DNA of 64,000 bases. Origin: Flavobacterium antarcticum DSM 19726. Lineage in GTDB: Bacteria > Bacteroidota > Bacteroidia > Flavobacteriales > Flavobacteriaceae. The stretch lies in the NCBI RefSeq assembly GCF_000419685.1, contig NZ_ATTM01000001.1, positions 1-64,000 on the forward strand, read 5' to 3'. The notes under the pieces were generated by a model that had not been told where the DNA came from, searched no databases, and saw nothing but the letters and a program-made list of their open reading frames with translations. The position numbers were made by a program, and so were the translations under genes. Positions 1 through 64,000 of this stretch are shown one piece after another. Each line of letters opens with the position of its first letter. Positions within the stretch are counted from its first letter, which is position 1.

Positions 1-227
1 CTCGCCTCTAATTCGCTAATTAATTTTTGTTCTGCTGTCTGTTTTATAATTCCATTACCAGGAAAACTAACAGCACCAAACTTATCGTAATCCTTGCGCC
101 ATTTATAAAGCATACTAACTCGGATACCTAATTCTCTAGCTAATTCAGTAATGTTAGAACGTTCATTACTTAATTCTACAGCTTTTATCTTAAATGCTGC
201 ATCATATTTTTTTCTATCTGTTGTCAT
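1..227 (-). CDS. IS3-family transposase OrfA, N-terminal part (partial)
   Basis: An ATG at 227 opens a frame that stays open to the window edge (75 codons). The translation begins MTTDRKKYDAAFK and contains an N-terminal helix-turn-helix of the HTH_Tnp_1 type, with TELARELGI followed by LYKWRKDY, as in OrfA proteins of IS3/IS150-group elements. These bind the IS ends and are normally joined by programmed frameshifting to an OrfB DDE integrase, which here would lie beyond the left edge. The gene sits about 50 bases inside the inferred IS terminus, the usual position. It is partial only because the window ends. Confidence 0.85.
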   Translation of the reverse strand, partial: MTTDRKKYDAAFKIKAVELSNERSNITELARELGIRVSMLYKWRKDYDKFGAVSFPGNGIIKQTAEQKLISELEA

Positions 228-276
228 AAGTTAAAATTAAGTTTTTTTCTCTTAACTTAAACTCCCAGCTAAATTA
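1..276 (-). mobile_element. IS3-family insertion sequence, one end (runs off the window)
   Basis: The left edge contains the 5' part of an IS3-type orfA reading leftwards, with a terminal non-coding stretch of about 40 bases between its start codon and the interrupted integrase gene. The element end is inferred at about 270-276, because integrase similarity stops after the Leu-Lys-Trp at the end of its first catalytic block. The body of the IS, its orfB and its other inverted repeat lie outside the window, so the exact terminus and the target duplication cannot be confirmed. Confidence 0.7.
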
Positions 277-1069
277 GTATATCCACGGACCATTTTAAGT
301 CTACCATATCTTTAAAATTCATCCCTCTAGCATAGGCAGAAAACATAAAGTAATTATGTGCCTCAACTAGATGAGAATGAAAACTTAAATCTAAATCCCT
401 TATTTTTTTAAATTCTTCAATTGTCAAGGCAACTTTTGATACTTCAGATTTTAGTTTAGAAATCTTATAATCTTCGAATGGATATGGCTCTTTTGGAATC
501 AACTTTCTTTTTCTCGCTTTATTAAATAAAGCCTTGAGCTCCTTCATCTTAAAAGCAATACCTCCATGATTGTTTCCATTTTCTCGAAGAAAAACTTCGT
601 ATTTATCTAGGAAGGTTGTCGTAATTTCTTTAAACTTAATGCTCTTCCCTTTGAACTTGATTATTGAATCTCTAGTGCTTAGATAGGCTTTAGCATTGGA
701 AATCCTTCCAGACCTCATCATTTCCTCTATGATTTCATTAAAAAAGTCAATGACGCTCATCTCTTTCTGTTTTTTATCATCTCTAAAGGCTTCTTCAAAT
801 TCCTCTAATGTGAAATCGGTCTCATTTCTCTTAAATTCAGTTATTATTTTGAAAGCTCTAGTCTTTAACATTAACAGAATTTCGTTCTCATCATGATACA
901 ATGGATGAGCTTTTGTAAAAGATTCATTCACAAAGTTTTCTTTTTTACAATTTAGTCCTAAACTTATTTTTTTTTGTCGTCTATCTTTAAGAATTCTCAA
1001 GTATACGGCATGCTTACCATCAGCCATAGGTTTCCCATCAAGCATCAGTTTGATTGTTGCTCTTATCAT
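269..1069 (-). pseudogene. Tyrosine recombinase/integrase, truncated by the IS insertion
   Basis: The 266-aa frame has the Bacteroidetes integrase layout: an N-terminal arm-binding domain (about 1-90, with RILKDRRQKKISLGL), a SAM-like core-binding domain (about 100-200), and the start of the catalytic domain. The last recognisable residues, SAYARGMNFKDMVDLKW, hold the first catalytic Arg. After that comes a six-residue unrelated tail and a stop. The later Lys, His-x-x-Arg, His/Trp and Tyr nucleophile are missing, so this piece cannot be an active recombinase. The break coincides with the IS3-type element, so insertion is the simplest explanation; the 3' half of the gene would be found past the IS. 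It probably once integrated the element into the tRNA-Ala gene at 3743-3816. Confidence 0.85.
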
Positions 1070-1097
1070 TATATATTTATATTAAGTGTTTGAAAAT

Positions 1098-1140
1098 AAC
1101 TGCTCTAGAATTAGAGCAGTTGTTACAGTTGTTGCAGTAA
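1098..1140. repeat. Perfect 10-bp inverted repeat plus 9-bp tandem repeats upstream of the integrase
   Basis: AACTGCTCTA (1098-1107) and TAGAGCAGTT (1112-1121) form perfect arms around a 4-base spacer. Overlapping the right arm is a run of about three 9-bp units based on CAGTTGTTA (from 1117 to about 1140). The block lies between the integrase start (1069) and the stop of the DUF3987 gene (1154). It could be a terminator for the DUF3987 gene, an operator, or recombinase arm/iteron sites. No T-run follows the palindrome on either strand, which argues against a simple terminator. Confidence 0.6.
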
Positions 1141-1153
1141 TTACATACTTACA

Positions 1154-2425
1154 TTAGCATTTTTTGAATTTACCTCTGCTGTCTTTAAAAATGTGTTTTC
1201 TTGTCTTCCATTGAACTAATTTATCATCGATAGTTCTTGTAGGTATATCGTATTTTTTACCGATTTCAATTGCTTCTTTCCTTGTGAAATTAGTGTTCAA
1301 GTCATCTAAAATTTTTCCATCTTGTAATGATATTCCTCCAGTTTCAATTGAGTCAAAAGTAAATTGACTGTGTCTTAACAATGTTTTCATTAACCACGTT
1401 GCAGTCATAAAGTCAAAGTCCGAACAGATTAACTTTTCTTTGTTTTTAAAAGCTGATTTGTTACGCAATACTGTTAATATCATCGCTATTCTAAAGAGAA
1501 TCAAACCATGTCTGTGTACGTTAGAAACAAAGGACTGTGAATGGTTTTCTACGACGTCTGTCCTTATAGGTTTAATTATATCTAAAAACTTTTTCTTTTG
1601 ATTTTCGGTAAAAGAGAATTCAATAGGTTTTGTCAGCGTCGACAGCTGTCCATATAAATCAAATATAACTGACCCTACACCTTCAAAAATCAATTTGTTG
1701 TTCCTTGTCTTCTCCGCAAAAACATCTTTAAAGTCACTAATTTCGTCAAAACTATAAATCATAAACCTAGAAAACAGACCATTTTCTCTCGATTTTATTA
1801 AAGGCTGCAATTGGTCTGGTGTACCACTAATTACCATTGCTAATTTTGGTTCTTTAATATCAACAAACACCTTCTCTGTTTTTCTACTTATAGATATTGG
1901 CTCATGATGGAATGCTTTTCTTAATACATCAGAATAATTACTCCAGTCATTTTTCAGCATATTACTCATTGTATCTGCTTCTGACTCAATTATGAGCAAA
2001 CCATCTTTATTAGAACTCAAAAAAGCGTGCATTTCGGCACTACTTATATTAGCAGGTAAAATTTTAACTTCTATATCAGGACATTGTTTAAATTCATCCT
2101 TGCTTTTTCTGTTTTTTTGTTCGCAAATTTGGTGGTCACTTTTGCTTTTAGTAAAAGTTTTATCATGAATTGGCTGAATTAAAAGTCTTGAATAATTCAT
2201 GACCCCTTTTCCTGATGCTGCTGGAGCAATAATCATCAAATACAATTGTGGATAAATAGTGTCTCCATCGTAAATACCGTATACATTTGGAAGACAGTTA
2301 CTCAATACGCCTAAACTCGATAAAAGCACAATATCTCTTTCCCGGGTAGCAAAAGGTCCACACAATGCTTTTAAATCTTCCGGAAGCCTATTGTAAATAG
2401 GTTGTTCAATTAATCTTCTAACCAT
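1154..2425 (-). CDS. DUF3987 domain protein, P-loop NTPase of an integrated element
   Basis: This 423-aa protein resembles the DUF3987 family, which is common in Bacteroidetes integrative elements and is thought to be a primase/helicase-like or conjugation-associated ATPase. A Walker A motif, APAASGKGV, lies at residues 67-75. A plausible Walker B-like segment, GLLIIESEADTMS, lies near the middle. A predicted winged-helix end (TRKEAIEIGKKY, then TIDDKLVQWK) closes the protein. The ATG overlaps the stop of the upstream HTH gene by 8 bp, so the two are translationally coupled. No signal peptide is seen. The function is inferred only from family and context; the HTH-DUF3987-integrase order is typical of small mobilisable or satellite-type elements. 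Confidence 0.75.
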   Translation of the reverse strand: MVRRLIEQPIYNRLPEDLKALCGPFATRERDIVLLSSLGVLSNCLPNVYGIYDGDTIYPQLYLMIIAPAASGKGVMNYSRLLIQPIHDKTFTKSKSDHQICEQKNRKSKDEFKQCPDIEVKILPANISSAEMHAFLSSNKDGLLIIESEADTMSNMLKNDWSNYSDVLRKAFHHEPISISRKTEKVFVDIKEPKLAMVISGTPDQLQPLIKSRENGLFSRFMIYSFDEISDFKDVFAEKTRNNKLIFEGVGSVIFDLYGQLSTLTKPIEFSFTENQKKKFLDIIKPIRTDVVENHSQSFVSNVHRHGLILFRIAMILTVLRNKSAFKNKEKLICSDFDFMTATWLMKTLLRHSQFTFDSIETGGISLQDGKILDDLNTNFTRKEAIEIGKKYDIPTRTIDDKLVQWKTRKHIFKDSRGKFKKC

Positions 2426-2699
2426 TACAATTTCTTTTTAAATGGCTAAAAATTCTTTCCTCTAAAACTCTTTTACTTTCTGATTCAATTTCTAACATCC
2501 AATTGTCCAAATCTATCTTTTTGAAATAAATTTTACCTCCGTTAGGCTTGAAAAACTCAATGGCTTTTCTGTGCGTTAATTTGTATAAAGAAGATTCACT
2601 CACATCTAGGTAAACTAGCGCTTCTTTAAAACTTAATATCTCCTTATGAGCTATTACTTGTGCTCTTTGAAGATTTTCTGCGTTCATTACATTTCTCAT
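2418..2699 (-). CDS. Excisionase-like helix-turn-helix DNA-binding protein
   Basis: A 93-aa protein with a MerR/excisionase-type HTH (HTH_17) at about residues 21-70: ILSFKEALVYLDVSESSLYKL, then a wing (KPNGGKIYFKKIDLDNWM). Such proteins direct excision or control transcription in integrative elements. The start used is at 2699; Met5 (MNAENLQ) is an alternative. It is the first gene of the HTH-DUF3987 pair and lies downstream of the three 10-bp repeats at 2787-2819, which are plausible binding sites for it. Whether it acts as recombination directionality factor or as repressor cannot be read from sequence. Confidence 0.75.
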   Translation of the reverse strand: MRNVMNAENLQRAQVIAHKEILSFKEALVYLDVSESSLYKLTHRKAIEFFKPNGGKIYFKKIDLDNWMLEIESESKRVLEERIFSHLKRNCNG

Positions 2700-2786
2700 A
2701 ATATTTAAATTTATGACACCTTGCTAGCATAAAATTTAGGCATCGTGAGGTGCAATATTAAAATTTTCAGAAAGAAAATTCCTTTA

Positions 2787-2819
2787 TGTGTGAGAAGTGT
2801 GTGAGAAAATGTGTGAGAA
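2787..2819. repeat. Three perfect direct repeats of TGTGTGAGAA (iteron-like)
   Basis: TGTGTGAGAA occurs at 2787-2796, 2798-2807 and 2810-2819, with start-to-start spacings of 11 and 12 bases, close to one helical turn. The array lies in the 130-base gap upstream of the HTH gene and after the 276-aa gene. Face-aligned short repeats of this kind are typical of iterons, of excisionase/integrase arm sites, or of multi-site operators. Confidence 0.75.
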
Positions 2820-2831
2820 GGTGCTCTAAGA

Positions 2832-3662
2832 CTATTGTGGAAAGTTCTTAGAAAAGAAATCGTGTACAATGTTTAATTCTGAACTGTTCTTTTTGGCTAC
2901 TCTTCTTATTGTGTTGTCATAATTACTGACAGATAAAATTGTTCCTGATTTAGTCTTAAATCTTCCAGATTGTTCAATTTTTTTTCTAGTGAAGTCTGTA
3001 AACAAAGTGGATAAGTGGTCCAGTAGGGATACCATTATTTCAGTTGAGCAGTCAAACTGCATTACAATATCTTCACTAACATAATTGAGTAAAGAATAAA
3101 AGTCTTCAAAGCTGTATTCATCAGAATTAATAAATGCGTTGTCCTCTATAAATGAATAGATTTTTAGTAAATCAGCTCTAGAATATTTTGGTTTTAAAGT
3201 AAAATATGAACCGCCGTAATTGTCATTTTCTAATGGAAAGGAATGTTTTTCTTTTAAGTATGATTTAATCTCTAGTGCTGGTTTTAAGCAAGCAGGAAAA
3301 TTATTTATAACTCTAGAATTATTAGCTTCGATATAGTCAAATGAATTTAGTAGACCGTTCCAATATTTAAGTAATTCTTTTTTATTTAGTTTGATGTTTG
3401 AGAGTTCAATTTCGGTCTTAATTTCATTTGTAATCCTCAAGAGTAACTCTGATAGTTGCTCTTCAAATTTGGTTTCTTCAAAATCATTATTAATAGAATT
3501 GTAATAAGTTACAATACCTCTTGAAGAATCGACATGAAATGGTTGCTCTTCTTCGTTAATATTCTTCTTGATAAATTCTTCTATCAAATGGTCAATATTA
3601 TCTGTCGAAAGAAAATTTTGAAATTTTACAATTGCTGAAGGTTGAAAATTAATCATAACCAA
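2832..3662 (-). CDS. Hypothetical protein of the integrated element (276 aa)
   Basis: I do not recognise this family. The protein is soluble, with no signal peptide or membrane segment, rich in Asn, Ser, Lys and Glu, and predicted mostly helical. Its middle has aromatic-rich stretches (NYGGSYFTLKPKYSRADLLKIYSFIEDN is the clearest block, about 145-172). A basic C-terminal part (DFTRKKIEQSGRFKTKSG) could contact nucleic acid. It is the gene nearest the tRNA-Ala attachment side and lies upstream of the HTH-DUF3987 pair on the same strand. That is the position where small Bacteroidetes elements often carry accessory or cargo genes. The start is Met1 at 3662; Met3 is an alternative. Confidence 0.65.
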   Translation of the reverse strand: MVMINFQPSAIVKFQNFLSTDNIDHLIEEFIKKNINEEEQPFHVDSSRGIVTYYNSINNDFEETKFEEQLSELLLRITNEIKTEIELSNIKLNKKELLKYWNGLLNSFDYIEANNSRVINNFPACLKPALEIKSYLKEKHSFPLENDNYGGSYFTLKPKYSRADLLKIYSFIEDNAFINSDEYSFEDFYSLLNYVSEDIVMQFDCSTEIMVSLLDHLSTLFTDFTRKKIEQSGRFKTKSGTILSVSNYDNTIRRVAKKNSSELNIVHDFFSKNFPQ

Positions 3663-3694
3663 ATATACTTAATGTTGCCGTAATGTTGGAGGCA

Positions 3695-3732
3695 AAATAA
3701 AAAAGCACCTACATTAAAGTTGTAAGTGCTTG
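3695..3732 (-). terminator. Rho-independent terminator downstream of tRNA-Ala
   Basis: On the minus strand AGCACTTAC (730-722 side) pairs with GTAGGTGCT (712-704 side) across a 9-base loop, followed by a run of T with one A. It lies about 10 bases past the tRNA 3' end. Confidence 0.75.
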
Positions 3733-3742
3733 ATTGTTATTG

Positions 3743-3816
3743 TGGAGAAGATGGGGCTCGAACCCACGACCTCTTGACTGCCAGTCAAGCACTCTAGCCA
3801 ACTGAGCTACATCCCC
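3743..3816 (-). tRNA. tRNA-Ala (anticodon GGC)
   Basis: Read on the minus strand, a 74-base cloverleaf starts GGGGATGTAGCTC. It has an anticodon stem CTTGA/TCAAG with loop CTGGCAG, giving anticodon GGC (Ala), and a T-loop TTCGAGC on a GTGGG/CCCAT stem with discriminator A. The acceptor stem pairs except for a T6-T67 mismatch and one G-T pair. The 3' end faces the integrated element, so this gene is the likely attachment site, and the odd 3' strand base may come from the element's att copy. CCA is not encoded beyond the discriminator. Confidence 0.95.
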
Positions 3817-3826
3817 AATTCAGAAG

Positions 3827-3834
3827 CAAATATA
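3827..3834 (-). promoter_or_regulatory. -7 box (TATATTTG) for tRNA-Ala
   Basis: The minus strand reads TATATTTG, an exact match to the Bacteroidetes TAnnTTTG -7 element, 10 bases before the first base of the tRNA. No convincing -33 TTTG was seen at the expected distance. Confidence 0.6.
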
Positions 3835-3882
3835 GTTTATTTGTGGTACTAAAAAAATACTTTGTACAGTTTGTTAGTAAAC

Positions 3883-3914
3883 AAAAAAGCCAGCAAAAAT
3901 AAATGTGCTGGCTT
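3883..3914 (-). terminator. Rho-independent terminator of the large secreted-protein gene
   Basis: On the minus strand AAGCCAGCA (3914-3906) pairs with TGCTGGCTT (3895-3887), followed by a T-run. It sits 26 bases after the stop of the gene that starts at 7224. Confidence 0.8.
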
Positions 3915-3939
3915 GATTTTTATCGCTAAAATAAAACTG

Positions 3940-6900
3940 TTATTTAAAGAATATTTTTGAAGTACCGTAGTTTACTTTATCACTTTTGATACTAAAAAAT
4001 AGCACTCCTGTAGGAACATTGAAGTTAAAATCCATTTCGTTTTTACCTTCCTTTAATTTCACTTCAGTGGCGTAAATCACTTTACCTGAGACATCATATA
4101 AAGTTGCAGTAGCTGTGGTAGTAGTTTCGCTGTACAACATGCAGTTTACATTTCCACGAGAAGGATTTGGGTATATCATGAACTCGTTTTTCATTGTGTA
4201 CAATAATTCCTCGTAACCATCAGGTGCTGTTTTTGTGAATTTTACGTCTTCGATGGTCAAATTCAAATCTTTAGTTTTAGCTTCAACCGGTAAGAATGTA
4301 AAAGTCAACATGGTTAAATCATCTGCATTAATGGTCTGAGTTGATTTTGATGAAGTAAAGAATTTAAAAGGTATATAATACGTTTTTTCCTCTTGTCCCA
4401 CATTAATCATCGCTCTGTACTGGTGTTTCCAGTTTTCAACGGAAGACTTCACTAAACCTAATTCTAATAATCCACTGCCTTTAGCTTTGAACGAAACAAA
4501 TTGATACTCGTTATAATCCGCTGGAATCTGTCCAGGTAATAAAGATTTGTACAACGTAGCATAATCATCCTCGCTGTGCACTTCTAGATTCACATTTCTG
4601 TTAATTGCTAATTCTCCTTCTTTATATTCACGTTCAAAATTATTTGAAACGGTGTATTTATTAATCAAAGTATAAGTTGGATCGTAATCCAATCCCCAAT
4701 TTCCATCTGCATGGTAAAATGCATCTTGAACGTCACCCTCCACATAAATCAACCCATCAAATTCATAAGAATCATCTACATTCAAACGAATTGTTTGGCT
4801 GATTTCTGATTTCAAAGGATTGTATCGGTGTGTGAAACCATTTGTTTCGCTGTAATTTTGATCCATTGAAATTTCGATACTTTGCTCTTCTTTTACGCTT
4901 TTCAATTTCAAAACTAAATCGGATCCTTCTCTTGATATTTTTGAAGCATAAGTTTTCGGCATTTTCTGAATTTCCGTTTGTAATAAAGGTTTTGAAGCTT
5001 GTAAATTGTTCAAAATGTCATTGACTAATTTCGTCGTTTGTTCTGGTAAAGTTGCCCAAACTTGGAAATTGTAAACATCTTTTGCAACCGCATATTCTTT
5101 TACAAACCAATTTGTTTGTAGTGTGTAAAAACTATCTCCATGATTTTTACCAACTGCAAATGAAATTGCATATTCTGTAACACCATTTCTTTGTTGAATT
5201 GCCTGCATTAAGAAATTATAGCCACCCACTTGAACTGTTTTCACATTCAAAATTTCTGCACCACGAAGACGATCGCAGGATGCTTTTGTATGATTGTAAA
5301 CTTTGTCTTTTGTGCGAACCCCTAAAACAACAGCTTTAGTTGAACCTGCAACTGAAAAGTCAACGCTTAAAACTTCTTGTGCAATTGTGTAATCTAAAAT
5401 GTCTGTTGGCGAAGTAATATCTGCTACATCTCCACTTTGCAAATTTGTAGGAAACATTTCAGTCATGGTTAAATCGCTTGTTCCGCCACGTGAAAAATTA
5501 TCTACTGAAACTAATTTTACTTTATCAAAACGAGTCGCTGCACTTTTTACAAATTCGGTTGGAATACTTTTCATCTTACGCGAAACATACTGTTTTGAAA
5601 GTTGATCTCCCAAACTTTCACTTTCAAGACCACCGCCGTTTCCAGTGTTTACTTCAGATGAAGCAATGTTTACAGGAATTGTTGAGGTATATTGGCAACC
5701 GTTAACATCTGTAGTAGTTAATTTTACTTCATAATATCCTGCATGCGTAAAGGTAAAATTCACGGTTCCCTGGTTGGCGAATAAACCTGAGGCACCATTA
5801 GAAACTGCCCAAGAATAACTGGTGAAATCTAAGCTATTTGTCAACACAAATTGTTTTGTTACTGAATTTGTTGCTTGACTAACGGTCGACTGATTTACAG
5901 TTGAAAGCGTAGTTCCATAAACTGTCATGGTTTGTGTGGCTACTTTCCAACCGTAACTATTACTTGCTTTAAGCTTTACGATGTAGGTTCCTGGAGCACT
6001 ATATACTTTCGTCGGGTTCATATCTGCACTTGTAGTTCCATCACCGAATTTCCACAGGTATGAAATTGGATCAGTCACATCCATATAGCTTCCTGTATTA
6101 GATGTATTCGTAAATACGAATGAATTTGAATTTAAGCATTGATTTGCACTATTAACATCAAAATCAGAAGTTGGTTTAACTCCTACAACAGGTGGAACAG
6201 CACAACCTGTTACACTGGGCGAAAAGATCGCATAATGTACTTCACCACCAGAATGGCGAAAACTATTTGCAATAACCTGTCCTTCAATATTGGATTGATT
6301 CCCTAAACCTTTAAAAATATCAGCAAATGGCGCAAAAATAGTTCCTTCCACTGCAGCTCCATTGTTAATGTTTAAAGTAGTAGTGTTGTAAAAATTATAC
6401 ATTATATAAAGACAGTCTTGAAAACCAATTCCGCCTTGGTTCCACACATCCCAATTAAAAGTGCCCGAAGCGTCCACATTAATCACTAAAACTTTAGAGG
6501 CACTTGGTTTAACGTTGTTAAAACTTATTTCATCAACACTATTTAACTGTGCACCAGTTAAGTTCCAAATATTAGTTCCATCTTGCAGATTTATTTTAAC
6601 TTGATTCGTTAAAGTAGTATTGGTAATGGATTGGCCATTTGGATTTGTCAATTGAATATTTTGTGTACACTGCGAAATGCTCAAGGACGAAGCTTTCATA
6701 GTTTGAAAAGCAGCATTGAAATCAAGTAAGTTTGCCTGAAAAACAGGATTGTTATTTACGCTGACACCGAGACTTGGTGCGTTACTATTCAACTCAATTC
6801 TTGGTGAAGAATTATAATTAGAATTTGGAGTAATACGAATAGGTGGTGTTGCATTATTTTGATCGGCATACCAAACAGTAGACCCATTTGCGTTGCCAAT

Positions 6901-7224
6901 TTTCACATAACCATTTGATAATACTTGAACAGCATTGCCACTTTGGTAGTTTACTTTTCCATTTACCAGTAGTCCAATTTTCACATTGTTTACTGAAAAT
7001 GTTCCGGGACTGTGTGCCGCTACCTGATAACTTCCGGCAATGGTTAAATCACCACCAATAGCGATTGGACCTTCAGATTCGTTATTTATCAATGTAGTAT
7101 TGCCTAAAGTAAACACATTGAAATTTTTAGCAGGTGCTGTTGGACTTTGTGCAAATAAAAGGGTTCCAGCAAAAGTCAATACTAAAGTACTAATACTACG
7201 GATTTTAAGTAATTTTGATAGCAT
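3940..7224 (-). CDS. Type IX-secreted choice-of-anchor A / PKD domain surface protein
   Basis: A large exported protein of about 1,094 aa. The start chosen is the ATG at 7224, because the following MLSKLLKIRSISTLVLTFAG...FAQ is a clean signal peptide; a start 12 codons upstream would spoil it. After the signal comes a choice-of-anchor A domain (about 30-345, with the typical FNVFTLG and IGGDLTIAGS blocks). Two PKD-like domains follow (the first with LWKFGDGTTS, about 350-440; the second about 440-530), then a long central region of unknown fold. The C-terminal type IX sorting domain of about 80 residues begins near IYPNPSRGN and ends KIFFK. By family the protein is moved across the outer membrane by the gliding/type IX machinery and either released or held at the surface. 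Adhesion is likely but not shown. It is transcribed alone. Confidence 0.85.
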   Translation of the reverse strand: MLSKLLKIRSISTLVLTFAGTLLFAQSPTAPAKNFNVFTLGNTTLINNESEGPIAIGGDLTIAGSYQVAAHSPGTFSVNNVKIGLLVNGKVNYQSGNAVQVLSNGYVKIGNANGSTVWYADQNNATPPIRITPNSNYNSSPRIELNSNAPSLGVSVNNNPVFQANLLDFNAAFQTMKASSLSISQCTQNIQLTNPNGQSITNTTLTNQVKINLQDGTNIWNLTGAQLNSVDEISFNNVKPSASKVLVINVDASGTFNWDVWNQGGIGFQDCLYIMYNFYNTTTLNINNGAAVEGTIFAPFADIFKGLGNQSNIEGQVIANSFRHSGGEVHYAIFSPSVTGCAVPPVVGVKPTSDFDVNSANQCLNSNSFVFTNTSNTGSYMDVTDPISYLWKFGDGTTSADMNPTKVYSAPGTYIVKLKASNSYGWKVATQTMTVYGTTLSTVNQSTVSQATNSVTKQFVLTNSLDFTSYSWAVSNGASGLFANQGTVNFTFTHAGYYEVKLTTTDVNGCQYTSTIPVNIASSEVNTGNGGGLESESLGDQLSKQYVSRKMKSIPTEFVKSAATRFDKVKLVSVDNFSRGGTSDLTMTEMFPTNLQSGDVADITSPTDILDYTIAQEVLSVDFSVAGSTKAVVLGVRTKDKVYNHTKASCDRLRGAEILNVKTVQVGGYNFLMQAIQQRNGVTEYAISFAVGKNHGDSFYTLQTNWFVKEYAVAKDVYNFQVWATLPEQTTKLVNDILNNLQASKPLLQTEIQKMPKTYASKISREGSDLVLKLKSVKEEQSIEISMDQNYSETNGFTHRYNPLKSEISQTIRLNVDDSYEFDGLIYVEGDVQDAFYHADGNWGLDYDPTYTLINKYTVSNNFEREYKEGELAINRNVNLEVHSEDDYATLYKSLLPGQIPADYNEYQFVSFKAKGSGLLELGLVKSSVENWKHQYRAMINVGQEEKTYYIPFKFFTSSKSTQTINADDLTMLTFTFLPVEAKTKDLNLTIEDVKFTKTAPDGYEELLYTMKNEFMIYPNPSRGNVNCMLYSETTTTATATLYDVSGKVIYATEVKLKEGKNEMDFNFNVPTGVLFFSIKSDKVNYGTSKIFFK

Positions 7225-7334
7225 ATAAAATTTTTTAAGAGCAATTATATTTTCAGTCAAAGTAATGCTCGATTATTATTTTTAAAATAAATTTTTATTG
7301 AAAAATAATTTGAATGGAAGTGATATATAGACTA

Positions 7335-7342
7335 CAAAGTTA
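7335..7342 (-). promoter_or_regulatory. Possible -7 box (TAACTTTG) for the large secreted-protein gene
   Basis: The minus strand reads TAACTTTG, a TAnnTTTG match, about 110 bases before the chosen start codon. No -33 element was found at the usual spacing, so the call is tentative. Confidence 0.35.
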
Positions 7343-7499
7343 CGATTACGCTTTCTTTTATGCCGTGCGATATGTTGTACAGCTTTGTAGAATGATAACT
7401 ACACAAAACAAAGAACATAAGCAATCGTTCTAAATTTTAAAGTTTTTAGCAAGCCCATTCACGACATTTTTTCTTAATTTTACTTTAAATTTAAAAGCT

Positions 7500-8267
7500 A
7501 TGAATACCACTCAACCTGAAGGTTCGTTATATACTAAAATCGAAAATAAAATTGCTACTATTGAATTTGGTCATCCCGCAAGTAATTCATTTCCAAGCTT
7601 TCTGCTGCAACGATTAACAGATGAATTGAATAAATTATCTCAAAACAAAGACGTTTCTGTCATCATTTTAAAAAGCCAAGGTGAAAAAGCATTTTGTGCC
7701 GGAGCTTCTTTTGACGAATTACTCCAAATTGACGATTTGGAAAAAGGAGAAAAATTCTTCTCTGGTTTTGCTAATGTCATCAATGCAATGCGAAAATGCT
7801 CTCAATTAATTATTGGTCGCATTCAAGGGAAAACGGTTGGCGGAGGCGTAGGTCTTGCTGCCGCTTGCGATTATGCTTTCGCCACAGAAGCCGCTGCTAT
7901 CAAGCTTTCTGAACTGACAATTGGTATTGGGCCTTTCGTAATTGCACCCGCTGTAGAACGAAAAATGGGAACCGCCGCTTTAGCAGAATTGACGATTGCA
8001 GGTCACGAATGGCAAAATGCTTATTGGGCAAAAGAACGTGGTTTGTTTGCGAAAGTGTACGAAACAATTTCCGAAATGGACAAAGAAGTTGATTTTCTAG
8101 CACAAAAACTAGCAAGTTACAATCCAGAAGCACTCGCTGATATGAAAAGAATTCTATGGGAAAATACTTCAAATTGGGATTCACTACTGTTAGAAAGAGC
8201 AGCGATTTCAGGAAAATTAGTCTTGTCTGAATTTACAAAAAACGCATTATCCCAATTCAAAAAATAA
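7500..8267 (+). CDS. Enoyl-CoA hydratase/isomerase (crotonase) family protein
   Basis: A 255-aa crotonase-fold enzyme, the usual length for single-domain hydratases. The oxyanion-hole segments are visible: CAGASFDEL (66-74) and GKTVGGGVGLAAACDYAF (110-127). Glu138 (in KLSELTIG) and Glu163 (in LAELTIAG) match the two catalytic glutamates of 2-enoyl-CoA hydratase. The second oxyanion loop is unusual in reading IGPFVIAPAVERKMG rather than the common P-G-G/A-G-G-T-Q. The substrate cannot be fixed from sequence; methylglutaconyl-CoA hydratase of leucine breakdown and a general short-chain enoyl-CoA hydratase are both possible. It acts in the cytoplasm and is read alone or with the PPTase gene 111 bases downstream, from which it is separated by a structured repeat. 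Confidence 0.85.
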   Translation: MNTTQPEGSLYTKIENKIATIEFGHPASNSFPSFLLQRLTDELNKLSQNKDVSVIILKSQGEKAFCAGASFDELLQIDDLEKGEKFFSGFANVINAMRKCSQLIIGRIQGKTVGGGVGLAAACDYAFATEAAAIKLSELTIGIGPFVIAPAVERKMGTAALAELTIAGHEWQNAYWAKERGLFAKVYETISEMDKEVDFLAQKLASYNPEALADMKRILWENTSNWDSLLLERAAISGKLVLSEFTKNALSQFKK

Positions 8268-8276
8268 TTTTAGTTA

Positions 8277-8361
8277 GGAGCTAATCCGGCTGTACACTAT
8301 ATCTTTTTTTAAATTTTCGCTTCGCAAAATCTAAAAAAAGGATGCCGTTTCCATCCGGGCT
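8277..8361 (+). repeat. Flavobacterial structured hairpin repeat, copy 1
   Basis: The intergenic segment between the crotonase and PPTase genes forms a long hairpin. CTTTTTTTA (303-311 of the 8-kb block) pairs with TAAAAAAAG (8332-8340), continuing through ATTTT/AAAAT to a CG-CTT-CG tip. The flanks are conserved, GC-richer blocks (CTAATCCGGCTGTACACTAT to the left, GATGCCGTTTCCATCCGGGC to the right). Copies 2 and 3 in this window (20344-20436 reverse, 28684-28755) share the ATCTTTT...AAAAGGAT core and similar flanks. Confidence 0.75.
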
Positions 8362-8378
8362 AAAAAAAACACTATCGC

Positions 8379-9011
8379 ATGCCATTATATAAAAAATTCA
8401 ACATCGGCGAAAACGTTCAAGTCCTGATATGGCAAATAACCGAATCGTTCGAAGATTTGTTTGACGAAGTCTATTTGAAAGACATCAGTCTCGTTCGCGT
8501 CAATAACATGAAAGCGTTGTCGCACCAAAAAGGATTTCTTTCCATCCGAAAGTTATTGCAAGAAGTGGGTTATTCGGACGAAGATTTATTTTACGATGAA
8601 ACGGGAAAGCCCAATTTATTAGATGGAAAACTGATTTCAATCACGCATTCATTCGAGTTTTCGGCAATTATTGTAAGTGAAAAAATTGCGGGAATTGATC
8701 TCGAAATGCAACGCGAAAAAATAATCACGATTGCAGAAAAATTCATGGACACCGAATTTGACTTCCTTCCTAAAGAAAAAGACGTGGATTTTATCCAAAA
8801 AAGCACCGTGATTTGGGGCGTGAAAGAAGCGATTTTCAAAATTGAAAACCAAGTTGGAATTAGTTTTAAAGACCATATTTCGGTTTTTCCATTCGAAATG
8901 TCTGACGGAAAAACAAGTGCGATTTTAACTTTTGGAACCGAAGTAAAAGAATTTTCAATCCAATTTGAAATTGTCGAAAATTATATAATCGTTGTCGCTT
9001 TTGAGAAATAG
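8379..9011 (+). CDS. 4'-phosphopantetheinyl transferase superfamily protein
   Basis: A 210-aa protein of the Sfp/AcpS superfamily, which moves phosphopantetheine from CoA to a serine of acyl or peptidyl carrier proteins. The family signatures are present: GIDLE at 105-109 (Mg-binding Asp107 and Glu109) and WGVKEAIFK at 146-154 (catalytic Glu150 and Lys154). SITH at 87-90 matches the conserved upstream histidine block. The length suits the Sfp type, built from two half-domains. It is likely the general carrier-protein activating enzyme, but which carrier is unknown. Its stop abuts the stop of the convergent haemoglobin gene with no gap, so no separate terminator is visible. Confidence 0.85.
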   Translation: MPLYKKFNIGENVQVLIWQITESFEDLFDEVYLKDISLVRVNNMKALSHQKGFLSIRKLLQEVGYSDEDLFYDETGKPNLLDGKLISITHSFEFSAIIVSEKIAGIDLEMQREKIITIAEKFMDTEFDFLPKEKDVDFIQKSTVIWGVKEAIFKIENQVGISFKDHISVFPFEMSDGKTSAILTFGTEVKEFSIQFEIVENYIIVVAFEK

Positions 9012-9395
9012 TTAACCTCGACTGTGAAACATATTTAGATATAACATTGAACTCATTTTTCGAGCACGACGTTTAAGTGTTTCGGCATTTTCACCGTCAA
9101 AAAGTTCATCGATGGTTGCAAACCAATGGTTGAGCCAAATCCCAAATTCATTCATCGAAATAACTCCATTAAATTTTTGGTCCACTTCAATATGGGCTTC
9201 AATCGGATTTCCCATGTAATTTCGAACGCCAAAAAGATTCATCTCCCAGAAATCAGTTAGTTTTTCTAAATGTTCGTCCCAGTCTTTGATGAGCTCATTA
9301 AAAAAATGACCTATTTCTTCATCTTTCCTGATTTTTGTGTAGAAAGCGTGAACAAGAGTTGAGACGTCTTCGCGAGATTCGATTTGCTTTTTCAT
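9012..9395 (-). CDS. Group III truncated haemoglobin
   Basis: A 127-aa 2-over-2 globin of group III. The proximal haem ligand His68 lies in the conserved block GNPIEAHIEVD, with Tyr19 at the B10 position (AFYTKI) and the group III pattern DFWEMNLFG before it. Members of this group are implicated in NO or peroxide chemistry and in low-oxygen physiology rather than in oxygen transport. Its ATG overlaps the stop of the upstream membrane-protein gene (TAATG), so the two are translationally coupled. The pair is preceded by a strong promoter with a Crp/Fnr-type palindrome just upstream, which suggests oxygen- or NO-linked control by the neighbouring regulator. Confidence 0.92.
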   Translation of the reverse strand: MKKQIESREDVSTLVHAFYTKIRKDEEIGHFFNELIKDWDEHLEKLTDFWEMNLFGVRNYMGNPIEAHIEVDQKFNGVISMNEFGIWLNHWFATIDELFDGENAETLKRRARKMSSMLYLNMFHSRG

Positions 9396-9682
9396 TAAAT
9401 AATTAAAGTATTCACAATGATAAAGAAAACGCTTGAAATTACGGTAGTGATTATTAAATTAAAAACGGTCTTAGGAGTTAGTTGCGCTAAAATTGCGGTA
9501 TTCACACTCATACAAATGATAACTAAAATTGCCAATTGAATCATTTGCAAAGGATTTGTTCCATTAGAAAGAATGTACATTGCTGCAATAGATCCCAAAC
9601 AACTTTGGCCAATTACCGCTAATGTGCTGAATGCGATATAGCTTTCTTTAAAATTTTCGAATGATTTTTGATAAAGTTCCAT
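9395..9682 (-). CDS. Small inner-membrane protein coupled to the truncated haemoglobin
   Basis: A 95-aa protein with three predicted membrane helices (about 17-37, 45-65 and 72-94), a short amphipathic N-terminus (MELYQKSFENFKESYI) and no signal peptide. I do not recognise a characterised family; it resembles small uncharacterised membrane proteins found beside haemoglobin or Crp/Fnr genes in flavobacteria. The one-base overlap with the haemoglobin start and the shared promoter suggest a joint role, perhaps in respiration or NO tolerance under low oxygen, but this is inference from context. Confidence 0.75.
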   Translation of the reverse strand: MELYQKSFENFKESYIAFSTLAVIGQSCLGSIAAMYILSNGTNPLQMIQLAILVIICMSVNTAILAQLTPKTVFNLIITTVISSVFFIIVNTLII

Positions 9683-9703
9683 GATGTATAAATTTTTGAA
9701 TTA

Positions 9704-9731
9704 CAAATTTACCACCAACATCCTTTTTCAA
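9704..9731 (-). promoter_or_regulatory. Promoter of the membrane protein-haemoglobin operon
   Basis: The minus strand carries a TTG at 9731-9729, 17 bases, then TAAATTTG at 9711-9704, matching the flavobacterial -33/-7 consensus. Transcription should begin near 9697-9699, about 15 bases before the start codon at 9682. Confidence 0.8.
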
Positions 9732-9732
9732 T

Positions 9733-9750
9733 TTATGACTTGAGTCATAA
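9733..9750. promoter_or_regulatory. Perfect palindromic Crp/Fnr-type operator
   Basis: TTATGACT-TG-AGTCATAA is a perfect 8-bp inverted repeat. Written as TATGA-N6-TCATA it has the exact half-site spacing of Crp/Fnr boxes (compare TGTGA-N6-TCACA). It lies one base upstream of the -33 element, with its centre about 43-45 bases before the predicted start, which is the class II activator position. It also lies 2 bases beyond the stop codon of the Crp/Fnr gene itself. Confidence 0.8.
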
Positions 9751-9752
9751 GT

Positions 9753-10355
9753 CTAAATTTCACGATATACCTTGCGGTTAATGATTTTTAGCATTTGCTT
9801 TTTTTCCAATGACTTGATGGCACGAATCACCGTTTCAACACGTAATCCCGTTAAATCGCCAATTTGTTGTCTGGTGAAATCAACTAAATACCCATTGTCG
9901 TCTTTTGATAAATCAAAGTGATTAATGGCATAATCAATGAGTTGTAAAACACGATGTTCCGGATCTTCGGACGCAATTTCCGCAGCCATAACTGCTTTAT
10001 AATGGAGCCTTTGTGCAAGGTTTTCAATGATCGAAATGGCTTCACTTGGATGTTCTAAGAGAAATTGCTTGAACAAATCTTTTTTGATGGCAAGAATCAC
10101 AGAGTCTTCCGTGGCAATTGCATTTGCAGGATACAAACGGTTGACAAACAAAGGCGGTTCGCCAAAACTTTCTCCGGGTTTGAAAAAACCTTGAATGAAT
10201 TCTTTGCCCTCTTCATTATAATTATTCATTTTTACTTCTCCTGAAATAATTTGGTAATAATAATGAGCGTTGGTGCCGACTTCAAAAATCACATCCGACT
10301 TTTCATAGCGTTTTTCGACAGCACCATAATGGTCTAAAAGTTCCTTTTGTATCAT
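9753..10355 (-). CDS. Crp/Fnr family transcriptional regulator
   Basis: A 200-aa regulator with an N-terminal cyclic-nucleotide-binding beta-barrel (about 15-110, including GESFGEPPLF) and a C-terminal winged helix (recognition region TRQQIGDLTGLRVETVIRAI at 161-180). The protein contains no cysteine at all, so it cannot be an Fe-S oxygen sensor of the classical FNR type. The typical cAMP-phosphate Arg-Ser/Thr pair is also not evident. Its signal is therefore open; haem/NO sensing or redox-linked control is possible. It lies directly upstream of the haemoglobin operon on the same strand, separated by the palindrome that is its most likely target. Confidence 0.9.
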   Translation of the reverse strand: MIQKELLDHYGAVEKRYEKSDVIFEVGTNAHYYYQIISGEVKMNNYNEEGKEFIQGFFKPGESFGEPPLFVNRLYPANAIATEDSVILAIKKDLFKQFLLEHPSEAISIIENLAQRLHYKAVMAAEIASEDPEHRVLQLIDYAINHFDLSKDDNGYLVDFTRQQIGDLTGLRVETVIRAIKSLEKKQMLKIINRKVYREI

Positions 10356-10388
10356 TGTGTATTTTTAAAATCGGGTTAGAAATCTACA

Positions 10389-10396
10389 CAAAGGTA
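10389..10396 (-). promoter_or_regulatory. -7 box (TACCTTTG) for the Crp/Fnr gene
   Basis: The minus strand reads TACCTTTG, matching TAnnTTTG, 33 bases before the start codon at 10355. No clear TTG is present at the -33 distance. Confidence 0.5.
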
Positions 10397-10450
10397 ATTG
10401 TTTTTTAAAAATAGAAAATGTGAATAGAAAAACCTTTAATTTTACGCGAA

Positions 10451-11191
10451 ATGAATACAAGAAGCCAAAAAATATACCAAGAAATTACTACTGCTTTTCA
10501 AGAAAATAGACGTTTATTAGCGGTTTTACTCGATCCTGATAAAGTTGATGTTGAGCAAATTAAATCGCTAGTTGCCAAAATAAATCAATCTCCGGCGACT
10601 CACATTCTAATTGGCGGAAGCGTTGTCTTTTCTAATTTAATCGAAAAAATTATTGCTGAAATTAAGTTGTTTACTCATCTACCAGTAGTACTTTTCCCTG
10701 GAAATCCTTCTCAAATTGCTCAAAACGCGGATGGAATTTTATTCTTGAGTTTGCTTTCAGGTAGAAATCCTGATTATTTAATTGAACATCAAGTACAGTC
10801 TGCTCCTTTGTTGAAAAAATCAAATTTGGAAATTATTCCTACCGCTTATTTATTAATTGAAAGTGGTGGAATTACGGCTGTTGAAAGAGTCACTAAAACC
10901 GTTCCTATTTCGCGAGAAAATATTGATGAAGCGGTTGCAACAGCTCAAGCAGGAGAGTTAATGGGAAATAAATTAATTTATCTGGAAGCTGGAAGTGGTG
11001 CTTTGAAAGCGGTTTCTAAAGAAATGATTGAGCAACTTAGCCTTTCGGTTGAAATCCCTATAATTGTTGGTGGAGGAATTCGGACCAAGGAAGGAATCGA
11101 ACTCGCGTATAAATCTGGTGCCACAATGGTAGTGATTGGAACGGCTTTTGAAAATAATATCGAATTTTTTAATCAAATTTTAAATGATTGA
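10451..11191 (+). CDS. Geranylgeranylglyceryl/heptaprenylglyceryl phosphate synthase
   Basis: A 246-aa TIM-barrel prenyltransferase of the GGGP synthase/PcrB family, which joins a polyprenyl diphosphate to sn-glycerol-1-phosphate to make an ether lipid precursor. The substrate-binding blocks are visible: LLDPDK (26-31), IGGS (54-57), LFPGNPSQI, YLEAGSGA and IVGGGIRTKEG near the C-terminus. Bacteroidetes carry the group II form of this enzyme; the length and the AEAG-like phosphate loop agree. The gene overlaps the next one (pnuC-like) by 8 bp and heads a three-gene overlapping operon. What ether lipid the product is used for in these bacteria is not established. Confidence 0.9.
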   Translation: MNTRSQKIYQEITTAFQENRRLLAVLLDPDKVDVEQIKSLVAKINQSPATHILIGGSVVFSNLIEKIIAEIKLFTHLPVVLFPGNPSQIAQNADGILFLSLLSGRNPDYLIEHQVQSAPLLKKSNLEIIPTAYLLIESGGITAVERVTKTVPISRENIDEAVATAQAGELMGNKLIYLEAGSGALKAVSKEMIEQLSLSVEIPIIVGGGIRTKEGIELAYKSGATMVVIGTAFENNIEFFNQILND

Positions 11192-11822
11192 GTTTTTTTT
11201 AGAACCGTATAAAGACACGCCGCTTCGCGATATTATTATTGAAATAATTGTCTTTTTCTTTGGAATTATGAGCGTTTGGTATGCTAAAAAAGAAAATATT
11301 TTGGTTTATCCAACCGGTTTGGTAGCGACGATTTTCACGACTTATCTTTTGTACAAAGCAGGCTATTTTGCTGACATGACCATAAACGCCTATTTCACAA
11401 TCATGAGTGTTTACGGGTGGTTCAGTTGGTCAAAAATGAAAAATAATGTTTCTGTTTATCAAATCAGTCGAACAAATAAAAAGCAAAAAATAATTGGTGT
11501 TGTTTTGTTTTTTGTGACAATGGTAGTCATGTACGGTGTTTACCAACTTTTTGACCGACCGATTGAGAAGGAGAATTATATTGATATGGTTACTTCGGGA
11601 ATCTTCTTCACAGGAATGTGGTTTATGGCGATTAAGAAAATTGAAAATTGGACACTTTGGATTATCGGTGATTTAATTTCGATTCCTTTATATGGTTATC
11701 GCGGATTAGGAATTTTATCCTTGCAATTTGTTATATTTACGATACTTGCTGTAATGGCTTATATCGAATGGCATAAAATTATAAAAAATAACGAACATAA
11801 TTTGGCACAAACGAATGGATAA
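11184..11822 (+). CDS. pnuC: PnuC-type vitamin transporter
   Basis: A 212-aa membrane protein with about seven hydrophobic helices of the PnuC (SWEET-like) fold. Conserved blocks are visible: SVWYAKKENILVYPTGL near the N-terminus and INAYFTIMSVYGWFSW in the middle. PnuC proteins pass nicotinamide riboside. In Bacteroidetes close relatives (PnuT) carry thiamine and are placed with TPP riboswitches. Here the gene is not under the riboswitch at 12899, but that riboswitch and a TonB receptor lie only about 1 kb away, so thiamine transport is a real alternative. It overlaps both neighbours by 8 bp and is cotranscribed with GGGP synthase and arfB. Confidence 0.85.
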   Translation: MIEFFLEPYKDTPLRDIIIEIIVFFFGIMSVWYAKKENILVYPTGLVATIFTTYLLYKAGYFADMTINAYFTIMSVYGWFSWSKMKNNVSVYQISRTNKKQKIIGVVLFFVTMVVMYGVYQLFDRPIEKENYIDMVTSGIFFTGMWFMAIKKIENWTLWIIGDLISIPLYGYRGLGILSLQFVIFTILAVMAYIEWHKIIKNNEHNLAQTNG

Positions 11823-12216
11823 AGAACAAATTTTATCGGAACTGAATTTTAAAGCCGTGCGAAGCAGTGGCGCTGGAGGTCAAAATGTGAATAAGGTTTC
11901 TTCTAAAGTCGTCTTGAATTTTGATGTCGAAAATTCAAATGGATTTTCACAAGAAGAAAAGCCACTTGTGCTTTCAAAACTTGCGACACGATTAACGAAA
12001 GAAAATATCCTGATTTTAAACTGCGACGAAGACCGAAGTCAGTTTAAAAACAAATCGATTGTTACCAAACGTTTTTTTGATTTAATCACGCAAAGTTTGC
12101 ACATTGATAAAATCAGAAAAGAGACAAGAATTCCCAAGTCAGTCATTAGAAAACGGATGAAGGATAAAAAGAGTATTTCTGAAACAAAGAAGAATAGGAA
12201 GAGGCCGGAGTTTTAG
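11815..12216 (+). CDS. arfB: ArfB-type peptidyl-tRNA hydrolase (ribosome rescue)
   Basis: A 133-aa release-factor-like protein with the catalytic GGQ at residues 21-23 (SSGAGGQNVNKVSSKV). It has the compact ArfB/YaeJ domain and a basic C-terminal tail (RIPKSVIRKRMKDKK through to the end) that in ArfB enters the empty mRNA channel of stalled ribosomes. There is no codon-recognition domain, which separates it from RF1/RF2. It overlaps pnuC by 8 bp as last gene of the operon. Confidence 0.92.
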   Translation: MDKEQILSELNFKAVRSSGAGGQNVNKVSSKVVLNFDVENSNGFSQEEKPLVLSKLATRLTKENILILNCDEDRSQFKNKSIVTKRFFDLITQSLHIDKIRKETRIPKSVIRKRMKDKKSISETKKNRKRPEF

Positions 12217-12293
12217 CTGAATATTGGAATAATTAATTTCCTTGGTTACCTTTTCATTTTTTCTTACTTTTATATTAAATAAATTTTACTACA

Positions 12294-12527
12294 ATGAATA
12301 CTAGTCAATTGCAAAGCGATAAATTAAATATAATTAACTGGATTACTGAAATTCAGGACTCTTCAATTGTGGAAAAGATAAAAGTAATTATGAGTTCAGA
12401 GAGAAGGTCTTATAATCTTACTGATGAACAACAGGAAATTTTAGATAGCCAAATTGGATTAGATTCTAGCTTATATGTTGATGCTGATAAATTAGTTACT
12501 GATATCAAGGCTAAATATGATTTATAG
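12294..12527 (+). CDS. Antitoxin of a ParE/RelE-type toxin-antitoxin pair
   Basis: A 77-aa acidic protein starting MNTSQLQSDKLNIINWITEI. Proteins of this pattern, common in Bacteroidetes, sit directly before ParE-type toxins and bind them with their C-terminal part. No full-length DNA-binding motif is obvious, so self-regulation is uncertain. It overlaps the toxin start by 11 bp. An A/T-rich region with TACTTTTA (near 12264-12271) is a plausible -7 element. Confidence 0.8.
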   Translation: MNTSQLQSDKLNIINWITEIQDSSIVEKIKVIMSSERRSYNLTDEQQEILDSQIGLDSSLYVDADKLVTDIKAKYDL

Positions 12528-12816
12528 CGTTATAATTTCTCCGATTGCTTCAAAAAATATTGAAGATGTTGTTGAATATTACACCAAAGAAGTTAGTAAA
12601 AAAGTAGCTCTTGATTTTTTAGCTGACTTTCAGACAACCTATAAAGCATTACAAAACAATCCGTTTTATCAGGTTCACGATAACAATTATCGTTTGCTTC
12701 TTTTTAAAAAGTTTAAATACATTGCGTTTTTTATTGTTGATGAAGTTAACAAAACGATTTTGCTAAATGCAGTATTCCATACCTCTCAAAATCCTGATAA
12801 ATATCCCAAGTTGTAA
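12517..12816 (+). CDS. ParE/RelE superfamily toxin
   Basis: A 99-aa protein with the ParE fold pattern: an N-terminal strand (YSVIISPIASKNI), two helices (EDVVEYYTKEVSKKVALDFL...), then strands NYRLLLFKKFKYIAFFIVDEV and the conserved end VFHTSQNPDKY. The Arg-then-Phe/Lys-Tyr beta block is typical of ParE toxins, which act on gyrase, while RelE-type mRNA cleavage residues are not evident. The 11-bp overlap with the antitoxin and the length support a type II pair. Confidence 0.85.
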   Translation: MIYSVIISPIASKNIEDVVEYYTKEVSKKVALDFLADFQTTYKALQNNPFYQVHDNNYRLLLFKKFKYIAFFIVDEVNKTILLNAVFHTSQNPDKYPKL

Positions 12817-12887
12817 ATCACTTATTATTTTTTTTAAGACATAATTTTTTTTAAAACTTCACATTAGCTTTTCAACTAACTTTATAC

Positions 12888-12895
12888 TACTTTTG
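12888..12895 (+). promoter_or_regulatory. -7 box (TACTTTTG) for the riboswitch transcript
   Basis: TACTTTTG matches TAnnTTTG and lies 4 bases before the first P1 base of the TPP riboswitch, so the transcript would start at or just inside the aptamer. No TTG at the -33 distance was seen. Confidence 0.65.
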
Positions 12896-12898
12896 CCC

Positions 12899-12976
12899 CG
12901 TCTCAAAGGGGTGCTGTAATGGCTGAGATTATACCCATGGAACCTAGAACAGGTAATGCTGTTTAGGGAAAAGACG
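12899..12976 (+). promoter_or_regulatory. TPP riboswitch (THI element) aptamer
   Basis: The THI-box landmarks are in order: GGGGTGC, GGCTGAGA, ATACCC, then GAACCTAGAACAGGTAATGC and TTAGGGAA. P1 is formed by CGTCT (12899-12903) with AGACG (12972-12976). Bound thiamine pyrophosphate should switch off the TonB receptor gene at 13074. Confidence 0.95.
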
Positions 12977-13005
12977 AAAAGTCAATTTAACCTTGACTTT
13001 TCGTC
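12973..13005 (+). promoter_or_regulatory. Expression-platform hairpin overlapping riboswitch P1
   Basis: GACGAAAAGTCAA (12973-12985) and TTGACTTTTCGTC (12993-13005) form a perfect 13-bp stem. Its first four bases are the 3' strand of P1, so the full stem and P1 exclude each other. No T-run follows, so it is not a standard terminator. Confidence 0.75.
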
Positions 13006-13073
13006 GAGAAAATCCAACACCATTTTATTAACAATTGAATAATTACCCCTTTTATTCGTAACTCATATTACGA

Positions 13074-15278
13074 ATGAAAACTTTATTATTTGCAGGTTTA
13101 CACAAACCTTTTTCTAAAAAGCGATTTTTTCTTTATTTTTTTTCGCTTCTTTCCTTTTACAATTACGCACAAAATGTGCCTCAAGATTCCACAAAAGTGA
13201 ATCAACTTGATGCCGTTATGGTCAAAGCCGTTCGGGCAAATGACAAAACGCCAATGCCATTTAGCAATCTTTCCAAGAAAGAATTACGCGAAAGAAATCT
13301 TGGACAAGACATTCCCATGTTGCTTAATTTTCTACCTTCTGTCGTGACAACTTCTGATGCGGGAAATGGTTTCGGTTACACCGGAATTCGTGTTCGGGGA
13401 AGTGATGCAAGTCGGGTGAATGTTACAGTGAATGGAATTCCGTACAACGATTCTGAAAGTCAAGGAACGTTCTGGGTCAACATGCCGGATTTTGTTTCTT
13501 CTGTTGAAAACGTGCAGTTGCAACGCGGTGTCGGAACTTCTACAAATGGAGCGGGTGCTTTTGGCGCAAGCCTAAATTTATTAACCGATGCTGTAAATCA
13601 AGAAGCTTCGGGTGAAATATCCAATTCGTTTGGAAGTTTTAATTCGAGAAAACATACGGTGAAATTTGGAACCGGTTTGTTGAATAATAATTTTGAATTA
13701 GCAGGACGTCTTTCTAATATTCATTCGGATGGATTTATTGACCGTGCGGAATCTGATTTGAAATCCTACTTCTTGCAAGGAACTTTTCTGAAAAACAACA
13801 CCTTAATTAAAGCCTTAGTTTTTGGTGGAACGGAGCGAACGTACCAATCGTGGAATGGAATCGAAGATTTAGATAAACTTAAAAACGACCGAAGCTACAA
13901 TACTTCTGGTGAATATATTGATGATGATGGAACTCTAAGATTTTACGATAACGAGACGGATAATTACAACCAAGACCACTATCAATTGCATTGGAATCAA
14001 AGATGGAGCGACGCTTGGAGTTCAAATTTTGCCTTACATTATACGAAAGGTTTGGGTTATTATGAAAACTACGAACAAGCAGAAAACGTTGTTGATTACG
14101 GAATTGAACCGCAAATCATCAACGGAACTTTAGTTGAAATATCCGATTTAATCAGAAGAAAATGGCTGGATAATGATTTCTACGGAACCACTTTTTCACT
14201 GAATTATAAAAAAGAAAAAGTCGACTTTATCGCAGGTGGAGGTTACAACCGCTACGAAGGAAAACATTCAGGAAACGTGTTGTGGACAAGAAGTTTGATT
14301 CTTCCCGAAAACAATTTTGAGTTTTACAATGATTTTTCTACCAAGAACGATTTGAATGTTTTTGCAAAGTTAAATTATGCACTGACTTCAAAATGGAATC
14401 TTTTTGGAGACATGCAATACAGAACTGTTAGCTACACAGCAAACGGAAATGATACAGGTTTAGTGGATGATACATTTGATTTTTTCAATCCAAAAGCGGG
14501 AATTACCTTTTCTGCAAATGATAAAAACACTATGTACTTTTCCTATGCTCGTGCAAATCGGGAACCTAATAGAACAGATTATGAAGGAAATAATCCGAAG
14601 CCTGAAAAAATGAACGATTTTGAGTTGGGTTGGCGTTATAATTCTGCAAGAACGAAGATCAACATCAACGGCTATTGGATGACGTATAAAGACCAACTCG
14701 TTTTAACAGGAAGTTTGAATGACGTTGGATCTCCAATGCGAATCAATATAGAAAAAAGTTACCGTTTAGGAATTGAACTGGATGCGTCAATTTACCTTTC
14801 TGACAAATGGATTTTACGACCAAACGCAACGATTAGTGCGAATAAAAATCAAGATTTTGAATCTGAACGAGATGGTGCTTTAAAGAACTTCGGAACTACA
14901 GATATTGCGTTTTCTCCAAATGTAATTGTGGCAAATGCAGTGACATTTCTTCCAATAAAAAATATGCAGATTTCCCTTTTAAGTAAATTTGTAGGCGAAC
15001 AATACATGGGAAATATTGATTCTAAAAATTCCAAATTAGAAAGTTACGCGGTTAATGACGTAAGTGTTTCGTATGAGTTTAAACCGAAATCTGTTTTCAA
15101 GTCAGTTATTATTACCGGTTTAGTTAATAATATTTTTGACTATGAATATGAAAGCAACGGTTATTTTTATACGTATAATGTCGGCTCCAATCCAGGAAGC
15201 ATAAAAACAATGGAAGGAGCTGGTTATTATCCGCAAGCCGGAATTAATTTCTTGGCAGGACTAACCTTACTGTTTTAA
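13074..15278 (+). CDS. TonB-dependent outer-membrane receptor, probably for thiamine
   Basis: A 734-aa receptor. A signal peptide (about 1-32, ending ...YNYAQ) is followed by a plug domain (about 45-165, with DIPMLLNFLPSVV, TGIRVRG and VQLQRGVGTSTNGAGAFG) and a 22-strand type beta-barrel ending in Leu-Leu-Phe, the usual aromatic terminus. There is no N-terminal carboxypeptidase-like extension and no SusD partner. The TPP riboswitch in its leader makes thiamine or a thiamine phosphate the likely substrate, as known for riboswitch-linked receptors in Bacteroidetes. Energy comes from TonB-ExbBD encoded elsewhere. The start follows the leader hairpin by 68 bases. The gene is transcribed alone. 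Confidence 0.88.
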   Translation: MKTLLFAGLHKPFSKKRFFLYFFSLLSFYNYAQNVPQDSTKVNQLDAVMVKAVRANDKTPMPFSNLSKKELRERNLGQDIPMLLNFLPSVVTTSDAGNGFGYTGIRVRGSDASRVNVTVNGIPYNDSESQGTFWVNMPDFVSSVENVQLQRGVGTSTNGAGAFGASLNLLTDAVNQEASGEISNSFGSFNSRKHTVKFGTGLLNNNFELAGRLSNIHSDGFIDRAESDLKSYFLQGTFLKNNTLIKALVFGGTERTYQSWNGIEDLDKLKNDRSYNTSGEYIDDDGTLRFYDNETDNYNQDHYQLHWNQRWSDAWSSNFALHYTKGLGYYENYEQAENVVDYGIEPQIINGTLVEISDLIRRKWLDNDFYGTTFSLNYKKEKVDFIAGGGYNRYEGKHSGNVLWTRSLILPENNFEFYNDFSTKNDLNVFAKLNYALTSKWNLFGDMQYRTVSYTANGNDTGLVDDTFDFFNPKAGITFSANDKNTMYFSYARANREPNRTDYEGNNPKPEKMNDFELGWRYNSARTKININGYWMTYKDQLVLTGSLNDVGSPMRINIEKSYRLGIELDASIYLSDKWILRPNATISANKNQDFESERDGALKNFGTTDIAFSPNVIVANAVTFLPIKNMQISLLSKFVGEQYMGNIDSKNSKLESYAVNDVSVSYEFKPKSVFKSVIITGLVNNIFDYEYESNGYFYTYNVGSNPGSIKTMEGAGYYPQAGINFLAGLTLLF

Positions 15279-15383
15279 GATGTTTGTTTTTATCTTCTTA
15301 TTGATGCAAATTATAATGATTTCAAACTTTATAATTGAGTGTGTTATCTTTTTTACAAGCCATATAAAACTATTTTAATTGAG

Positions 15384-15416
15384 AAACCCTGATTGTAAAG
15401 TCAGGGTTTTGTTTTT
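15384..15416 (+). terminator. Rho-independent terminator of the TonB receptor gene
   Basis: AAACCCTGA (15384-15392) pairs with TCAGGGTTT (15401-15409), followed by a T-rich run with one G. Confidence 0.85.
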
Positions 15417-15498
15417 AGCGGAAATTGGTAAGCGATTCAATAGGTTTTTGCACATTCTAAAATTGCCGAAAATTTTTGGAATGCTTCTAAAAAATACT

Positions 15499-15933
15499 TT
15501 AATTAGACACGCGAATAATGTTTTTTGATAAAATATCTACGCGGTAAGGTTTCATCGTATATTCTCCTTTACCGTCAATTCCCACGCCATTAAATAAACT
15601 GTATTCAAAATCATCGCAAGGACATTTTGCATTTAAGCCATTAATTACCATTCTGGAACACGCACTCAAATACTGATTTGGACAATTCGCTTCCCAAGCA
15701 CGGTAATCGGTATCAGATATTTTCATAACGATAATTCCATTGGCTCCAGAAGTTCCATCATAAATTATAATGGGATTTATGGCAGAAAGTAAACTACTGT
15801 ATAGAGGTAAGTTGGCATCAATTGTTGTGCTAAATCCATAATCAGGAATATACGGATTTTTGTACCTGATGTTATCAGATGAACAACTTAAAATGAGCAT
15901 AATAATAGAAAATAGAACCAGTAATTTTTTCAT
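15499..15933 (-). CDS. Lipoprotein, Rieske-like hypothetical protein
   Basis: The start chosen at 15933 gives MKKLLVLFSIIMLILSC, a lipoprotein signal with lipid-modified Cys17; a start 11 codons earlier would add an unlikely N-terminus. The 144-aa product has a block AWEANCPNQYLSACSRM followed by NAKCPCDDFEYSLFNG, which recalls the two ligand loops of Rieske-type folds. However, the Cys-x-His pairs needed for a [2Fe-2S] cluster are not present, so cluster binding is unlikely. Such lipoproteins are widespread and uncharacterised in Flavobacteriaceae. It is read alone and convergent with the receptor gene. Confidence 0.75.
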   Translation of the reverse strand: MKKLLVLFSIIMLILSCSSDNIRYKNPYIPDYGFSTTIDANLPLYSSLLSAINPIIIYDGTSGANGIIVMKISDTDYRAWEANCPNQYLSACSRMVINGLNAKCPCDDFEYSLFNGVGIDGKGEYTMKPYRVDILSKNIIRVSN

Positions 15934-16033
15934 ATCAAAAGTTTTCTGTTTAATACTTTGAAACAAATTTAATTTAATTAACTTTGACTTATATATGATT
16001 TAGCATATTAAATTTACACTAAAATAAAAAAAG

Positions 16034-16041
16034 TATCTTTG
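16034..16041 (+). promoter_or_regulatory. -7 box (TATCTTTG) for greA
   Basis: TATCTTTG matches the TAnnTTTG consensus. Transcription would start near 16047, immediately before the leader hairpin at 16049. Confidence 0.65.
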
Positions 16042-16048
16042 TGAAAAG

Positions 16049-16073
16049 AAATCCCGTCCTGATGGGATTTTTT
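16049..16073 (+). terminator. Terminator-like hairpin in the greA leader
   Basis: AAATCCCGT (16049-16057) pairs with ATGGGATTT (16062-16070) around a CCTG loop and is followed by three more T then C. It lies between the promoter and the greA start, so it would act either as an attenuator or as a 5'-end stabilising hairpin. Confidence 0.6.
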
Positions 16074-16096
16074 CTATTTATATAAACGATGAAATT

Positions 16097-16573
16097 ATGA
16101 GTACAATATCTTATTATACAGCGGAAGGGTTGAAAAAACTAAAGGACGAATTAGAGCATTTAAAAAGTGTCATGCGTCCAAAAGCATCGGCGGATATTGC
16201 TGAAGCTAGAGATAAAGGCGATTTATCTGAAAATGCTGAATATGATGCTGCGAAAGAAGCACAAGGAATGCTTGAAATGCGAATTGCCAAAATGGAAGAA
16301 ACGTATTCGAACGCTCGATTAATTGATGAGTCGCAATTAGACACTTCAAAAGTATTGGTTTTGTCAAAAGTGAAAATCAAAAATCAGGCAAACGGAATGG
16401 AAATGAACTATACATTAGTTGCCGAAAGTGAAGCAGATTTGAAAACAGGAAAAATCTCAGTAACTTCTCCTATAGGAAGAGGTTTGCTTGGAAAATCTGT
16501 TGGAGAAACGGCTGAAATTACAGTTCCCAATGGTACTTTGAAATTTGACATTTTAGAAATTTCACGCGACTAA
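16097..16573 (+). CDS. greA: Transcription elongation factor GreA
   Basis: A 158-aa GreA. The N-terminal coiled coil (about 1-75) carries the catalytic tip with Asp42 and Glu45 (RDKGDLSENAEYD), and the C-terminal FKBP-like domain includes SPIGRGLLGKSVGE. It rescues backtracked RNA polymerase by stimulating cleavage of the transcript. The start follows a leader of about 50 bases containing a terminator-like hairpin. A HIT protein gene begins 17 bases after its stop, so the two form an operon. Confidence 0.97.
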   Translation: MSTISYYTAEGLKKLKDELEHLKSVMRPKASADIAEARDKGDLSENAEYDAAKEAQGMLEMRIAKMEETYSNARLIDESQLDTSKVLVLSKVKIKNQANGMEMNYTLVAESEADLKTGKISVTSPIGRGLLGKSVGETAEITVPNGTLKFDILEISRD

Positions 16574-16590
16574 TTTTAAATATGAAGTAG

Positions 16591-16980
16591 ATGAGTTCAA
16601 TTTTCACTAAAATAATCAACGGCGAACTTCCCGCATATAAAATTGCAGAAGACGATAAATTCCTGGCATTTCTAGATGTGAATCCAAATGCGAAAGGGCA
16701 TACGCTGTGTATTCCGAAGCACGAAATCAACAAGATTTTTGAAATGGACGAAAGTTTGTATCTTGAATTAATGCAGTTTTCACGAAAAATAGCAATCGCT
16801 TTAGAGCAAGCAGTGGATTGTAAAAGAGTAGGAATGGCTGTTGTTGGACTTGAAGTTCCTCACGTTCATGTGCATTTGATTCCGTTGAATGAAATGGACG
16901 AAATGCGTTTTAGTAATAAAGTGAAATTAGAAAGAGAAGAATTTGAAAACATCGTCAAGGACGTTCAGAAATTCTTATAA
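16591..16980 (+). CDS. HIT family nucleotide-binding hydrolase
   Basis: A 129-aa histidine-triad protein. The triad HVHVHLIPL spans residues 91-99 (His91, His93, His95) and the N-terminal block IINGELPAYKI is typical of the HINT branch. These proteins hydrolyse purine nucleoside phosphoramidates and AMP-lysine adducts. It is the second gene of the greA operon, an arrangement often kept in flavobacteria, and is followed by a strong terminator. Confidence 0.92.
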   Translation: MSSIFTKIINGELPAYKIAEDDKFLAFLDVNPNAKGHTLCIPKHEINKIFEMDESLYLELMQFSRKIAIALEQAVDCKRVGMAVVGLEVPHVHVHLIPLNEMDEMRFSNKVKLEREEFENIVKDVQKFL

Positions 16981-17002
16981 TTTACATATAATTGCAGCTA
17001 AT

Positions 17003-17038
17003 TAAAAAAAAAGAGAAACGAGAGTTTCTCTTTTTTTT
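17003..17038 (+). terminator. Rho-independent terminator of greA-HIT
   Basis: AGAGAAAC (17012-17019) pairs with GTTTCTCT (17024-17031) around a GAGA tetraloop, with A-run and T-run flanks. Confidence 0.9.
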
Positions 17039-17127
17039 ATTTTTAACTTCATAAAAAATAAAGAAAGAATTTTTACTTTTGAGAAAGGAAATTTTAGTAA
17101 TATTGGTAAAAATTAAATTATAAATAA

Positions 17128-17550
17128 ATGAAAAAATTTTTCTCCCTAGCCCTAGGATTAATTCTATTAGCTTCTTGTTCAAGCGATGACAGTAGCAATT
17201 CAATTGACACTTCAAAATTAACAAATAAAAAGTGGATTCCGGTGAGTACTGAAGTGTTTGGAATGACAATCCCTTATGAACATGAAAATATTCAGTGCGG
17301 TAAGGATTATGAAATGTTTGAAACGGGCGGCGTCTTAAAAACAGTTTACTACGATTTTGATTGTAGTGAAGATATTTATCTTGAAACGTGGAAATTGGAA
17401 GGAAATAAAATTACGACGATAGAAGATGGAGTTATTATTGTTGGAACTATTGTAAAATTAGACGCTACTTCTCTTGTTGTAAGTGCAGAAGTTGATGTTA
17501 ACGAAGATGGGAAAGACGAGACTTTGGAACTAACGTATTCTTCAAATTAA
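17128..17550 (+). CDS. Lipocalin-like lipoprotein, hypothetical
   Basis: A 140-aa lipoprotein: MKKFFSLALGLILLASC gives lipid-modified Cys17, followed by SSDDSSN, a linker common in flavobacterial surface lipoproteins. The mature part (LTNKKWIPVST..., then alternating beta strands with WKLEGNKITTI) looks like the lipocalin-like families of Bacteroidetes whose ligands are unknown. A single-gene unit bounded by terminators at both ends. Confidence 0.8.
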   Translation: MKKFFSLALGLILLASCSSDDSSNSIDTSKLTNKKWIPVSTEVFGMTIPYEHENIQCGKDYEMFETGGVLKTVYYDFDCSEDIYLETWKLEGNKITTIEDGVIIVGTIVKLDATSLVVSAEVDVNEDGKDETLELTYSSN

Positions 17551-17594
17551 TTTGGATAAAAAATCACTTCTTCAATTATACGTGATTTTGACAT

Positions 17595-17626
17595 AAAAAA
17601 AGACTGTCTTTCGACAGTCTTTTTTC
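17595..17626. terminator. Bidirectional terminator between convergent genes
   Basis: GACTGTC (17602-17608) pairs with GACAGTC (17613-17619) around TTTC, with A-run before and T-run after, so it can serve both the lipoprotein gene and the convergent GLUG-protein gene. Confidence 0.9.
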
Positions 17627-17658
17627 TATTTATAATGGTTTTGGTTGATTGGGTATTT

Positions 17659-19050
17659 TTATTTTTTAATAATTTTATGTGTGCTTGATCCATTTTCCGT
17701 TTGAATGTTCAAGAAGTAAACGCCAGAAATAATTCCACTGAGGTCGATCGTGTTTTCTAAACCATGTAGAGATTGAGATTTTACTAAGCTTCCTGAAATG
17801 GAATAAACAGTTGCGTTTGTTAGATTAACAGCAGATGAAATGTTCACGAAGTCAGCAGTCATTGTTGGATAGACTAAAACCGTCGATTTTACTGTTGTAA
17901 ATGAATTGTTTTGCAAAAGGCTTGAAGCCAAAATAGGATAACCATCATTAACGTTTGCATCAATAGTCCAAGGTGTTCCCGTTTGATTTTGATTGAGCAA
18001 TGTTACAAGTTCAGCCATTTTCATTTCAGCCGTTGTTTTTCCTGTAATATCTACTGTTCCGGGAGCTCCAGCCCATTCAGCAACAGCTTCAGAAGCTCCT
18101 GAAGATTCGATGTCCCAATAGTTGTTAGTTGCTGTAACGGCACCCATTCCGCCCAATACGCCACCAATAGTTCCGGAAGAAGTGATCAATCCTGTTGCGT
18201 ATGAATTTTGAACTACCAATAATGCTGATGAACCACCAAAAATACCGCCAACTGGTCCATTTGTACATACTAAATTAGCGCGAGAATAGCAGTTGTCTAC
18301 AAGAATCGTTCGGTTAGGAGTAAAAGCAAAAGCGCTGTAACCTGCAATTCCACCTACGTGAATTAAACCAGAAACGGTTCCGCCCGAGAAACATTCTGAA
18401 ATAGTAGCTTTGTTGTAAGGAGAACCTACAATCCCACCAATTTGTTGCAATCCGCTGACTTGCCCGTTAGAAGATGATTTTGAAATAGTAGAATCGCCTA
18501 ATAGTGAACCTACTAATCCACCAATATTTGCACCTGTTCCAGAAATAACCACTCCAGTTGCATGGCAATTTAATACTAACGAAGCATTTAATAATCCACC
18601 AGCAATAGTTCCTGCATCATCTTTTGCGCTAATTGTTGGATTTACTAATTTGATGTTTTTAATAGTAGCACTTGTAATTTGGCCAAAAAGTCCTGTGAAC
18701 GAAGTAGCAGTATTTGTTACAAATAAATTGCTGATTGCAAAGTTATTTCCTTCTACCGTTCCAGAAAATGTAAATGTTGTGTTTTTCCCAATTGGTTTCC
18801 ATAAATGTGCACCAAGGTCTAAATCGTTTGCAATAGTAATCGTTTTGCCAGCAAAATTGTTTCCGCCTTCCACTAAAATCGCTACACCTGCTAATTCATT
18901 AGCGGAGGTAATGGTGAAATTTGTTGAAGTTCCATTGTACCACATTGTAGTAGCATTATCCGCCCATAAAGTTGTTGGCGCTTGTGCATTTGAATCAATA
19001 GCAGTAAATGAAAGACAAAGCAGTAACAGTAAAAGTAAATTTTTCTTCAT
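17659..19050 (-). CDS. GLUG-repeat secreted protein with type IX sorting domain
   Basis: The start at 19050 (MKKNLLLLLLLCLSFTAIDSNAQ) gives a clear signal peptide; an ATG 11 codons earlier is less likely. The 463-aa product holds a series of GLUG-type repeats (about 110-320): the segments TGLFGQI, GGLVGSLLG, GGIVGSPY, GGIAGYS, GGIFGGS and GGVLGGMG recur every 25-40 residues, as in parallel beta-solenoid surface proteins. A spacer ending DGYPILASS follows, then a C-terminal type IX sorting domain of about 75 residues (VLVYPTMTADFVNISS...HKIIKK). It is expected at the cell surface or outside the cell. The ligand is unknown. It is transcribed alone and ends at the bidirectional terminator. Confidence 0.85.
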   Translation of the reverse strand: MKKNLLLLLLLCLSFTAIDSNAQAPTTLWADNATTMWYNGTSTNFTITSANELAGVAILVEGGNNFAGKTITIANDLDLGAHLWKPIGKNTTFTFSGTVEGNNFAISNLFVTNTATSFTGLFGQITSATIKNIKLVNPTISAKDDAGTIAGGLLNASLVLNCHATGVVISGTGANIGGLVGSLLGDSTISKSSSNGQVSGLQQIGGIVGSPYNKATISECFSGGTVSGLIHVGGIAGYSAFAFTPNRTILVDNCYSRANLVCTNGPVGGIFGGSSALLVVQNSYATGLITSSGTIGGVLGGMGAVTATNNYWDIESSGASEAVAEWAGAPGTVDITGKTTAEMKMAELVTLLNQNQTGTPWTIDANVNDGYPILASSLLQNNSFTTVKSTVLVYPTMTADFVNISSAVNLTNATVYSISGSLVKSQSLHGLENTIDLSGIISGVYFLNIQTENGSSTHKIIKK

Positions 19051-19147
19051 AATGGTAAATTTGGTTGTGTTTGTGTTTCCCAAAAATAGATAAATGAAGA
19101 TGATTGGAGTCTTAGATTGTTAAAAATGATATAACTAAACTGATTAT

Positions 19148-20290
19148 TTATGTGATTTTAAAACTCATTTGAATACAAGTTCCTTTGCCAATTTCAGAAG
19201 ACAATACTTTGACGTTTCCATTGTGATATTCTTCAGCAATACGTTTTGTTAATGAGAGGCCTAAACCCCAACCTCTTTTTTTAGTAGTAAAACCCGGTTC
19301 AAAAACTCGGGTAAAATCTTTCTTCGGAATTCCTTTTCCCGTATCTGAAACACGAATACGGATGTATTTATTGTCGTCAATTATTGCAACGGTCAAATCG
19401 CCTTTTCCTTTCATCGCGTCGATTGCGTTTTTGACAAGGTTTTCTATGGTCCAACTGTGTAATCCTGGATTCAAACTTATTAATACAGGATAATCTGGGC
19501 CGGTAAAAGAAAAGTTAACTTGTTTTGAAAACCGCGCTTTTAAGTAAAATAAAGCGTCTTCAGTTTCTTTTACGATATTGATTCGTTCTAAAACGGGTTC
19601 GGAACCAATTTTTGAAAAACGGTCCGTGATGGTTTGCAGACGCGAAATATCTTTTTCAATTTCCGACACCGTGGTTTCATCTACATTATCAGCTTTCATA
19701 ATTTCAACCCAACCAATCAAGGAAGATAACGGAGTTCCAATTTGGTGTGCCGTTTCCTTTGCCATTCCTGCCCAAAGTTTGTTTTGTGTGCCAATTTTAG
19801 TACTTCGGTAAAAATTGTATACGATGATTCCGAACAAGACAATAATTAAAACCAACGCTAACGGATAATATTTTAATTTCGTCAATAAAGAGGAATTTCC
19901 ATAATATAAATATTGAGAAGAGTCTTCCATGATAATCGCTTCATTCTGCTTTTTGAATCGACTTAGTAAATAGCTGAGTTGTTCCGGATTTTCACTAATT
20001 TGGGGTTCAATGTTTGAATTATTAATAATTGCACCTTCATTGTCTGTTAAAATAAAAGGGATCGTTAGATTGCTACTGATAATAGAAAGTTCTAATGCTA
20101 AATCATCAACTGTTGGGTCAGACTTATTGATTTTTTGCAAACTTTCGGCTAGAATTTCCATTTTTTGACGTTCCTCAGATTTGAAGACTTGGAAGAAATC
20201 GTAGGTATTCCAAAGAATAAGAGTTACAATGACAAACGAGGCTGCGATAATAATCCATCGGGTTTTATTTGTCTGTTCTGAAAATTGCAT
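19148..20290 (-). CDS. Membrane sensor histidine kinase with atypical H-box
   Basis: A 380-aa kinase. Two membrane helices (about 12-33 and 140-160) enclose a periplasmic domain of about 105 residues. After it comes a dimerisation/phosphoacceptor segment GMAKETAHQIGTPLSSLIGWVE, then an HATPase domain with the N box (ENLVKNAIDAM), G1 (VSDTGKGIPKK), F (FEPGFTTKKRGWGLGLSL) and G2. The residue after the phosphoacceptor His is Gln (HQIGTP), where most kinases have Glu; the family with HQIGTPLSS is widespread in Bacteroidetes. No response regulator gene is adjacent, so the partner is elsewhere. It is divergent from the flavin reductase gene, with a hairpin repeat between them. Confidence 0.9.
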   Translation of the reverse strand: MQFSEQTNKTRWIIIAASFVIVTLILWNTYDFFQVFKSEERQKMEILAESLQKINKSDPTVDDLALELSIISSNLTIPFILTDNEGAIINNSNIEPQISENPEQLSYLLSRFKKQNEAIIMEDSSQYLYYGNSSLLTKLKYYPLALVLIIVLFGIIVYNFYRSTKIGTQNKLWAGMAKETAHQIGTPLSSLIGWVEIMKADNVDETTVSEIEKDISRLQTITDRFSKIGSEPVLERINIVKETEDALFYLKARFSKQVNFSFTGPDYPVLISLNPGLHSWTIENLVKNAIDAMKGKGDLTVAIIDDNKYIRIRVSDTGKGIPKKDFTRVFEPGFTTKKRGWGLGLSLTKRIAEEYHNGNVKVLSSEIGKGTCIQMSFKIT

Positions 20291-20343
20291 GTGAAATTTT
20301 TTTTAAATGTACTAAAAAAGAACGCTGAAACAAAAATGAAAAC

Positions 20344-20436
20344 CCGAATAACCCTGACGTGGGTGACTATCCTTTTATTTTATTTTATGAAAATAAAAGA
20401 TAGTGCCGGACGGCAGGAAAATGGAGGCCAAATATG
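20344..20436 (-). repeat. Flavobacterial structured hairpin repeat, copy 2 (reverse)
   Basis: Read on the minus strand, CTTTTATTTT and AAAATAAAAG (20399-20390 and 20381-20372) form the stem, extended by ACTAT/ATAGT with one bulged base. The flanks (CCTGCCGTCCGGCACTATC before, GGATAGTCACCCACG after) resemble copies 1 and 3. It lies between the divergent kinase and flavin reductase genes. Confidence 0.7.
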
Positions 20437-20459
20437 CCGAAAGATTCGTTCCAAAAAAT

Positions 20460-20467
20460 TATATTTG
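20460..20467 (+). promoter_or_regulatory. -7 box (TATATTTG) for the flavin reductase gene
   Basis: TATATTTG matches TAnnTTTG, 19 bases before the ATG at 20487. It lies inside a longer open frame starting at 20403, which shows that the upstream ATG is not the real start. Confidence 0.65.
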
Positions 20468-20486
20468 TAAAAAATTTAGCCAGACT

Positions 20487-21365
20487 ATGATTAGTATTGA
20501 ACCACATGAAGTTTCGGGTGTACAGTTGCAAGGTTATTTGCAGAGTTCGGTTGGACCACGGCCAATTGCTTTAGCGAGTACGGTGGATGCGGATGGAAAT
20601 CCGAATTTGTCGCCGTTTAGTTTCTTTAATGTTTTTAGTTCTAATCCTCCAATTTTGATTTTTTCGCCTGCGCGAAGAGTTCGAAATAATACGGTGAAGC
20701 ATACTTTGCTAAACGTTGAAGCGACTCGTGAAGTGGTGATTAGCGTGGTGAATTATGATATTGTGCAACAAGTTTCGCTGGCAAGTACGGAATATGCGGA
20801 TGGCGTGAATGAATTTATGAAAGCGGGTTTAACAATGTTAGATTCTGATTTGGTGAAACCTTTTCGGGTGAAAGAATCGCCTGTTCAGTTTGAATGTAAA
20901 GTCAATGAAATTATCAGTTTAGGAACGGAAGGCGGTGCCGGAAATTTGGTGATTTGCGAAGTCATAAAATTGCACATTAGCGAAGATGTTTTAGATAAAA
21001 ACGGAGCTATTGACCAATATAAAATTGATTTAGTTTCTAGAATGGGTGGAAACTGGTATTCTCGTTCGAATAAAGGTTTGTTTGAAGTGCCAAAACCGTT
21101 GTCGACTTTAGGAATTGGTGTAGATGCTATTCCGGATTTCATCAAGAAAAGCCCGGTTTTTTCAGGGAATGATTTAGGGATGTTAGGAAACGTAGAATCT
21201 TTGCCTACCAAAGAAGAAATTAATATATTTGTAGAAGATAGTTTTGAAATAAAAGCCGTTTTGAGTTCAGATGATGAAGAAAACGTGCATCAAAGAGCGA
21301 AAGAATATCTTGAGAATGATCAAGTTGAAAACGCTTGGAAATTATTATTAGCCAAAAGAGTATAA
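20487..21365 (+). CDS. Flavin reductase family (FMN-binding split barrel) protein
   Basis: A 292-aa protein with an FMN-binding split-barrel domain in the first about 200 residues. The family block GPRPIALASTVDADGNPNLSPFSFFNVF is followed by PARRVRNNTVKHT and a C-terminal extension of about 90 residues. Such proteins bind FMN and act as NAD(P)H:flavin reductases or as flavin partners of monooxygenases. The start at 20487 (MISIEPHEVSG) is chosen because the -7 box lies upstream of it and because the 28 extra codons of the longer frame are composed of the promoter and repeat. A DUF3127 gene follows 37 bases downstream, probably in the same transcript. Confidence 0.88.
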   Translation: MISIEPHEVSGVQLQGYLQSSVGPRPIALASTVDADGNPNLSPFSFFNVFSSNPPILIFSPARRVRNNTVKHTLLNVEATREVVISVVNYDIVQQVSLASTEYADGVNEFMKAGLTMLDSDLVKPFRVKESPVQFECKVNEIISLGTEGGAGNLVICEVIKLHISEDVLDKNGAIDQYKIDLVSRMGGNWYSRSNKGLFEVPKPLSTLGIGVDAIPDFIKKSPVFSGNDLGMLGNVESLPTKEEINIFVEDSFEIKAVLSSDDEENVHQRAKEYLENDQVENAWKLLLAKRV

Positions 21366-21402
21366 ACAGGTTCGCTAAAGGCAACCACAATAAATAAAGG
21401 AT

Positions 21403-21786
21403 ATGGAAGTTACAGGAAGAGTTAAAATGGTAGAACAAACTAAGGAAGTGGGTTCATCAGGATTTAGAAAAAGAGACATTGTAGTGACTACGGATGAGCA
21501 ATATCCTCAGCATATTTCAGTACAATTTGTACAAGATAAATGTGACTTATTAGACGCTTACAAAGTAGGTGATAACGTAAAAGTAGACATCAACTTGAGA
21601 GGTAGAGAATGGACGAATCCACAAGGAGAAACGGTTTATTTCAATACGATTCAAGGTTGGAGAATTGGAAAAGTGCAAGATGGCGCTTCTGCACCACAAG
21701 GACAAACACCACCAATGCCGGCTGCTCAAGCTTTTGAACCAGCAGCTACTTTTAAAGAAGAAGACCACGACGATTTGCCGTTCTAG
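21403..21786 (+). CDS. DUF3127 OB-fold protein with SSB-like acidic tail
   Basis: A 127-aa protein of the DUF3127 family. The N-terminal about 85 residues (MEVTGRVKMVEQTKEVGSSGFRKRDIVV..., VKVDINLRGREW) look like a small OB-fold. A Pro/Ala/Gln linker follows, and the protein ends EEDHDDLPF. Both the layout and the C-terminal tip closely resemble bacterial single-strand DNA-binding proteins, whose DDDIPF tip recruits repair and replication partners. DUF3127 proteins are little studied. A role in single-strand DNA metabolism is an inference from the shape, not established. It has its own strong terminator. Confidence 0.85.
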   Translation: MEVTGRVKMVEQTKEVGSSGFRKRDIVVTTDEQYPQHISVQFVQDKCDLLDAYKVGDNVKVDINLRGREWTNPQGETVYFNTIQGWRIGKVQDGASAPQGQTPPMPAAQAFEPAATFKEEDHDDLPF

Positions 21787-21814
21787 GAAGAACATAGAAA
21801 GAAGAGTATAGAAT

Positions 21815-21875
21815 AGAGACGTCGTTTTAAGATTTTAACAGAAGTTAGATTTTTAAAACGGCGTTTCTCTTTTTT
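21815..21875 (+). terminator. Long-stem terminator after the DUF3127 gene
   Basis: AGAGACGTCGTTTTAA (21815-21830) pairs, with small defects, with TTAAAACGGCGTTTCTCT (21853-21870), followed by five T. Confidence 0.75.
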
Positions 21876-21937
21876 ATCAAGTCTATTTTCTTTTCTCTCT
21901 ATTCTTAAGTCTATTTTCTTTATTCTATTTTCTTCTC

Positions 21938-22576
21938 ATGTATTTTTTATTAAAAGAACTCTTCTTTCCCGACGTTTCTGAAGCCGATAGACACGGCGTT
22001 CTTGCCGTAGGCGGGGATTTGTCGCCTGAACGATTGATGTTGGCTTACAGAAGTGGAATATTCCCATGGTTTGATAGTGACGAACCTATCTTATGGTGGT
22101 CGCCAAAAGAACGAATGGTTTTGTTTCCCGATGAATTAATAGTTTCTAAAAGTATGCGAAGTATTTTGCGGAAAGAAATTTTCACGGTTACATTTAACAA
22201 GGACTTTCGAGCTGTAATTTCCAACTGCAGTCAGATTAGTAGAAATGGTCAAAGCGGAACATGGATTACCGACGACATGATTGAAGCTTATATGAAATTA
22301 CACGAATTAGGTTATGCAAAATCTGTTGAGGTTTGGCAAAACGACGAATTAGTTGGTGGACTCTATGGAATTGATCTAGAACATGTTTTTTGTGGTGAAA
22401 GTATGTTTTCCAAAGTTTCAAACGCTTCAAAAGTAGCGTTTATTACTTTGGTGGAGAATTTGAAAATAAGAAAATATAAATTGATTGATTGCCAAGTGCA
22501 CAACGACCATCTGGAAAGTTTAGGTGCGAGAGAAATTGAAAGAGACGAATTTATGGAGATGCTTAATTTGATTTAG
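21938..22576 (+). CDS. aat: Leucyl/phenylalanyl-tRNA-protein transferase
   Basis: A 212-aa Aat, which attaches Leu or Phe to proteins with N-terminal Arg or Lys so that ClpS-ClpAP degrades them (N-degron pathway). Family blocks are visible: GVLAVGGDLSPERLMLAYRSGIFPWF near the N-terminus, LWWSPKERMVL, TWITDDMIEAY, CGESMFS and the end QVHNDHLESLGAREIER. The length is normal for the short Bacteroidetes form. It is preceded by a pyrimidine-rich stretch with several TCTATTTTCTT copies and no strong Shine-Dalgarno, as usual in this phylum. Confidence 0.95.
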   Translation: MYFLLKELFFPDVSEADRHGVLAVGGDLSPERLMLAYRSGIFPWFDSDEPILWWSPKERMVLFPDELIVSKSMRSILRKEIFTVTFNKDFRAVISNCSQISRNGQSGTWITDDMIEAYMKLHELGYAKSVEVWQNDELVGGLYGIDLEHVFCGESMFSKVSNASKVAFITLVENLKIRKYKLIDCQVHNDHLESLGAREIERDEFMEMLNLI

Positions 22577-22617
22577 TATCAAAAAATAAAGATAGTTCTT
22601 TCTTACAAACTCAAGAT

Positions 22618-22652
22618 AAAAAGTGGCTTTCAAATCAATGAAAGCCACTTTT
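22618..22652. terminator. Bidirectional terminator, copy A of a 34-base identical pair
   Basis: AAAAGTGGCTTTCA and TGAAAGCCACTTTT form a 14-bp stem around a 6-base loop. The same 34 bases recur exactly at 23503-23536. It separates convergent aat and the secreted-protein gene at 22670. Confidence 0.9.
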
Positions 22653-22669
22653 GATAAAATTTCTATTAC

Positions 22670-23263
22670 TTACTGTTTAATCAGCAGATACTCGCCATTT
22701 TTTATTAAGGCATCTAATGGCTTAGGCTCTCCAGGTAGCCAAATGCTACCGAGATACATAATGTCAATTTTCAATTTGTCAGGTTGATTACCTTGTGTTA
22801 TTTTTTGTAGAATAATACTGCCTCCCATGTTATTTTCTCTTCCGAAAAAAATTAAATCTACTCTTTTTTGGTTTGCAGTGCATCCTACACAAACAGGGCG
22901 ATTTGTTGGTTCTAAAATTGTATTTCCCACAATATGATGCGAAAACTGGTTGGGATAAACGGTATTTATTTTAGAGAGATTATTAAATAAAATCAAGCCA
23001 TCTTTTACAAATTTTACTTCTCCAATAAGAAGATCTTCATAATAAACACCATCGTAATAATTTATAATTTTTTTGAACACCATTGTGATTTCAGTATTCC
23101 CTTCTGTATATTTATAGGTTCCTTCAAATTGGTTCAGATGATTATTGACATCTTTATAATAAACACCATCGATTCTTGTGCCATCCCAACCTTCAATATT
23201 AACAACTTGAGATTGAGCAAATAGGGTATTGCATAATAGCAATACAAATAATATATTTTTCAT
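22670..23263 (-). CDS. Secreted DUF6705-like protein, paralogue A
   Basis: A 197-aa exported protein with signal peptide MKNILFVLLLCNTLFAQS. The mature part has the family pattern GVYYKDVNNHLNQFEGTYKY, a middle block DGVYYEDLLIGEV, a CVGCTANQKR pair of cysteines and the end GEYLLIKQ. It resembles the flavobacterial DUF6705 group, whose function is unknown. Its neighbour at 23552 is clearly a paralogue (matching GAYYKDTQNLLNPFIGTFVY, NVYYEDMIIGEY, CDECTDTEKR and IMIKQ). Both genes end at an identical terminator, which points to duplication of gene plus terminator. Confidence 0.8.
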   Translation of the reverse strand: MKNILFVLLLCNTLFAQSQVVNIEGWDGTRIDGVYYKDVNNHLNQFEGTYKYTEGNTEITMVFKKIINYYDGVYYEDLLIGEVKFVKDGLILFNNLSKINTVYPNQFSHHIVGNTILEPTNRPVCVGCTANQKRVDLIFFGRENNMGGSIILQKITQGNQPDKLKIDIMYLGSIWLPGEPKPLDALIKNGEYLLIKQ

Positions 23264-23372
23264 AATAAGTAATTATTAATTAGTTGAAAGGAGTTCTTGA
23301 TACTGGATTTAGTGGTGAGTCTGAAAGTTTTAGTTGAGATCAATTTGATAATTCCTCATCCTCTTCAAATAA

Positions 23373-23486
23373 TTAAATTCCAACATTTCCAAAATTTTCA
23401 AGAAACATTTTCTCCAAATTCGTTTCGTTCTTAAACTTTTCTTCAATAAATAGATTTCCATTAAAACCTAAAGATAGTTTTTTCAT
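23373..23486 (-). other. Short ORF (37 aa) between the duplicated paralogues
   Basis: An ATG at 23486 opens a 37-codon frame, MKKLSLGFNGNLFIEEKF..., ending FGNVGI. It lies directly downstream of the copy B terminator. Near the other copy, just beyond terminator A (about 22588-22612), a decayed version of the same opening sequence can be seen. It may be a small protein or, more likely, the remnant of a gene that was part of the duplicated unit. Confidence 0.35.
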
Positions 23487-23502
23487 ACAAACCCTTAAAT
23501 AA

Positions 23503-23536
23503 AAAAGTGGCTTTCAAATCAATGAAAGCCACTTTT
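23503..23536 (-). terminator. Terminator, copy B of the identical pair
   Basis: The same 34-base hairpin as at 22618-22652 (arms AAAAGTGGCTTTCA and TGAAAGCCACTTTT), 16 bases after the stop of paralogue B. Confidence 0.9.
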
Positions 23537-23551
23537 CAATTAATGATTTAA

Positions 23552-24154
23552 TTATTGTTTTATCATAATATATTTTCCACAAGGAATACGTTCGGGTTGT
23601 ATTACAGGGTCGCCTTCTCTACGCCGCAAATCAAAATCCCACCAAAGTTTTACTTCAATAGCCTGTTGTCCGTTATGAATAATTTTTCGAATATCCATAT
23701 CGCCAACTCTATTTATGGGTCTATCTGAAATACTAATCCGTAGTCTTTTTTCTGTATCTGTACATTCATCACACCCTAGGTATTTACCTTCTAAAATAAA
23801 ATTACCTCTAATTGTATATCTCCACGCATTTGGGTGACTAAACATTAAACTACTTAAAGTACTCACTTTCTGAACACCATTTTCAATATATTGATATTCG
23901 CCAATAATCATATCTTCATAATAAACATTATTCACTGAAGACATCTCTTTCTTTTTCAATACTATCTTAAAAGAAGTAGTACCATTGGTGTAGACAAATG
24001 TTCCTATAAAAGGATTTAAAAGGTTTTGAGTGTCTTTATAATAAGCTCCTGTAATGTTATCCCAACCCAAATCTGATAAATCCAAAACAGGTGTTTGTGC
24101 TTTACAAATAATGAATGTAAAAAGTAAGCATATTGTTGTGGTTATATTTTTCAT
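23552..24154 (-). CDS. Secreted DUF6705-like protein, paralogue B
   Basis: A 200-aa exported protein. The start at 24154 gives the signal peptide MKNITTTICLLFTFIICKAQ; a start nine codons earlier adds MYLIFKIEK and is less likely. It shares with paralogue A the GAYYKD/NPFIGTFVY block, VYYEDMIIGEY, the CDECTDTEKRL cysteine pair and a C-terminal GKYIMIKQ. The two differ in about half of the other positions, so the duplication is not recent. The function is unknown. Signal peptide plus conserved cysteines suggest a periplasmic or extracellular protein. Confidence 0.8.
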   Translation of the reverse strand: MKNITTTICLLFTFIICKAQTPVLDLSDLGWDNITGAYYKDTQNLLNPFIGTFVYTNGTTSFKIVLKKKEMSSVNNVYYEDMIIGEYQYIENGVQKVSTLSSLMFSHPNAWRYTIRGNFILEGKYLGCDECTDTEKRLRISISDRPINRVGDMDIRKIIHNGQQAIEVKLWWDFDLRRREGDPVIQPERIPCGKYIMIKQ

Positions 24155-24171
24155 TTTCTCTATTTTAAATA

Positions 24172-24285
24172 TTAAGTACATGGCAAAGGTTTGGCACCTG
24201 AAGTTCCATTATCATATAATTCTAACTCACTCCATTTCGTCATAGTATCATCAGTAGCTTTAAATAAGGATATACCTCTTTTCAT
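24172..24285 (-). pseudogene. Remnant or short ORF upstream of paralogue B (37 aa)
   Basis: An ATG at 24285 gives MKRGISLFKATDD... through to GTSGAKPLPCT, 37 codons, with an open frame continuing about 20 codons further upstream without a start. The composition (TKWSELELYDNG) looks like the C-terminal piece of a secreted protein rather than random sequence. No family is recognised. It ends 18 bases before the start of paralogue B. Confidence 0.3.
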
Positions 24286-24404
24286 TGTGCCATTTACAAC
24301 AAACAAACACCCAATTAAAAAATGGAAATATGAAATTATAAGTGATTAAATTTCAAATTAAAATTATTTATTTTTAGAATTAAGAATTTCTTTAATATAA
24401 ATTT

Positions 24405-24962
24405 TCATTTCATTCTCGTCCAACAATCCGCCACGTGGTCGTTCACCATTCCCGTCGCTTGCATTTGAGCATATATAACTGTTGAACCTACAAATTTAAA
24501 TCCTCTTTTTTTTAAATCTTTGCTAATTTCATCTGAAAGTGGAGTAGTAGCAGGAATAGCTCCGTGAGATTTCGGATTGTTATCAATTGGTTTTCCATTC
24601 ACAAAACTCCAAATGTATTTTGAAAAACTACCAAATTCATCTTGTACTTTCATAAAAGCATTTGAATTAGAAACCGCAGAACGAATCTTGAGCTGATTTC
24701 TAATTATTCCTGTATCCAACAGCAATTCTTGAATTTTGTCTTCAGAATAATTTGCTATTATTTTGTAATCGAAATTGTTAAAAGCGTGACGAAAATTTTC
24801 TCTCTTTTTTAAAATCGTATGCCAACTCAATCCAGCCTGAAACGTTTCTAAAACCAAGAATTCAAATAGTTTTGCATCTTCATAAACGGGAAAGCCCCAT
24901 TCTTCGTCGTGGTATTTGCGGTATAAATCGTCTTTTTCGCACCAAGAACAGCGTGTTTTCAT
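24405..24962 (-). CDS. tag: DNA-3-methyladenine glycosylase I
   Basis: A 185-aa TagA-type glycosylase removing 3-methyladenine from alkylated DNA. The start is set at 24962 (MKTRCSWCEKDDLYRKYHDEEWG), since the longer frame overlaps the separate small gene upstream. The zinc-binding residues of the Tag fold are in place (Cys5 and His18 at the N-terminus, His and Cys in the end block GMVNDHVADCW). So are the pocket Glu in LETFQAGLSW and the helix-hairpin-helix region. The length matches the E. coli enzyme. A 26-base gap separates it from the small membrane-protein gene, probably one operon. Confidence 0.93.
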   Translation of the reverse strand: MKTRCSWCEKDDLYRKYHDEEWGFPVYEDAKLFEFLVLETFQAGLSWHTILKKRENFRHAFNNFDYKIIANYSEDKIQELLLDTGIIRNQLKIRSAVSNSNAFMKVQDEFGSFSKYIWSFVNGKPIDNNPKSHGAIPATTPLSDEISKDLKKRGFKFVGSTVIYAQMQATGMVNDHVADCWTRMK

Positions 24963-24988
24963 TTCTTTTAGTTTAAGTAAATCTTCAA

Positions 24989-25210
24989 TTATTGTATAAC
25001 AATAAATCCCGTCCAATGTAACAAAAGCATAATTCCTACTGTTATTCCAAAGCTTGTTAATGATAAAAGCCGCCAATAAGTTGATCTGCCATCCCATAAT
25101 TTCCACATTTTTTCTCCCGTTTTTTCTCGGTAATGTTTTAAAGTGAATTTTGCCAAGATGATTGTTATAACGATGAAAATCAATATTCCGAGTGTCCAAA
25201 ATTTAATCAT
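24989..25210 (-). CDS. Small two-helix membrane protein upstream of tag
   Basis: A 73-aa protein with two predicted membrane helices (about 5-22 and 47-71) joined by a basic loop with KHYREKTGEKMWKLWDGRSTYW. No family with known function is recognised. It is preferred over the overlapping extended tag frame because its hydrophobic pattern is coherent, it starts with ATG and the tag start lies just after its stop. A -7-like TACCTTGA (minus strand, near 25283-25290) could drive the pair. Confidence 0.6.
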   Translation of the reverse strand: MIKFWTLGILIFIVITIILAKFTLKHYREKTGEKMWKLWDGRSTYWRLLSLTSFGITVGIMLLLHWTGFIVIQ

Positions 25211-25452
25211 AACCTTGAAGTTTTATAGTTAGTCTACAGCAATAATCCATTTTCTCAATAGAGAAAAAATTTTTACAGTTCAAGGTACAAAAAATTCTGA
25301 ATTTAATTTAAAGGAGTGTAACTGAAAATATGCAGATCTGAGAATTGCAGTATTGGGTATAGAATTTCTGACTTGCCTGCTTTGTGAATCTGAATTTATT
25401 TGAGCGTCTAATGAAGAGCAAGAGGGTCAATCTAGCTCAGCATGAAAAGGTC
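25211..25452. other. Intergenic region upstream of the tag pair
   Basis: Together with the terminator at 25453 this makes a 351-base gap. I find no coding frame with family features. It contains the likely promoter of the tag pair at its left side. The rest is A/T-rich with no repeat or structure I can support. Confidence 0.5.
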
Positions 25453-25483
25453 AAAAAAAATCCCGATTCAATGAATCGGGATT
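25453..25483 (-). terminator. Rho-independent terminator of the ribosomal protein-tsf operon
   Basis: On the minus strand AATCCCGATTCA (25483-25472) pairs perfectly with TGAATCGGGATT (25470-25459), followed by a run of eight T. A second small hairpin based on AATTCC/GGAAT lies between it and the tsf stop. Confidence 0.9.
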
Positions 25484-25561
25484 CTAAATTCCTTTGAAAA
25501 AAGGAATCTATTGTATTTGTTTTCAGAAAGAAATCTTTTAGATTCCTTCCTTCGAAGGAAT

Positions 25562-26524
25562 TTATCCTAAAGCAACACGTTTGAAACCTGTAATTTCAAC
25601 GTTATGGTCTTTAACATAAGTTCCCACTTTTTTGCTTTCATCTTTGATAAAGTTTTGATCTAACAAACACTTTTCTTGATCTAAAGAAGTATTGTCAGAA
25701 ATGAAACGCTCCATTTTACCTGGAATAATTTTGTCCCAAATTTGTTCTGGTTTACCTTCAGCTTTCAATTCCGCTTTAGCATCTTCTTCCGCTTGTTTTA
25801 AAACTTCGTCAGACAATTGGTGACGAGAGATATATTTAGGAACATTTTTCAATGTTTTCCCTAAACGTACTGCTTCTTCATTTTCTTTTTCAATAATTGC
25901 AATACGAGCGTCTGTTTCAGAAGCAACAAAAGCAGCGTCAAAATCTTTGTAAGATAATGTAGTAGCTCCCATTGAAGCAATTTGCATAGAGATGTCTTTT
26001 GTGAACGTTTCAGCATTGTCAATTGCAGCAGAAATTGCTGTTAAAGCTGCAATTTTGTTTACGTGAACGTAAGATCCAACGAAAGCACCTTCTAAAATTT
26101 CAAAACCACCAATTTCGATTTTCTCACCAATAACTCCAGTTTGCTCGATTAATTTATCAGCAACAGTCATTCCGTTGAAATCTGAAGCTAAAAATTCTTC
26201 TTTAGTAGAAAAGTTAATTGCTTTTTCAACTAATTCTTTAGCTAAAGCTACGAAAGATTCGTTTTTACCTACGAAATCAGTTTCGCAGTTTAAAGTGATG
26301 ATCGCTCCTTTAGTTTTATCAGCATTAATAAAACATACAGCAGCTCCTTCAGTTGACTCACGGTCAGAACGATTCTCAGCAACTTTTTGTCCTTTTTTTC
26401 TCAAGTTTTGGATTGCTTCTTCAAAATTTCCGTCCGCTTCTACTAAAGCTTTCTTACAATCCATCATTCCAGCACCAGTAGCTTGTCTTAATTTATTTAC
26501 GTCTGCAGCAGTAATTGTTGCCAT
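25562..26524 (-). CDS. tsf: Elongation factor Ts
   Basis: A 320-aa EF-Ts, the nucleotide exchange factor of EF-Tu. The N-terminal UBA-like domain has TAADVNKLRQATGAGMMDCKKAL. The conserved core TLNCETDFVGKNE (about 76-88) is the Asp-Phe contact that opens the EF-Tu nucleotide site. The C-terminal dimerisation-like part ends EITGFKRVALG. It follows rpsB at 102 bases, the usual pair order. Confidence 0.97.
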   Translation of the reverse strand: MATITAADVNKLRQATGAGMMDCKKALVEADGNFEEAIQNLRKKGQKVAENRSDRESTEGAAVCFINADKTKGAIITLNCETDFVGKNESFVALAKELVEKAINFSTKEEFLASDFNGMTVADKLIEQTGVIGEKIEIGGFEILEGAFVGSYVHVNKIAALTAISAAIDNAETFTKDISMQIASMGATTLSYKDFDAAFVASETDARIAIIEKENEEAVRLGKTLKNVPKYISRHQLSDEVLKQAEEDAKAELKAEGKPEQIWDKIIPGKMERFISDNTSLDQEKCLLDQNFIKDESKKVGTYVKDHNVEITGFKRVALG

Positions 26525-26626
26525 AATTTTTAGTTTTTATAATTTATAATTTAAAAATTCCAAATCCCAATTGATATAAAAATTATATTTTGGAATTTGG
26601 AATTTAAAATTGGAATTTATTTTGAT

Positions 26627-27463
26627 TTACTCTTCAGTTTTCACTTCTTCCGTTGCAGTTTCCACTGTTGCAGCTGGAGCAGGAGTTTCCTCTTTTGCTA
26701 CTGGTGCAGCAGCTTTCTCAGCAGCTGGTTTGTCTGTTTTTTCCTCAGTTGGTTGATCACCATCCTTATCAGAAGTTCTGTTAGCATTTCCTTCGATAAC
26801 GGCAGCCGTTACTAAAGACAAAATTTTATCGATTGATTTAGAAGCATCATCGTTAGATGGGATTACATAGTCAACCTCTCTTGGGTCAGAGTTTGTATCC
26901 ACCATTGCGAAAACTGGAATGTTTAATTTTTGAGCTTCTTTAATTGCGATGTGTTCTGCTTTAATATCTACCACGAACAATGCAGCAGGAAGTCTTGACA
27001 TGTCAGAAATAGAACCTAAGTTCTTTTCTAATTTTGCACGAAGACGATCAACTTGTAAACGTTCTTTTTTAGATAAGGTCAAGAAAGTACCGTCTTTCTT
27101 CATTCTATCAATAGTTGCCATTTTTTTAACAGCTTTACGGATAGTTACAAAGTTAGTCAACATTCCACCAGGCCATCTTTCAGTGATGTACGGCATGTTT
27201 GCTGCTGCAGCTTTTTCAGCTACGATATCTTTTGCTTGTTTTTTAGTAGCTACGAATAAGATTTTTCTACCTGAAGCAGCAATTTTTTGCATTGCTTCGG
27301 CAGCTTCTTCGATTTTTGCTGCTGTTTTATATAGGTTGATAATGTGAATTCCATTACGTTCCATATAAATGTAAGGAGCCATGTTCGGGTCCCATTTTCT
27401 AGTCATGTGTCCAAAGTGAACACCTGCTTCTAGTAAGTCTTTAACTTCTACTTTGATTGCCAT
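26627..27463 (-). CDS. rpsB: 30S ribosomal protein S2
   Basis: A 278-aa S2. The conserved core (1-225) includes LLEAGVHFGHMTRKWDPNM, KTAAKIEEAAEAM, ITERWPGGMLTN and NIPVFAMVDTNSDP. Beyond it is a tail of about 50 residues made almost wholly of Ala, Glu, Lys, Pro and Thr (EEKTDKPAAEKAAAPVAKEE and so on), a disordered extension also seen in other Flavobacteriaceae. S2 binds the 30S platform with S1. Confidence 0.97.
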   Translation of the reverse strand: MAIKVEVKDLLEAGVHFGHMTRKWDPNMAPYIYMERNGIHIINLYKTAAKIEEAAEAMQKIAASGRKILFVATKKQAKDIVAEKAAAANMPYITERWPGGMLTNFVTIRKAVKKMATIDRMKKDGTFLTLSKKERLQVDRLRAKLEKNLGSISDMSRLPAALFVVDIKAEHIAIKEAQKLNIPVFAMVDTNSDPREVDYVIPSNDDASKSIDKILSLVTAAVIEGNANRTSDKDGDQPTEEKTDKPAAEKAAAPVAKEETPAPAATVETATEEVKTEE

Positions 27464-27643
27464 TTTAATGTTTTAGTTTACGTTCTGTTGAATTAGCAAT
27501 GTTCCTTTGGGCTTTTTGGCGTTAAGCTTTGAGCTTTAGGCTTCATTTAGATGCTAAACTATTTTCCTGCCTCGACAGGAACAACAAATCTTTTTAAATA
27601 ATAAATAAACGATGTCTTGTACACAACATACAAGACGGTAATA
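27464..27643 (-). other. Untranslated leader between rpsI and rpsB
   Basis: The 180-base gap inside the ribosomal operon carries two hairpins on the minus strand: GTCTTGTA/TACAAGAC (8 bp) after rpsI, and TTCCTG/CAGGAA further on. The length and structure fit a translational control region in the S2 mRNA, as known in other bacteria, but no motif that I can name is present. Confidence 0.4.
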
Positions 27644-28030
27644 TTAACGTTTAGAGAACTGGAATTTCTTACGTGCTTTCTTCTGACCGAATTTCTTACG
27701 TTCAACCATTCTTGGATCTCTTGTTAATAAACCTTCTGGTTTTAAGATAGCTCTGTTTCCTTCGCCAACTTCACACATAACTCTAGCAAGTGCCATTCTC
27801 ACAGCTTCTGCTTGACCTGTTGAACCACCTCCGTAAACGTTTACTTTTACATCATAGTTTTCAACGTTTTCTGTCATAGACATTGGTTGTAAAACTTTGT
27901 ACTGTAAAGTAGCTGTTGGGAAATAAGTTGCGAATGCTTTTTTGTTTACAGTGATTACTCCTGTTCCTTCCGAAACATAAACACGTGCAACAGCGGTTTT
28001 TCTTCTACCGATTTTGTGAATAACTCCCAT
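27644..28030 (-). CDS. rpsI: 30S ribosomal protein S9
   Basis: A 128-aa S9 starting MGVIHKIGRRKTAVARVYV and ending with the basic tail RKKFGQKKARKKFQFSKR, whose final Lys-Arg reaches the P-site tRNA. Conserved QAEAVRMALARVMCE and LTRDPRMVERKK are present. Its start overlaps the stop of rplM by one base, giving coupled translation. Confidence 0.98.
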   Translation of the reverse strand: MGVIHKIGRRKTAVARVYVSEGTGVITVNKKAFATYFPTATLQYKVLQPMSMTENVENYDVKVNVYGGGSTGQAEAVRMALARVMCEVGEGNRAILKPEGLLTRDPRMVERKKFGQKKARKKFQFSKR

Positions 28031-28485
28031 TACTTAAGATCGTTAAGGTTAACTGTTCTCGGTTTTTGAGCGCCTTGTTTGTGCTCAGTACCTACAACAA
28101 CATTTAAATTTCTGAAAAGTTCAGCTCCTAATTTGTTCTTAGGTAACATTCCTTTTACTGCTTTTTCAACTAGAGTTGCAGGGTTTTTCGCTTGCAATAC
28201 TTTAGCTGTTAAAGTTCTTTGACCTCCTGGGTAACCTGTATGACGCATGTAAATTTTGTCATCCATTTTTTTACCTGTAAGGTTGATTTTTTCTGAGTTG
28301 ATAACAATTACGTTATCTCCACAGTCCACGTGTGGTGTGTAACTTGGTTTGTACTTACCTCTCAAAATCATTGCGACTTTTGAAGCAAGACGTCCTAAGT
28401 TGTGACCATCAGCATCTACAACGATCCACTCTTTAGTGACTGTTGCTTTGTTCGCTGATACTGTCTTGTAGCTTAATGCGTCCAT
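28030..28485 (-). CDS. rplM: 50S ribosomal protein L13
   Basis: A 151-aa L13 with the conserved WIVVDADGHNLGRLASKVAMIL, YTPHVDCGDNVIVIN, YMRHTGYPGGQR and GMLPKNKLG blocks. It heads the rplM-rpsI-rpsB-tsf cluster and has a full consensus promoter 44 bases upstream. Confidence 0.98.
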   Translation of the reverse strand: MDALSYKTVSANKATVTKEWIVVDADGHNLGRLASKVAMILRGKYKPSYTPHVDCGDNVIVINSEKINLTGKKMDDKIYMRHTGYPGGQRTLTAKVLQAKNPATLVEKAVKGMLPKNKLGAELFRNLNVVVGTEHKQGAQKPRTVNLNDLK

Positions 28486-28528
28486 AATATATTTTTAATT
28501 AAACATTCCATCCCCAATAAAGGGAGTG

Positions 28529-28559
28529 CAAAAGTACAATTAATTATTTATAATACAAA
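28529..28559 (-). promoter_or_regulatory. Consensus promoter of the rplM operon
   Basis: The minus strand has TTTG at 28559-28556, exactly 19 bases, then TACTTTTG at 28536-28529, a full Bacteroidetes -33/-7 pair. Transcription should start near 28523. Confidence 0.85.
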
Positions 28560-28683
28560 TAGCAATAAAAGATAATTTTACAGATGCTGATTTTTAAGGT
28601 ATCTTTTTTAAAATGAACACGGTACGAATTACTTCCTCATTTCCAAATTCACCTTTTTTTAAATCTTTTTTGGGCAATCCGAA

Positions 28684-28755
28684 AACGGCCGGGCTATCCG
28701 TTACTAATCTTTTTATTTTTAAAGAAAAAATAAAAAGGATTTCCACTGCTATCCC
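28684..28755 (+). repeat. Flavobacterial structured hairpin repeat, copy 3
   Basis: CTTTTTATTTTT (28709-28720) pairs with AAAAATAAAAAG (28726-28737) as a perfect 12-bp stem, with flanks CCGGGCTATCCGTTACTAAT and GATTTCCACTGCTATCCC. It lies between the divergent rplM and LacI-family genes and shares its core with copies 1 and 2. Confidence 0.75.
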
Positions 28756-28876
28756 TATTGCGAATTGGTACAACTCACAAATTTACGGTCAATTTTTTTT
28801 ATATCGAATTTTCATTTGAATTTGTATTAAGGTTGATTTCAATAGTTTTTCTACATTTACATTTCAATAATTCATC

Positions 28877-29908
28877 ATGAAAGAAAAAGCGACGCTCAAA
28901 CAAATTGCCAAACAATTAGGGGTTTCCGTCTCCACGGTTTCAAAAGCACTTAATAATAGTCCGGAGATTAGCGACACAACTAAAGCCAAGATTCAGGAAT
29001 TTGCAAAGCTTAAAAACTATAAACCCAATGTTACAGCACTAAATCTTAAAAACCGACAAACAAAAACCATTGGTGTTATTCTTCCTAATATGTTGAACTC
29101 CTTTTTCGCCAAGGTTTTTACAGGAATAGAGAAAGTCGCCGAAGAAAAAGGCTATCACATTATAACCTGTATTTCTAATGAATCACTTGAAAAAGAAATC
29201 AATGCCATGGAACTTTTAAGCAATGGAACCGTGGATGGATTTATTCTTTCTATTTCAGAACAATCGCAAAAGGAACAGTATTTTGAACATTTTATTGATT
29301 GCATCAATGACGGTGTTCCAATTGTCATGTTTGATCGGGTTACGGATCAAGTAAAGTGTGACAAAGTAATTGTCGACGATTTGGATTCTGCGTTTGACGC
29401 GACACAACACCTTATCAATTTAGGGTGTAAAAAGATTGCGTTACTTTCTACGATTGATAATTTGAGTGTGGGCCAACTTCGAGCAAAAGGATATTATAAA
29501 GCTTTGGAAGAAAACAAGTACCTCATTGACGAAAACCTAATTATCTTAACCGAGGCTTCGGACGAATTTGATACAAAGTTAGAAGCACTCATTGCCACAC
29601 AAAAAATTGATGGAATTTTTGCTTTAGACGAACATTCTTCTGTTTCGAGTTTGAAGTTAGCGCTACAAAACGAATATAAAATCCCGGAAGACTTATCAAT
29701 CATCGGTTTTGCAGACGGTGTTTGGTCCCGACGCTTGACGCCAAGTTTGTCTACGGTAAGTCAGCATGGTCCTGAAATTGGCGAAACAGCAGCTCGTTTA
29801 CTAATCGAAAAATTAGAAAACAAAGGAACAGAAACTGCTCTTGAAACCACAGTTATTAAAACAGAACTGCGACAAAGAGGCTCGACGAGAAAGTTATTAA
29901 ATCAATGA
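28877..29908 (+). CDS. LacI family transcriptional regulator
   Basis: A 343-aa regulator. The N-terminal LacI HTH spans about residues 5-50 (TLKQIAKQLGVSVSTVSKALN, hinge YKPNVTALNLKN). A periplasmic-binding-protein-like effector domain follows (about 60-335, with TIGVILPNMLNSFFAKVFTGIE, VIVDDLDSAFDATQHLI and IIGFADGVWSRRLTPSLSTV). In Bacteroidetes such regulators often control sugar uptake genes, but no catabolic cluster is adjacent, so the ligand is unknown. It is read alone and ends at a strong terminator. Confidence 0.93.
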   Translation: MKEKATLKQIAKQLGVSVSTVSKALNNSPEISDTTKAKIQEFAKLKNYKPNVTALNLKNRQTKTIGVILPNMLNSFFAKVFTGIEKVAEEKGYHIITCISNESLEKEINAMELLSNGTVDGFILSISEQSQKEQYFEHFIDCINDGVPIVMFDRVTDQVKCDKVIVDDLDSAFDATQHLINLGCKKIALLSTIDNLSVGQLRAKGYYKALEENKYLIDENLIILTEASDEFDTKLEALIATQKIDGIFALDEHSSVSSLKLALQNEYKIPEDLSIIGFADGVWSRRLTPSLSTVSQHGPEIGETAARLLIEKLENKGTETALETTVIKTELRQRGSTRKLLNQ

Positions 29909-29930
29909 AACTCAAATTTTGCTTCAAATA

Positions 29931-29964
29931 AAAGGGCGAAAATTTTTAAAATTTTCGCCCTTTT
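29931..29964. terminator. Terminator between the LacI-family gene and polA
   Basis: AAAAGGGCGAAAATTTT (29931-29947) pairs with AAAATTTTCGCCCTTTT (29948-29964), a nearly perfect palindrome with A-run and T-run ends, able to serve both convergent genes. Confidence 0.9.
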
Positions 29965-30071
29965 CAATCTACAGTATTTATCAAATTTTGGATTATCATT
30001 AAAAAATCTAAATTTTCAAAATTGAAAACGATTCAAAACTGAAAACTAAAAACTGACCACTGCAACCTTTT

Positions 30072-32903
30072 TTAATGTGCTTCCAGCCAATTATGACCCA
30101 TTCCCATTTCCACTTCTAAAGGAACAGAAAGCGTAAACGCGTGTTCCATTTCTTGTTTAATCATCGGTTGAATTTTCTCTAATTCTGAATTATGAACGTC
30201 AAACACAAGTTCATCATGTACTTGAAGCAGCATCTTGCTTTTCCAATTCTCTTGGGTTAGTTTTTTGTGAATATTAATCATCGCAATTTTGATAATATCG
30301 GCAGCACTTCCTTGAATTGGAGCATTGACCGCATTTCGTTCTGCACCACCACGAACCATAGCATTTTGTGAATTGATGTCTTTTAAATAACGTCTTCTTC
30401 CCAAAACAGTTTGAACATAGCCCATTTCTCTAGCTATTTCAATTTGCTCTTGAATATACGCTTTCAATCGAGGATAACTTTCGTAATACGCATCAATCAA
30501 ATCTTTTGATTCTGCACGAGAAAGATTCGTCTGATTGCTCAATCCAAATGCAGAAACGCCGTATATAATTCCAAAGTTGACTGTTTTTGCATGACTTCTT
30601 TGTTCACGCGTCACCTCTTCTAAAGGAACATTAAATACTTTTGACGCTGTGCTTTTGTGAATATCTTCGCCATTTTTAAACGACTGAATCATGTTTTCTT
30701 CACCACTTAGAGCGGCAATAATTCGCAATTCTATTTGGGAATAATCGGCAGAAAGTAAGGTATAATTTTCATCTCTTGCAATAAATGCTTTTCTGATTAA
30801 TCGACCTCTTTCGGTACGAATTGGAATGTTTTGTAAGTTGGGATTATTCGAACTTAATCGTCCTGTTGCGGCAACAGTTTGCATGTAATCCGTATGAACT
30901 CGACCTGTTTTCGAGTCCACTTGATTTGGTAAAGCATCAATATAGGTACTTTGTAATTTCACCATTTGGCGCCATTCTAAAATATCCTTAACAATTGGAT
31001 GTTCATCAGCTAAGTAAGATAAGACTTCTTCGCCAGTCGCATATTGACCGGTTTTAGTTTTCTTCTGTTTGGCTCCGCCAATTTTTAACTTGTCAAAAAG
31101 AACTTCACCCAATTGTTTCGGCGAAGCCAAATTGAATGTTTCTCCCGCTGTTTCATAAATCTGCTTTTCGAAAAGGTCAATGTCTTTTTGCATTTCAACC
31201 GACATCTTTTTCAAAAAGTCAACGTCCAAATTAATCCCTTCCTTCTCCATATCAGCAAGTACTTTTACGAGCGGAATTTCGATTTCAGTAAACAATTTTT
31301 TAGTTTCTGTTTTATCTAATTCAGTCGTAAAAAACTCTTTCAATTGCAAAGTCACATCAGCATCTTCAACGGCATATTCCTTAGCTTCTTCTACGTCAAT
31401 ATCGCGCATGGACTTTTGGTTCTTGCCTTTTTTTCCAATAAGTGTTTCAATTGATTTTGGTGAATAATTCAAATACGTTTCTGACAAAATATCCATTCCG
31501 TGACGCATATCAGGATTGATCAAATAATGCGCAATCATGGTGTCAAAAAGCGGTCCTTTTACATCCAAATCATAATTTGAAAGAATTTTCAGATCGTATT
31601 TTAAGTTTTGACCAATTTTTTCAATTGTTTCATTTTCGAAAAATGGACGTAATTTTTCTATTAGTTCCTGCGCTTTTTCTCTGCTTTCGGGAAAGGGAAC
31701 GTAAAAGCCTTTTCCTTTTTCGTATGAAAATGCAATGCCAACTAATTCCGCATGAAGTGCATCAAGTCCGGTGGTTTCGGTGTCAAAGCAAACCGATTTT
31801 TGTTGCATTAAGTTTTGCAGCAGCAATTTTAAACCTAAATCACCTTGAATGATTTGGTACGAATGTTCTGTATTTTCAATAGAAGTATAGATGGAAGTTC
31901 GTTCTGCTGATTCATCATTTGTGCTTGCGCCAAATAAATCAAACTGATCGTCATTTTTAGTAGAAGGTTTTTTGTACAATTTGGCATCTTGCGAAGCATT
32001 TGCAGCGGCATTATGATCGACTCTAAATAAACTGTCAAACTGATCTGCCATTCTTCTGAACTCCAATTCTTGGAATATAGCTTCTGTTTTCTCGATATCT
32101 GGCCTTGATAATTCGTAGTCTTTTTCGTCAAAAGTGACATCACAATCAATAATTATCGTGGCTAATTGTTTGGACAAAATTCCTTTTTCTTTATTGGCTT
32201 CGATGTTTTCTTTCATTTTACCTTTTAGCTCATGTGTGTTTGCCAAAAGATTTTCCATCGAACCATATTCCTTCAAAAATTTCTTTGCTGTTTTTTCGCC
32301 AACACCCGGTAATCCTGGAATATTATCCACAGCGTCACCCATCATGCCAAGGAAATCAATGACTTGTTCAGGACGCTCAATTTCAAATTTGGCCAAAACT
32401 TCAGGAACGCCCCAAATTTCAATTCCGTTACCCATTCGAGCCGGTTTCCACATAAAAATATTTTCCGAAACCAGTTGTGCAAAATCCTTATCTGGCGTTA
32501 CCATGAATACTTGGTAATTCTGCTTTTCGGCTTGTTTTGCAATTGTTCCAATTAAATCATCGGCTTCACAACCTTCAATTTCAATAATCGGAATGTGCAT
32601 CGCTCTTAAAAGATCTTGAATATAAGGAATGGCAAGTTTTATCGCTTCTGGAGTGGCATCGCGATTTGCTTTATATTCTACGAACATTTCGGTTCGCACG
32701 TGACTTCCGCCTTTGTCAAAAGCTACGGCTAAGTGGTCTGGTTTTTCACGTTTAATGACATCTAAAAGGGAATTCATAAAGCCCATAATGGCTGAAGTGT
32801 CCATTCCTTTTGAGTTGATTCGAGGATTTTTTATAAAGGCGTAATAACCTCTGAAAATTAAAGCGTAGGCATCTAATAAAAATAAGCGTTTTTGAGCTGA
32901 CAT
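30072..32903 (-). CDS. polA: DNA polymerase I
   Basis: A 943-aa Pol I when started at 32903 (MSAQKRLFLLDAYALIFRGYYAF). The ATG eight codons earlier lies inside the -7 promoter box and is rejected. The 5'-3' nuclease domain (about 1-290) has GFMNSLLDVIK, EGCEADDLIGTIAK and GLPGVGEKTAKKF. The 3'-5' exonuclease domain (about 360-530) keeps the acidic metal ligands in FDTETTGLDAL, so proofreading is likely intact, unlike in some bacteria. The polymerase domain carries RLSSNNPNLQNIP, SADYSQIELRI (motif A), KTVNFGIIYG (motif B) and LLQVHDELVF (motif C). The gene is single and ends at the shared terminator. Confidence 0.97.
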   Translation of the reverse strand: MSAQKRLFLLDAYALIFRGYYAFIKNPRINSKGMDTSAIMGFMNSLLDVIKREKPDHLAVAFDKGGSHVRTEMFVEYKANRDATPEAIKLAIPYIQDLLRAMHIPIIEIEGCEADDLIGTIAKQAEKQNYQVFMVTPDKDFAQLVSENIFMWKPARMGNGIEIWGVPEVLAKFEIERPEQVIDFLGMMGDAVDNIPGLPGVGEKTAKKFLKEYGSMENLLANTHELKGKMKENIEANKEKGILSKQLATIIIDCDVTFDEKDYELSRPDIEKTEAIFQELEFRRMADQFDSLFRVDHNAAANASQDAKLYKKPSTKNDDQFDLFGASTNDESAERTSIYTSIENTEHSYQIIQGDLGLKLLLQNLMQQKSVCFDTETTGLDALHAELVGIAFSYEKGKGFYVPFPESREKAQELIEKLRPFFENETIEKIGQNLKYDLKILSNYDLDVKGPLFDTMIAHYLINPDMRHGMDILSETYLNYSPKSIETLIGKKGKNQKSMRDIDVEEAKEYAVEDADVTLQLKEFFTTELDKTETKKLFTEIEIPLVKVLADMEKEGINLDVDFLKKMSVEMQKDIDLFEKQIYETAGETFNLASPKQLGEVLFDKLKIGGAKQKKTKTGQYATGEEVLSYLADEHPIVKDILEWRQMVKLQSTYIDALPNQVDSKTGRVHTDYMQTVAATGRLSSNNPNLQNIPIRTERGRLIRKAFIARDENYTLLSADYSQIELRIIAALSGEENMIQSFKNGEDIHKSTASKVFNVPLEEVTREQRSHAKTVNFGIIYGVSAFGLSNQTNLSRAESKDLIDAYYESYPRLKAYIQEQIEIAREMGYVQTVLGRRRYLKDINSQNAMVRGGAERNAVNAPIQGSAADIIKIAMINIHKKLTQENWKSKMLLQVHDELVFDVHNSELEKIQPMIKQEMEHAFTLSVPLEVEMGMGHNWLEAH

Positions 32904-32924
32904 AATCTGATTTTCTATGGATTT

Positions 32925-32932
32925 CAAATGTA
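32925..32932 (-). promoter_or_regulatory. -7 box (TACATTTG) for polA
   Basis: The minus strand reads TACATTTG, matching TAnnTTTG, 21 bases before the chosen start. It overlaps the ATG of the longer frame. Confidence 0.6.
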
Positions 32933-33069
32933 CAAAACTTTGCCGTTTTCTGCCAATTTCAAATTTATAAAAAGTAACGAAGTTGCTTTAAAACTATTTT
33001 TCAGCTAAATTTCTAGTACGTGTTTTTGAAACCGTTATTTAAGTAACTTTATGGTTTAAATTTTTTTGT

Positions 33070-36006
33070 GTGAAATTAAATTTTTCGATACCTACTTTGC
33101 TTGCTAACTTAGTGTTGCTTCTTTTGCTAACTACCTCTTTTTTTCCTGAAAAAAGTTTTGGACAAGAACCACTTACCCGAAAGATCTCTTTTCTTGATGG
33201 ATTGCCTACTGATGTTGTTTATGACTTGTTTGTAGACAGAAATGGACTTTTGTATCTAGGTACAGACAAAGGTTTAGTTACTTATAATGGCGTTCATTTT
33301 GAACAAATGGAAATTGAGGAAAGCTTAGGGAATTCAATAAGTGGGGTTCAACAGGATTTTTCGGGTAAAATCTGGTGTAAAAATTTTGCAAATCAATTGT
33401 TCTATGTGAACGATGGGAAATTGATTCCTGATAAAAATGTAAAAAATCTGTTGGACCAAACCAAGGGAAATTTAGTAGATTTTTCTATAGGATTAAACGC
33501 GATGTATATTTTAACACAGGACGCGGTTTATACGTATAGGTATGGAAAATTCAATCAAATTTATAAAATCAAAGACGGAGAGCATTTTATATCAATGATC
33601 TACGACCGGGAAAGTCAAAAATTATATGCTGCTTCAGGCGGTACAAACTACATTTTTCAGAATGATCGCTTAATTAAAAAGCAAAATACGACAATTGGAC
33701 AAAAAACCTTAGAAATTTTTAAACATAAGTTATCCTACAGTTACCGATTGCTTTCTTCTAAATGCGTTATTGGAAGTGATATTATCGAGGTCACACTTCC
33801 CGATTTAAAAAGTACATTTTTTAATCGATTGTCGGCTACTAAAGACAATCTATGGCTTTGCACGAATAATGGTATTTATGAGTATAATGAGTCAAAAAAG
33901 GAGTTTAAAGCTGGTTTTTTAGAAGATGTTCGCGTCACTGATATTGTACAAGATTTAGAAGGCAATCACTGGATTAGTAGTCTTGACGAAGGTTTGTTCT
34001 TATTGCCCAATCGAAAAATATTCGAGTTGAAAGTAGAATTGCCTGAGAAGAAAAAGAAAATGAGTTATACGCGAATTGCCCAAGCGAAAAACGGACATTA
34101 CTATGTGGGTACAAATGACGGTCGGATCTTAGAAACAACTCCTTGGGGAAAAATGATTCAGATTTACGATACAAAGTGGGACAATAATATTGAATTCATC
34201 AACTTTATTGGCGACACGATTCTGACCAATTACGGTTTTTTTAAACAAGAAAACACCAAGCTTATTTCTAATATCAATTATTATGGAAAAGGGCTTGAGT
34301 TGGATCGTAAAGGGAATTTACTGATTGCCAGTCCTACATTTGGAGGATTAATTTCTAGGGATTTAAAAAAAATACCCAATTTTGATAATCCAAAGAACAG
34401 GTATAAAATTATAGATTACGGTGTTACTAAAATTAAGACATTGGTGCTTCGTGATAAGCGGGCGAGATCTGTATTCTATAATAATGTGGAACAGAAGTAC
34501 TTTTTTGGGTTTATTGACGGACTTTATGTTTATGATGAAGCGGGAAATGAAAGCGAACTTAAAACAGAAAATGGAGAGGCAATCATAGCTGTTGCAATGT
34601 TGCAAAACGGCGATGGATCAATGTGGATTGCCTCCTCTCAAAAAGGACTATTTTTAATAAAGAACCAAAAGATCATAAAACATATTTCTGTAAAGAACGG
34701 TCTTTCGGACAATAATTGTAGGCGAATTGAAAAAGACAATTCGGGGATATGGATTGTCACAGAAACAGGTTTTGATTACTATGATATTAAGACAAGTCGT
34801 GTAAAGAATGCCCAATTAAATTTATGTATTAAAGGAATTACCATTAATGACTTGACGCTCTACGGATCAATCGTGGCGTTAGCGACAGATCAAGGTATTT
34901 TCTATTTTGATAAAAAAGTACTCGATGAGACGAGTCTGCCTAATTTTAATTTTACTGATTTTTTAGTCAATGGTAAAAGAAGGAATATTGAAAATACGGT
35001 GAAGCTGGAATACAGTGAAAATAACATCAATATTAAATTCAATACCATTCATTACAAAAGTTTAGGGAGCTATACTTATCGTTCGAGACTGTTGGGGCTT
35101 GATGACAAATGGTTCAATCAGTCATCCGCGATGAAGAATATTAACTTTCTATCGCTAAATCCAGGTGTTTATAAGTTCCAAATCAATATTAAAATAGGCG
35201 AAAAATACACGCCAATTCAGGAAATTAACTTTGAAATTTCAAAACCTTTTTGGTTGCAAAATTGGTTTTTGACCATTATAATTTTGCTGATATTGGCCCT
35301 AATGTATTTTGTATACCGTTGGGCTGTGGTAAAAACCCGTAAAAGTGAGGAGTTAAAAGAGCAATTGGCATTGTCGCAATTAACCGCTTTGCGTTCGCAG
35401 ATGAATCCACATTTTATTTTCAATATTTTGAATGCGGTTCAAGGACTTATTTATTCCAATCAAAAAAGTAAAGCAAGTGACTATTTAGGTAAATTCTCGG
35501 ATTTGATGCGGCGTATTTTAGATACGTCGGATTCAAATGAAGTCACCATTGAGAAAGAATTTGAGACCATTGATTTATATGTGTCTTTAGAAAAGGCGCG
35601 TTTTGAAGAAGATTTTGAATACACGATTTCCTTCCCGGAAGATATTGATTTACGCGACTATACAATTCCGTCCATGATCATTCAGCCTTTTGTCGAAAAT
35701 GCGATCAAGCACGGTCTGATGCATAAAAGTGGATTAAAAACCTTAACTATAAAGGCAGAACTCTTTGACGATGTTTGGTGTTTTACGATTGACGATAACG
35801 GAATAGGACGTAAAGCGTCGGAAATTATCAACCAGAAGATTAAAAAGCATATTTCTTTTGCGACAAAAGCCATTGACAATCGAATCAAATTAATCAGCAG
35901 AACCACTGATATTACCATTGATATTGAAGTTATTGATAAGAAAGGAAGTGACGAGGAAGCATTAGGAACGCGAATTAAAATATACATTCCGCTTTTAGAC
36001 CGATAA
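33070..36006 (+). CDS. Propeller-type sensor histidine kinase (LytS/His_kinase family)
   Basis: A 978-aa membrane kinase, starting with GTG at 33070 and a signal peptide (about 1-31, ending EKSFGQ). The periplasmic part (about 35-625) contains two-component-regulator beta-propeller repeats (GLLYLGTDKGLVTYNG, NLWLCTNNGIYEYNE, NHWISSLDEGLFLL, SMWIASSQKGLFLI). A Y_Y_Y domain follows (to about 730). One membrane helix (about 735-757) leads to a His_kinase domain with phosphoacceptor His781 (RSQMNPHFIFNILNAVQG) and an HATPase part (IIQPFVENAIKHGL). It belongs to the class of kinases paired with LytTR regulators, and its partner follows 83 bases downstream. The signal sensed by the propeller is unknown; such sensors often respond to polymers or cell-envelope cues. 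Confidence 0.92.
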   Translation: MKLNFSIPTLLANLVLLLLLTTSFFPEKSFGQEPLTRKISFLDGLPTDVVYDLFVDRNGLLYLGTDKGLVTYNGVHFEQMEIEESLGNSISGVQQDFSGKIWCKNFANQLFYVNDGKLIPDKNVKNLLDQTKGNLVDFSIGLNAMYILTQDAVYTYRYGKFNQIYKIKDGEHFISMIYDRESQKLYAASGGTNYIFQNDRLIKKQNTTIGQKTLEIFKHKLSYSYRLLSSKCVIGSDIIEVTLPDLKSTFFNRLSATKDNLWLCTNNGIYEYNESKKEFKAGFLEDVRVTDIVQDLEGNHWISSLDEGLFLLPNRKIFELKVELPEKKKKMSYTRIAQAKNGHYYVGTNDGRILETTPWGKMIQIYDTKWDNNIEFINFIGDTILTNYGFFKQENTKLISNINYYGKGLELDRKGNLLIASPTFGGLISRDLKKIPNFDNPKNRYKIIDYGVTKIKTLVLRDKRARSVFYNNVEQKYFFGFIDGLYVYDEAGNESELKTENGEAIIAVAMLQNGDGSMWIASSQKGLFLIKNQKIIKHISVKNGLSDNNCRRIEKDNSGIWIVTETGFDYYDIKTSRVKNAQLNLCIKGITINDLTLYGSIVALATDQGIFYFDKKVLDETSLPNFNFTDFLVNGKRRNIENTVKLEYSENNINIKFNTIHYKSLGSYTYRSRLLGLDDKWFNQSSAMKNINFLSLNPGVYKFQINIKIGEKYTPIQEINFEISKPFWLQNWFLTIIILLILALMYFVYRWAVVKTRKSEELKEQLALSQLTALRSQMNPHFIFNILNAVQGLIYSNQKSKASDYLGKFSDLMRRILDTSDSNEVTIEKEFETIDLYVSLEKARFEEDFEYTISFPEDIDLRDYTIPSMIIQPFVENAIKHGLMHKSGLKTLTIKAELFDDVWCFTIDDNGIGRKASEIINQKIKKHISFATKAIDNRIKLISRTTDITIDIEVIDKKGSDEEALGTRIKIYIPLLDR

Positions 36007-36089
36007 AAATTCATACTTTTTTAACAACCTTATTGAAATAATTCTTAATATAGTAGCCACTTTTCAAATCCAATTAAAAACAGTATTTT

Positions 36090-36833
36090 ATGAAAGCAAT
36101 TATTGTAGACGACGAATTAAATGCCCGTTTATCCCTGAGAGGAATTCTAGAGGAAAACTTTAAGGAGATCAACATTGTGACCGAATGTAAAGACGTTCCT
36201 TCCGCAGTAACTGCTATTCATGAATACAAGCCTGATCTTGTTTTTCTAGATATTTCTATGCCCGGTTATTCAGGTTTAGAATTGCTGAAATTTTTTGACG
36301 AAAGTCAAATCAACTTCAAAATCATTTTTGTAACCGCTTTTAGCGAATATGCCGTTAACGCTTTTGAACTTTCAGCGGTAGGTTATATTTTAAAACCCGT
36401 TCGTGTGGATGCGCTTCAAAAAGCGTTGCATAAAGTAATGGAAAATAATAATGATCTTGACAAACTGAAAGCACTCCAAAACAATATGGAAAATCCATTT
36501 GATAAAAAAGTGGCTTTGAATACGGGAGACGGGATTACTTTGCTTGAATTACACGACATTCTGTACTTAAAAGCAGATGGATCTTACACTCACTTTTACA
36601 CAGTGGACAAGCACCGAATTACAATTGCAAAAAAAATATCAGATTTTGAGCGTTTAGAAGCAATGGGAAATTTCCTCCGCATTCACAGAAGTCATATTGT
36701 CAATTTATCTCGTATTACTAAAATTCTAAAGCAGGATGGCGGAATGGTGATTATGGAAAACGGCGAAACACTGTCTATTTCTTCAGAACGAAGAGCAAAA
36801 CTGTATCAGAAACTCGAAGATTTTAAATTGTAA
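36090..36833 (+). CDS. LytTR-type response regulator
   Basis: A 247-aa regulator. A receiver domain (1-120) carries the phosphoacceptor Asp54 (LVFLDISMPGYSG), the acidic pair Asp7-Asp8 and the conserved Thr and Lys (FVTAF, LKPVR). A LytTR DNA-binding domain (about 140-245) has LHDILYLKADGSYTHFY and FLRIHRSHIVNLSRI. It pairs with the kinase just upstream. LytTR regulators bind direct repeats, none of which was identified with confidence in this window. Confidence 0.95.
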   Translation: MKAIIVDDELNARLSLRGILEENFKEINIVTECKDVPSAVTAIHEYKPDLVFLDISMPGYSGLELLKFFDESQINFKIIFVTAFSEYAVNAFELSAVGYILKPVRVDALQKALHKVMENNNDLDKLKALQNNMENPFDKKVALNTGDGITLLELHDILYLKADGSYTHFYTVDKHRITIAKKISDFERLEAMGNFLRIHRSHIVNLSRITKILKQDGGMVIMENGETLSISSERRAKLYQKLEDFKL

Positions 36834-36914
36834 AATCAAGTGCTATTCAGTCGTTAAAATTTTCGTAATTAAACCTTACAACCGTTGGTTATGTTGTTAT
36901 TTTGCTAAAAATTG

Positions 36915-38153
36915 ATGCAAATGTTTCGTTGGTTATTCATAATTGTCGTTATCGTCTTTATAGAAATTTACGCATTTCAAGCGTTTAGAACTTTAATTAA
37001 AACCCGTTGGCTTTTGGTTTCTTATGAAGTCATCAGTGCCATTGTATTGGTTTATTTGATTTGGTCGTTTTCACAATTTGATCGTTCGGTTGGGCAAAAC
37101 AAGCAATCCTTGATGACGATAGGTTTACTTTTAGTCGTTTATGTGCCTAAAATGTTCTTGACGATTTTTATGTTTGGTGAAGATTTATTTCGACTCATAA
37201 GAGGTTTGACCAATTACTTCGTAGAACACGACAATCCGTCGAGCTATATTCCAGAACGACGAAAATTTGTGAGCCAAATAGCTTTAGTTATTGCCGCAAT
37301 TCCTTTTGCATCCTTGATTTATGGAATTTTTGAAGGGAAATATAATTTCAAAGTAATCAAACAACAAGTATTCTTTCCCGACTTGCCCGATGCTTTTGAC
37401 GGATTTAAAATCACACAGATATCAGATGTTCACAGTGGAAGCTTTGACAATCATGAAAAAATTGAATACGCCATTGAATTAATTAATGAGCAAGAGACGG
37501 ATTTAATTTTATTTACGGGAGATATTGTCAACACGCATGCAAAAGAAATGCATCCTTGGATTGAAACGTTTAAAAGAATCAAGCAGCCTGAATATGGTAA
37601 ATATTCCGTTTTAGGAAACCACGATTATGGGGAATATGTAACTTGGCCAAATAAAAAGCAAAAAGACGAAAATTTTGAAGCCATTAAGGATTTATATGGT
37701 GCTATTGATTTTAAACTTTTGCTAAACGAACATACTTTTATTGAAAAGGACAATCAAAAATTAGCGATCGTAGGAGTTGAGAACTGGGGGAAAAACTTCA
37801 AGCAAGCGGGCGATTTACGCAAAGCTTCAGAAGGTTTGACCGCTCAAGATTTTAAAATATTATTGAGTCACGATCCATCACATTGGGAATATCAGGTAAA
37901 AGACGATGCAAAGCATTTTCAATTGACACTTTCGGGACACACACACGGAATGCAATTTGGTATTGAAATTCCTGGCTTTTTTAAATGGAGTCCTGTTCAG
38001 TATGTCTACAAACAGTGGGCTGGTTTATACGAAAATGTTGGAAGATACGTTTATGTAAACCGCGGTTTTGGCTTTCATGCATATCCGGGAAGAGTAGGGA
38101 TTATGCCAGAAATTACGGTTATTGAACTAAAAAAAGGCACAAGTGTAGCATAA
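36915..38153 (+). CDS. Membrane-bound metallophosphoesterase
   Basis: A 412-aa protein starting at the ATG at 36915 (a TTG one codon earlier is possible but unnecessary). Four membrane helices fill the first about 140 residues, followed by a calcineurin-like metallophosphoesterase domain. The metal-binding motifs are complete: QISDVHSGS, LFTGDIVNT, VLGNHDYG, SHDPSH and LSGHTHGMQFG. Proteins of this layout are assigned to the YkuE/LpxH-like group; lipid-linked or nucleotide phosphodiesters are possible substrates. It follows the response regulator by about 80 bases but need not be controlled with it. Confidence 0.9.
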   Translation: MQMFRWLFIIVVIVFIEIYAFQAFRTLIKTRWLLVSYEVISAIVLVYLIWSFSQFDRSVGQNKQSLMTIGLLLVVYVPKMFLTIFMFGEDLFRLIRGLTNYFVEHDNPSSYIPERRKFVSQIALVIAAIPFASLIYGIFEGKYNFKVIKQQVFFPDLPDAFDGFKITQISDVHSGSFDNHEKIEYAIELINEQETDLILFTGDIVNTHAKEMHPWIETFKRIKQPEYGKYSVLGNHDYGEYVTWPNKKQKDENFEAIKDLYGAIDFKLLLNEHTFIEKDNQKLAIVGVENWGKNFKQAGDLRKASEGLTAQDFKILLSHDPSHWEYQVKDDAKHFQLTLSGHTHGMQFGIEIPGFFKWSPVQYVYKQWAGLYENVGRYVYVNRGFGFHAYPGRVGIMPEITVIELKKGTSVA

Positions 38154-38167
38154 TTCACGAAAAATAG

Positions 38168-38175
38168 TACATTTG
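38168..38175 (+). promoter_or_regulatory. -7 box (TACATTTG) for the thioredoxin-fold gene
   Basis: TACATTTG matches TAnnTTTG, 31 bases before the ATG at 38207. It shows that the gene is transcribed separately from the phosphoesterase. Confidence 0.6.
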
Positions 38176-38206
38176 TAATTGTACACCCTAATAAATTTTC
38201 AATTTT

Positions 38207-38503
38207 ATGTCAAAATTTGGAGAATTAATTAACGCAGAAATTCCCGTTTTAATCGATTTTTATACGGAATGGAACGAACAATCAGTTGCGATGCACGAAA
38301 TTATTCGTGATGTTGCTGCAGCTTTAGGAGACAAAGCGAAGGTGATTAAAATAGACGTTGATAAAAATCAAGAGCTTGCTGATGCGTTGCGAATTAAAGG
38401 TGTTCCCACACTTATGATTTACAAATCAGGTCAGATGATGTGGCGTCAAGCGGGAGAATTAGATGCAAACTCAATCATTAGTTTGGTTCAGGAGCAAATT
38501 TAA
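38207..38503 (+). CDS. Thioredoxin-fold protein lacking the active-site cysteines
   Basis: A 98-aa thioredoxin-fold protein. The strand and helix order and the cis-Pro block GVPTLMIY (cis-Pro66) are normal, and so is the length. The redox site is lost, however: where thioredoxins have WCGPC this protein has Trp22-Asn-Glu-Gln-Ser26. The protein contains no cysteine at all, so it cannot act as a disulfide reductase. A binding, chaperone-like or regulatory role is more likely. The last 26 bases overlap the end of the convergent deacetylase gene. Confidence 0.88.
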   Translation: MSKFGELINAEIPVLIDFYTEWNEQSVAMHEIIRDVAAALGDKAKVIKIDVDKNQELADALRIKGVPTLMIYKSGQMMWRQAGELDANSIISLVQEQI

Positions 38504-39143
38504 TCGCCTTCATTTCGAAGCCATTTTTTTGTAAATAATCCAATGTTTTTGGCAAAGCGAACTTTAAGTTTTTAGACGCTTTTAAACTGTCGTGAAAAAT
38601 GACAATACTTCCGGACTGAATGTTTTTTAGCACATTTTCAGCACACTTTTCTGGCGAAATAGTCGTGTCAAAATCCGCACTTAAAATATCCCACATTATT
38701 ACTTTATATCCTTTTTGTTTGAGTAATTTAAACTGACTGCGTTTTAATTTGCCGTAAGGCGGGCGAAATAATTTTATATCTGAATTATTTCCAACAGAAA
38801 ATTCTTTGATCACATTTTCGCATAAATCTACATTTTCAATATATTCTTGGGTAGTTGTATGCCATCCGTTGAGGTGGTTGTACGTATGGTTTCCAATCGT
38901 ATGTCCGTGTTGCTGAATCTTACTAAAAAGATCCGGATTAGTTTTTATGTTTGCACCAATACAAAAAAATGTAGCTTGAGCATTGTATTCTTTTAAAATG
39001 GACAAAGTCCAATCCGTTACTTCAGGTGTTGGACCATCGTCAAAAGTAAGGTAAACTATTTTCTTGGTTGTTGGAAAATTCCAAGTAAAACCAGAGAAGA
39101 TTTTTTTGATGATCCAATGTGTTTTGACCCAATAGAATTTCAT
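38478..39143 (-). CDS. Polysaccharide deacetylase (NodB-type, CE4)
   Basis: A 221-aa CE4 deacetylase. The start at 39143 (MKFYWVKTHWIIKKIFSGF) gives a coherent N-terminus with a possible membrane-anchoring segment; the longer frame runs back into the DUF2723 gene. The metal site is visible: TFDDGPTPE (motif 1, catalytic and metal Asp), HTYNHL (motif 2 with two His), RPPYG (motif 3), WDILSADF (motif 4) and IVIFHDS (motif 5). It removes acetyl groups from N-acetylglucosamine in peptidoglycan or exopolysaccharide; which one is not decided. Its 3' end overlaps the thioredoxin-fold gene tail to tail by 26 bp. Confidence 0.93.
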   Translation of the reverse strand: MKFYWVKTHWIIKKIFSGFTWNFPTTKKIVYLTFDDGPTPEVTDWTLSILKEYNAQATFFCIGANIKTNPDLFSKIQQHGHTIGNHTYNHLNGWHTTTQEYIENVDLCENVIKEFSVGNNSDIKLFRPPYGKLKRSQFKLLKQKGYKVIMWDILSADFDTTISPEKCAENVLKNIQSGSIVIFHDSLKASKNLKFALPKTLDYLQKNGFEMKAIKFAPEPN

Positions 39144-39225
39144 GTGATTGTATGGTTTTTGTAAAGGTAAAAAAAAAGCAGCGATTGATTGAACCGCTGC
39201 TTTTCTAGAATTAATGTAAATAGGC

Positions 39226-42200
39226 TTACTCCATATCACGTTTGAAGCGTTCAAACATCTTGTTATAGGTATTAAATGTGGTCTTATTGGACTCGTAAAA
39301 CGCATTATCGCCTCTGTCTTTCATTATGGACAATAAGTCTCTGTAACGCTCAATTCCGGTTACAATCTCAACATACAGGTTGTTTTGTTCATTTGATTTT
39401 AGCGTATTGTAATATTTCAGATTTTCTTGGTATTTGACAATCAACTGCGTCAAAATTTTACGTGCTTTCTCTTTCTCGCCTAATTCATAATATCCAGCTG
39501 CAAATGGTTCCAACATGGTGTAGTAACCAAATTGTTCCAAAGGCATCTTGTTCATTGCTAAATCAATAATTTCCTTCGCTTTTTCAGTCTTGCCTTCATT
39601 GATTAATTGTTCCATCAATCGAGCGAGATTTGTACGGTAGGTAATGCTATTTTTACGTGTTTCTGGATCGTGGTAAATAGTAGTGCTTTCGCTATTTCCC
39701 CAATCCCATTTCATTACGATGTCAAACATTTTGTCAGAATCAATCTGACCCATATCTAACGGACTTGGTGCTTTATCAAGGGAGTTTTTCACAGGAACTA
39801 ATTTGTAAACCATTCCGTCTAATTGCAAATAGTCTTTCATCCAGATGTAATCCTCGTCACCAAAACTTCCTCCTGTAAAATAAATAGGTCGTTTCCAGTT
39901 GTTATTGGCCACGATATCTAACATCATTAAACGATTTTTGTACAACGCTTGTCCTTTAATGTCTAAATCAATATACGGAACTATAGAATCACTGTACTTA
40001 GCAGAAACCGTTTTACTTGCCAAAACTGCTTCTTTATTTACAGGAATTCGCAATTTGTTCGTCGGATAGAAATGGATTTTCTGACCGTTTTGCAAATCAA
40101 TTACCGCTCTAGGATCATCATCTGCGATAAATTTGATAAAATCTTTAATGTCCCAACGTTCTTCGGTCAAAGGCTTATGAACGGTATAATCAAGTTTATC
40201 TCCCACATATTGATGGTGTGAAAATGAAATTGGTAAAGGTTCAGATTCGTAAGCTTTTGCTTTCATTTGGTCTATATACCAGTCGGTCATAAACAAACTT
40301 GTATTTACAATTCTAACGTCTGTCCGGTAATTTTCAATTTCTTGAGCATACCAAAGTGGGAAGGTGTCGTTATCACCAATAGTGAATAAAATCGCATTGG
40401 GTTCACAAGAACTCAAGTAGGCTTTTGCCATTGCTAGTGCTGTATATTTATCAGAACGGTCGTGGTCATCCCAGTTTTGAGAAGCCATTAAAACAGGAGC
40501 TACTAATAAAGACAATGCGATGACGATTGGTCCAGCAATTTTTGGCTGCAGCCAATTTTTAACGGTTTCATACAAAGCATATACGCCAAAGCCAATCCAT
40601 ATTGCAAAAATATAGAAGGAACCTACTAAAGCATAATCTCTTTCGCGAGGTTCAAAAGGGCGCTCGTTTAAGTAAATTTTCAATACAAATCCTGTGAATA
40701 AAAACAATACTAAAAGAACATAAAAACTTTTCAAGTCTTTATTAGCGTGGTAAATTAATCCTAACAATCCCAATAGGAATGGAATTCCGTAATATAAATT
40801 ACGTCCTTTATTGTTCAATACATCAGATGGTAAATTGTCTTGTGAACCCAATCGCATTTCGTCAAAAAAGGTGATTCCAGTCATCCAGTTTCCATCCACG
40901 CTGTCGTATTTACCTTGATTGTCGCTTTGTCTTCCGGCAAAATTCCAAAGCAAGTAACGCATGTACATATAACCAAACTGGTATTCAACCATGAACTTTA
41001 AGTTATCACCCATTGAAGGTTTTTCGATAATTAAATATTCGCTGTAGGCTTTCAAAAACTTATGATAACCGTCCGTATCAATCTGATTTTGATTGTAAGC
41101 CGTTTTAAATTCATTTACAATTTGAACCAGCTCTTTTTCATGAGCATACTCCGGATTTAATCTAAATTCTACTGGTTTTGTAAAGGTCATGTAATTTGCC
41201 GCATGATCCGGACTCCACATTCTTGGCAAAAATGCTTTTTGACTGTCGTCGCTGTTTTGGACTGCATTTTTGTAATTATTTACAATTACATATTTACCGG
41301 TTTTATAATCTCTTTCGTAATTTGGTGCTTTGTCTAAATACGGATTTTCTGGGTCTAAACCTGCATAAACATCCGTAAACTGTGGACCGTAGAAAAGAGG
41401 ATTTACACCATATTGTTCCCGGTTGTAATAAGCCAAAACTTCTCGAGCATCTGAAGGTCGGTTTTCGTTAATAACCACATTTGCATTCGCACGAATTGGC
41501 AACATCATCCAAGTTGAAAAACCAATTAAGATGAATAAAATACTTAGAAGTAACGTATTCAGTTGAATTTGACCCTTTTTTCTAGTGTAATTTAATCCGA
41601 AATAGAAGAAAGCAATTAATAAAACGGTAACGAAAATAGTTCCTGAATTAAAAGGCAAGCCTAAATTATTTACCATGAAGACTTCGGATTGTCCGAAGAA
41701 TCCCATCGTTAATGGAAGTAATAATTTGAAAATAAATAACAAAACCGATACGACTACTATATTCGCAATAATGAAATTTTTAACCGTAATTGTTTTGTAA
41801 TGTTTGAAATAATATAAAAATCCGATAGAAGGAATGGTTAATAGCGCCATGAAATGCACTCCGAATGAAAGACCAACAACGAGTGAAATGATCAAAAGCC
41901 ATTTGTTGCCTTTCGGTTTGTCCATATCTTGTTCCCAACGCAATCCCAGCCAAAATAATACCGCAATAAACAACGATGCCATTGCATAAACTTCTGCTTC
42001 AACCGCATTGTACCAAAAACTATCTGAGAATGTGAATGCCAAAGCGGCTACAAATGCACTTCCTAAAATAGCAATGGAGTTGTCTTTATCTACGGTGGTA
42101 AATTGTGAAATTAATTTTTTCAAAAGTAGAGACGTGGACCAAAACATAAAAAGAATAGTGAACGCGCTTGAAAAAACGGACATCATGTTGACCATTAATG

Positions 42201-42429
42201 CTACTTGCGAATTATCTAAAGCAAACATGGCAAAGAACGCACCAATCATCTGAAATAAAGGAGCTCCCGGAGGATGGCCAACTTCTAATTTAGCAGCAGT
42301 CGAAATATATTCTCCACAATCCCAAAAGCTTAAAGTGGGTTCTACCGTTAAAGAAAACGTCACAAGTGCGATAGCAAATGCCACCCATCCTGTAATTGTG
42401 TTCCACTTCTTAAAGTTAAATTCCGTCAT
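39226..42429 (-). CDS. DUF2723 (TMEM260-like) membrane glycosyltransferase candidate
   Basis: A 1,067-aa protein. The N-terminal half (about 1-640) has about 11-13 membrane helices. The first periplasmic loop carries TLSFWDCGEYISTAAKLEVGHPPGAPLFQM, with the acidic pair expected at the active site of GT-C enzymes. The C-terminal half is soluble, with a metal- or nucleotide-like IGDNDTFPLWYAQE block and a TPR-like end (KTEKAKEIIDLAMNKMPLEQFGYY). DUF2723 is the family of human TMEM260, which O-mannosylates extracellular domains, and related proteins in Bacteroidetes are proposed to glycosylate exported proteins. That this one is a protein O-glycosyltransferase is an inference. The gene is transcribed alone. 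Confidence 0.85.
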   Translation of the reverse strand: MTEFNFKKWNTITGWVAFAIALVTFSLTVEPTLSFWDCGEYISTAAKLEVGHPPGAPLFQMIGAFFAMFALDNSQVALMVNMMSVFSSAFTILFMFWSTSLLLKKLISQFTTVDKDNSIAILGSAFVAALAFTFSDSFWYNAVEAEVYAMASLFIAVLFWLGLRWEQDMDKPKGNKWLLIISLVVGLSFGVHFMALLTIPSIGFLYYFKHYKTITVKNFIIANIVVVSVLLFIFKLLLPLTMGFFGQSEVFMVNNLGLPFNSGTIFVTVLLIAFFYFGLNYTRKKGQIQLNTLLLSILFILIGFSTWMMLPIRANANVVINENRPSDAREVLAYYNREQYGVNPLFYGPQFTDVYAGLDPENPYLDKAPNYERDYKTGKYVIVNNYKNAVQNSDDSQKAFLPRMWSPDHAANYMTFTKPVEFRLNPEYAHEKELVQIVNEFKTAYNQNQIDTDGYHKFLKAYSEYLIIEKPSMGDNLKFMVEYQFGYMYMRYLLWNFAGRQSDNQGKYDSVDGNWMTGITFFDEMRLGSQDNLPSDVLNNKGRNLYYGIPFLLGLLGLIYHANKDLKSFYVLLVLFLFTGFVLKIYLNERPFEPRERDYALVGSFYIFAIWIGFGVYALYETVKNWLQPKIAGPIVIALSLLVAPVLMASQNWDDHDRSDKYTALAMAKAYLSSCEPNAILFTIGDNDTFPLWYAQEIENYRTDVRIVNTSLFMTDWYIDQMKAKAYESEPLPISFSHHQYVGDKLDYTVHKPLTEERWDIKDFIKFIADDDPRAVIDLQNGQKIHFYPTNKLRIPVNKEAVLASKTVSAKYSDSIVPYIDLDIKGQALYKNRLMMLDIVANNNWKRPIYFTGGSFGDEDYIWMKDYLQLDGMVYKLVPVKNSLDKAPSPLDMGQIDSDKMFDIVMKWDWGNSESTTIYHDPETRKNSITYRTNLARLMEQLINEGKTEKAKEIIDLAMNKMPLEQFGYYTMLEPFAAGYYELGEKEKARKILTQLIVKYQENLKYYNTLKSNEQNNLYVEIVTGIERYRDLLSIMKDRGDNAFYESNKTTFNTYNKMFERFKRDME

Positions 42430-42529
42430 AATTTCGTACGATTTTTGTTTAAAATTTCAGTTACAAAGAAAATGCTTTTTTGTGTAATGAAATGATAAAA
42501 ATAATTTTTTAATTTTTTTTGCTAAAAAA

Positions 42530-42560
42530 TTTGGTTGATATGAATATTGTCTTAAATTTG
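42530..42560 (+). promoter_or_regulatory. Consensus promoter of tRNA-Gln
   Basis: TTTG (42530-42533), 19 bases, then TAAATTTG (42553-42560), a full -33/-7 consensus pair. The tRNA starts 18 bases after the -7 box. Confidence 0.85.
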
Positions 42561-42578
42561 CACTCGCAATAAGCAAGC

Positions 42579-42649
42579 TGGTCTATGGTGTAATGGTAAC
42601 ACAACTGTTTTTGGTGCAGTCTTTCTAGGTTCGAGTCCTAGTAGACCAA
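42579..42649 (+). tRNA. tRNA-Gln (anticodon TTG)
   Basis: A 71-base cloverleaf: acceptor TGGTCTA/TAGACCA fully paired, D arm GTGT/ACAC, anticodon stem ACTGT/GCAGT with loop TTTTGGT giving anticodon TTG, and T arm CTAGG/CCTAG with loop TTCGAGT. The discriminator is A. CCA is not encoded. Confidence 0.96.
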
Positions 42650-42654
42650 CTTTT

Positions 42655-42699
42655 AAAAGTCTATAAGATGTTGAAATTCAACAAATTATAGACTTTTTT
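42655..42699 (+). terminator. Terminator downstream of tRNA-Gln
   Basis: AAAAGTCTATAA (42655-42666) pairs perfectly with TTATAGACTTTT (42687-42698), with an inner GTTGAA/TTCAAC hairpin, followed by T. Confidence 0.88.
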
Positions 42700-43009
42700 C
42701 GTTTGTAATACTTTCGTTTTTTAGGAATTGTATGCTTTTAGATGTGTTTTTAAAATTGATTATTAAAAATTAGCACAACACACATTTACTTCAACTTGCT
42801 AAAAAACAGAATAATAGGGCTTTAGTTTTTTTCTAATATTCAAATATAATTGGCCTCCTTTTTTCTTCATAAGCGAACTGATTATAATATTATTCTAAAG
42901 TTTCGTAAGACTTTTTTTTGTGATGCACTGTAATTTTATGGTTCTAAAAGATTTACTCTAAGCTGTTTTAGAGTTGGTCACTATTTAATAACCAATAAAT
43001 ATTACTATT
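42700..43009. other. Intergenic region between tRNA-Gln and the membrane-protein gene
   Basis: About 310 bases without a supported gene. The visible structure is one hairpin, ACTCTAA/TTTAGAGT (near 42955-42977), just before the downstream gene, possibly part of its 5' leader. No TAnnTTTG box at a useful distance was found, so the downstream pair may use an alternative sigma factor. Confidence 0.45.
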
Positions 43010-43615
43010 ATGGCAGAAATTAAAATTGAAAAAAAGGCGCCGATTTGGCCTTGGATTGTTGGACTACTAATACTTGCTTTGGCTGTGTACTTCTTGTTTT
43101 TTAAAGATACAGCTGTGGTTACGGACGGAACTACTGCCACAAATGACACAATTGTAGACCAAACCGAAATGCAAAATAACCGAGACGACACTAATCTTAT
43201 GGGTGTTGCTGCATTCGTAGCATTTGTCAAAAACGACGACGGAAACATGACGCTTGATCATGAATATTCTAATGAAGCCTTAAATAAGTTGATTTCGGCG
43301 ACTGAAGAAGTTTCTGCAAAAACAGATTTCGATTCGAAAATGGATTTAGACAAAGCCAGAGAACATGCTGATGCAATTACTAAAAATCCAGAAGCAACCG
43401 ATCATGCAGATCACATCAAGATGGCAACGGATATGATTAGTACTGTTTTGCAAAATTTACAAAAAGCGAAATTTCCAAATTTACAAGCAGAAGCGGACAA
43501 AGCAAAAATGGCTTCGCAAGCGATAAATGTAAAAGAATTGGCTTTGAATCAAAAAGAAAAGATCAAAGCGTTTTTTGATGATGCTGCTGATTTATTAGAC
43601 AAAATGAATAGATAA
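43010..43615 (+). CDS. Single-pass membrane protein, hypothetical
   Basis: A 201-aa protein with an N-terminal basic stretch (MAEIKIEKKAPIWPW), one membrane helix (about 12-30), then a Thr/Asp-rich linker and a helical, charged periplasmic domain (about 75-200, e.g. KMDLDKAREHADAITKNPEATDHADHIKMATDM). I do not recognise a named family; the four-helix pattern with spaced His and Asp is seen in other uncharacterised Bacteroidetes stress proteins. It forms a pair with the PRC-barrel gene 21 bases downstream and may act in envelope stress, by context only. Confidence 0.7.
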   Translation: MAEIKIEKKAPIWPWIVGLLILALAVYFLFFKDTAVVTDGTTATNDTIVDQTEMQNNRDDTNLMGVAAFVAFVKNDDGNMTLDHEYSNEALNKLISATEEVSAKTDFDSKMDLDKAREHADAITKNPEATDHADHIKMATDMISTVLQNLQKAKFPNLQAEADKAKMASQAINVKELALNQKEKIKAFFDDAADLLDKMNR

Positions 43616-43636
43616 AAAACTTAAAAACTAAAGATT

Positions 43637-44137
43637 ATGGACAAAGATAAAAAAGACTTATTTTACTTAAACGAACTTTCTGATTATAAAGTAGCGGACG
43701 ATTATGCTGATGTCAGAGGATGGGATGTTAAAGATGTAGATGGTCGCGTTGTAGGTAAAGTAGATGATTTTCTAGTAAGTAAATCTGCAGAACGAGTGGT
43801 TTATTTAGATATTGAAGTGGATACTTCTATTATTGAAGTGGGACATGATGTTTATGGTAAATCTTCAGATGGCATTCATGAATTCTTAAATAAAGATGGC
43901 GAAAATCATTTGATTATTCCAATTGGGATGGTTACAATTAGCCGCGATAGAAAAGACGTGATTACAACCGAAATTAATCACGAAACTTTTGCAAAGACCA
44001 AACGGTTTGCAAAAGGATTCTTAGTCAATACGCAATATGAAGTTGCTTCTTACAACAGTTACCGGAAACAGCCTGACGGAAGTCAGATTATGTTTGATGA
44101 TAACTTTTACAACCGACAAGATTTTGAAAGTTTGTAA
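43637..44137 (+). CDS. PRC-barrel domain protein
   Basis: A 166-aa soluble protein with a PRC-barrel domain in the first about 105 residues (VRGWDVKDVDGRVVGKVDDFLVSKSAERVVYLDIEVD, HLIIPIGMVTISRDRKDV). A further acidic and aromatic tail of about 60 residues follows (YEVASYNSYRKQPDGSQIMFDDNFYN). PRC barrels in stand-alone bacterial proteins are often stress-induced; the ligand is unknown. Cotranscribed with the upstream membrane protein and closed by a strong terminator. Confidence 0.88.
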   Translation: MDKDKKDLFYLNELSDYKVADDYADVRGWDVKDVDGRVVGKVDDFLVSKSAERVVYLDIEVDTSIIEVGHDVYGKSSDGIHEFLNKDGENHLIIPIGMVTISRDRKDVITTEINHETFAKTKRFAKGFLVNTQYEVASYNSYRKQPDGSQIMFDDNFYNRQDFESL

Positions 44138-44151
44138 TTCTTCACAATACT

Positions 44152-44188
44152 AAAAAAGCGCTTAATTATTAATTAAGCGCTTTTTTTA
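44152..44188. terminator. Terminator between the PRC-barrel and universal stress protein genes
   Basis: AAAAAGCGCTTAATT and AATTAAGCGCTTTTT form a 15-bp stem around ATT, with both A- and T-runs, serving the plus-strand pair and possibly the convergent stress protein gene. Confidence 0.9.
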
Positions 44189-44238
44189 TATAAGACCTTT
44201 AGCTCGTGCTAAAGCTATTCAGTGTAGAGATGAATAAT

Positions 44239-45069
44239 TTAAATCTTAAAAGTAATTACAGGTTTAACAGAATGATTCACGATGTCTTCACTAACGCTTC
44301 CGTTGAAGAAATGAGCTAATCCAGTTCGGCCATGTGTTGCAATTCCTATTAAATCTGCATTCGTTCTATTGGCATAATTAATAATTCCTTTTTCAATATT
44401 TGCATCGTTGTAAATATGCAAGCTGTAATTCTTTAACGGAACGCCACTCGCGCTGACAAAGTTTTGCATGATTTTCTCTGCAACATCATTTGTTTTGAAG
44501 CTATTTGGTGTATTGATCATGACCAAGTCAAGTTTAGCATCAAATATATTTGCAAACTCCACTAGTTTGTTAAATGGTTTTTTAATTTTATCGGAGAAAT
44601 CAGAAGCAAAAACGAATTTATCAATTTTGAACTCTTCCATTTCACTTTTGATAATGATCACCGGAATATCAGAAGAACGAACTACTTTTTCCGTATTTGA
44701 TCCAATAAACATTTCTTGGAAGCCAGAAGTTCCATGTGAGCCCATTACAATTAGATCTGCATTTATTTCAGTACTGTATTTTACAATACCGTCAAAAGCG
44801 CGTTCCAATCTCGCATCTGCCTGAACAGTTAATCCGTCGAAGATAGGGTCTTCTAATCGTTCTGCTAATCGCTCTCTTGTTTTAGCTAAATACAACATCA
44901 CTTCAGGAATATTCACACCGTTACTTACGGCATCGTTCATGTGCGAAGGCAAATCCAGTAAGTTTAATAAATAGATTTCAGCGTTGTTTTCTCTAGCGAT
45001 TTGTGCAGCAACTTTTGAAGCATATCTTGCGTGTTCGGAAAAATCGGTTGGTACTAAGATTCTTTTCAT
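44239..45069 (-). CDS. Tandem universal stress protein
   Basis: A 276-aa protein with two UspA domains (about 1-145 and 150-276). The start at 45069 (MKRILVPTDFSEHARYASK) fits the family exactly; a frame 26 codons longer has no match. The ATP-binding G-x2-G-x9-G-S/T motif is present in the first domain (MGSHGTSGFQEMFIGSNTEKV) and, as IGIATHGRTGLAHFFNGS, in the second, so both may bind nucleotide. The position next to the membrane protein-PRC pair suggests a stress-response locus. Confidence 0.92.
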   Translation of the reverse strand: MKRILVPTDFSEHARYASKVAAQIARENNAEIYLLNLLDLPSHMNDAVSNGVNIPEVMLYLAKTRERLAERLEDPIFDGLTVQADARLERAFDGIVKYSTEINADLIVMGSHGTSGFQEMFIGSNTEKVVRSSDIPVIIIKSEMEEFKIDKFVFASDFSDKIKKPFNKLVEFANIFDAKLDLVMINTPNSFKTNDVAEKIMQNFVSASGVPLKNYSLHIYNDANIEKGIINYANRTNADLIGIATHGRTGLAHFFNGSVSEDIVNHSVKPVITFKI

Positions 45070-45152
45070 AAAAAAAGGGTAAAAAGGTTTAATTGAATAG
45101 ATTGATTTTGATGAATTAAAGGTAGGAATAATTTTTAGACGACACAATGATT

Positions 45153-45181
45153 TTTGATTTATAAAAAAATCACTATATTTG
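45153..45181 (+). promoter_or_regulatory. Promoter of rimP-nusA-infB
   Basis: TTTG (45153-45156), 17 bases, then TATATTTG (45174-45181). Transcription should begin near 45187, about 57 bases before the rimP start, with the leader hairpin in between. Confidence 0.8.
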
Positions 45182-45209
45182 CACCGTTATTTATTTAAAA
45201 GTTAATAAT

Positions 45210-45235
45210 GAGGGAAGCAGTGCTTCCCTCTTTTT
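45210..45235 (+). terminator. Terminator-like hairpin in the rimP-nusA-infB leader
   Basis: GAGGGAAGC (45210-45218) pairs perfectly with GCTTCCCTC (45222-45230) around AGT and is followed by five T, so it has every property of an intrinsic terminator. It lies between the promoter and rimP, 8 bases before the start codon, so it is either an attenuator or a leader element that also limits ribosome access. Confidence 0.75.
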
Positions 45236-45243
45236 ATAAAATT

Positions 45244-45711
45244 ATGACATTCAAAGAAAAAGTATTAAATTTATTAAATGAAGGATTAGAAGATAAACCT
45301 TCGATCTTTCTGATTGATGTAACCATTACGGATGCAAACAAAATTATCGTAACTTTGGATGGTGATAATGGAGTGCAATTGCAGGACTGCATTGATGTGA
45401 GTCGTTCAATTGATCAAAACTTAGACAGAGAAGAACAAGACTTTTCATTAGAAGTAGCTTCCGTTGGAGTGGGTTCGCCATTAAAGATGGTTCGCCAATA
45501 TATAAAAAATGTGGGTAGGATGTTAATTGTAAAATTACAAGATGGCACCACTATTGAGGCTAAATTAGAAGAAGCAAACCAAGAGCAAATTGTTCTTTCA
45601 TGGGAAGCTCGGGAGCCGAAAAAAATAGGAAAAGGAAAGGAAACTGTTCAAAAAAGACAGGAAATTCCTTATAATGAGATTAAAGAAGCAATCGTTACAA
45701 TAATATTTTAA
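45244..45711 (+). CDS. rimP: Ribosome maturation factor RimP
   Basis: A 155-aa RimP, needed for late 30S maturation around S12. The start is set at 45244 ([16 protein letters not shown]), because a frame opening at 45208 would have to translate the leader hairpin. The family block [33 protein letters not shown] is present, as is the C-terminal Sm-like part. Three bases separate it from nusA, the usual order rimP-nusA-infB. Confidence 0.95.
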
Positions 45712-45714
45712 TAT

Positions 45715-46959
45715 ATGGAGAATATAGCATTAATCGAATCATTTTCAGAGTTTAAAGACGACAAACTCATTGATCGTGTAACGCTTATGGCAATTTTAGA
45801 AGATGTATTTAGAAATGCATTGAAAAAGAAATTTGGTTCTGATGATAATTTTGACATTATCATTAATCCAGATAAAGGAGATATGGAAATTTGGCAGCGA
45901 CGTGTAATTGTTGCAGATGACGATTTGGATTTAGATCACCTTGAAATTACCTTGACTGACGCTAGAAAAATAGAGCCTGATTTCGAAATTGGCGAAGAAG
46001 TTTCTGAAGAAGTAAAATTGATTGATTTAGGAAGAAGAGCGATTTTGGCTTTACGCCAAAACTTAATTTCTAAAATTCATGAGCATGATAACACCAATCT
46101 TTACAAGCAATTTAAAGATTTAATTGGTGAAATTTATACGGCGGAAGTACACCACGTACGTCCAAGAGTTGTAATATTAGTGGATGATGAAGGAAATGAA
46201 ATCGTTCTTCCAAAAGAAAAACAAATTCCATCTGACTTTTTCCGTAAAGGAGATAACGTTCGTGGAATCATTGAAAATGTGGAATTAAAAGGTAACAAAC
46301 CTCAAATTATTATGTCTAGAACTTCTGAGAAGTTTTTAGAGAAATTGTTTGAACAAGAAATTCCTGAGGTTTTTGACGGCTTGATTATGGTTAAAAACGT
46401 AGTTAGAATTCCAGGTGAAAAAGCAAAAGTAGCAGTAGATTCTTATGACGACCGTATTGATCCAGTTGGAGCATGTGTGGGAATGAAAGGATCTAGAATT
46501 CACGGAATTGTACGTGAATTAGGAAACGAAAATATCGACGTAATTAATTATACAACAAATACACAGTTGTATATTACAAGAGCGTTAAGTCCTGCAAAAG
46601 TTTCTTCAATCAAAATTGATGAAGAAAATAAACGTGCTGAAGTGTTCTTGAAGCTTGAAGAAGTTTCAAAAGCAATTGGCCGTGGTGGACACAACATAAA
46701 ATTAGCGGGACAATTGACCGGTTACGAACTTGATGTTATCAGAGAAGGTAACGTAGCCGAAGAAGAAGACGATGTAGAGTTGACAGAGTTTTCGGATGAA
46801 ATTGAAGCGTGGGTAATTGAAGAATTTGCTAAAATCGGTTTAGATACCGCAAGAAGCATCTTGAAGCAAGATGTAAATGATTTAGTAAGAAGAACGGATC
46901 TTGAAGAAGAAACCATTCTTGATGTAATGAAAATATTGAACGATGAGTTCAATAGCTAA
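45715..46959 (+). CDS. nusA: Transcription termination/antitermination factor NusA
   Basis: A 414-aa NusA with the N-terminal RNA polymerase-binding domain (about 1-125), an S1 domain (about 130-200), and two KH domains (about 200-345, with ACVGMKGSRIHGIVRELG and KAIGRGGHNIKLAGQL). A short acidic and helical end follows. The C-terminal acidic repeats of the E. coli protein are missing, which is normal for the phylum. NusA slows or stabilises paused polymerase at hairpins. That makes the terminator-like hairpin in front of its own operon a natural candidate for feedback control. Confidence 0.97.
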   Translation: MENIALIESFSEFKDDKLIDRVTLMAILEDVFRNALKKKFGSDDNFDIIINPDKGDMEIWQRRVIVADDDLDLDHLEITLTDARKIEPDFEIGEEVSEEVKLIDLGRRAILALRQNLISKIHEHDNTNLYKQFKDLIGEIYTAEVHHVRPRVVILVDDEGNEIVLPKEKQIPSDFFRKGDNVRGIIENVELKGNKPQIIMSRTSEKFLEKLFEQEIPEVFDGLIMVKNVVRIPGEKAKVAVDSYDDRIDPVGACVGMKGSRIHGIVRELGNENIDVINYTTNTQLYITRALSPAKVSSIKIDEENKRAEVFLKLEEVSKAIGRGGHNIKLAGQLTGYELDVIREGNVAEEEDDVELTEFSDEIEAWVIEEFAKIGLDTARSILKQDVNDLVRRTDLEEETILDVMKILNDEFNS

Positions 46960-47012
46960 GTAGGTTTTAACTTACACCAACACAACAAAAAAGAGTATAA
47001 TAAAAGTTTTTT

Positions 47013-49940
47013 ATGTCTGAAGAGAGAGTAATAAGAATTAATAAGGTTTTAAGGGAATTTAATATTTCGTTAGAAAGAGCGGTTGATTATCTTAAGGATA
47101 AAGGCATTGCTATTGATGCAAATCCAAACGCCAAAATTTCTGATGCGGAATTTAATATCCTGCAAAATCAATTTGCTGGCGACAAGGGGAAAAAAGAAGC
47201 TTCACTAGAAGTGAGTGAAGAAAAGCGAAAAGAAAAAGAAGCTTTGCGATTGGAGCGCGAAAAAGAAATTGAAGACAAACGCAAGCTGGACGAGGAGCGT
47301 CAAAAGCAACAAGAAGTCATCAGAGCTAAAGCGAATGTAGTAGGTTTGAAAAAAGTGGGTTCCATCGATCTTAATCCTAAAAAGTCGGTTCCAGTTACTC
47401 CTCCAGTTGAAAAAGCTGTTGAGAAACAACCTGAGGTTGTTGCTCCAGTTGCTGCGGTTGAAAAACCAAAGGCAGAAGCTGTTGTAGAAAAAGCAGAAGT
47501 TAAAAAGGAAGAGAAAACTGAAAAAGCGCCAAAACAAGAAGCTCCTAAAGCTGAAAAGCCAAAAGTGGAAGCTCCTAAAGTGGCGACTCCAAAAGCTGAA
47601 GTGCCACAAGTGCCTAAGGCGGAAGCAGAGAAAGCTGGTGAAGTTGCTGCAGTTAAAGAAACTACGGTTGCATCAGTGAAGACTGCAGAAGGTGAAGCTA
47701 CTGTTGATGATGAACCAGTTGCTACAAAATATGTGCAACTTTCAGGAACTACTTTTACAGGTAAAACAATTGACTTGTCTCAATTTGACAAACCTAAAAA
47801 GAAAAAGGAAGAGCCAAAAATCACGCCTAATAAACCAGGTTCTGCTGCTGCAAACGCTGCTGCAAATAAAAACAAACGCAAGAGAATCCCAACTAAACCA
47901 GGAACGGTACGTCCTCCAGGAAGTGGACCAAATCCCAATAAGATTGTTCCAAATGCACCAGGTTCTGTAAATCGTAGTGCTCGACCAGGTTTTGTTAAAG
48001 GAAACCGTCCTGCAATTGTTGCGAAAGTTGAGCCAACAGAAGAAGAAGTTAAGAATCAAATTCGCGAGACTTTAGAGAAGCTACAAGGAAAAGGTGGTAA
48101 ATCTAAAGCTGCGAAATACAGAAGAGATAAGAGAGATACGCACCGTCAGAAATCAGATGATGAGCAACGAGCGATTGATGAAGGAAGTAAAACTATTAAA
48201 GTTACTGAGTTCGTTACCGTTGGTGAAATTGCAATTATGATGGATGTGCCAATTACTAAAGTAATCGGAACCTGTATGTCACTAGGAATCATGGTAACTA
48301 TGAACCAGCGTCTTGATGCAGAAACATTGACAATTGTAGCTGATGAATTTGGATACGAAGTTGAGTTTATTACAACTGAACTTGAAGAAGGTTTAGAGGT
48401 AGTTGCTGATGCGGAAGAAGATCTAAGAGGTAGAGCTCCTATTGTTACGGTAATGGGTCACGTGGATCACGGTAAAACATCTTTACTGGATTACATTAGA
48501 AAGGAAAATGTAATTGCTGGAGAATCAGGTGGAATTACACAGCACATTGGTGCTTATGGAGTAACACTTGACAACGGGCAAAAAATAGCATTTTTAGATA
48601 CACCAGGTCACGAGGCTTTTACAGCAATGAGAGCGCGTGGAGCACAAGTTACCGACATCGCCATTATCGTTGTTGCAGCGGATGATGATATCATGCCTAC
48701 AACTAAAGAAGCAATCAGTCATGCTCAAGCAGCTGGAGTGCCAATTATCTTTGCAATTAATAAAATTGATAAGCCTAACTCTAATCCAGAAAAGATTAAA
48801 GAACGTTTAGCAGGTATGAATTTACTTGTTGAAGATTGGGGAGGTAAAATTCAGTCGCATGATATTTCTGCGAAAGTAGGAACAGGTGTAAAAGAATTAT
48901 TAGAAAAAGTATTGCTTGAAGCAGAGATTTTAGAGCTTAAAGCGAATCCAAATAGATTGTCTACAGGAACTGTAGTTGAAGCATTCTTAGATAAAGGTAA
49001 AGGTTACGTTTCAACTATTTTAGTTCAAAACGGAACATTAAATGTCGGAGATTACATGTTGGCTGGAAAACACCACGGTAAGATCAAAGCCATGCATGAT
49101 GAACGTGGAAACGTAATTATGAGTGCTGGACCATCAACACCTGTATCAGTATTGGGATTAGATGGAGCGGCAACTGCTGGAGATAAATTTACAGTATACA
49201 ACGAAGAGCGCGAAGCGAAACAAATTGCTGCAAAACGTACACAGTTGATGCGTGAGCAATCTGTTAGAACACAACGACACATTACTCTTGCGGAAATTGG
49301 AAGACGTATTGCGTTAGGTCAATTTAAAGAATTGAATATTATCTTGAAAGGTGACGTTGATGGTTCTGTGGAAGCATTGTCTGATTCGTTCTCGAAACTT
49401 TCAACGGAGGAAATTCAAATCAACATTATTCATAAGGGAGTTGGTGCAATTACAGAAACGGACGTAATGTTGGCTTCTGCATCAGATGCAATTATCATTG
49501 GATTTAATGTTCGTCCTGCTGGAAATGCAAGACAATTAGCAGACAAGGAAGAAATTGACATCCGTAACTACTCAATTATTTACGATGCAATTGATGAATT
49601 GAAAGATGCCATGGAAGGTATGTTGTCTCCAGAGATGAAGGAAGAGATTACGGGTACTGCTGAAATTAGAGAGATTTTCAAAATATCGAAAGTGGGATCT
49701 ATTGCAGGATGTATGGTAACGGATGGTAAAATATTCCGCTCTGCAAAAATGCGTTTAATACGTGATGGTGTAGTTATTCACACAGGTGAATTGATCGCAT
49801 TGAAGCGTTTTAAAGACGATGTGAAAGAGGTTGCTAAAGGTTATGATTGTGGTATCCAAATTAAAGGATACAATGATATCGAGCAAAATGATATTATTGA
49901 ATCATTCCAAGAAGTGGCAGTTAAGAAAAAATTGAAGTAG
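47013..49940 (+). CDS. infB: Translation initiation factor IF-2
   Basis: A 975-aa IF-2. An IF2N-type domain (about 1-55) is followed by a long low-complexity region (about 60-370) rich in Lys, Glu, Ala and Pro. The GTPase core begins near 475, with G1 GHVDHGKTS (482-490), G3 DTPGHEAF and G4 NKIDKPN, and then come domains II-IV for initiator-tRNA binding. The long N-terminal spacer is expected to be disordered and is usual in flavobacteria. Last gene of the operon, with its own terminator. Confidence 0.97.
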
Positions 49941-49962
49941 TAAACTTACATTCAAGTATAAG

Positions 49963-49997
49963 AAAAAACCGATAATCATTGATTATCGGTTTTTTTT
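49963..49997 (+). terminator. Terminator of rimP-nusA-infB
   Basis: AAAAACCGATAATC (49965 on) pairs with GATTATCGGTTTTT (49981-49994) around ATT-type loop bases, with a long T-run. Confidence 0.9.
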
Positions 49998-50015
49998 GTG
50001 CGTTACGAGATTTGA

Positions 50016-50405
50016 TTATTTACTGGGCTTAATCACAATGGAGTTCGGATACTTCTTTTGGATCTCTATGAGGTGACGGTGTGCGTCAATTTTCGACTTA
50101 AAATTACCGGCCCATACTTTGTACGTTGGCGTGTTAAAAATGACGGTCGCATCTATGTAATTGAAGTCGGTTTTAAACCGTGATAATTCCCGTCTTGTGC
50201 TCTCGCTGTCGCCGCTATAAATTTGAATCTTGTATCCTTCGTTCATTCCTATTGAAGGATTGATTTTTCGCTTTTCATTTAGCAATTGCTCAAATTTTTG
50301 GTCTTGTGAAAGCGTTGTTTTGCTTGTTTGAGCGAATGCATTTCCTGCAGATAAAGCTGTTAAAACGGTTATTATTAATTGCAGTTGTGTGGACTTTTTG
50401 ATCAT
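50016..50405 (-). CDS. SPOR domain protein, exported
   Basis: A 129-aa protein from the ATG at 50405 (MIKKSTQLQLIITVLTALSAGNAFAQ, a signal peptide). The C-terminal SPOR-type domain (about 55-128) has GYKIQIYSGDSESTRRELSRF and TYKVWAGNFKSKIDAHRHL. SPOR domains bind denuded peptidoglycan glycan strands, typically at the division site. The gene is alone and convergent with infB. Confidence 0.88.
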   Translation of the reverse strand: MIKKSTQLQLIITVLTALSAGNAFAQTSKTTLSQDQKFEQLLNEKRKINPSIGMNEGYKIQIYSGDSESTRRELSRFKTDFNYIDATVIFNTPTYKVWAGNFKSKIDAHRHLIEIQKKYPNSIVIKPSK

Positions 50406-50507
50406 AACTTCATGTATTTTAAACAAATGTACAGATATTCGTTTGATTGGGAAAAGATAAATTTATTTAGAACTGTTATAAATTAAGTATTATGATATAT
50501 TTAAGGT

Positions 50508-50537
50508 TTTGATAATAGTTCATAAGTCGTATTTTTG
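50508..50537 (+). promoter_or_regulatory. Promoter of the actABCDEF-coxBA operon
   Basis: TTTG (50508-50511), 18 bases, then TATTTTTG (50530-50537). The predicted start near 50543 leaves a leader of about 80 bases before actA. Confidence 0.8.
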
Positions 50538-50624
50538 TGCAAAATATAAATGACCTTATAGGGTTTTGACTGTAATCCATATAGAAAAAACCATACCGTA
50601 ATTAGTCGATAATCATTTTTAAAT

Positions 50625-51911
50625 ATGAAAAAGGTGGGTAACCATAATTCGATTTCTAGAATTTTACTATTGAGTTTAGCAGTAATGCTAACATTTTCCG
50701 CTAAATCATTTTCTCAAGAAGGAGATGCGGCGGCTGGTAAAGCATTGTTTAATGCAAATTGTGCGGCTTGTCATAAGTTAGATGCTAAGATGACCGGTCC
50801 AGCTTTGAGAGGTGTAACTGAACGTCACACAAGTGAATGGTTGCATACCTGGATTAAGGACAGTCAAGCGATGATTAAGTCGGGTGACGCTGCTGCTGTA
50901 AAACTTTTTGAAGATAATAATAAGGCGATTATGCCTCCTTATCCTCAATTGTCTGCAGAAGATGTAGATAACATCTTGGCTTACACTGCTGAACCTTTGC
51001 CAGCTCCTACAGTTGCCGCACCTGGTGCAGCTGCTCAAGGTGGTGGAGCGGATTCGGGTTCTGGTGTTTCAAACGCTGTTATCTTGGGTGCTCTAGCTTT
51101 GGTGATGGGTATTCTTGTAGTTATGTTGTTTTTAGTAAGCAGCGTACTTAAGAAAATTGTGAAAGCAAACGGAATTGAGGCCATTCATAAAGAGCCGACA
51201 ATGCCAATATGGAAAGCGTATGCTAAGAATCAATTTTTAGTTTTAGTAACTGTAATTTTATTAATGCTTTCTGGAGCTTGGGTAGTTTATGGTTATTTGA
51301 TGCAGATTGGTGTTGATCAGAATTACGCTCCGATTCAGCCTATTCACTATTCACATAAAATTCACGCTGGTGAAAATGGTATTGATTGTAAATACTGTCA
51401 CTCAGCAGCTCGTACGAGTAAAAATGCAGGAATTCCTTCATTAAATGTTTGTATGAACTGTCATAAAAGTATTGCTGAATTTTCTGGTGATCCGGATTCA
51501 ACGTATGTTGAATACAGTAAAGAATTTTACACAGCTGAAATTCAAAAACTATATGATGCAGTAGGTTGGGATAAAGACAATCAGAAATATACAGGTAAAA
51601 CGAAACCAGTTAAATGGGTTCGTATCCACAACTTGCCTGATTTCGTGTATTTTAATCACTCACAACACGTTGATGTTGCTGGTTTAGAATGTCAAAAATG
51701 CCACGGACCTGTAGAGAATTACGAAATTATGAAACAATTCGCTCCGTTAACAATGGGTTGGTGTATTAATTGCCACCGTGAGACGAACGTGAAAATGGAA
51801 GGTAATGAATATTACGAAAAAATCCACGCTGAATTGGCTAAGAAATATGGTAAAGACAAACTGACTGCTGCAGAAATGGGTGGATTGGAATGTGGAAAAT
51901 GCCATTACTAA
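50625..51911 (+). CDS. actA: Alternative complex III subunit ActA, multihaem cytochrome c
   Basis: A 428-aa exported cytochrome. After a signal peptide (about 1-31) comes a monohaem cytochrome c domain with C46-A-A-C-H50. Then follow a low-complexity linker, two membrane helices (about 150-172 and 203-224), and a pentahaem domain with five further CxxCH motifs (CKYCH, CMNCH, CQKCH, CINCH, CGKCH). Six haem-binding motifs are therefore visible in one chain, where ActA is often described as pentahaem; the extra N-terminal domain looks like a fused cytochrome. ActA passes electrons from the Fe-S subunit ActB to the oxidase. First gene of an eight-gene operon. Confidence 0.93.
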   Translation: MKKVGNHNSISRILLLSLAVMLTFSAKSFSQEGDAAAGKALFNANCAACHKLDAKMTGPALRGVTERHTSEWLHTWIKDSQAMIKSGDAAAVKLFEDNNKAIMPPYPQLSAEDVDNILAYTAEPLPAPTVAAPGAAAQGGGADSGSGVSNAVILGALALVMGILVVMLFLVSSVLKKIVKANGIEAIHKEPTMPIWKAYAKNQFLVLVTVILLMLSGAWVVYGYLMQIGVDQNYAPIQPIHYSHKIHAGENGIDCKYCHSAARTSKNAGIPSLNVCMNCHKSIAEFSGDPDSTYVEYSKEFYTAEIQKLYDAVGWDKDNQKYTGKTKPVKWVRIHNLPDFVYFNHSQHVDVAGLECQKCHGPVENYEIMKQFAPLTMGWCINCHRETNVKMEGNEYYEKIHAELAKKYGKDKLTAAEMGGLECGKCHY

Positions 51912-51994
51912 AAGTCGGATAATCTAAGAACGATTGATCTGTCGACAATTTGTCGTAAAAATTAAATAATTTAAGAAGCTAATATTTATATAAA

Positions 51995-54900
51995 ATGTCA
52001 TCAAACAAAAAATACTGGAAAAGTGTTGAGGAGCTAAATCAAGATAGCTCTATTGTTGAGGCGTTAAGAAATAACGAATTTGTTGAAGCTATTCCTACGG
52101 ATGAATTTCTAGGAGATGAATCAACATTAGCAGCGTCTTCAACCACGCGTCGTGATTTCTTAAAGTACGTTGGATTCAGTACAGCTGCAGCATCGCTTGT
52201 AGCTTGTGAAGGTCCGGTAATCAAATCTATTCCTTATGTAGTTCAACCCGAACAAATCATTCCTGGGATTGCGGATTTCTACGCAACTTCTATGTTTGAC
52301 GGTTTTGATTTTGCTAATCTTTTAGTAAAAACAAGAGAAGGTCGACCAATTAAGATAGAAAACAACACATTAGAAGGAGCAAAATTTTCTGCAAATGCAC
52401 GCGTTCACGCCTCAATTTTATCGCTATACGACAGTTTACGTTTAAAGGAACCAAAGATGCAAGGTAAAACTGCTTCTTGGAATACGGTAAATACGAAGGT
52501 AAAAGAAAGTTTAGCAGATGCTAAAGCACAAGGTAAACAAGTTGTTTTGCTAACAAATACATTAGCGAGTCCATCTACTGAGAAGCTAGTTGGTGAGTTT
52601 ATCGCTGCGAATTCTACTGCGAAACATGTAGTTTATGATGCAGTTTCTTCTTCTGCAGCTTTAGATGCTTTTCAAGCAGCTTATGGCGAGAGAGGTTTGA
52701 TTGATTATGACTTTTTCAAAGCAGATACTATTGTTGGTATTGGTGCTGATTTCTTAGGAGATTGGCAAGGTGGTGGTTATGATGCGGGTTATGCAAAAGG
52801 GCGTGTTCCAAGAAATGGAAAGATGTCTAAGCATTTTCAGTTTGAGTCTAATATGTCTCTTGCGGGTGCTGCTGCTGACAAACGTATCGCAATGACTGCT
52901 GCTCAGCAAAAATTAGCGCTTGTTCACATATACAATGTGGTTACTGGAGCAAATGTTTCAGTAAGTCTAGATAAAAAATTCGAAGCTGAAGTTAATAAAG
53001 CAGCTCAACAATTAAAAGCTTCAGGTTCTAAAGGACTTGTAGTTTGTGGAATTGAAGATAAAAATGCACAGTTATTAGTTTTGGCTATTAACAGTGCTTT
53101 GAATAGTGAAGCTTCTGTTGGAGCAGGAATTCGTCAAATTAGAAAAGGTTCTAATGAAATGATGAATCAATTCTTAGCCGACTTAAAAGCGGGAAGTGTT
53201 CATACAGTAATTATGAGTGGAGTGAATCCTGCTTATTCTTTGCCAAATGCAAAAGAGTTCGTAGATGGATTAAAGAAAGCAAATCTTTCCGTATCCATTA
53301 CGCTTAAAGAAGATGAAACAGCTTTAGCTTCTACAATCGCAATTGGAACAACCCATTATTTAGAGTCTTGGAATGATTTGATGCTTACTAAAGGTACGTA
53401 TTCATTGACACAGCCAACAATCAATCCTTTATTCAAGCAAACGAAACAATTGCAAGAAATTTTATTGGATTGGACAGGAAATCAAACTTCGTATTACGAT
53501 TATTTAAAAGCAAATTCAGGAACTTACAGTTCAGGTATGAGTTGGAATAAAATCGTTCATGATGGTTTTGCTGTTGGTACGCCTGCAACAATTGGAACTG
53601 CTTCTGCAGATTTCGGTTCAGCTGCGTCTGCTTTAGCACAATCTGCTGTAAAAGTACCGATGGAATTGGTTCTTTATACTAAAACAGGTTTAGGTGATGG
53701 TCAACAAGCAAACAATCCTTGGTTGCAAGAGTTCCCGGATCCTATTACACGTGTGTCTTGGGACAATTATGTAACGGTTTCTAAAGCTGATGCTGAAGCA
53801 AAAGATTTAGTGAACTTCCATGTTGCTAATGGAGGTTTGAACGGTAGTTATGTGACTTTGACTGTTGATGGAGTTAAATTGGAAAATATTCCAGTTATTA
53901 TTCAACCAGGTCAGGCAATCGGAACAATCGGATTGGCTTTTGGTTATGGTAAAAAGGCAGCTTTAAAAGAAGAAATGCAAGTAGGTGTTAATGCTTACGC
54001 TTTATATAAAAACTTTAATAACGTACAATCAGTATCTATTGAAAAGACGGCAGGAGATCACGAGTTTGCTTGTGTTCAATTGCAGAAAACTTTGATGGGT
54101 CGTGGAGATATTATTAAAGAAACGACTTTAGAAATTTTCAATACTAAAGATGCTAAAGAGTGGAACATCCAACCGATGGTATCGTTAGATCACAATCCAG
54201 TAAAAGCAGTTGAAGTAGATTTGTGGACGTCTTTTGACCGTTCAATAGGACCTCATTTTAACTTATCAGTTGATTTAAATGCTTGTACAGGATGTGGAGC
54301 TTGTGTAATTGCATGTCATGCAGAAAACAACGTTCCTGTAGTTGGAAAATCGGAAATTAGAAGAAGTAGAGATATGCACTGGTTGCGTATTGACCGTTAT
54401 TATTCTTCTGAAACAACTTTCGAAGGTGATAATGAAAAGAAAGATGGTTTTGATGGATTGTTTGGTGATAAAGGTTCGCTAGGTGGATTTGGTCAATTGG
54501 AGCATGCTTCAGAAAATCCACAAGTTGCTTTCCAACCTGTAATGTGTCAGCACTGTAATCACGCACCTTGTGAGACAGTTTGTCCTGTTGCTGCAACATC
54601 GCACGGTCGTCAAGGTCAAAATCAAATGGCTTACAACAGATGTGTAGGTACTAGATATTGTGCCAACAACTGTCCGTATAAAGTACGTCGTTTCAACTGG
54701 TTCTTGTACAGCAAAAACAATGAATTTGACTACCACATGAACGACGATTTAGGTCGTATGGTATTGAATCCTGATGTGAACGTTCGTTCAAGAGGAGTTA
54801 TGGAAAAATGTTCAATGTGTATTCAAATGACACAGTTGACTATTTTGACAGCGAAACGTGAAGGAAGAGTGATCAAAGATGGCGAATTCCAAACGGCTTG

Positions 54901-55060
54901 TTCGGCAGCCTGTTCTTCTGGTGCTATGGTATTTGGAGACATAAATGATAAAGAAAGTAAGGTTGCTAAATTGCTTGAAGATGATAGAATGTATCATTTA
55001 TTGGAGCATGTTGGTACAAAACCTAACGTTCAATATCACGTAAAAGTTAGAAATACTTAG
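51995..55060 (+). CDS. actB: Alternative complex III subunit ActB, iron-sulfur protein
   Basis: A 1,021-aa protein that fuses a molybdopterin-oxidoreductase-like domain (about 75-720) to a ferredoxin-type domain (about 750-1015). A twin-arginine motif TRRDFLK (51-57) precedes a hydrophobic stretch ending in SLVAC (Cys71), so Tat export with lipid anchoring is likely. In the family the molybdopterin domain has lost its cofactor. The ferredoxin part has four Cys clusters (ACTGCGACVIAC, CQHCNHAPCETVC, CVGTRYCANNC, and CSMC with CSAAC), enough for the four Fe-S centres of ActB. It receives electrons from quinol oxidised at ActC. Confidence 0.95.
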   Translation: MSSNKKYWKSVEELNQDSSIVEALRNNEFVEAIPTDEFLGDESTLAASSTTRRDFLKYVGFSTAAASLVACEGPVIKSIPYVVQPEQIIPGIADFYATSMFDGFDFANLLVKTREGRPIKIENNTLEGAKFSANARVHASILSLYDSLRLKEPKMQGKTASWNTVNTKVKESLADAKAQGKQVVLLTNTLASPSTEKLVGEFIAANSTAKHVVYDAVSSSAALDAFQAAYGERGLIDYDFFKADTIVGIGADFLGDWQGGGYDAGYAKGRVPRNGKMSKHFQFESNMSLAGAAADKRIAMTAAQQKLALVHIYNVVTGANVSVSLDKKFEAEVNKAAQQLKASGSKGLVVCGIEDKNAQLLVLAINSALNSEASVGAGIRQIRKGSNEMMNQFLADLKAGSVHTVIMSGVNPAYSLPNAKEFVDGLKKANLSVSITLKEDETALASTIAIGTTHYLESWNDLMLTKGTYSLTQPTINPLFKQTKQLQEILLDWTGNQTSYYDYLKANSGTYSSGMSWNKIVHDGFAVGTPATIGTASADFGSAASALAQSAVKVPMELVLYTKTGLGDGQQANNPWLQEFPDPITRVSWDNYVTVSKADAEAKDLVNFHVANGGLNGSYVTLTVDGVKLENIPVIIQPGQAIGTIGLAFGYGKKAALKEEMQVGVNAYALYKNFNNVQSVSIEKTAGDHEFACVQLQKTLMGRGDIIKETTLEIFNTKDAKEWNIQPMVSLDHNPVKAVEVDLWTSFDRSIGPHFNLSVDLNACTGCGACVIACHAENNVPVVGKSEIRRSRDMHWLRIDRYYSSETTFEGDNEKKDGFDGLFGDKGSLGGFGQLEHASENPQVAFQPVMCQHCNHAPCETVCPVAATSHGRQGQNQMAYNRCVGTRYCANNCPYKVRRFNWFLYSKNNEFDYHMNDDLGRMVLNPDVNVRSRGVMEKCSMCIQMTQLTILTAKREGRVIKDGEFQTACSAACSSGAMVFGDINDKESKVAKLLEDDRMYHLLEHVGTKPNVQYHVKVRNT

Positions 55061-55100
55061 AATCAAAATATTTAATTAATCAGTAACAATATAAAGGATT

Positions 55101-56504
55101 ATGTCGTCTCACTACGAAGCACCCATTAGAAAACCTTTGATTATAGGTGATAAATCTTATCACGATATCACAGTAGATGTCGCTGCACCTGTTGAAGGTA
55201 GAGCAAACAAACAATGGTGGATTGTATTTACAATCGCCTTAATAGCATTCCTTTGGGGAATTGGCTGTATCGTTTACACCGTATCTACTGGTATTGGTAC
55301 ATGGGGATTAAACAAAACAGTCGGTTGGGCATGGGATATTACTAACTTCGTTTGGTGGGTTGGTATTGGTCACGCAGGAACCTTAATTTCTGCAGTACTT
55401 TTACTTTTCCGTCAAAAATGGAGGATGGCAATTAACCGTTCAGCGGAAGCAATGACTATTTTCTCGGTTGTTCAAGCAGGTTTATTTCCAATTATCCACA
55501 TGGGTCGTCCTTGGTTAGCGTACTGGGTTTTACCTATTCCGAATCAATTCGGTTCATTATGGGTAAACTTTAACTCACCATTACTTTGGGACGTATTTGC
55601 AATTTCAACGTACCTTTCGGTTTCATTAGTTTTCTGGTGGACTGGATTACTTCCTGATTTTGCTATGCTTAGAGATAGAGCAATAACTCCTTTTACAAAA
55701 AGAGTTTATTCAATCTTGAGTTTTGGATGGAGTGGAAGAGCAAAAGATTGGCAACGTTTTGAAGAAGTATCTTTGGTACTTGCAGGTTTAGCAACTCCAT
55801 TAGTACTTTCTGTACACACGATTGTATCATTTGACTTTGCTACTTCGGTAATTCCTGGATGGCATACTACAATTTTCCCTCCATACTTCGTTGCTGGAGC
55901 GGTTTTCTCTGGATTCGCAATGGTAAATACATTGTTGATTATTATGAGAAAAGTTTCTCATCTTGAAGCGTACATTACAGTACAACATATTGAATTGATG
56001 AACATTGTAATCATGATTACAGGTTCTATAGTTGGTGTGGCTTATATTACGGAACTGTTTGTTGCTTGGTATTCTGGAGTAGAATACGAACAATATGCGT
56101 TCTTGAATAGAGCAACTGGACCTTACTGGTGGGCTTATTGGTCGATGATGACTTGCAACGTTTTTTCTCCACAATTTATGTGGTTCAAGAAATTGCGAAC
56201 AAGTATTATGTTTTCATTCGTAATTTCGATTGTTGTAAATATTGGAATGTGGTTTGAGCGCTTTGTAATTATCGCTACTTCATTAACTAGAGATTACCTT
56301 CCTTCATCTTGGACGTACTTTTCTCCTACATTTGTTGATATTGGAACGTTCATCGGAACAATTGGTTTCTTCTTTGTATTATTCTTACTTTATGCACGTT
56401 CATTCCCAGTGATTGCACAAGCAGAGGTGAAAACGATTTTGAAATCATCTGGACAGAATTATAAAAAATTAAGAGAAGAAAATAAACATTCACACCATGA
56501 GTAG
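55101..56504 (+). CDS. actC: Alternative complex III subunit ActC, NrfD-like membrane protein
   Basis: A 467-aa integral membrane protein of the NrfD/PsrC family with about ten helices, starting MSSHYEAPIRKPLIIGDKSYHDI and with a His-rich cytoplasmic end (KHSHHE). Conserved polar residues for quinol (FVWWVGIGHAGTLISA, HMGRPWLAYWV) are visible. It forms the quinol-oxidising membrane core together with ActF. Its stop overlaps actD by 8 bp. Confidence 0.95.
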   Translation: MSSHYEAPIRKPLIIGDKSYHDITVDVAAPVEGRANKQWWIVFTIALIAFLWGIGCIVYTVSTGIGTWGLNKTVGWAWDITNFVWWVGIGHAGTLISAVLLLFRQKWRMAINRSAEAMTIFSVVQAGLFPIIHMGRPWLAYWVLPIPNQFGSLWVNFNSPLLWDVFAISTYLSVSLVFWWTGLLPDFAMLRDRAITPFTKRVYSILSFGWSGRAKDWQRFEEVSLVLAGLATPLVLSVHTIVSFDFATSVIPGWHTTIFPPYFVAGAVFSGFAMVNTLLIIMRKVSHLEAYITVQHIELMNIVIMITGSIVGVAYITELFVAWYSGVEYEQYAFLNRATGPYWWAYWSMMTCNVFSPQFMWFKKLRTSIMFSFVISIVVNIGMWFERFVIIATSLTRDYLPSSWTYFSPTFVDIGTFIGTIGFFFVLFLLYARSFPVIAQAEVKTILKSSGQNYKKLREENKHSHHE

Positions 56505-57027
56505 TAATAAAGTTATATACGCTATTTATAATGACGACGACGTTTTGATGGATGCTGTAAAGCAAACACGAGCGGCTCATCATCACATCGAAGAAATATT
56601 TACACCATTTCCTGTTCACGGTTTAGATAAAGCAATGGGTCTTGAGCCAACACGTTTAGCAATTTGTTCGTTTATTTATGGACTTATTGGATTGGCTTTT
56701 GCAACTTGGATGATGAACAACATCATGATTGTGGATTGGCCTCAAGATATTGGTGGAAAACCAAGTTTCAGCTACATCGAAAACATGCCATCGTTTGTTC
56801 CGATTATGTTTGAAATGACGGTATTTTTTGCAGCTCACTTAATGGTCATTACATTCTATATGAGAAGTAAGTTATGGCCATTTAAACAAGCGGAAAATCC
56901 AGATGTAAGAACTACTGATGACCATTTTTTAATGGAAGTTGCTGTAAATAATAATAATGAAGAGGAGTTAATTGCTTTTTTTCAGAATACAGGAGCGGTA
57001 GAAGTTAAAGTAATAGAAAAGCACTAA
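56497..57027 (+). CDS. actD: Alternative complex III subunit ActD (DUF3341)
   Basis: A 176-aa DUF3341 protein with an N-terminal soluble part (VIYAIYNDDDVLMDAVKQTRAAHHHIEEIFTPFPVHGLDKAMG) and two membrane helices (about 55-80 and 100-125). It is a structural subunit bridging the membrane and soluble parts of the complex. Overlaps actC by 8 bp and is followed closely by actE. Confidence 0.95.
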   Translation: MSSNKVIYAIYNDDDVLMDAVKQTRAAHHHIEEIFTPFPVHGLDKAMGLEPTRLAICSFIYGLIGLAFATWMMNNIMIVDWPQDIGGKPSFSYIENMPSFVPIMFEMTVFFAAHLMVITFYMRSKLWPFKQAENPDVRTTDDHFLMEVAVNNNNEEELIAFFQNTGAVEVKVIEKH

Positions 57028-57035
57028 TAGTAGAT

Positions 57036-57581
57036 ATGAAAAGCTTAAATAAAATAATTATTGTTTTAGGGATTTCGGCATTAGTAACTTCTTGTGCAGA
57101 CAAGAACAGTCCTAATTACCAATACTTTCCTGACATGTACGAATCAGTAGGTTATGAAACCTATTCTGAATCTGCTGCATTCGCAAACGGAAGAGAAGGT
57201 CAACTGGTTCCTGATGGAGCGATCAAACGAGGTTTTGAATCTTATGATTATCCAAATACAAACGAAGGGTACGAAATGGCGAAAGCTAATTCAAAATCGC
57301 CTTTAGATTCAATTGGAAAAACTTCGGATAAAGGAGCTCAATTGTACGGTATTTATTGTGCTATTTGTCACGGTGATGCTGGAGACGGTCAAGGTAAATT
57401 GGTAAAAAGAGAGAAATTCTTAGGAGTTCCAAGTTATGCGGATCGTGAAATTACAGAAGGTAGTATTTACCACGTAGTAACTTATGGTTTGAATTCAATG
57501 GGTTCTCACGCGAATCAAATGACACAAGAAGAGCGTTGGATGGTAGCATCTTATGTAATAAAATTAAAGAGCGAATTATAA
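57036..57581 (+). CDS. actE: Alternative complex III subunit ActE, monohaem cytochrome c
   Basis: A 181-aa lipoprotein (signal ending VTSC, lipid-modified Cys20) carrying one cytochrome c domain with C108-A-I-C-H112 and a probable axial Met155. It is the mobile or terminal cytochrome of the complex, passing electrons to the oxidase in the supercomplex. Confidence 0.94.
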   Translation: MKSLNKIIIVLGISALVTSCADKNSPNYQYFPDMYESVGYETYSESAAFANGREGQLVPDGAIKRGFESYDYPNTNEGYEMAKANSKSPLDSIGKTSDKGAQLYGIYCAICHGDAGDGQGKLVKREKFLGVPSYADREITEGSIYHVVTYGLNSMGSHANQMTQEERWMVASYVIKLKSEL

Positions 57582-57605
57582 TTGTATAACACTGATATAT
57601 AAGAT

Positions 57606-59132
57606 ATGTACACATTTTCCAGCAGATTAAAAACGTTCGCTATCATCCTAATGGTATTAGGAGCTTTGGGTATAGTTTATGGTTTTTATATGGCACCTAA
57701 AACTACAGCAGACGTTGAAGCTATTTTAGAAAAAGAAGCTGCAGAACACCATGGTAGTCATGCTGCAACAGAAACACACAATACAGCTACAGAAACGCAC
57801 ACGACTACGAAAGAACAGACGGAAACAGGACATCATGCAACTAACGATGCAACTATGGCTGATACGGTTCATGCAGATACAATTGCAATTACGCCAGTCG
57901 CGGATACACATCACGACGCTCAAGTAGTAACTTCTGTAGCCAAAACGTCTGACATTACTACGTCGACTAAAGCAGTTGGGCATGAAGTGCATGACGCACA
58001 TGCAGACCACGAAAAACATTTAAACCATGTTTTGCACCAATTACAAAACAAACCATGGGCAGCGCTTTATGTGGCTTGTATCTTTATGATGTTAATTGCA
58101 TTAGGAGTTTTAGCGTTCTATGCAATTCAGCAAGTTTCTCAAGCTGGATGGTCTCCAGTATTGTTTAGAGTGATGCAAGGAATTTCATCTTATTTACCAG
58201 TAGGTTCTGTGATTTTCTTTATCTTATTGGTATTGTCAGGTTTACATTTCAATCACTTATTTGTTTGGATGAATGAAGGTGTAGATGTTATAGGTCATGA
58301 AAATTACGATGCATTAGTTGCAGGAAAAACCGGATATCTAAATGTACCAGCTTGGTTAATTAGAGCTGCTATTTTCTTAATTGGTTGGAATTTGTACCAC
58401 TACTTTTCAAAAAGAAACTGTTTGTTGCAAGATGATGCAACTGATAATTTATATTACAAGAAAAACTTCAATATTTCTGCAGCATTCTTGGTATTCTTTA
58501 TTGTAACGGAATCTATCATGTCATGGGATTGGATTATGTCAGTAGATCCTCACTGGTTTAGTACTTTGTTTGGATGGTATGTTTTTGCAAGTTTCTTTGT
58601 AAGCGGAATCACAGTAATTGCTTTAGTTGCAGTTTACATGAAATCACGTGGATATTTAGAATTTGTAAACACAAGTCACATTCACGATTTAGCAAAATTT
58701 ATTTTTGGAATGAGTATTTTCTGGACGTATTTATGGTTCTCTCAATTTATGTTGATTTGGTATTCAAATATTCCAGAAGAAGTAACGTACTTCATCACTA
58801 GAATTGAAGATTATAACTTACCATTCTTTGGTATGTTAGTTTTAAACTTTGTGTTCCCAGTATTGATTTTAATCAATACCGATTTCAAACGTTTAACATG
58901 GATTATTGTAATGGCTGGTATTATTATTTTATCAGGTCATTATATTGACTTCTACAACATGATCATGCCTGCTACTGTGGGAGACAGATGGTTCATTGGT
59001 GTTTCTGAGATTGGGTCTTTAATGTTCTTTATAGGTTTGTTTATTATGGTTGTGTTTACAGCACTTACTAAATCTCCTTTACTGCCAAAACGAAATCCAC
59101 TGATCGAGGAAAGTAAGCATTTTCATTATTAA
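57606..59132 (+). CDS. actF: Alternative complex III subunit ActF with His-rich loop
   Basis: A 508-aa NrfD-related membrane protein, the second quinol-side core subunit, with about ten helices. An N-terminal helix (about 10-28) is separated from the rest by a loop of about 100 residues (about 41-150) rich in His, Thr and Ala, with 17 histidines between residues 48 and 144. The rest matches ActF (VSQAGWSPVLFRVMQGISSYLPVGS, YNLPFFGMLVLNFVFPVLIL). The loop may bind metal or simply be a linker; coxA and actC also have His-rich ends here. Confidence 0.93.
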   Translation: MYTFSSRLKTFAIILMVLGALGIVYGFYMAPKTTADVEAILEKEAAEHHGSHAATETHNTATETHTTTKEQTETGHHATNDATMADTVHADTIAITPVADTHHDAQVVTSVAKTSDITTSTKAVGHEVHDAHADHEKHLNHVLHQLQNKPWAALYVACIFMMLIALGVLAFYAIQQVSQAGWSPVLFRVMQGISSYLPVGSVIFFILLVLSGLHFNHLFVWMNEGVDVIGHENYDALVAGKTGYLNVPAWLIRAAIFLIGWNLYHYFSKRNCLLQDDATDNLYYKKNFNISAAFLVFFIVTESIMSWDWIMSVDPHWFSTLFGWYVFASFFVSGITVIALVAVYMKSRGYLEFVNTSHIHDLAKFIFGMSIFWTYLWFSQFMLIWYSNIPEEVTYFITRIEDYNLPFFGMLVLNFVFPVLILINTDFKRLTWIIVMAGIIILSGHYIDFYNMIMPATVGDRWFIGVSEIGSLMFFIGLFIMVVFTALTKSPLLPKRNPLIEESKHFHY

Positions 59133-59150
59133 TATTAAAAGAAGAAACAG

Positions 59151-60287
59151 ATGACAAGTTTGTTGGTAATTATAGTTTTAGTTCTCTTAGCTATTGCAAT
59201 TTGGCAATTGACTAAAATATTCGATTTGACTCAAGTGGGTCATGCAACACTTAATGCACAAGTAGCGAATAACAATGATAACAAAGTACAAGGGTATATA
59301 ATGTTTGCTTTTATAGCATTTCTATATATATTCATGATTTATGGTTTGATTGTTTGGGGTCCATTGGTTCTTGATAATCCCGCTTCTGAGCATGGTGGTG
59401 ATGTGGACTTCTTAATGAATATGACTTGGGTAGTAATTTTTATCGTTCAGTTCATTACACAATTATTGCTGCATTATTTTGCATTCAAATACAGAGGCAC
59501 AAAAGATGGAAAAGCATTATACTTTGCAGATAATAATCGATTAGAATTTATTTGGTCAGTTATTCCAGCAATCGTTTTGGCAGGTTTAATTCTTTACGGA
59601 CTTTATGCATGGACAAATATTATGTTTGTTAATGAAGACGAAGAAGATGTGATTGTTATTGAGTTGTATGCAAAGCAATTTGGATGGGAAGCACGTTATG
59701 CTGGTGAGGATAATGTTTTGGGTAAAGCCAACGTTAGATACATCGCTGGTATTAATACTTTAGGTGTTGACATGGGTGATGAAAATGCACAAGATGATAA
59801 GATGGCAACTGAATTACACCTTCCAAAAGGAAAAAAAGTGTTGTTCAAAATGCGTTCTCAAGATGTATTGCACTCTGCATACATGCCGCACTTTAGAGCT
59901 CAGATGAACTGCGTTCCTGGAATGGTAACTCAGTTTGCATTTATTCCTACGCTAACTACGGAAGAATATAGAATGATTCCTAAAATAGTAGATAAAGTAG
60001 CCAACATCAATAAATTAAGAACAAAGCACAGTTTAGAGTTGACTGCAGAAGGAAAAGTAGCACTTGATCCTTATGAATTTGATTATCTTTTACTTTGTAA
60101 TAAAATTTGTGGATCTTCTCATTACAACATGCAAATGAAAATTGTGGTTGATACACCAGAAGATTACAAAGCGTGGTTGGCTGCAATTCCAACAATGAGT
60201 CAACAAATGAAAGATGCAGCTCCACCAGTTGAAGAAGCAGCTCCAGTGATGAATGCTGAAGCACCAATCGTTGTACTTGCAAACTAA
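59151..60287 (+). CDS. coxB: Cytochrome c oxidase subunit II
   Basis: A 378-aa subunit with two extra N-terminal helices before the usual pair, then a CuA cupredoxin domain. The CuA ligands are His241 (DVLHSAYMPHF), Cys316, Cys320, His324 and Met327 (CNKICGSSHYNM). The residue between the cysteines that often is Glu reads Lys here, but its role is through its backbone carbonyl, so CuA should form. No fused cytochrome c is present, so electrons come from ActE/ActA. Confidence 0.95.
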   Translation: MTSLLVIIVLVLLAIAIWQLTKIFDLTQVGHATLNAQVANNNDNKVQGYIMFAFIAFLYIFMIYGLIVWGPLVLDNPASEHGGDVDFLMNMTWVVIFIVQFITQLLLHYFAFKYRGTKDGKALYFADNNRLEFIWSVIPAIVLAGLILYGLYAWTNIMFVNEDEEDVIVIELYAKQFGWEARYAGEDNVLGKANVRYIAGINTLGVDMGDENAQDDKMATELHLPKGKKVLFKMRSQDVLHSAYMPHFRAQMNCVPGMVTQFAFIPTLTTEEYRMIPKIVDKVANINKLRTKHSLELTAEGKVALDPYEFDYLLLCNKICGSSHYNMQMKIVVDTPEDYKAWLAAIPTMSQQMKDAAPPVEEAAPVMNAEAPIVVLAN

Positions 60288-60332
60288 TAGATAGTAAATC
60301 TCTATATTTAATAAAAAATTAAATTAAAAAAT

Positions 60333-62123
60333 ATGTCAGTAGAAGGACACATTCACGATCACGAAGAAGTACACCACCATAAAGAAACTTTTATAACAAA
60401 GTATATCTTTAGTATTGATCATAAAATGATTGCCAAACAATACTTGATTACAGGTATTATCATGGGAATTATTGGTGTTGGTATGTCAATGCTTTTCAGA
60501 ATGCAGTTGGCTTGGCCAGAAGAAGCATTCGGTGTTTTCAAATTCTTCTTAGGTGAAAAATTTGCTCCAGGAGGAGTGATGAAAAATGACGCTTACCTAG
60601 CTTTGGTTACCATTCACGGAACAATCATGGTATTTTTCGTACTGACGGCCGGACTAAGTGGTACGTTTAGTAATTTACTGATACCACTTCAAATTGGTGC
60701 ACGAGATATGGCATCTGGTTTCATGAACATGATTTCATATTGGATGTTTTTCGTTTCAGCAGTAATTATGATTGCATCATTATTTGTTGAATCAGGACCT
60801 GCATCTGCCGGATGGACCATTTATCCGCCACTTTCTGCATTGCCTCAAGCAATTCCAGGTTCAGGAACGGGTATGACTTTATGGTTGATTTCCATGGCTA
60901 TATTTATCGCATCTTCATTAATGGGATCTTTAAATTACGTAGTTACTGTAATCAACTTGCGTACGAAAGGGATGTCAATGACACGTTTGCCTTTGACAAT
61001 TTGGACATTCTTCGTAACGGCAATTATTGGTATCGTTTCGTTCCCGGTTCTTTTATCTGCAGCTTTGTTGTTGATCATGGATAGAAGTTTTGGTACTTCA
61101 TTCTTCTTATCTGATATTTATATTGCTGGAGAAGTATTGCATTACCAAGGTGGTTCACCAGTTTTGTTTGAACACTTATTTTGGTTCTTAGGTCACCCAG
61201 AAGTTTATATCGTTATTTTACCTGCAATGGGTATTGTTTCTGAAATTTTAGCGACAAATTCACGTAAACCAATTTTCGGTTACCGTGCGATGATTGCTTC
61301 TGTTTTAGCAATTGCATTCTTGTCAACAATCGTTTGGGGACACCACATGTTTATTTCAGGAATGAATCCATTTTTAGGTTCTGTATTTACATTCACCACT
61401 TTGTTGATTGCAATTCCATCGGCTGTAAAAGCGTTTAACTGGATTACAACTTTATGGAGAGGAAACCTGCAATTGAATCCTGCAATGTTATTCTCTATCG
61501 GAATGGTGTCTACTTTTATCTCGGGTGGGTTAACAGGAATTATTCTTGGAGATTCAACTTTGGATATCAACGTTCACGATACGTATTTCGTTATCGCTCA
61601 CTTTCACTTAGTAATGGGTATTTCTGCTCTTTACGGGATGTTTGCCGGAATCTACCACTGGTTCCCAAGAATGTTCGGTCGAATGATGAATAAAAATCTT
61701 GGTTACATTCACTTTTGGGTAACTGCAGTCTGTGCTTACGGAGTGTTTTTCCCAATGCACTTTATCGGATTAGCAGGATTACCAAGACGTTATTATACAA
61801 ATACGAACTTTCCGCTTTTTGATGATTTGCAAAACGTAAACGTTTTAATTACCATCTTTGCGTTAATTGGTGGAGCATTTACACTTGTATTTTTATGGAA
61901 CTTCTTTTACAGTATTTTCTACGGTGAAAAAGCAGTTCAAAATCCATGGAAATCTACAACTTTAGAATGGACGGCTCCAGTAGAACACATTCACGGAAAC
62001 TGGCCAGGTGAAATTCCAGAAGTACACCGTTGGGCTTACGATTACAGTAAACCAGGATGGGAAGTAGATTTTGTACCTCAAAATATTCCAATGAAAGAAG
62101 GTGAAGAAGTGTTAAACCACTAA
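60333..62123 (+). CDS. coxA: Cytochrome c oxidase subunit I (haem-copper oxidase)
   Basis: A 596-aa haem-copper oxidase subunit with 12-13 helices. The haem and CuB ligands are present: GHPEVYIVILPAMG (CuB His with cross-linked Tyr), WGHHMFISGMNP and HDTYFVIAHFHLVMG. The N-terminus is His-rich (GHIHDHEEVHHHKE). It reduces oxygen to water and pumps protons. Subunit III is not in the window. The gene closes the operon before a UUCG-loop terminator. Confidence 0.97.
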   Translation: MSVEGHIHDHEEVHHHKETFITKYIFSIDHKMIAKQYLITGIIMGIIGVGMSMLFRMQLAWPEEAFGVFKFFLGEKFAPGGVMKNDAYLALVTIHGTIMVFFVLTAGLSGTFSNLLIPLQIGARDMASGFMNMISYWMFFVSAVIMIASLFVESGPASAGWTIYPPLSALPQAIPGSGTGMTLWLISMAIFIASSLMGSLNYVVTVINLRTKGMSMTRLPLTIWTFFVTAIIGIVSFPVLLSAALLLIMDRSFGTSFFLSDIYIAGEVLHYQGGSPVLFEHLFWFLGHPEVYIVILPAMGIVSEILATNSRKPIFGYRAMIASVLAIAFLSTIVWGHHMFISGMNPFLGSVFTFTTLLIAIPSAVKAFNWITTLWRGNLQLNPAMLFSIGMVSTFISGGLTGIILGDSTLDINVHDTYFVIAHFHLVMGISALYGMFAGIYHWFPRMFGRMMNKNLGYIHFWVTAVCAYGVFFPMHFIGLAGLPRRYYTNTNFPLFDDLQNVNVLITIFALIGGAFTLVFLWNFFYSIFYGEKAVQNPWKSTTLEWTAPVEHIHGNWPGEIPEVHRWAYDYSKPGWEVDFVPQNIPMKEGEEVLNH

Positions 62124-62145
62124 TCAGCTCCCTTTAAAAGATAAA

Positions 62146-62171
62146 ATTCCTGCTTCGGCAGGTTTTTTTTT
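62146..62171 (+). terminator. Terminator of the respiratory operon
   Basis: CCTGC (62149-62153) and GCAGG (62158-62162) close a TTCG tetraloop, followed by nine T. Confidence 0.9.
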
Positions 62172-62204
62172 GCCCAATTTTTCTTTATCTTTAAATCAAA
62201 AACA

Positions 62205-62486
62205 ATGAACGAAGTAAAATTAAATACCGAAAAAAACCGTTTTGAATTAGTTGTGGAAGATGCAACGGCGATTATTGAATTTGAAAAACTAGAGCCAAAT
62301 ATTCTAGACTTAACACACACAGAAGTGCCAAAAGAACTTTCTGGTAAAGGTGTCGGTTCTAAATTAGTTTCAGGAACATTACAGTACATTCGGGATAATA
62401 ACTTAAAATTAATTCCTTCCTGTTCTTTTGTTGAAGGATATATTGAAAAACATTCGGAATGGAACGATTTGATTTCTGAGAAATAA
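62205..62486 (+). CDS. Small GNAT-fold N-acetyltransferase (YjdJ type)
   Basis: A 93-aa minimal GNAT protein of the YjdJ/GCN5-related type. The acetyl-CoA loop is visible: LDLTHTEVPKELSGKGVGSKLVSGTL, then IPSCSFVEGYIEKHSEW. These tiny GNATs act on unknown small substrates. A TATCTTTA box at 62186-62193 probably drives the gene. Confidence 0.88.
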   Translation: MNEVKLNTEKNRFELVVEDATAIIEFEKLEPNILDLTHTEVPKELSGKGVGSKLVSGTLQYIRDNNLKLIPSCSFVEGYIEKHSEWNDLISEK

Positions 62487-62525
62487 TCGAAATTAACTTT
62501 AGCACTTTCTAACAGTACCTTTACT

Positions 62526-62533
62526 TATCTTTG
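62526..62533 (+). promoter_or_regulatory. -7 box (TATCTTTG) for ruvB
   Basis: TATCTTTG matches TAnnTTTG and ends only 4 bases before the ruvB ATG at 62538, so the transcript is probably leaderless or starts inside the first codons. Confidence 0.6.
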
Positions 62534-62537
62534 CCAA

Positions 62538-63560
62538 ATGAATGAAAATTTAGATCCTACAAATTCAGGTTTCAATCCCGAAGAACTCGATATCGAGAAA
62601 AAGCTTCGGCCGCTCTCGTTTGATGATTTCGCAGGTCAAGACCAAATTTTAGATAATTTAAAAGTGTTTGTGCAAGCGGCAAACTTACGAGACGAAGCAC
62701 TTGATCATACTTTGTTTCATGGTCCTCCAGGTTTGGGTAAAACCACATTGGCAAATATTCTTGCGAACGAACTGGGTGTTGGGATTAAAATTACCTCAGG
62801 TCCAGTTTTAGACAAGCCCGGCGATTTAGCTGGATTGCTTACAAATCTTGAAGAACGTGATGTGCTTTTCATTGACGAGATTCATCGCTTGAGTCCTATT
62901 GTGGAAGAATACCTTTATTCGGCGATGGAAGATTTCAAAATTGATATTATGATTGAATCGGGACCAAATGCGAGAACCGTTCAACTTAATTTAAATCCTT
63001 TTACGCTAGTTGGTGCAACCACACGTTCGGGACTCCTTACCGCTCCAATGCGAGCTCGTTTCGGAATTCAAAGCCGACTCCAATATTACAATCGTGAACT
63101 ATTGACTACAATTGTTGAGCGAAGTTCGTCTATTCTCAAAATGCCTATTACGTATGAAGCTGCATTGGAAATTGCAGGACGAAGCCGCGGAACACCGCGT
63201 ATTGCAAATGCATTACTTAGACGTGTTCGGGATTTTGCGCAAATCAAAGGAAATGGTTCCATCGATATTGAAATTGCACAATTTTCGCTAAAGGCGTTAA
63301 ATGTGGATGCACACGGATTGGACGAAATGGACAATAAAATTCTGCATACCATTATTGATAAATTCAAAGGTGGTCCTGTTGGTCTGTCCACTTTGGCAAC
63401 AGCCGTTTCAGAAAGTAGCGAAACCATTGAGGAAGTATACGAACCCTTTTTGATCCAAGAAGGTTTCATTATGAGAACACCTCGTGGCCGCGAAGTAACA
63501 GAAAAAGCTTATACACATTTGGGGAAATTGAATTTAAAAATTCAGGGAGGACTTTTTTAG
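62538..63560 (+). CDS. ruvB: Holliday junction branch-migration ATPase RuvB
   Basis: A 340-aa RuvB with the AAA+ motifs Walker [10 protein letters not shown], Walker [10 protein letters not shown], sensor LVGATTRSG and arginine finger block [11 protein letters not shown], and the winged-helix end ([27 protein letters not shown]). The start used begins [12 protein letters not shown]. It drives branch migration of recombination junctions with RuvA. Confidence 0.97.
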
Positions 63561-63616
63561 GAGAAGGAAGATGGAAGAAGGAAGGTAAGGAACAACTTGA
63601 TTAATTTAGATAGGAG

Positions 63617-63970
63617 ATGAGTTTTAAATTCGAGAAATTAATTATTTGGCAGAAAGCGATGGATTTAGGAGAAGAGATCCATAGTTTGTCGCATATCTTT
63701 CCTAAAAGTGAAATGTATAATCTATCGTCGCAAATAGTAAGAGCATCGGATTCAATTGCCTTGAATATTTCTGAAGGAAGTATTGGACAATCTAAAGCTG
63801 AATTTGGAAGATTTCTTGGATATGCAATACGGTCAATTGCTGAAGTTGTTACTTGTTTGTATAAAGCGAAAAGAAGAAATTATATTACGGAAGTGCACTT
63901 TCTTACCCTATATAATGATTGTTTTAACCTGATGAATATGTCAATAGCATTCAAATCTCAACTTAAATAG
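63617..63970 (+). CDS. Four-helix-bundle protein (23S rRNA IVS family)
   Basis: A 117-aa four-helix-bundle protein of the S23/IVP family, first described from intervening sequences in 23S rRNA genes. The typical opening FEKLIIWQKAMDLGEEIHSL and the block SIALNISEGSIGQSKAEFGRFL are present. No rRNA gene is nearby, so here it is a free-standing member; such copies are frequent in Bacteroidetes and of unknown role. Confidence 0.9.
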   Translation: MSFKFEKLIIWQKAMDLGEEIHSLSHIFPKSEMYNLSSQIVRASDSIALNISEGSIGQSKAEFGRFLGYAIRSIAEVVTCLYKAKRRNYITEVHFLTLYNDCFNLMNMSIAFKSQLK

Positions 63971-64000
63971 GTCGTCAATCGGTCTACTGTGCTTCTAACT

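Follow-up and report, generated by a model that had tools for sequence, protein, structure and literature searches.

Why should an RNA polymerase that sets out to transcribe an operon for NusA and IF2 meet a terminator-like hairpin before the first start codon? The rimP-nusA-infB operon of Flavobacterium antarcticum DSM 19726 raises this question. In the window, that is, the whole stretch of 64,000 nucleotides analysed here (NZ_ATTM01000001.1, positions 1 to 64,000), promoter, AU-rich stretch, hairpin, TTTTT, ATA and rimP-nusA-infB follow one another on the + strand. The parts are as follows.

45153..45181, + strand: promoter of the Bacteroidota type (TAnnTTTG), as read in the sequence, with TTTG at 45153-45156, a 17-nt spacer and the -7 box TATATTTG at 45174-45181
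45186..45209, + strand: short, AU-rich 5′ segment of the leader, with TTATT and TAATAATGAGG conserved in the genus alignment
45208..45210, + strand: upstream in-frame ATG, probably not the rimP start, its frame being kept in just 31 of 58 Flavobacterium leaders
45210..45230, + strand: terminator-like hairpin of 9 bp, composed of GAGGGAAGC (45210-45218), the loop AGT (45219-45221) and GCTTCCCTC (45222-45230)
45231..45238, + strand: short U-tract UUUUU-AUA, with TTTTT at 45231-45235 and ATA at 45236-45238, identical in all 51 distinct Flavobacterium leaders
45244..45711, + strand: rimP, 155 aa, with Pfam RimP_N above the cut-off and the RimP C-terminal domain (E 1e-4) under the cut-off
45715..46959, + strand: nusA, 414 aa, with Pfam NusA_N and KH_5
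47013..49940, + strand: infB (IF2), recognised by eye from gene order and sequence in the ORF list

All nine pairs of the hairpin are perfect, six of them being G-C, and 8 bases separate the end of the T-run from the rimP ATG (45244). These values agree with the original prediction, which had placed a perfect 9-bp hairpin and five T between promoter and rimP, 8 bases before the ATG. Transcription would start near 45186-45190, and the RNA 3′ end is predicted at the U-tract (45231..45238). The rimP frame is open up to the ATG at 45208, from which ORF callers give a 167-aa RimP spanning the hairpin. We rejected this start: of 58 Flavobacterium leaders, 31 have the upstream ATG in frame with rimP, 26 have it in another frame and 1 lacks it. 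Because its frame is not kept across Flavobacterium, the rimP start most likely lies at 45244. The nearest named relative of the RimP of the window is that of Flavobacterium tegetincola (90%), and the divergent gene upstream of rimP looks, by eye, like one for a universal stress protein. Counted from the putative start, the RNA before the stem measures ~20 nt in the genus (the stem begins at a median of 28 nt past the -7 box), and is therefore too short for a riboswitch or an antiterminator. No C-rich stretch able to pair with the G-rich arm was found in 45186..45209, and a riboswitch, a T-box and a leader peptide were each discarded for want of room in these ~20 nt.

In the explanation that we favour (probability roughly 0.7), the hairpin acts as an intrinsic terminator that ends transcription prematurely within a leader of ~50 nt, and NusA most likely promotes termination there, resulting in autogenous attenuation. 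Polymerase would start ~20 nt before the stem and make the hairpin and the short, interrupted U-tract; it would then either stop near 45235-45238, releasing an RNA of ~50 nt, or read through into rimP-nusA-infB. NusA, itself a product of the operon, would most likely help the hairpin to form and the polymerase to pause at this suboptimal terminator. Stopping would then increase with the amount of NusA, which amounts to an autogenous loop without aptamer or antiterminator. We infer that termination takes place in the cell and is incomplete, with NusA determining how efficient it is.

An attenuator in the nusA-operon leader of B. subtilis was reportedly described by Mondal et al. in 2016. In the accessible text of PMC12288461, NusA-stimulated termination in the leader of its own operon is reported for this bacterium; the element is likewise an intrinsic terminator in a 5′ leader, NusA control being reported there and presumed here. 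For S. agalactiae, the excerpted PMC4448216 describes a short RNA that ends 31 nt past the start of the same operon (gbs0413-gbs0418) and suggests NusA feedback. Operon and leader terminator are shared with our case, whereas the 3′ end is mapped there and predicted here. Feedback in E. coli is cited in excerpts of both PMC2965389 and PMC4448216. The former (Naville and Gautheret, 2010), as far as its available passages go, calls the rimP-leader the most ubiquitous predicted transcription attenuator and proposes NusA as its controller. The general form given in these passages resembles the present element in its G-rich 5′ arm, C-rich 3′ arm, T-stretch and position before rimP-nusA-infB, and is, as here, devoid of aptamer and antiterminator. 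It is placed 4-130 nt from the gene start, a range that includes the T-run of the window at 8 nt from the ATG. The stem motif of the same passages is GGGc(...)gCCC; the window has GGG(aagc)...(gctt)CCC, with no c beside GGG. The main text of PMC2965389, as distinct from its supplements, contains no words starting with Bacteroid- or Flavobacteri-. The gammaproteobacterial Rfam family RF01770 (rimP) shares the operon and a last hairpin with T-run before rimP, but models a longer leader of 102 positions. Membership of the window was rejected, as no match was obtained at E values up to 10, while the positive control, E. coli K-12, scored 102 bits. Other Rfam families were rejected as well, the best match being STnc290 (28.9 bits vs a cut-off of 60), an sRNA that binds Hfq and has a similar terminator. 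Elsewhere, the window contains three copies of the Flavo-1 RNA motif, which has no assigned function, at 8279-8365 (-), 20346-20424 (+) and 28683-28766 (-). According to the passages of PMC9723704 at hand, F. psychrophilum has a structured 5′ element upstream of rimP that is transcribed, conserved in other Flavobacteriaceae genera and without Rfam hit. Genus and place are the same as here, but these passages list the element without structure, range or mechanism; it is very probably the present hairpin. The accessible part of PMC7815308 states that an E. coli rimP 5′UTR fusion fell in a Rho mutant, which has no bearing on the present hairpin. No other Bacteroidota account of a NusA-operon attenuator was found in a literature search that covered main texts, largely of freely accessible papers.

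To define the range of the element, we read loci from 60 relatives and 31 named loci, plus a selection from 296 genomes of the order and 148 of the phylum. RimP was present in 223 of the 296 and 147 of the 148, part of which were read, mostly one to few per genus. A hairpin scoring at least 16 within 110 nt before rimP was present in 149 of 154 distinct Bacteroidota leaders; the same score was reached by 4 of 306 control windows lying further upstream and by 8 of 154 leaders after shuffling. By level, the counts were 58/58 for the genus and 24/25, 27/30, 19/19 and 21/22 for the rest of the family, order, class and phylum, respectively. This set leaves out L061 (partial match) and L062 (duplicate); L084, L087 and 20 other fetched loci were scored later, and 21 of these 22, duplicates not removed, likewise reached 16. 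The original prediction would have been contradicted by a lack of the hairpin in related genomes, and both sets speak for its conservation. The five leaders below 16 comprise four weaker hairpins (L135, L136, L145, L198) and one hairpin more than 110 nt away (L126). L116 reaches the threshold through a chance hairpin, the true one lying further upstream, and in leader L168 no hairpin was found. In one family of the order (f5, perhaps Weeksellaceae, as a guess), five of the seven leaders read (L135, L136, L145, L146, L089) share another conserved hairpin, based on GGCCTTCG(G/C)AAGAA and followed by a T-run, which replaces GAGGGGAC/GTCCCCTC; the remaining two, L147 and L148, have yet other hairpins.

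Covariation between the stem arms, suggested at the outset as a check on related leaders, was strongly positive both within the genus (51 leaders) and beyond it (61 leaders). The stem base GAGG/CCTC is nearly constant over the 51 distinct Flavobacterium leaders and the upper stem changes on both arms together, while the tail TTTTTATA is present in all 51. Of the 453 stem cells, 97.8% are paired. Double-change cells numbered 61 vs 18.3 in shuffles, and the covariation score was 0.390 vs 0.135 for shuffled alignments and at most 0.198 for slid versions. In two of the five measures the real alignment did not stand out from the shuffles: double-change pairs (186 of 500 shuffles as high) and further pair types (470 of 500). 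The reason is the small number of stem forms. Across 61 hairpins from beyond the genus (9 loci excluded, as well as L139, L096, L186 and L188), 93.9% of the cells are paired and double changes occur in seven of eight pairs (22 cells vs 4.5 shuffled); here, all five measures lay above all 500 shuffles. Same-strand nusA lies downstream at 60 of the 61 loci of the genus set, duplicates counted, the exception (L051) ending within rimP. Three Flavobacterium-like rimP loci (L041, L045, L057) stem from metagenome-assembled records titled Sphingobacterium, Bifidobacterium and Limnohabitans, and these are probably wrong bins or labels.

The stem itself takes a small number of forms. In Flavobacterium these are GGGAAGC, GGGGAC (20 of 58 leaders) and GGCACGC, the last of which has no GGG (15 of 58). 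On a tree of 50 loci computed from RimP and NusA, parsimony calls for no fewer than 10 changes among the three main forms, two leaders with other stems standing outside this count; the tree was built by a quick method, has 15 weak branches among its 47 inner ones, and excludes L051, L061, L062 and duplicate leaders. Few intermediates (L015, L036, L044) accompany this switching among three fixed sequences in L001-L059. Repeated switching suggests convergence or an exchange of leader DNA between species. Outside the genus, GGGGAC/GTCCCC is the commonest stem, with 41 of 74 Bacteroidia leaders (family 18/25, order 15/30, class 8/19) and 0 of 22 leaders from other classes. The notion that GGGGAC..GTCCCC is merely a frequent word was rejected, as its 51 sites in 42 of 118 Flavobacteriales genomes fall at rimP in 40 cases, before nusA in 1 and elsewhere in 10, by assignment by eye against gene coordinates (G152 was checked separately). 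The reversed control pattern has 50 sites in the same 118 genomes, as summed from the table.

Genomes that lack rimP allowed us to separate the element from this gene. Seventy-four genomes gave no RimP_N match (73 from the order, 1 from the phylum). We inspected 15 of them and dropped G121, where NusA gave no match, and G092, which a contig end interrupts; 13 readable nusA leaders remained. Absence of RimP rests here on the RimP_N search and on the gap before nusA; a search of the 13 genomes for the RimP C-terminal domain gave nothing above the cut-off, 7 of them having weak matches (best E 0.008), and the RimP of the window also falls below this cut-off, so that this search carries little weight. 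Among the eight rimP-less genomes of 1.3 to 3.5 Mb, seven have a hairpin before nusA with scores of 17.5 to 22.0, a level reached by 2 of 17 background windows further up in the rimP-less set. From the end of these seven hairpins to nusA there are 20 to 147 nt, too few to accommodate rimP, and six of the seven leaders have a TAnnTTTG box 10 to 32 nt before the stem. The eighth genome, L237, scored 14.0 and shows, by eye, a 4-bp GGGC..GCCC stem followed by six T. In five rimP-less genomes of 0.3-0.6 Mb (L236, L238-L241), no G+C-rich hairpin was found before nusA, only A+T hairpins with scores of 11.9 to 16.0 and 0 or 1 G-C pair. Four of these five small assemblies begin exactly at nusA. Directly before the nusA leader of five other rimP-less genomes (L224, L228, L231, L233, L234), we observed a tRNA-like sequence, apparently tRNA-Gln by eye. 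Since the hairpin is kept before nusA in seven of the eight larger genomes, the element does not depend on RimP; it goes with nusA-infB.

NusA is most likely the controller by analogy, because the element follows nusA-infB and because of the precedents from B. subtilis, E. coli and S. agalactiae and the proposal for the rimP-leader. The present data do not separate NusA from NusG, IF2 or another factor. We nevertheless regard it as unlikely that the leader terminator answers to NusG, RimP, IF2 or S1 instead of NusA, or lowers expression by a fixed fraction. Conservation of the stem sequence could mean a specific RNA-binding protein and, in the available text of PMC8060035, distal U-tract interruptions mark NusA-dependent terminators and are found in NusG-dependent ones too. 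Against such controllers, the control reported for B. subtilis in the accessible part of PMC12288461 is by NusA, and RimP is an unlikely sensor given the hairpins that persist before nusA in its absence.

The view of the hairpin as a terminator relies on its anatomy. Its energy of -14.5 kcal/mol compares with a mean of -12.8 (range -7.9 to -20.4) for the genome's own 3′ hits, 48 counted strand-wise in 35 convergent intergenic regions in ~464 kb of the same genome. Ten other places in the genome have the arrangement GAGG..CCTC+T5: six sit 6 to 133 nt behind a gene, four of these between convergent genes, while two of the remaining four lie within ORFs and two far from a gene end. The interrupted U-tract UUUUUAUA is present in 51 of 51 Flavobacterium leaders. 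T-runs of at most 5 occur in 57 of 61 leaders from beyond the genus vs 19 of 48 of the genome's own 3′ hits, with leaders and hits counted slightly differently and the fixed column used in leaders understating rows with longer stems; many leaders of other classes have longer T-runs. A distal interruption of the U-tract fits a suboptimal, NusA-dependent terminator, but the feature is not specific, 19 of the 48 ordinary 3′ hits being equally short. With a U-tract close behind the stem, a variable distance to the start and an energy like that of 3′ terminators, the anatomy is that of a terminator rather than of a fold of the initiation region. A post-transcriptional role, in which the hairpin protects the 5′ end or the start region, or adjusts access of the ribosome, the U-run being of use only for AU-rich initiation, appears improbable. 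The stem does end close to the ATG (median 13 nt in the genus), and Shine-Dalgarno sequences are said, in the literature seen in part, to be absent in Flavobacterium. However, across the phylum the spacing between stem and start codon takes values of 10 to 81 nt, and before nusA in one rimP-less genome it is as much as 147 nt, the U-tract remaining next to the stem throughout. Structured leaders are also rare in this genome: among divergently transcribed genes in ~464 kb, 1 of 96 leaders has a comparable hairpin, the ORF rule of this survey having put the rimP start at 45208 and thereby hidden rimP's own hairpin. The preference of the original prediction for attenuation over cover of the ribosome site or 5′ stabilisation is thus supported by the constant U-tract, the variable start distance and the 3′-terminator anatomy. 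The single positive leader of the survey (L213:934-2238 (-), genome C1 about 600934-602238) belongs to a PLP enzyme gene of Cys/Met metabolism and has a strong terminator hairpin ahead of the start; it gave no Rfam match above the cut-off and is possibly another attenuator or the result of a wrong gene start.

A terminator of an upstream or antisense transcript, with its place before rimP being incidental, is hardly credible. Terminators are often found between genes, but in the window the gene upstream points away from rimP, and no U-tract comes after the stem when the reverse strand is read. Moreover, 131 of 132 Bacteroidia leaders (genus 57/58, family 25/25, order 30/30, class 19/19) and 8 of 22 leaders of other classes have a promoter-like TAnnTTTG box ahead of the stem, at median distances of 28, 28, 23, 21 and 12 nt for genus, family, order, class and other classes, respectively. 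Folding of 45188-45290 gave -19.5 kcal/mol vs a mean of -12.5 for shuffled sequences (z -2.55; 4 of 200 shuffles as stable). A motif search of the genome with up to 3 mismatches returned one place only, and a covariance-model search gave 99 bits here vs 29 for the next best, the window itself being in the model by construction; a repeated element was rejected on the basis of this single copy. Weak terminator-like sites are common (11 vs 6.9 expected in 12 kb), but a chance hairpin is refuted by covariation and phylum-wide recurrence, and its likelihood is practically nil.

The conservation of the stem sequence exceeds the need of a bare terminator and counts against a plain reading of this kind. 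Because GGGGAC/GTCCCC recurs in 41 of 74 leaders and the Flavobacterium stem flips about ten times among three fixed forms, both arms together, we tentatively consider, as a possibility and not as our expectation, that the stem is a sequence-specific sensing site. NusA or a partner might recognise either the stem or the hairpin-bound polymerase and tolerate few solutions, which would make the element a compact NusA sensor of ~50 nt that is phylum-wide, kept on loss of rimP and dropped in endosymbiont-sized genomes.

Autogenous attenuation by a leader terminator is a kind of control already known. What is new is its range across the phylum, together with the frequent GGGGAC/GTCCCC stem, the brevity of the U-tract and the test by rimP loss. 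The rimP-leader attenuator is extended to a phylum with unusual promoters and translation without Shine-Dalgarno sequences. What the leader senses can be examined simply, by comparing rimP-less genomes; seven of the eight larger ones speak for NusA (or IF2), and not RimP, being the regulated product. The natural stem forms represent a ready-made mutant series. If control by NusA holds true, this autogenous loop would be common to Firmicutes, Gammaproteobacteria and Bacteroidota.
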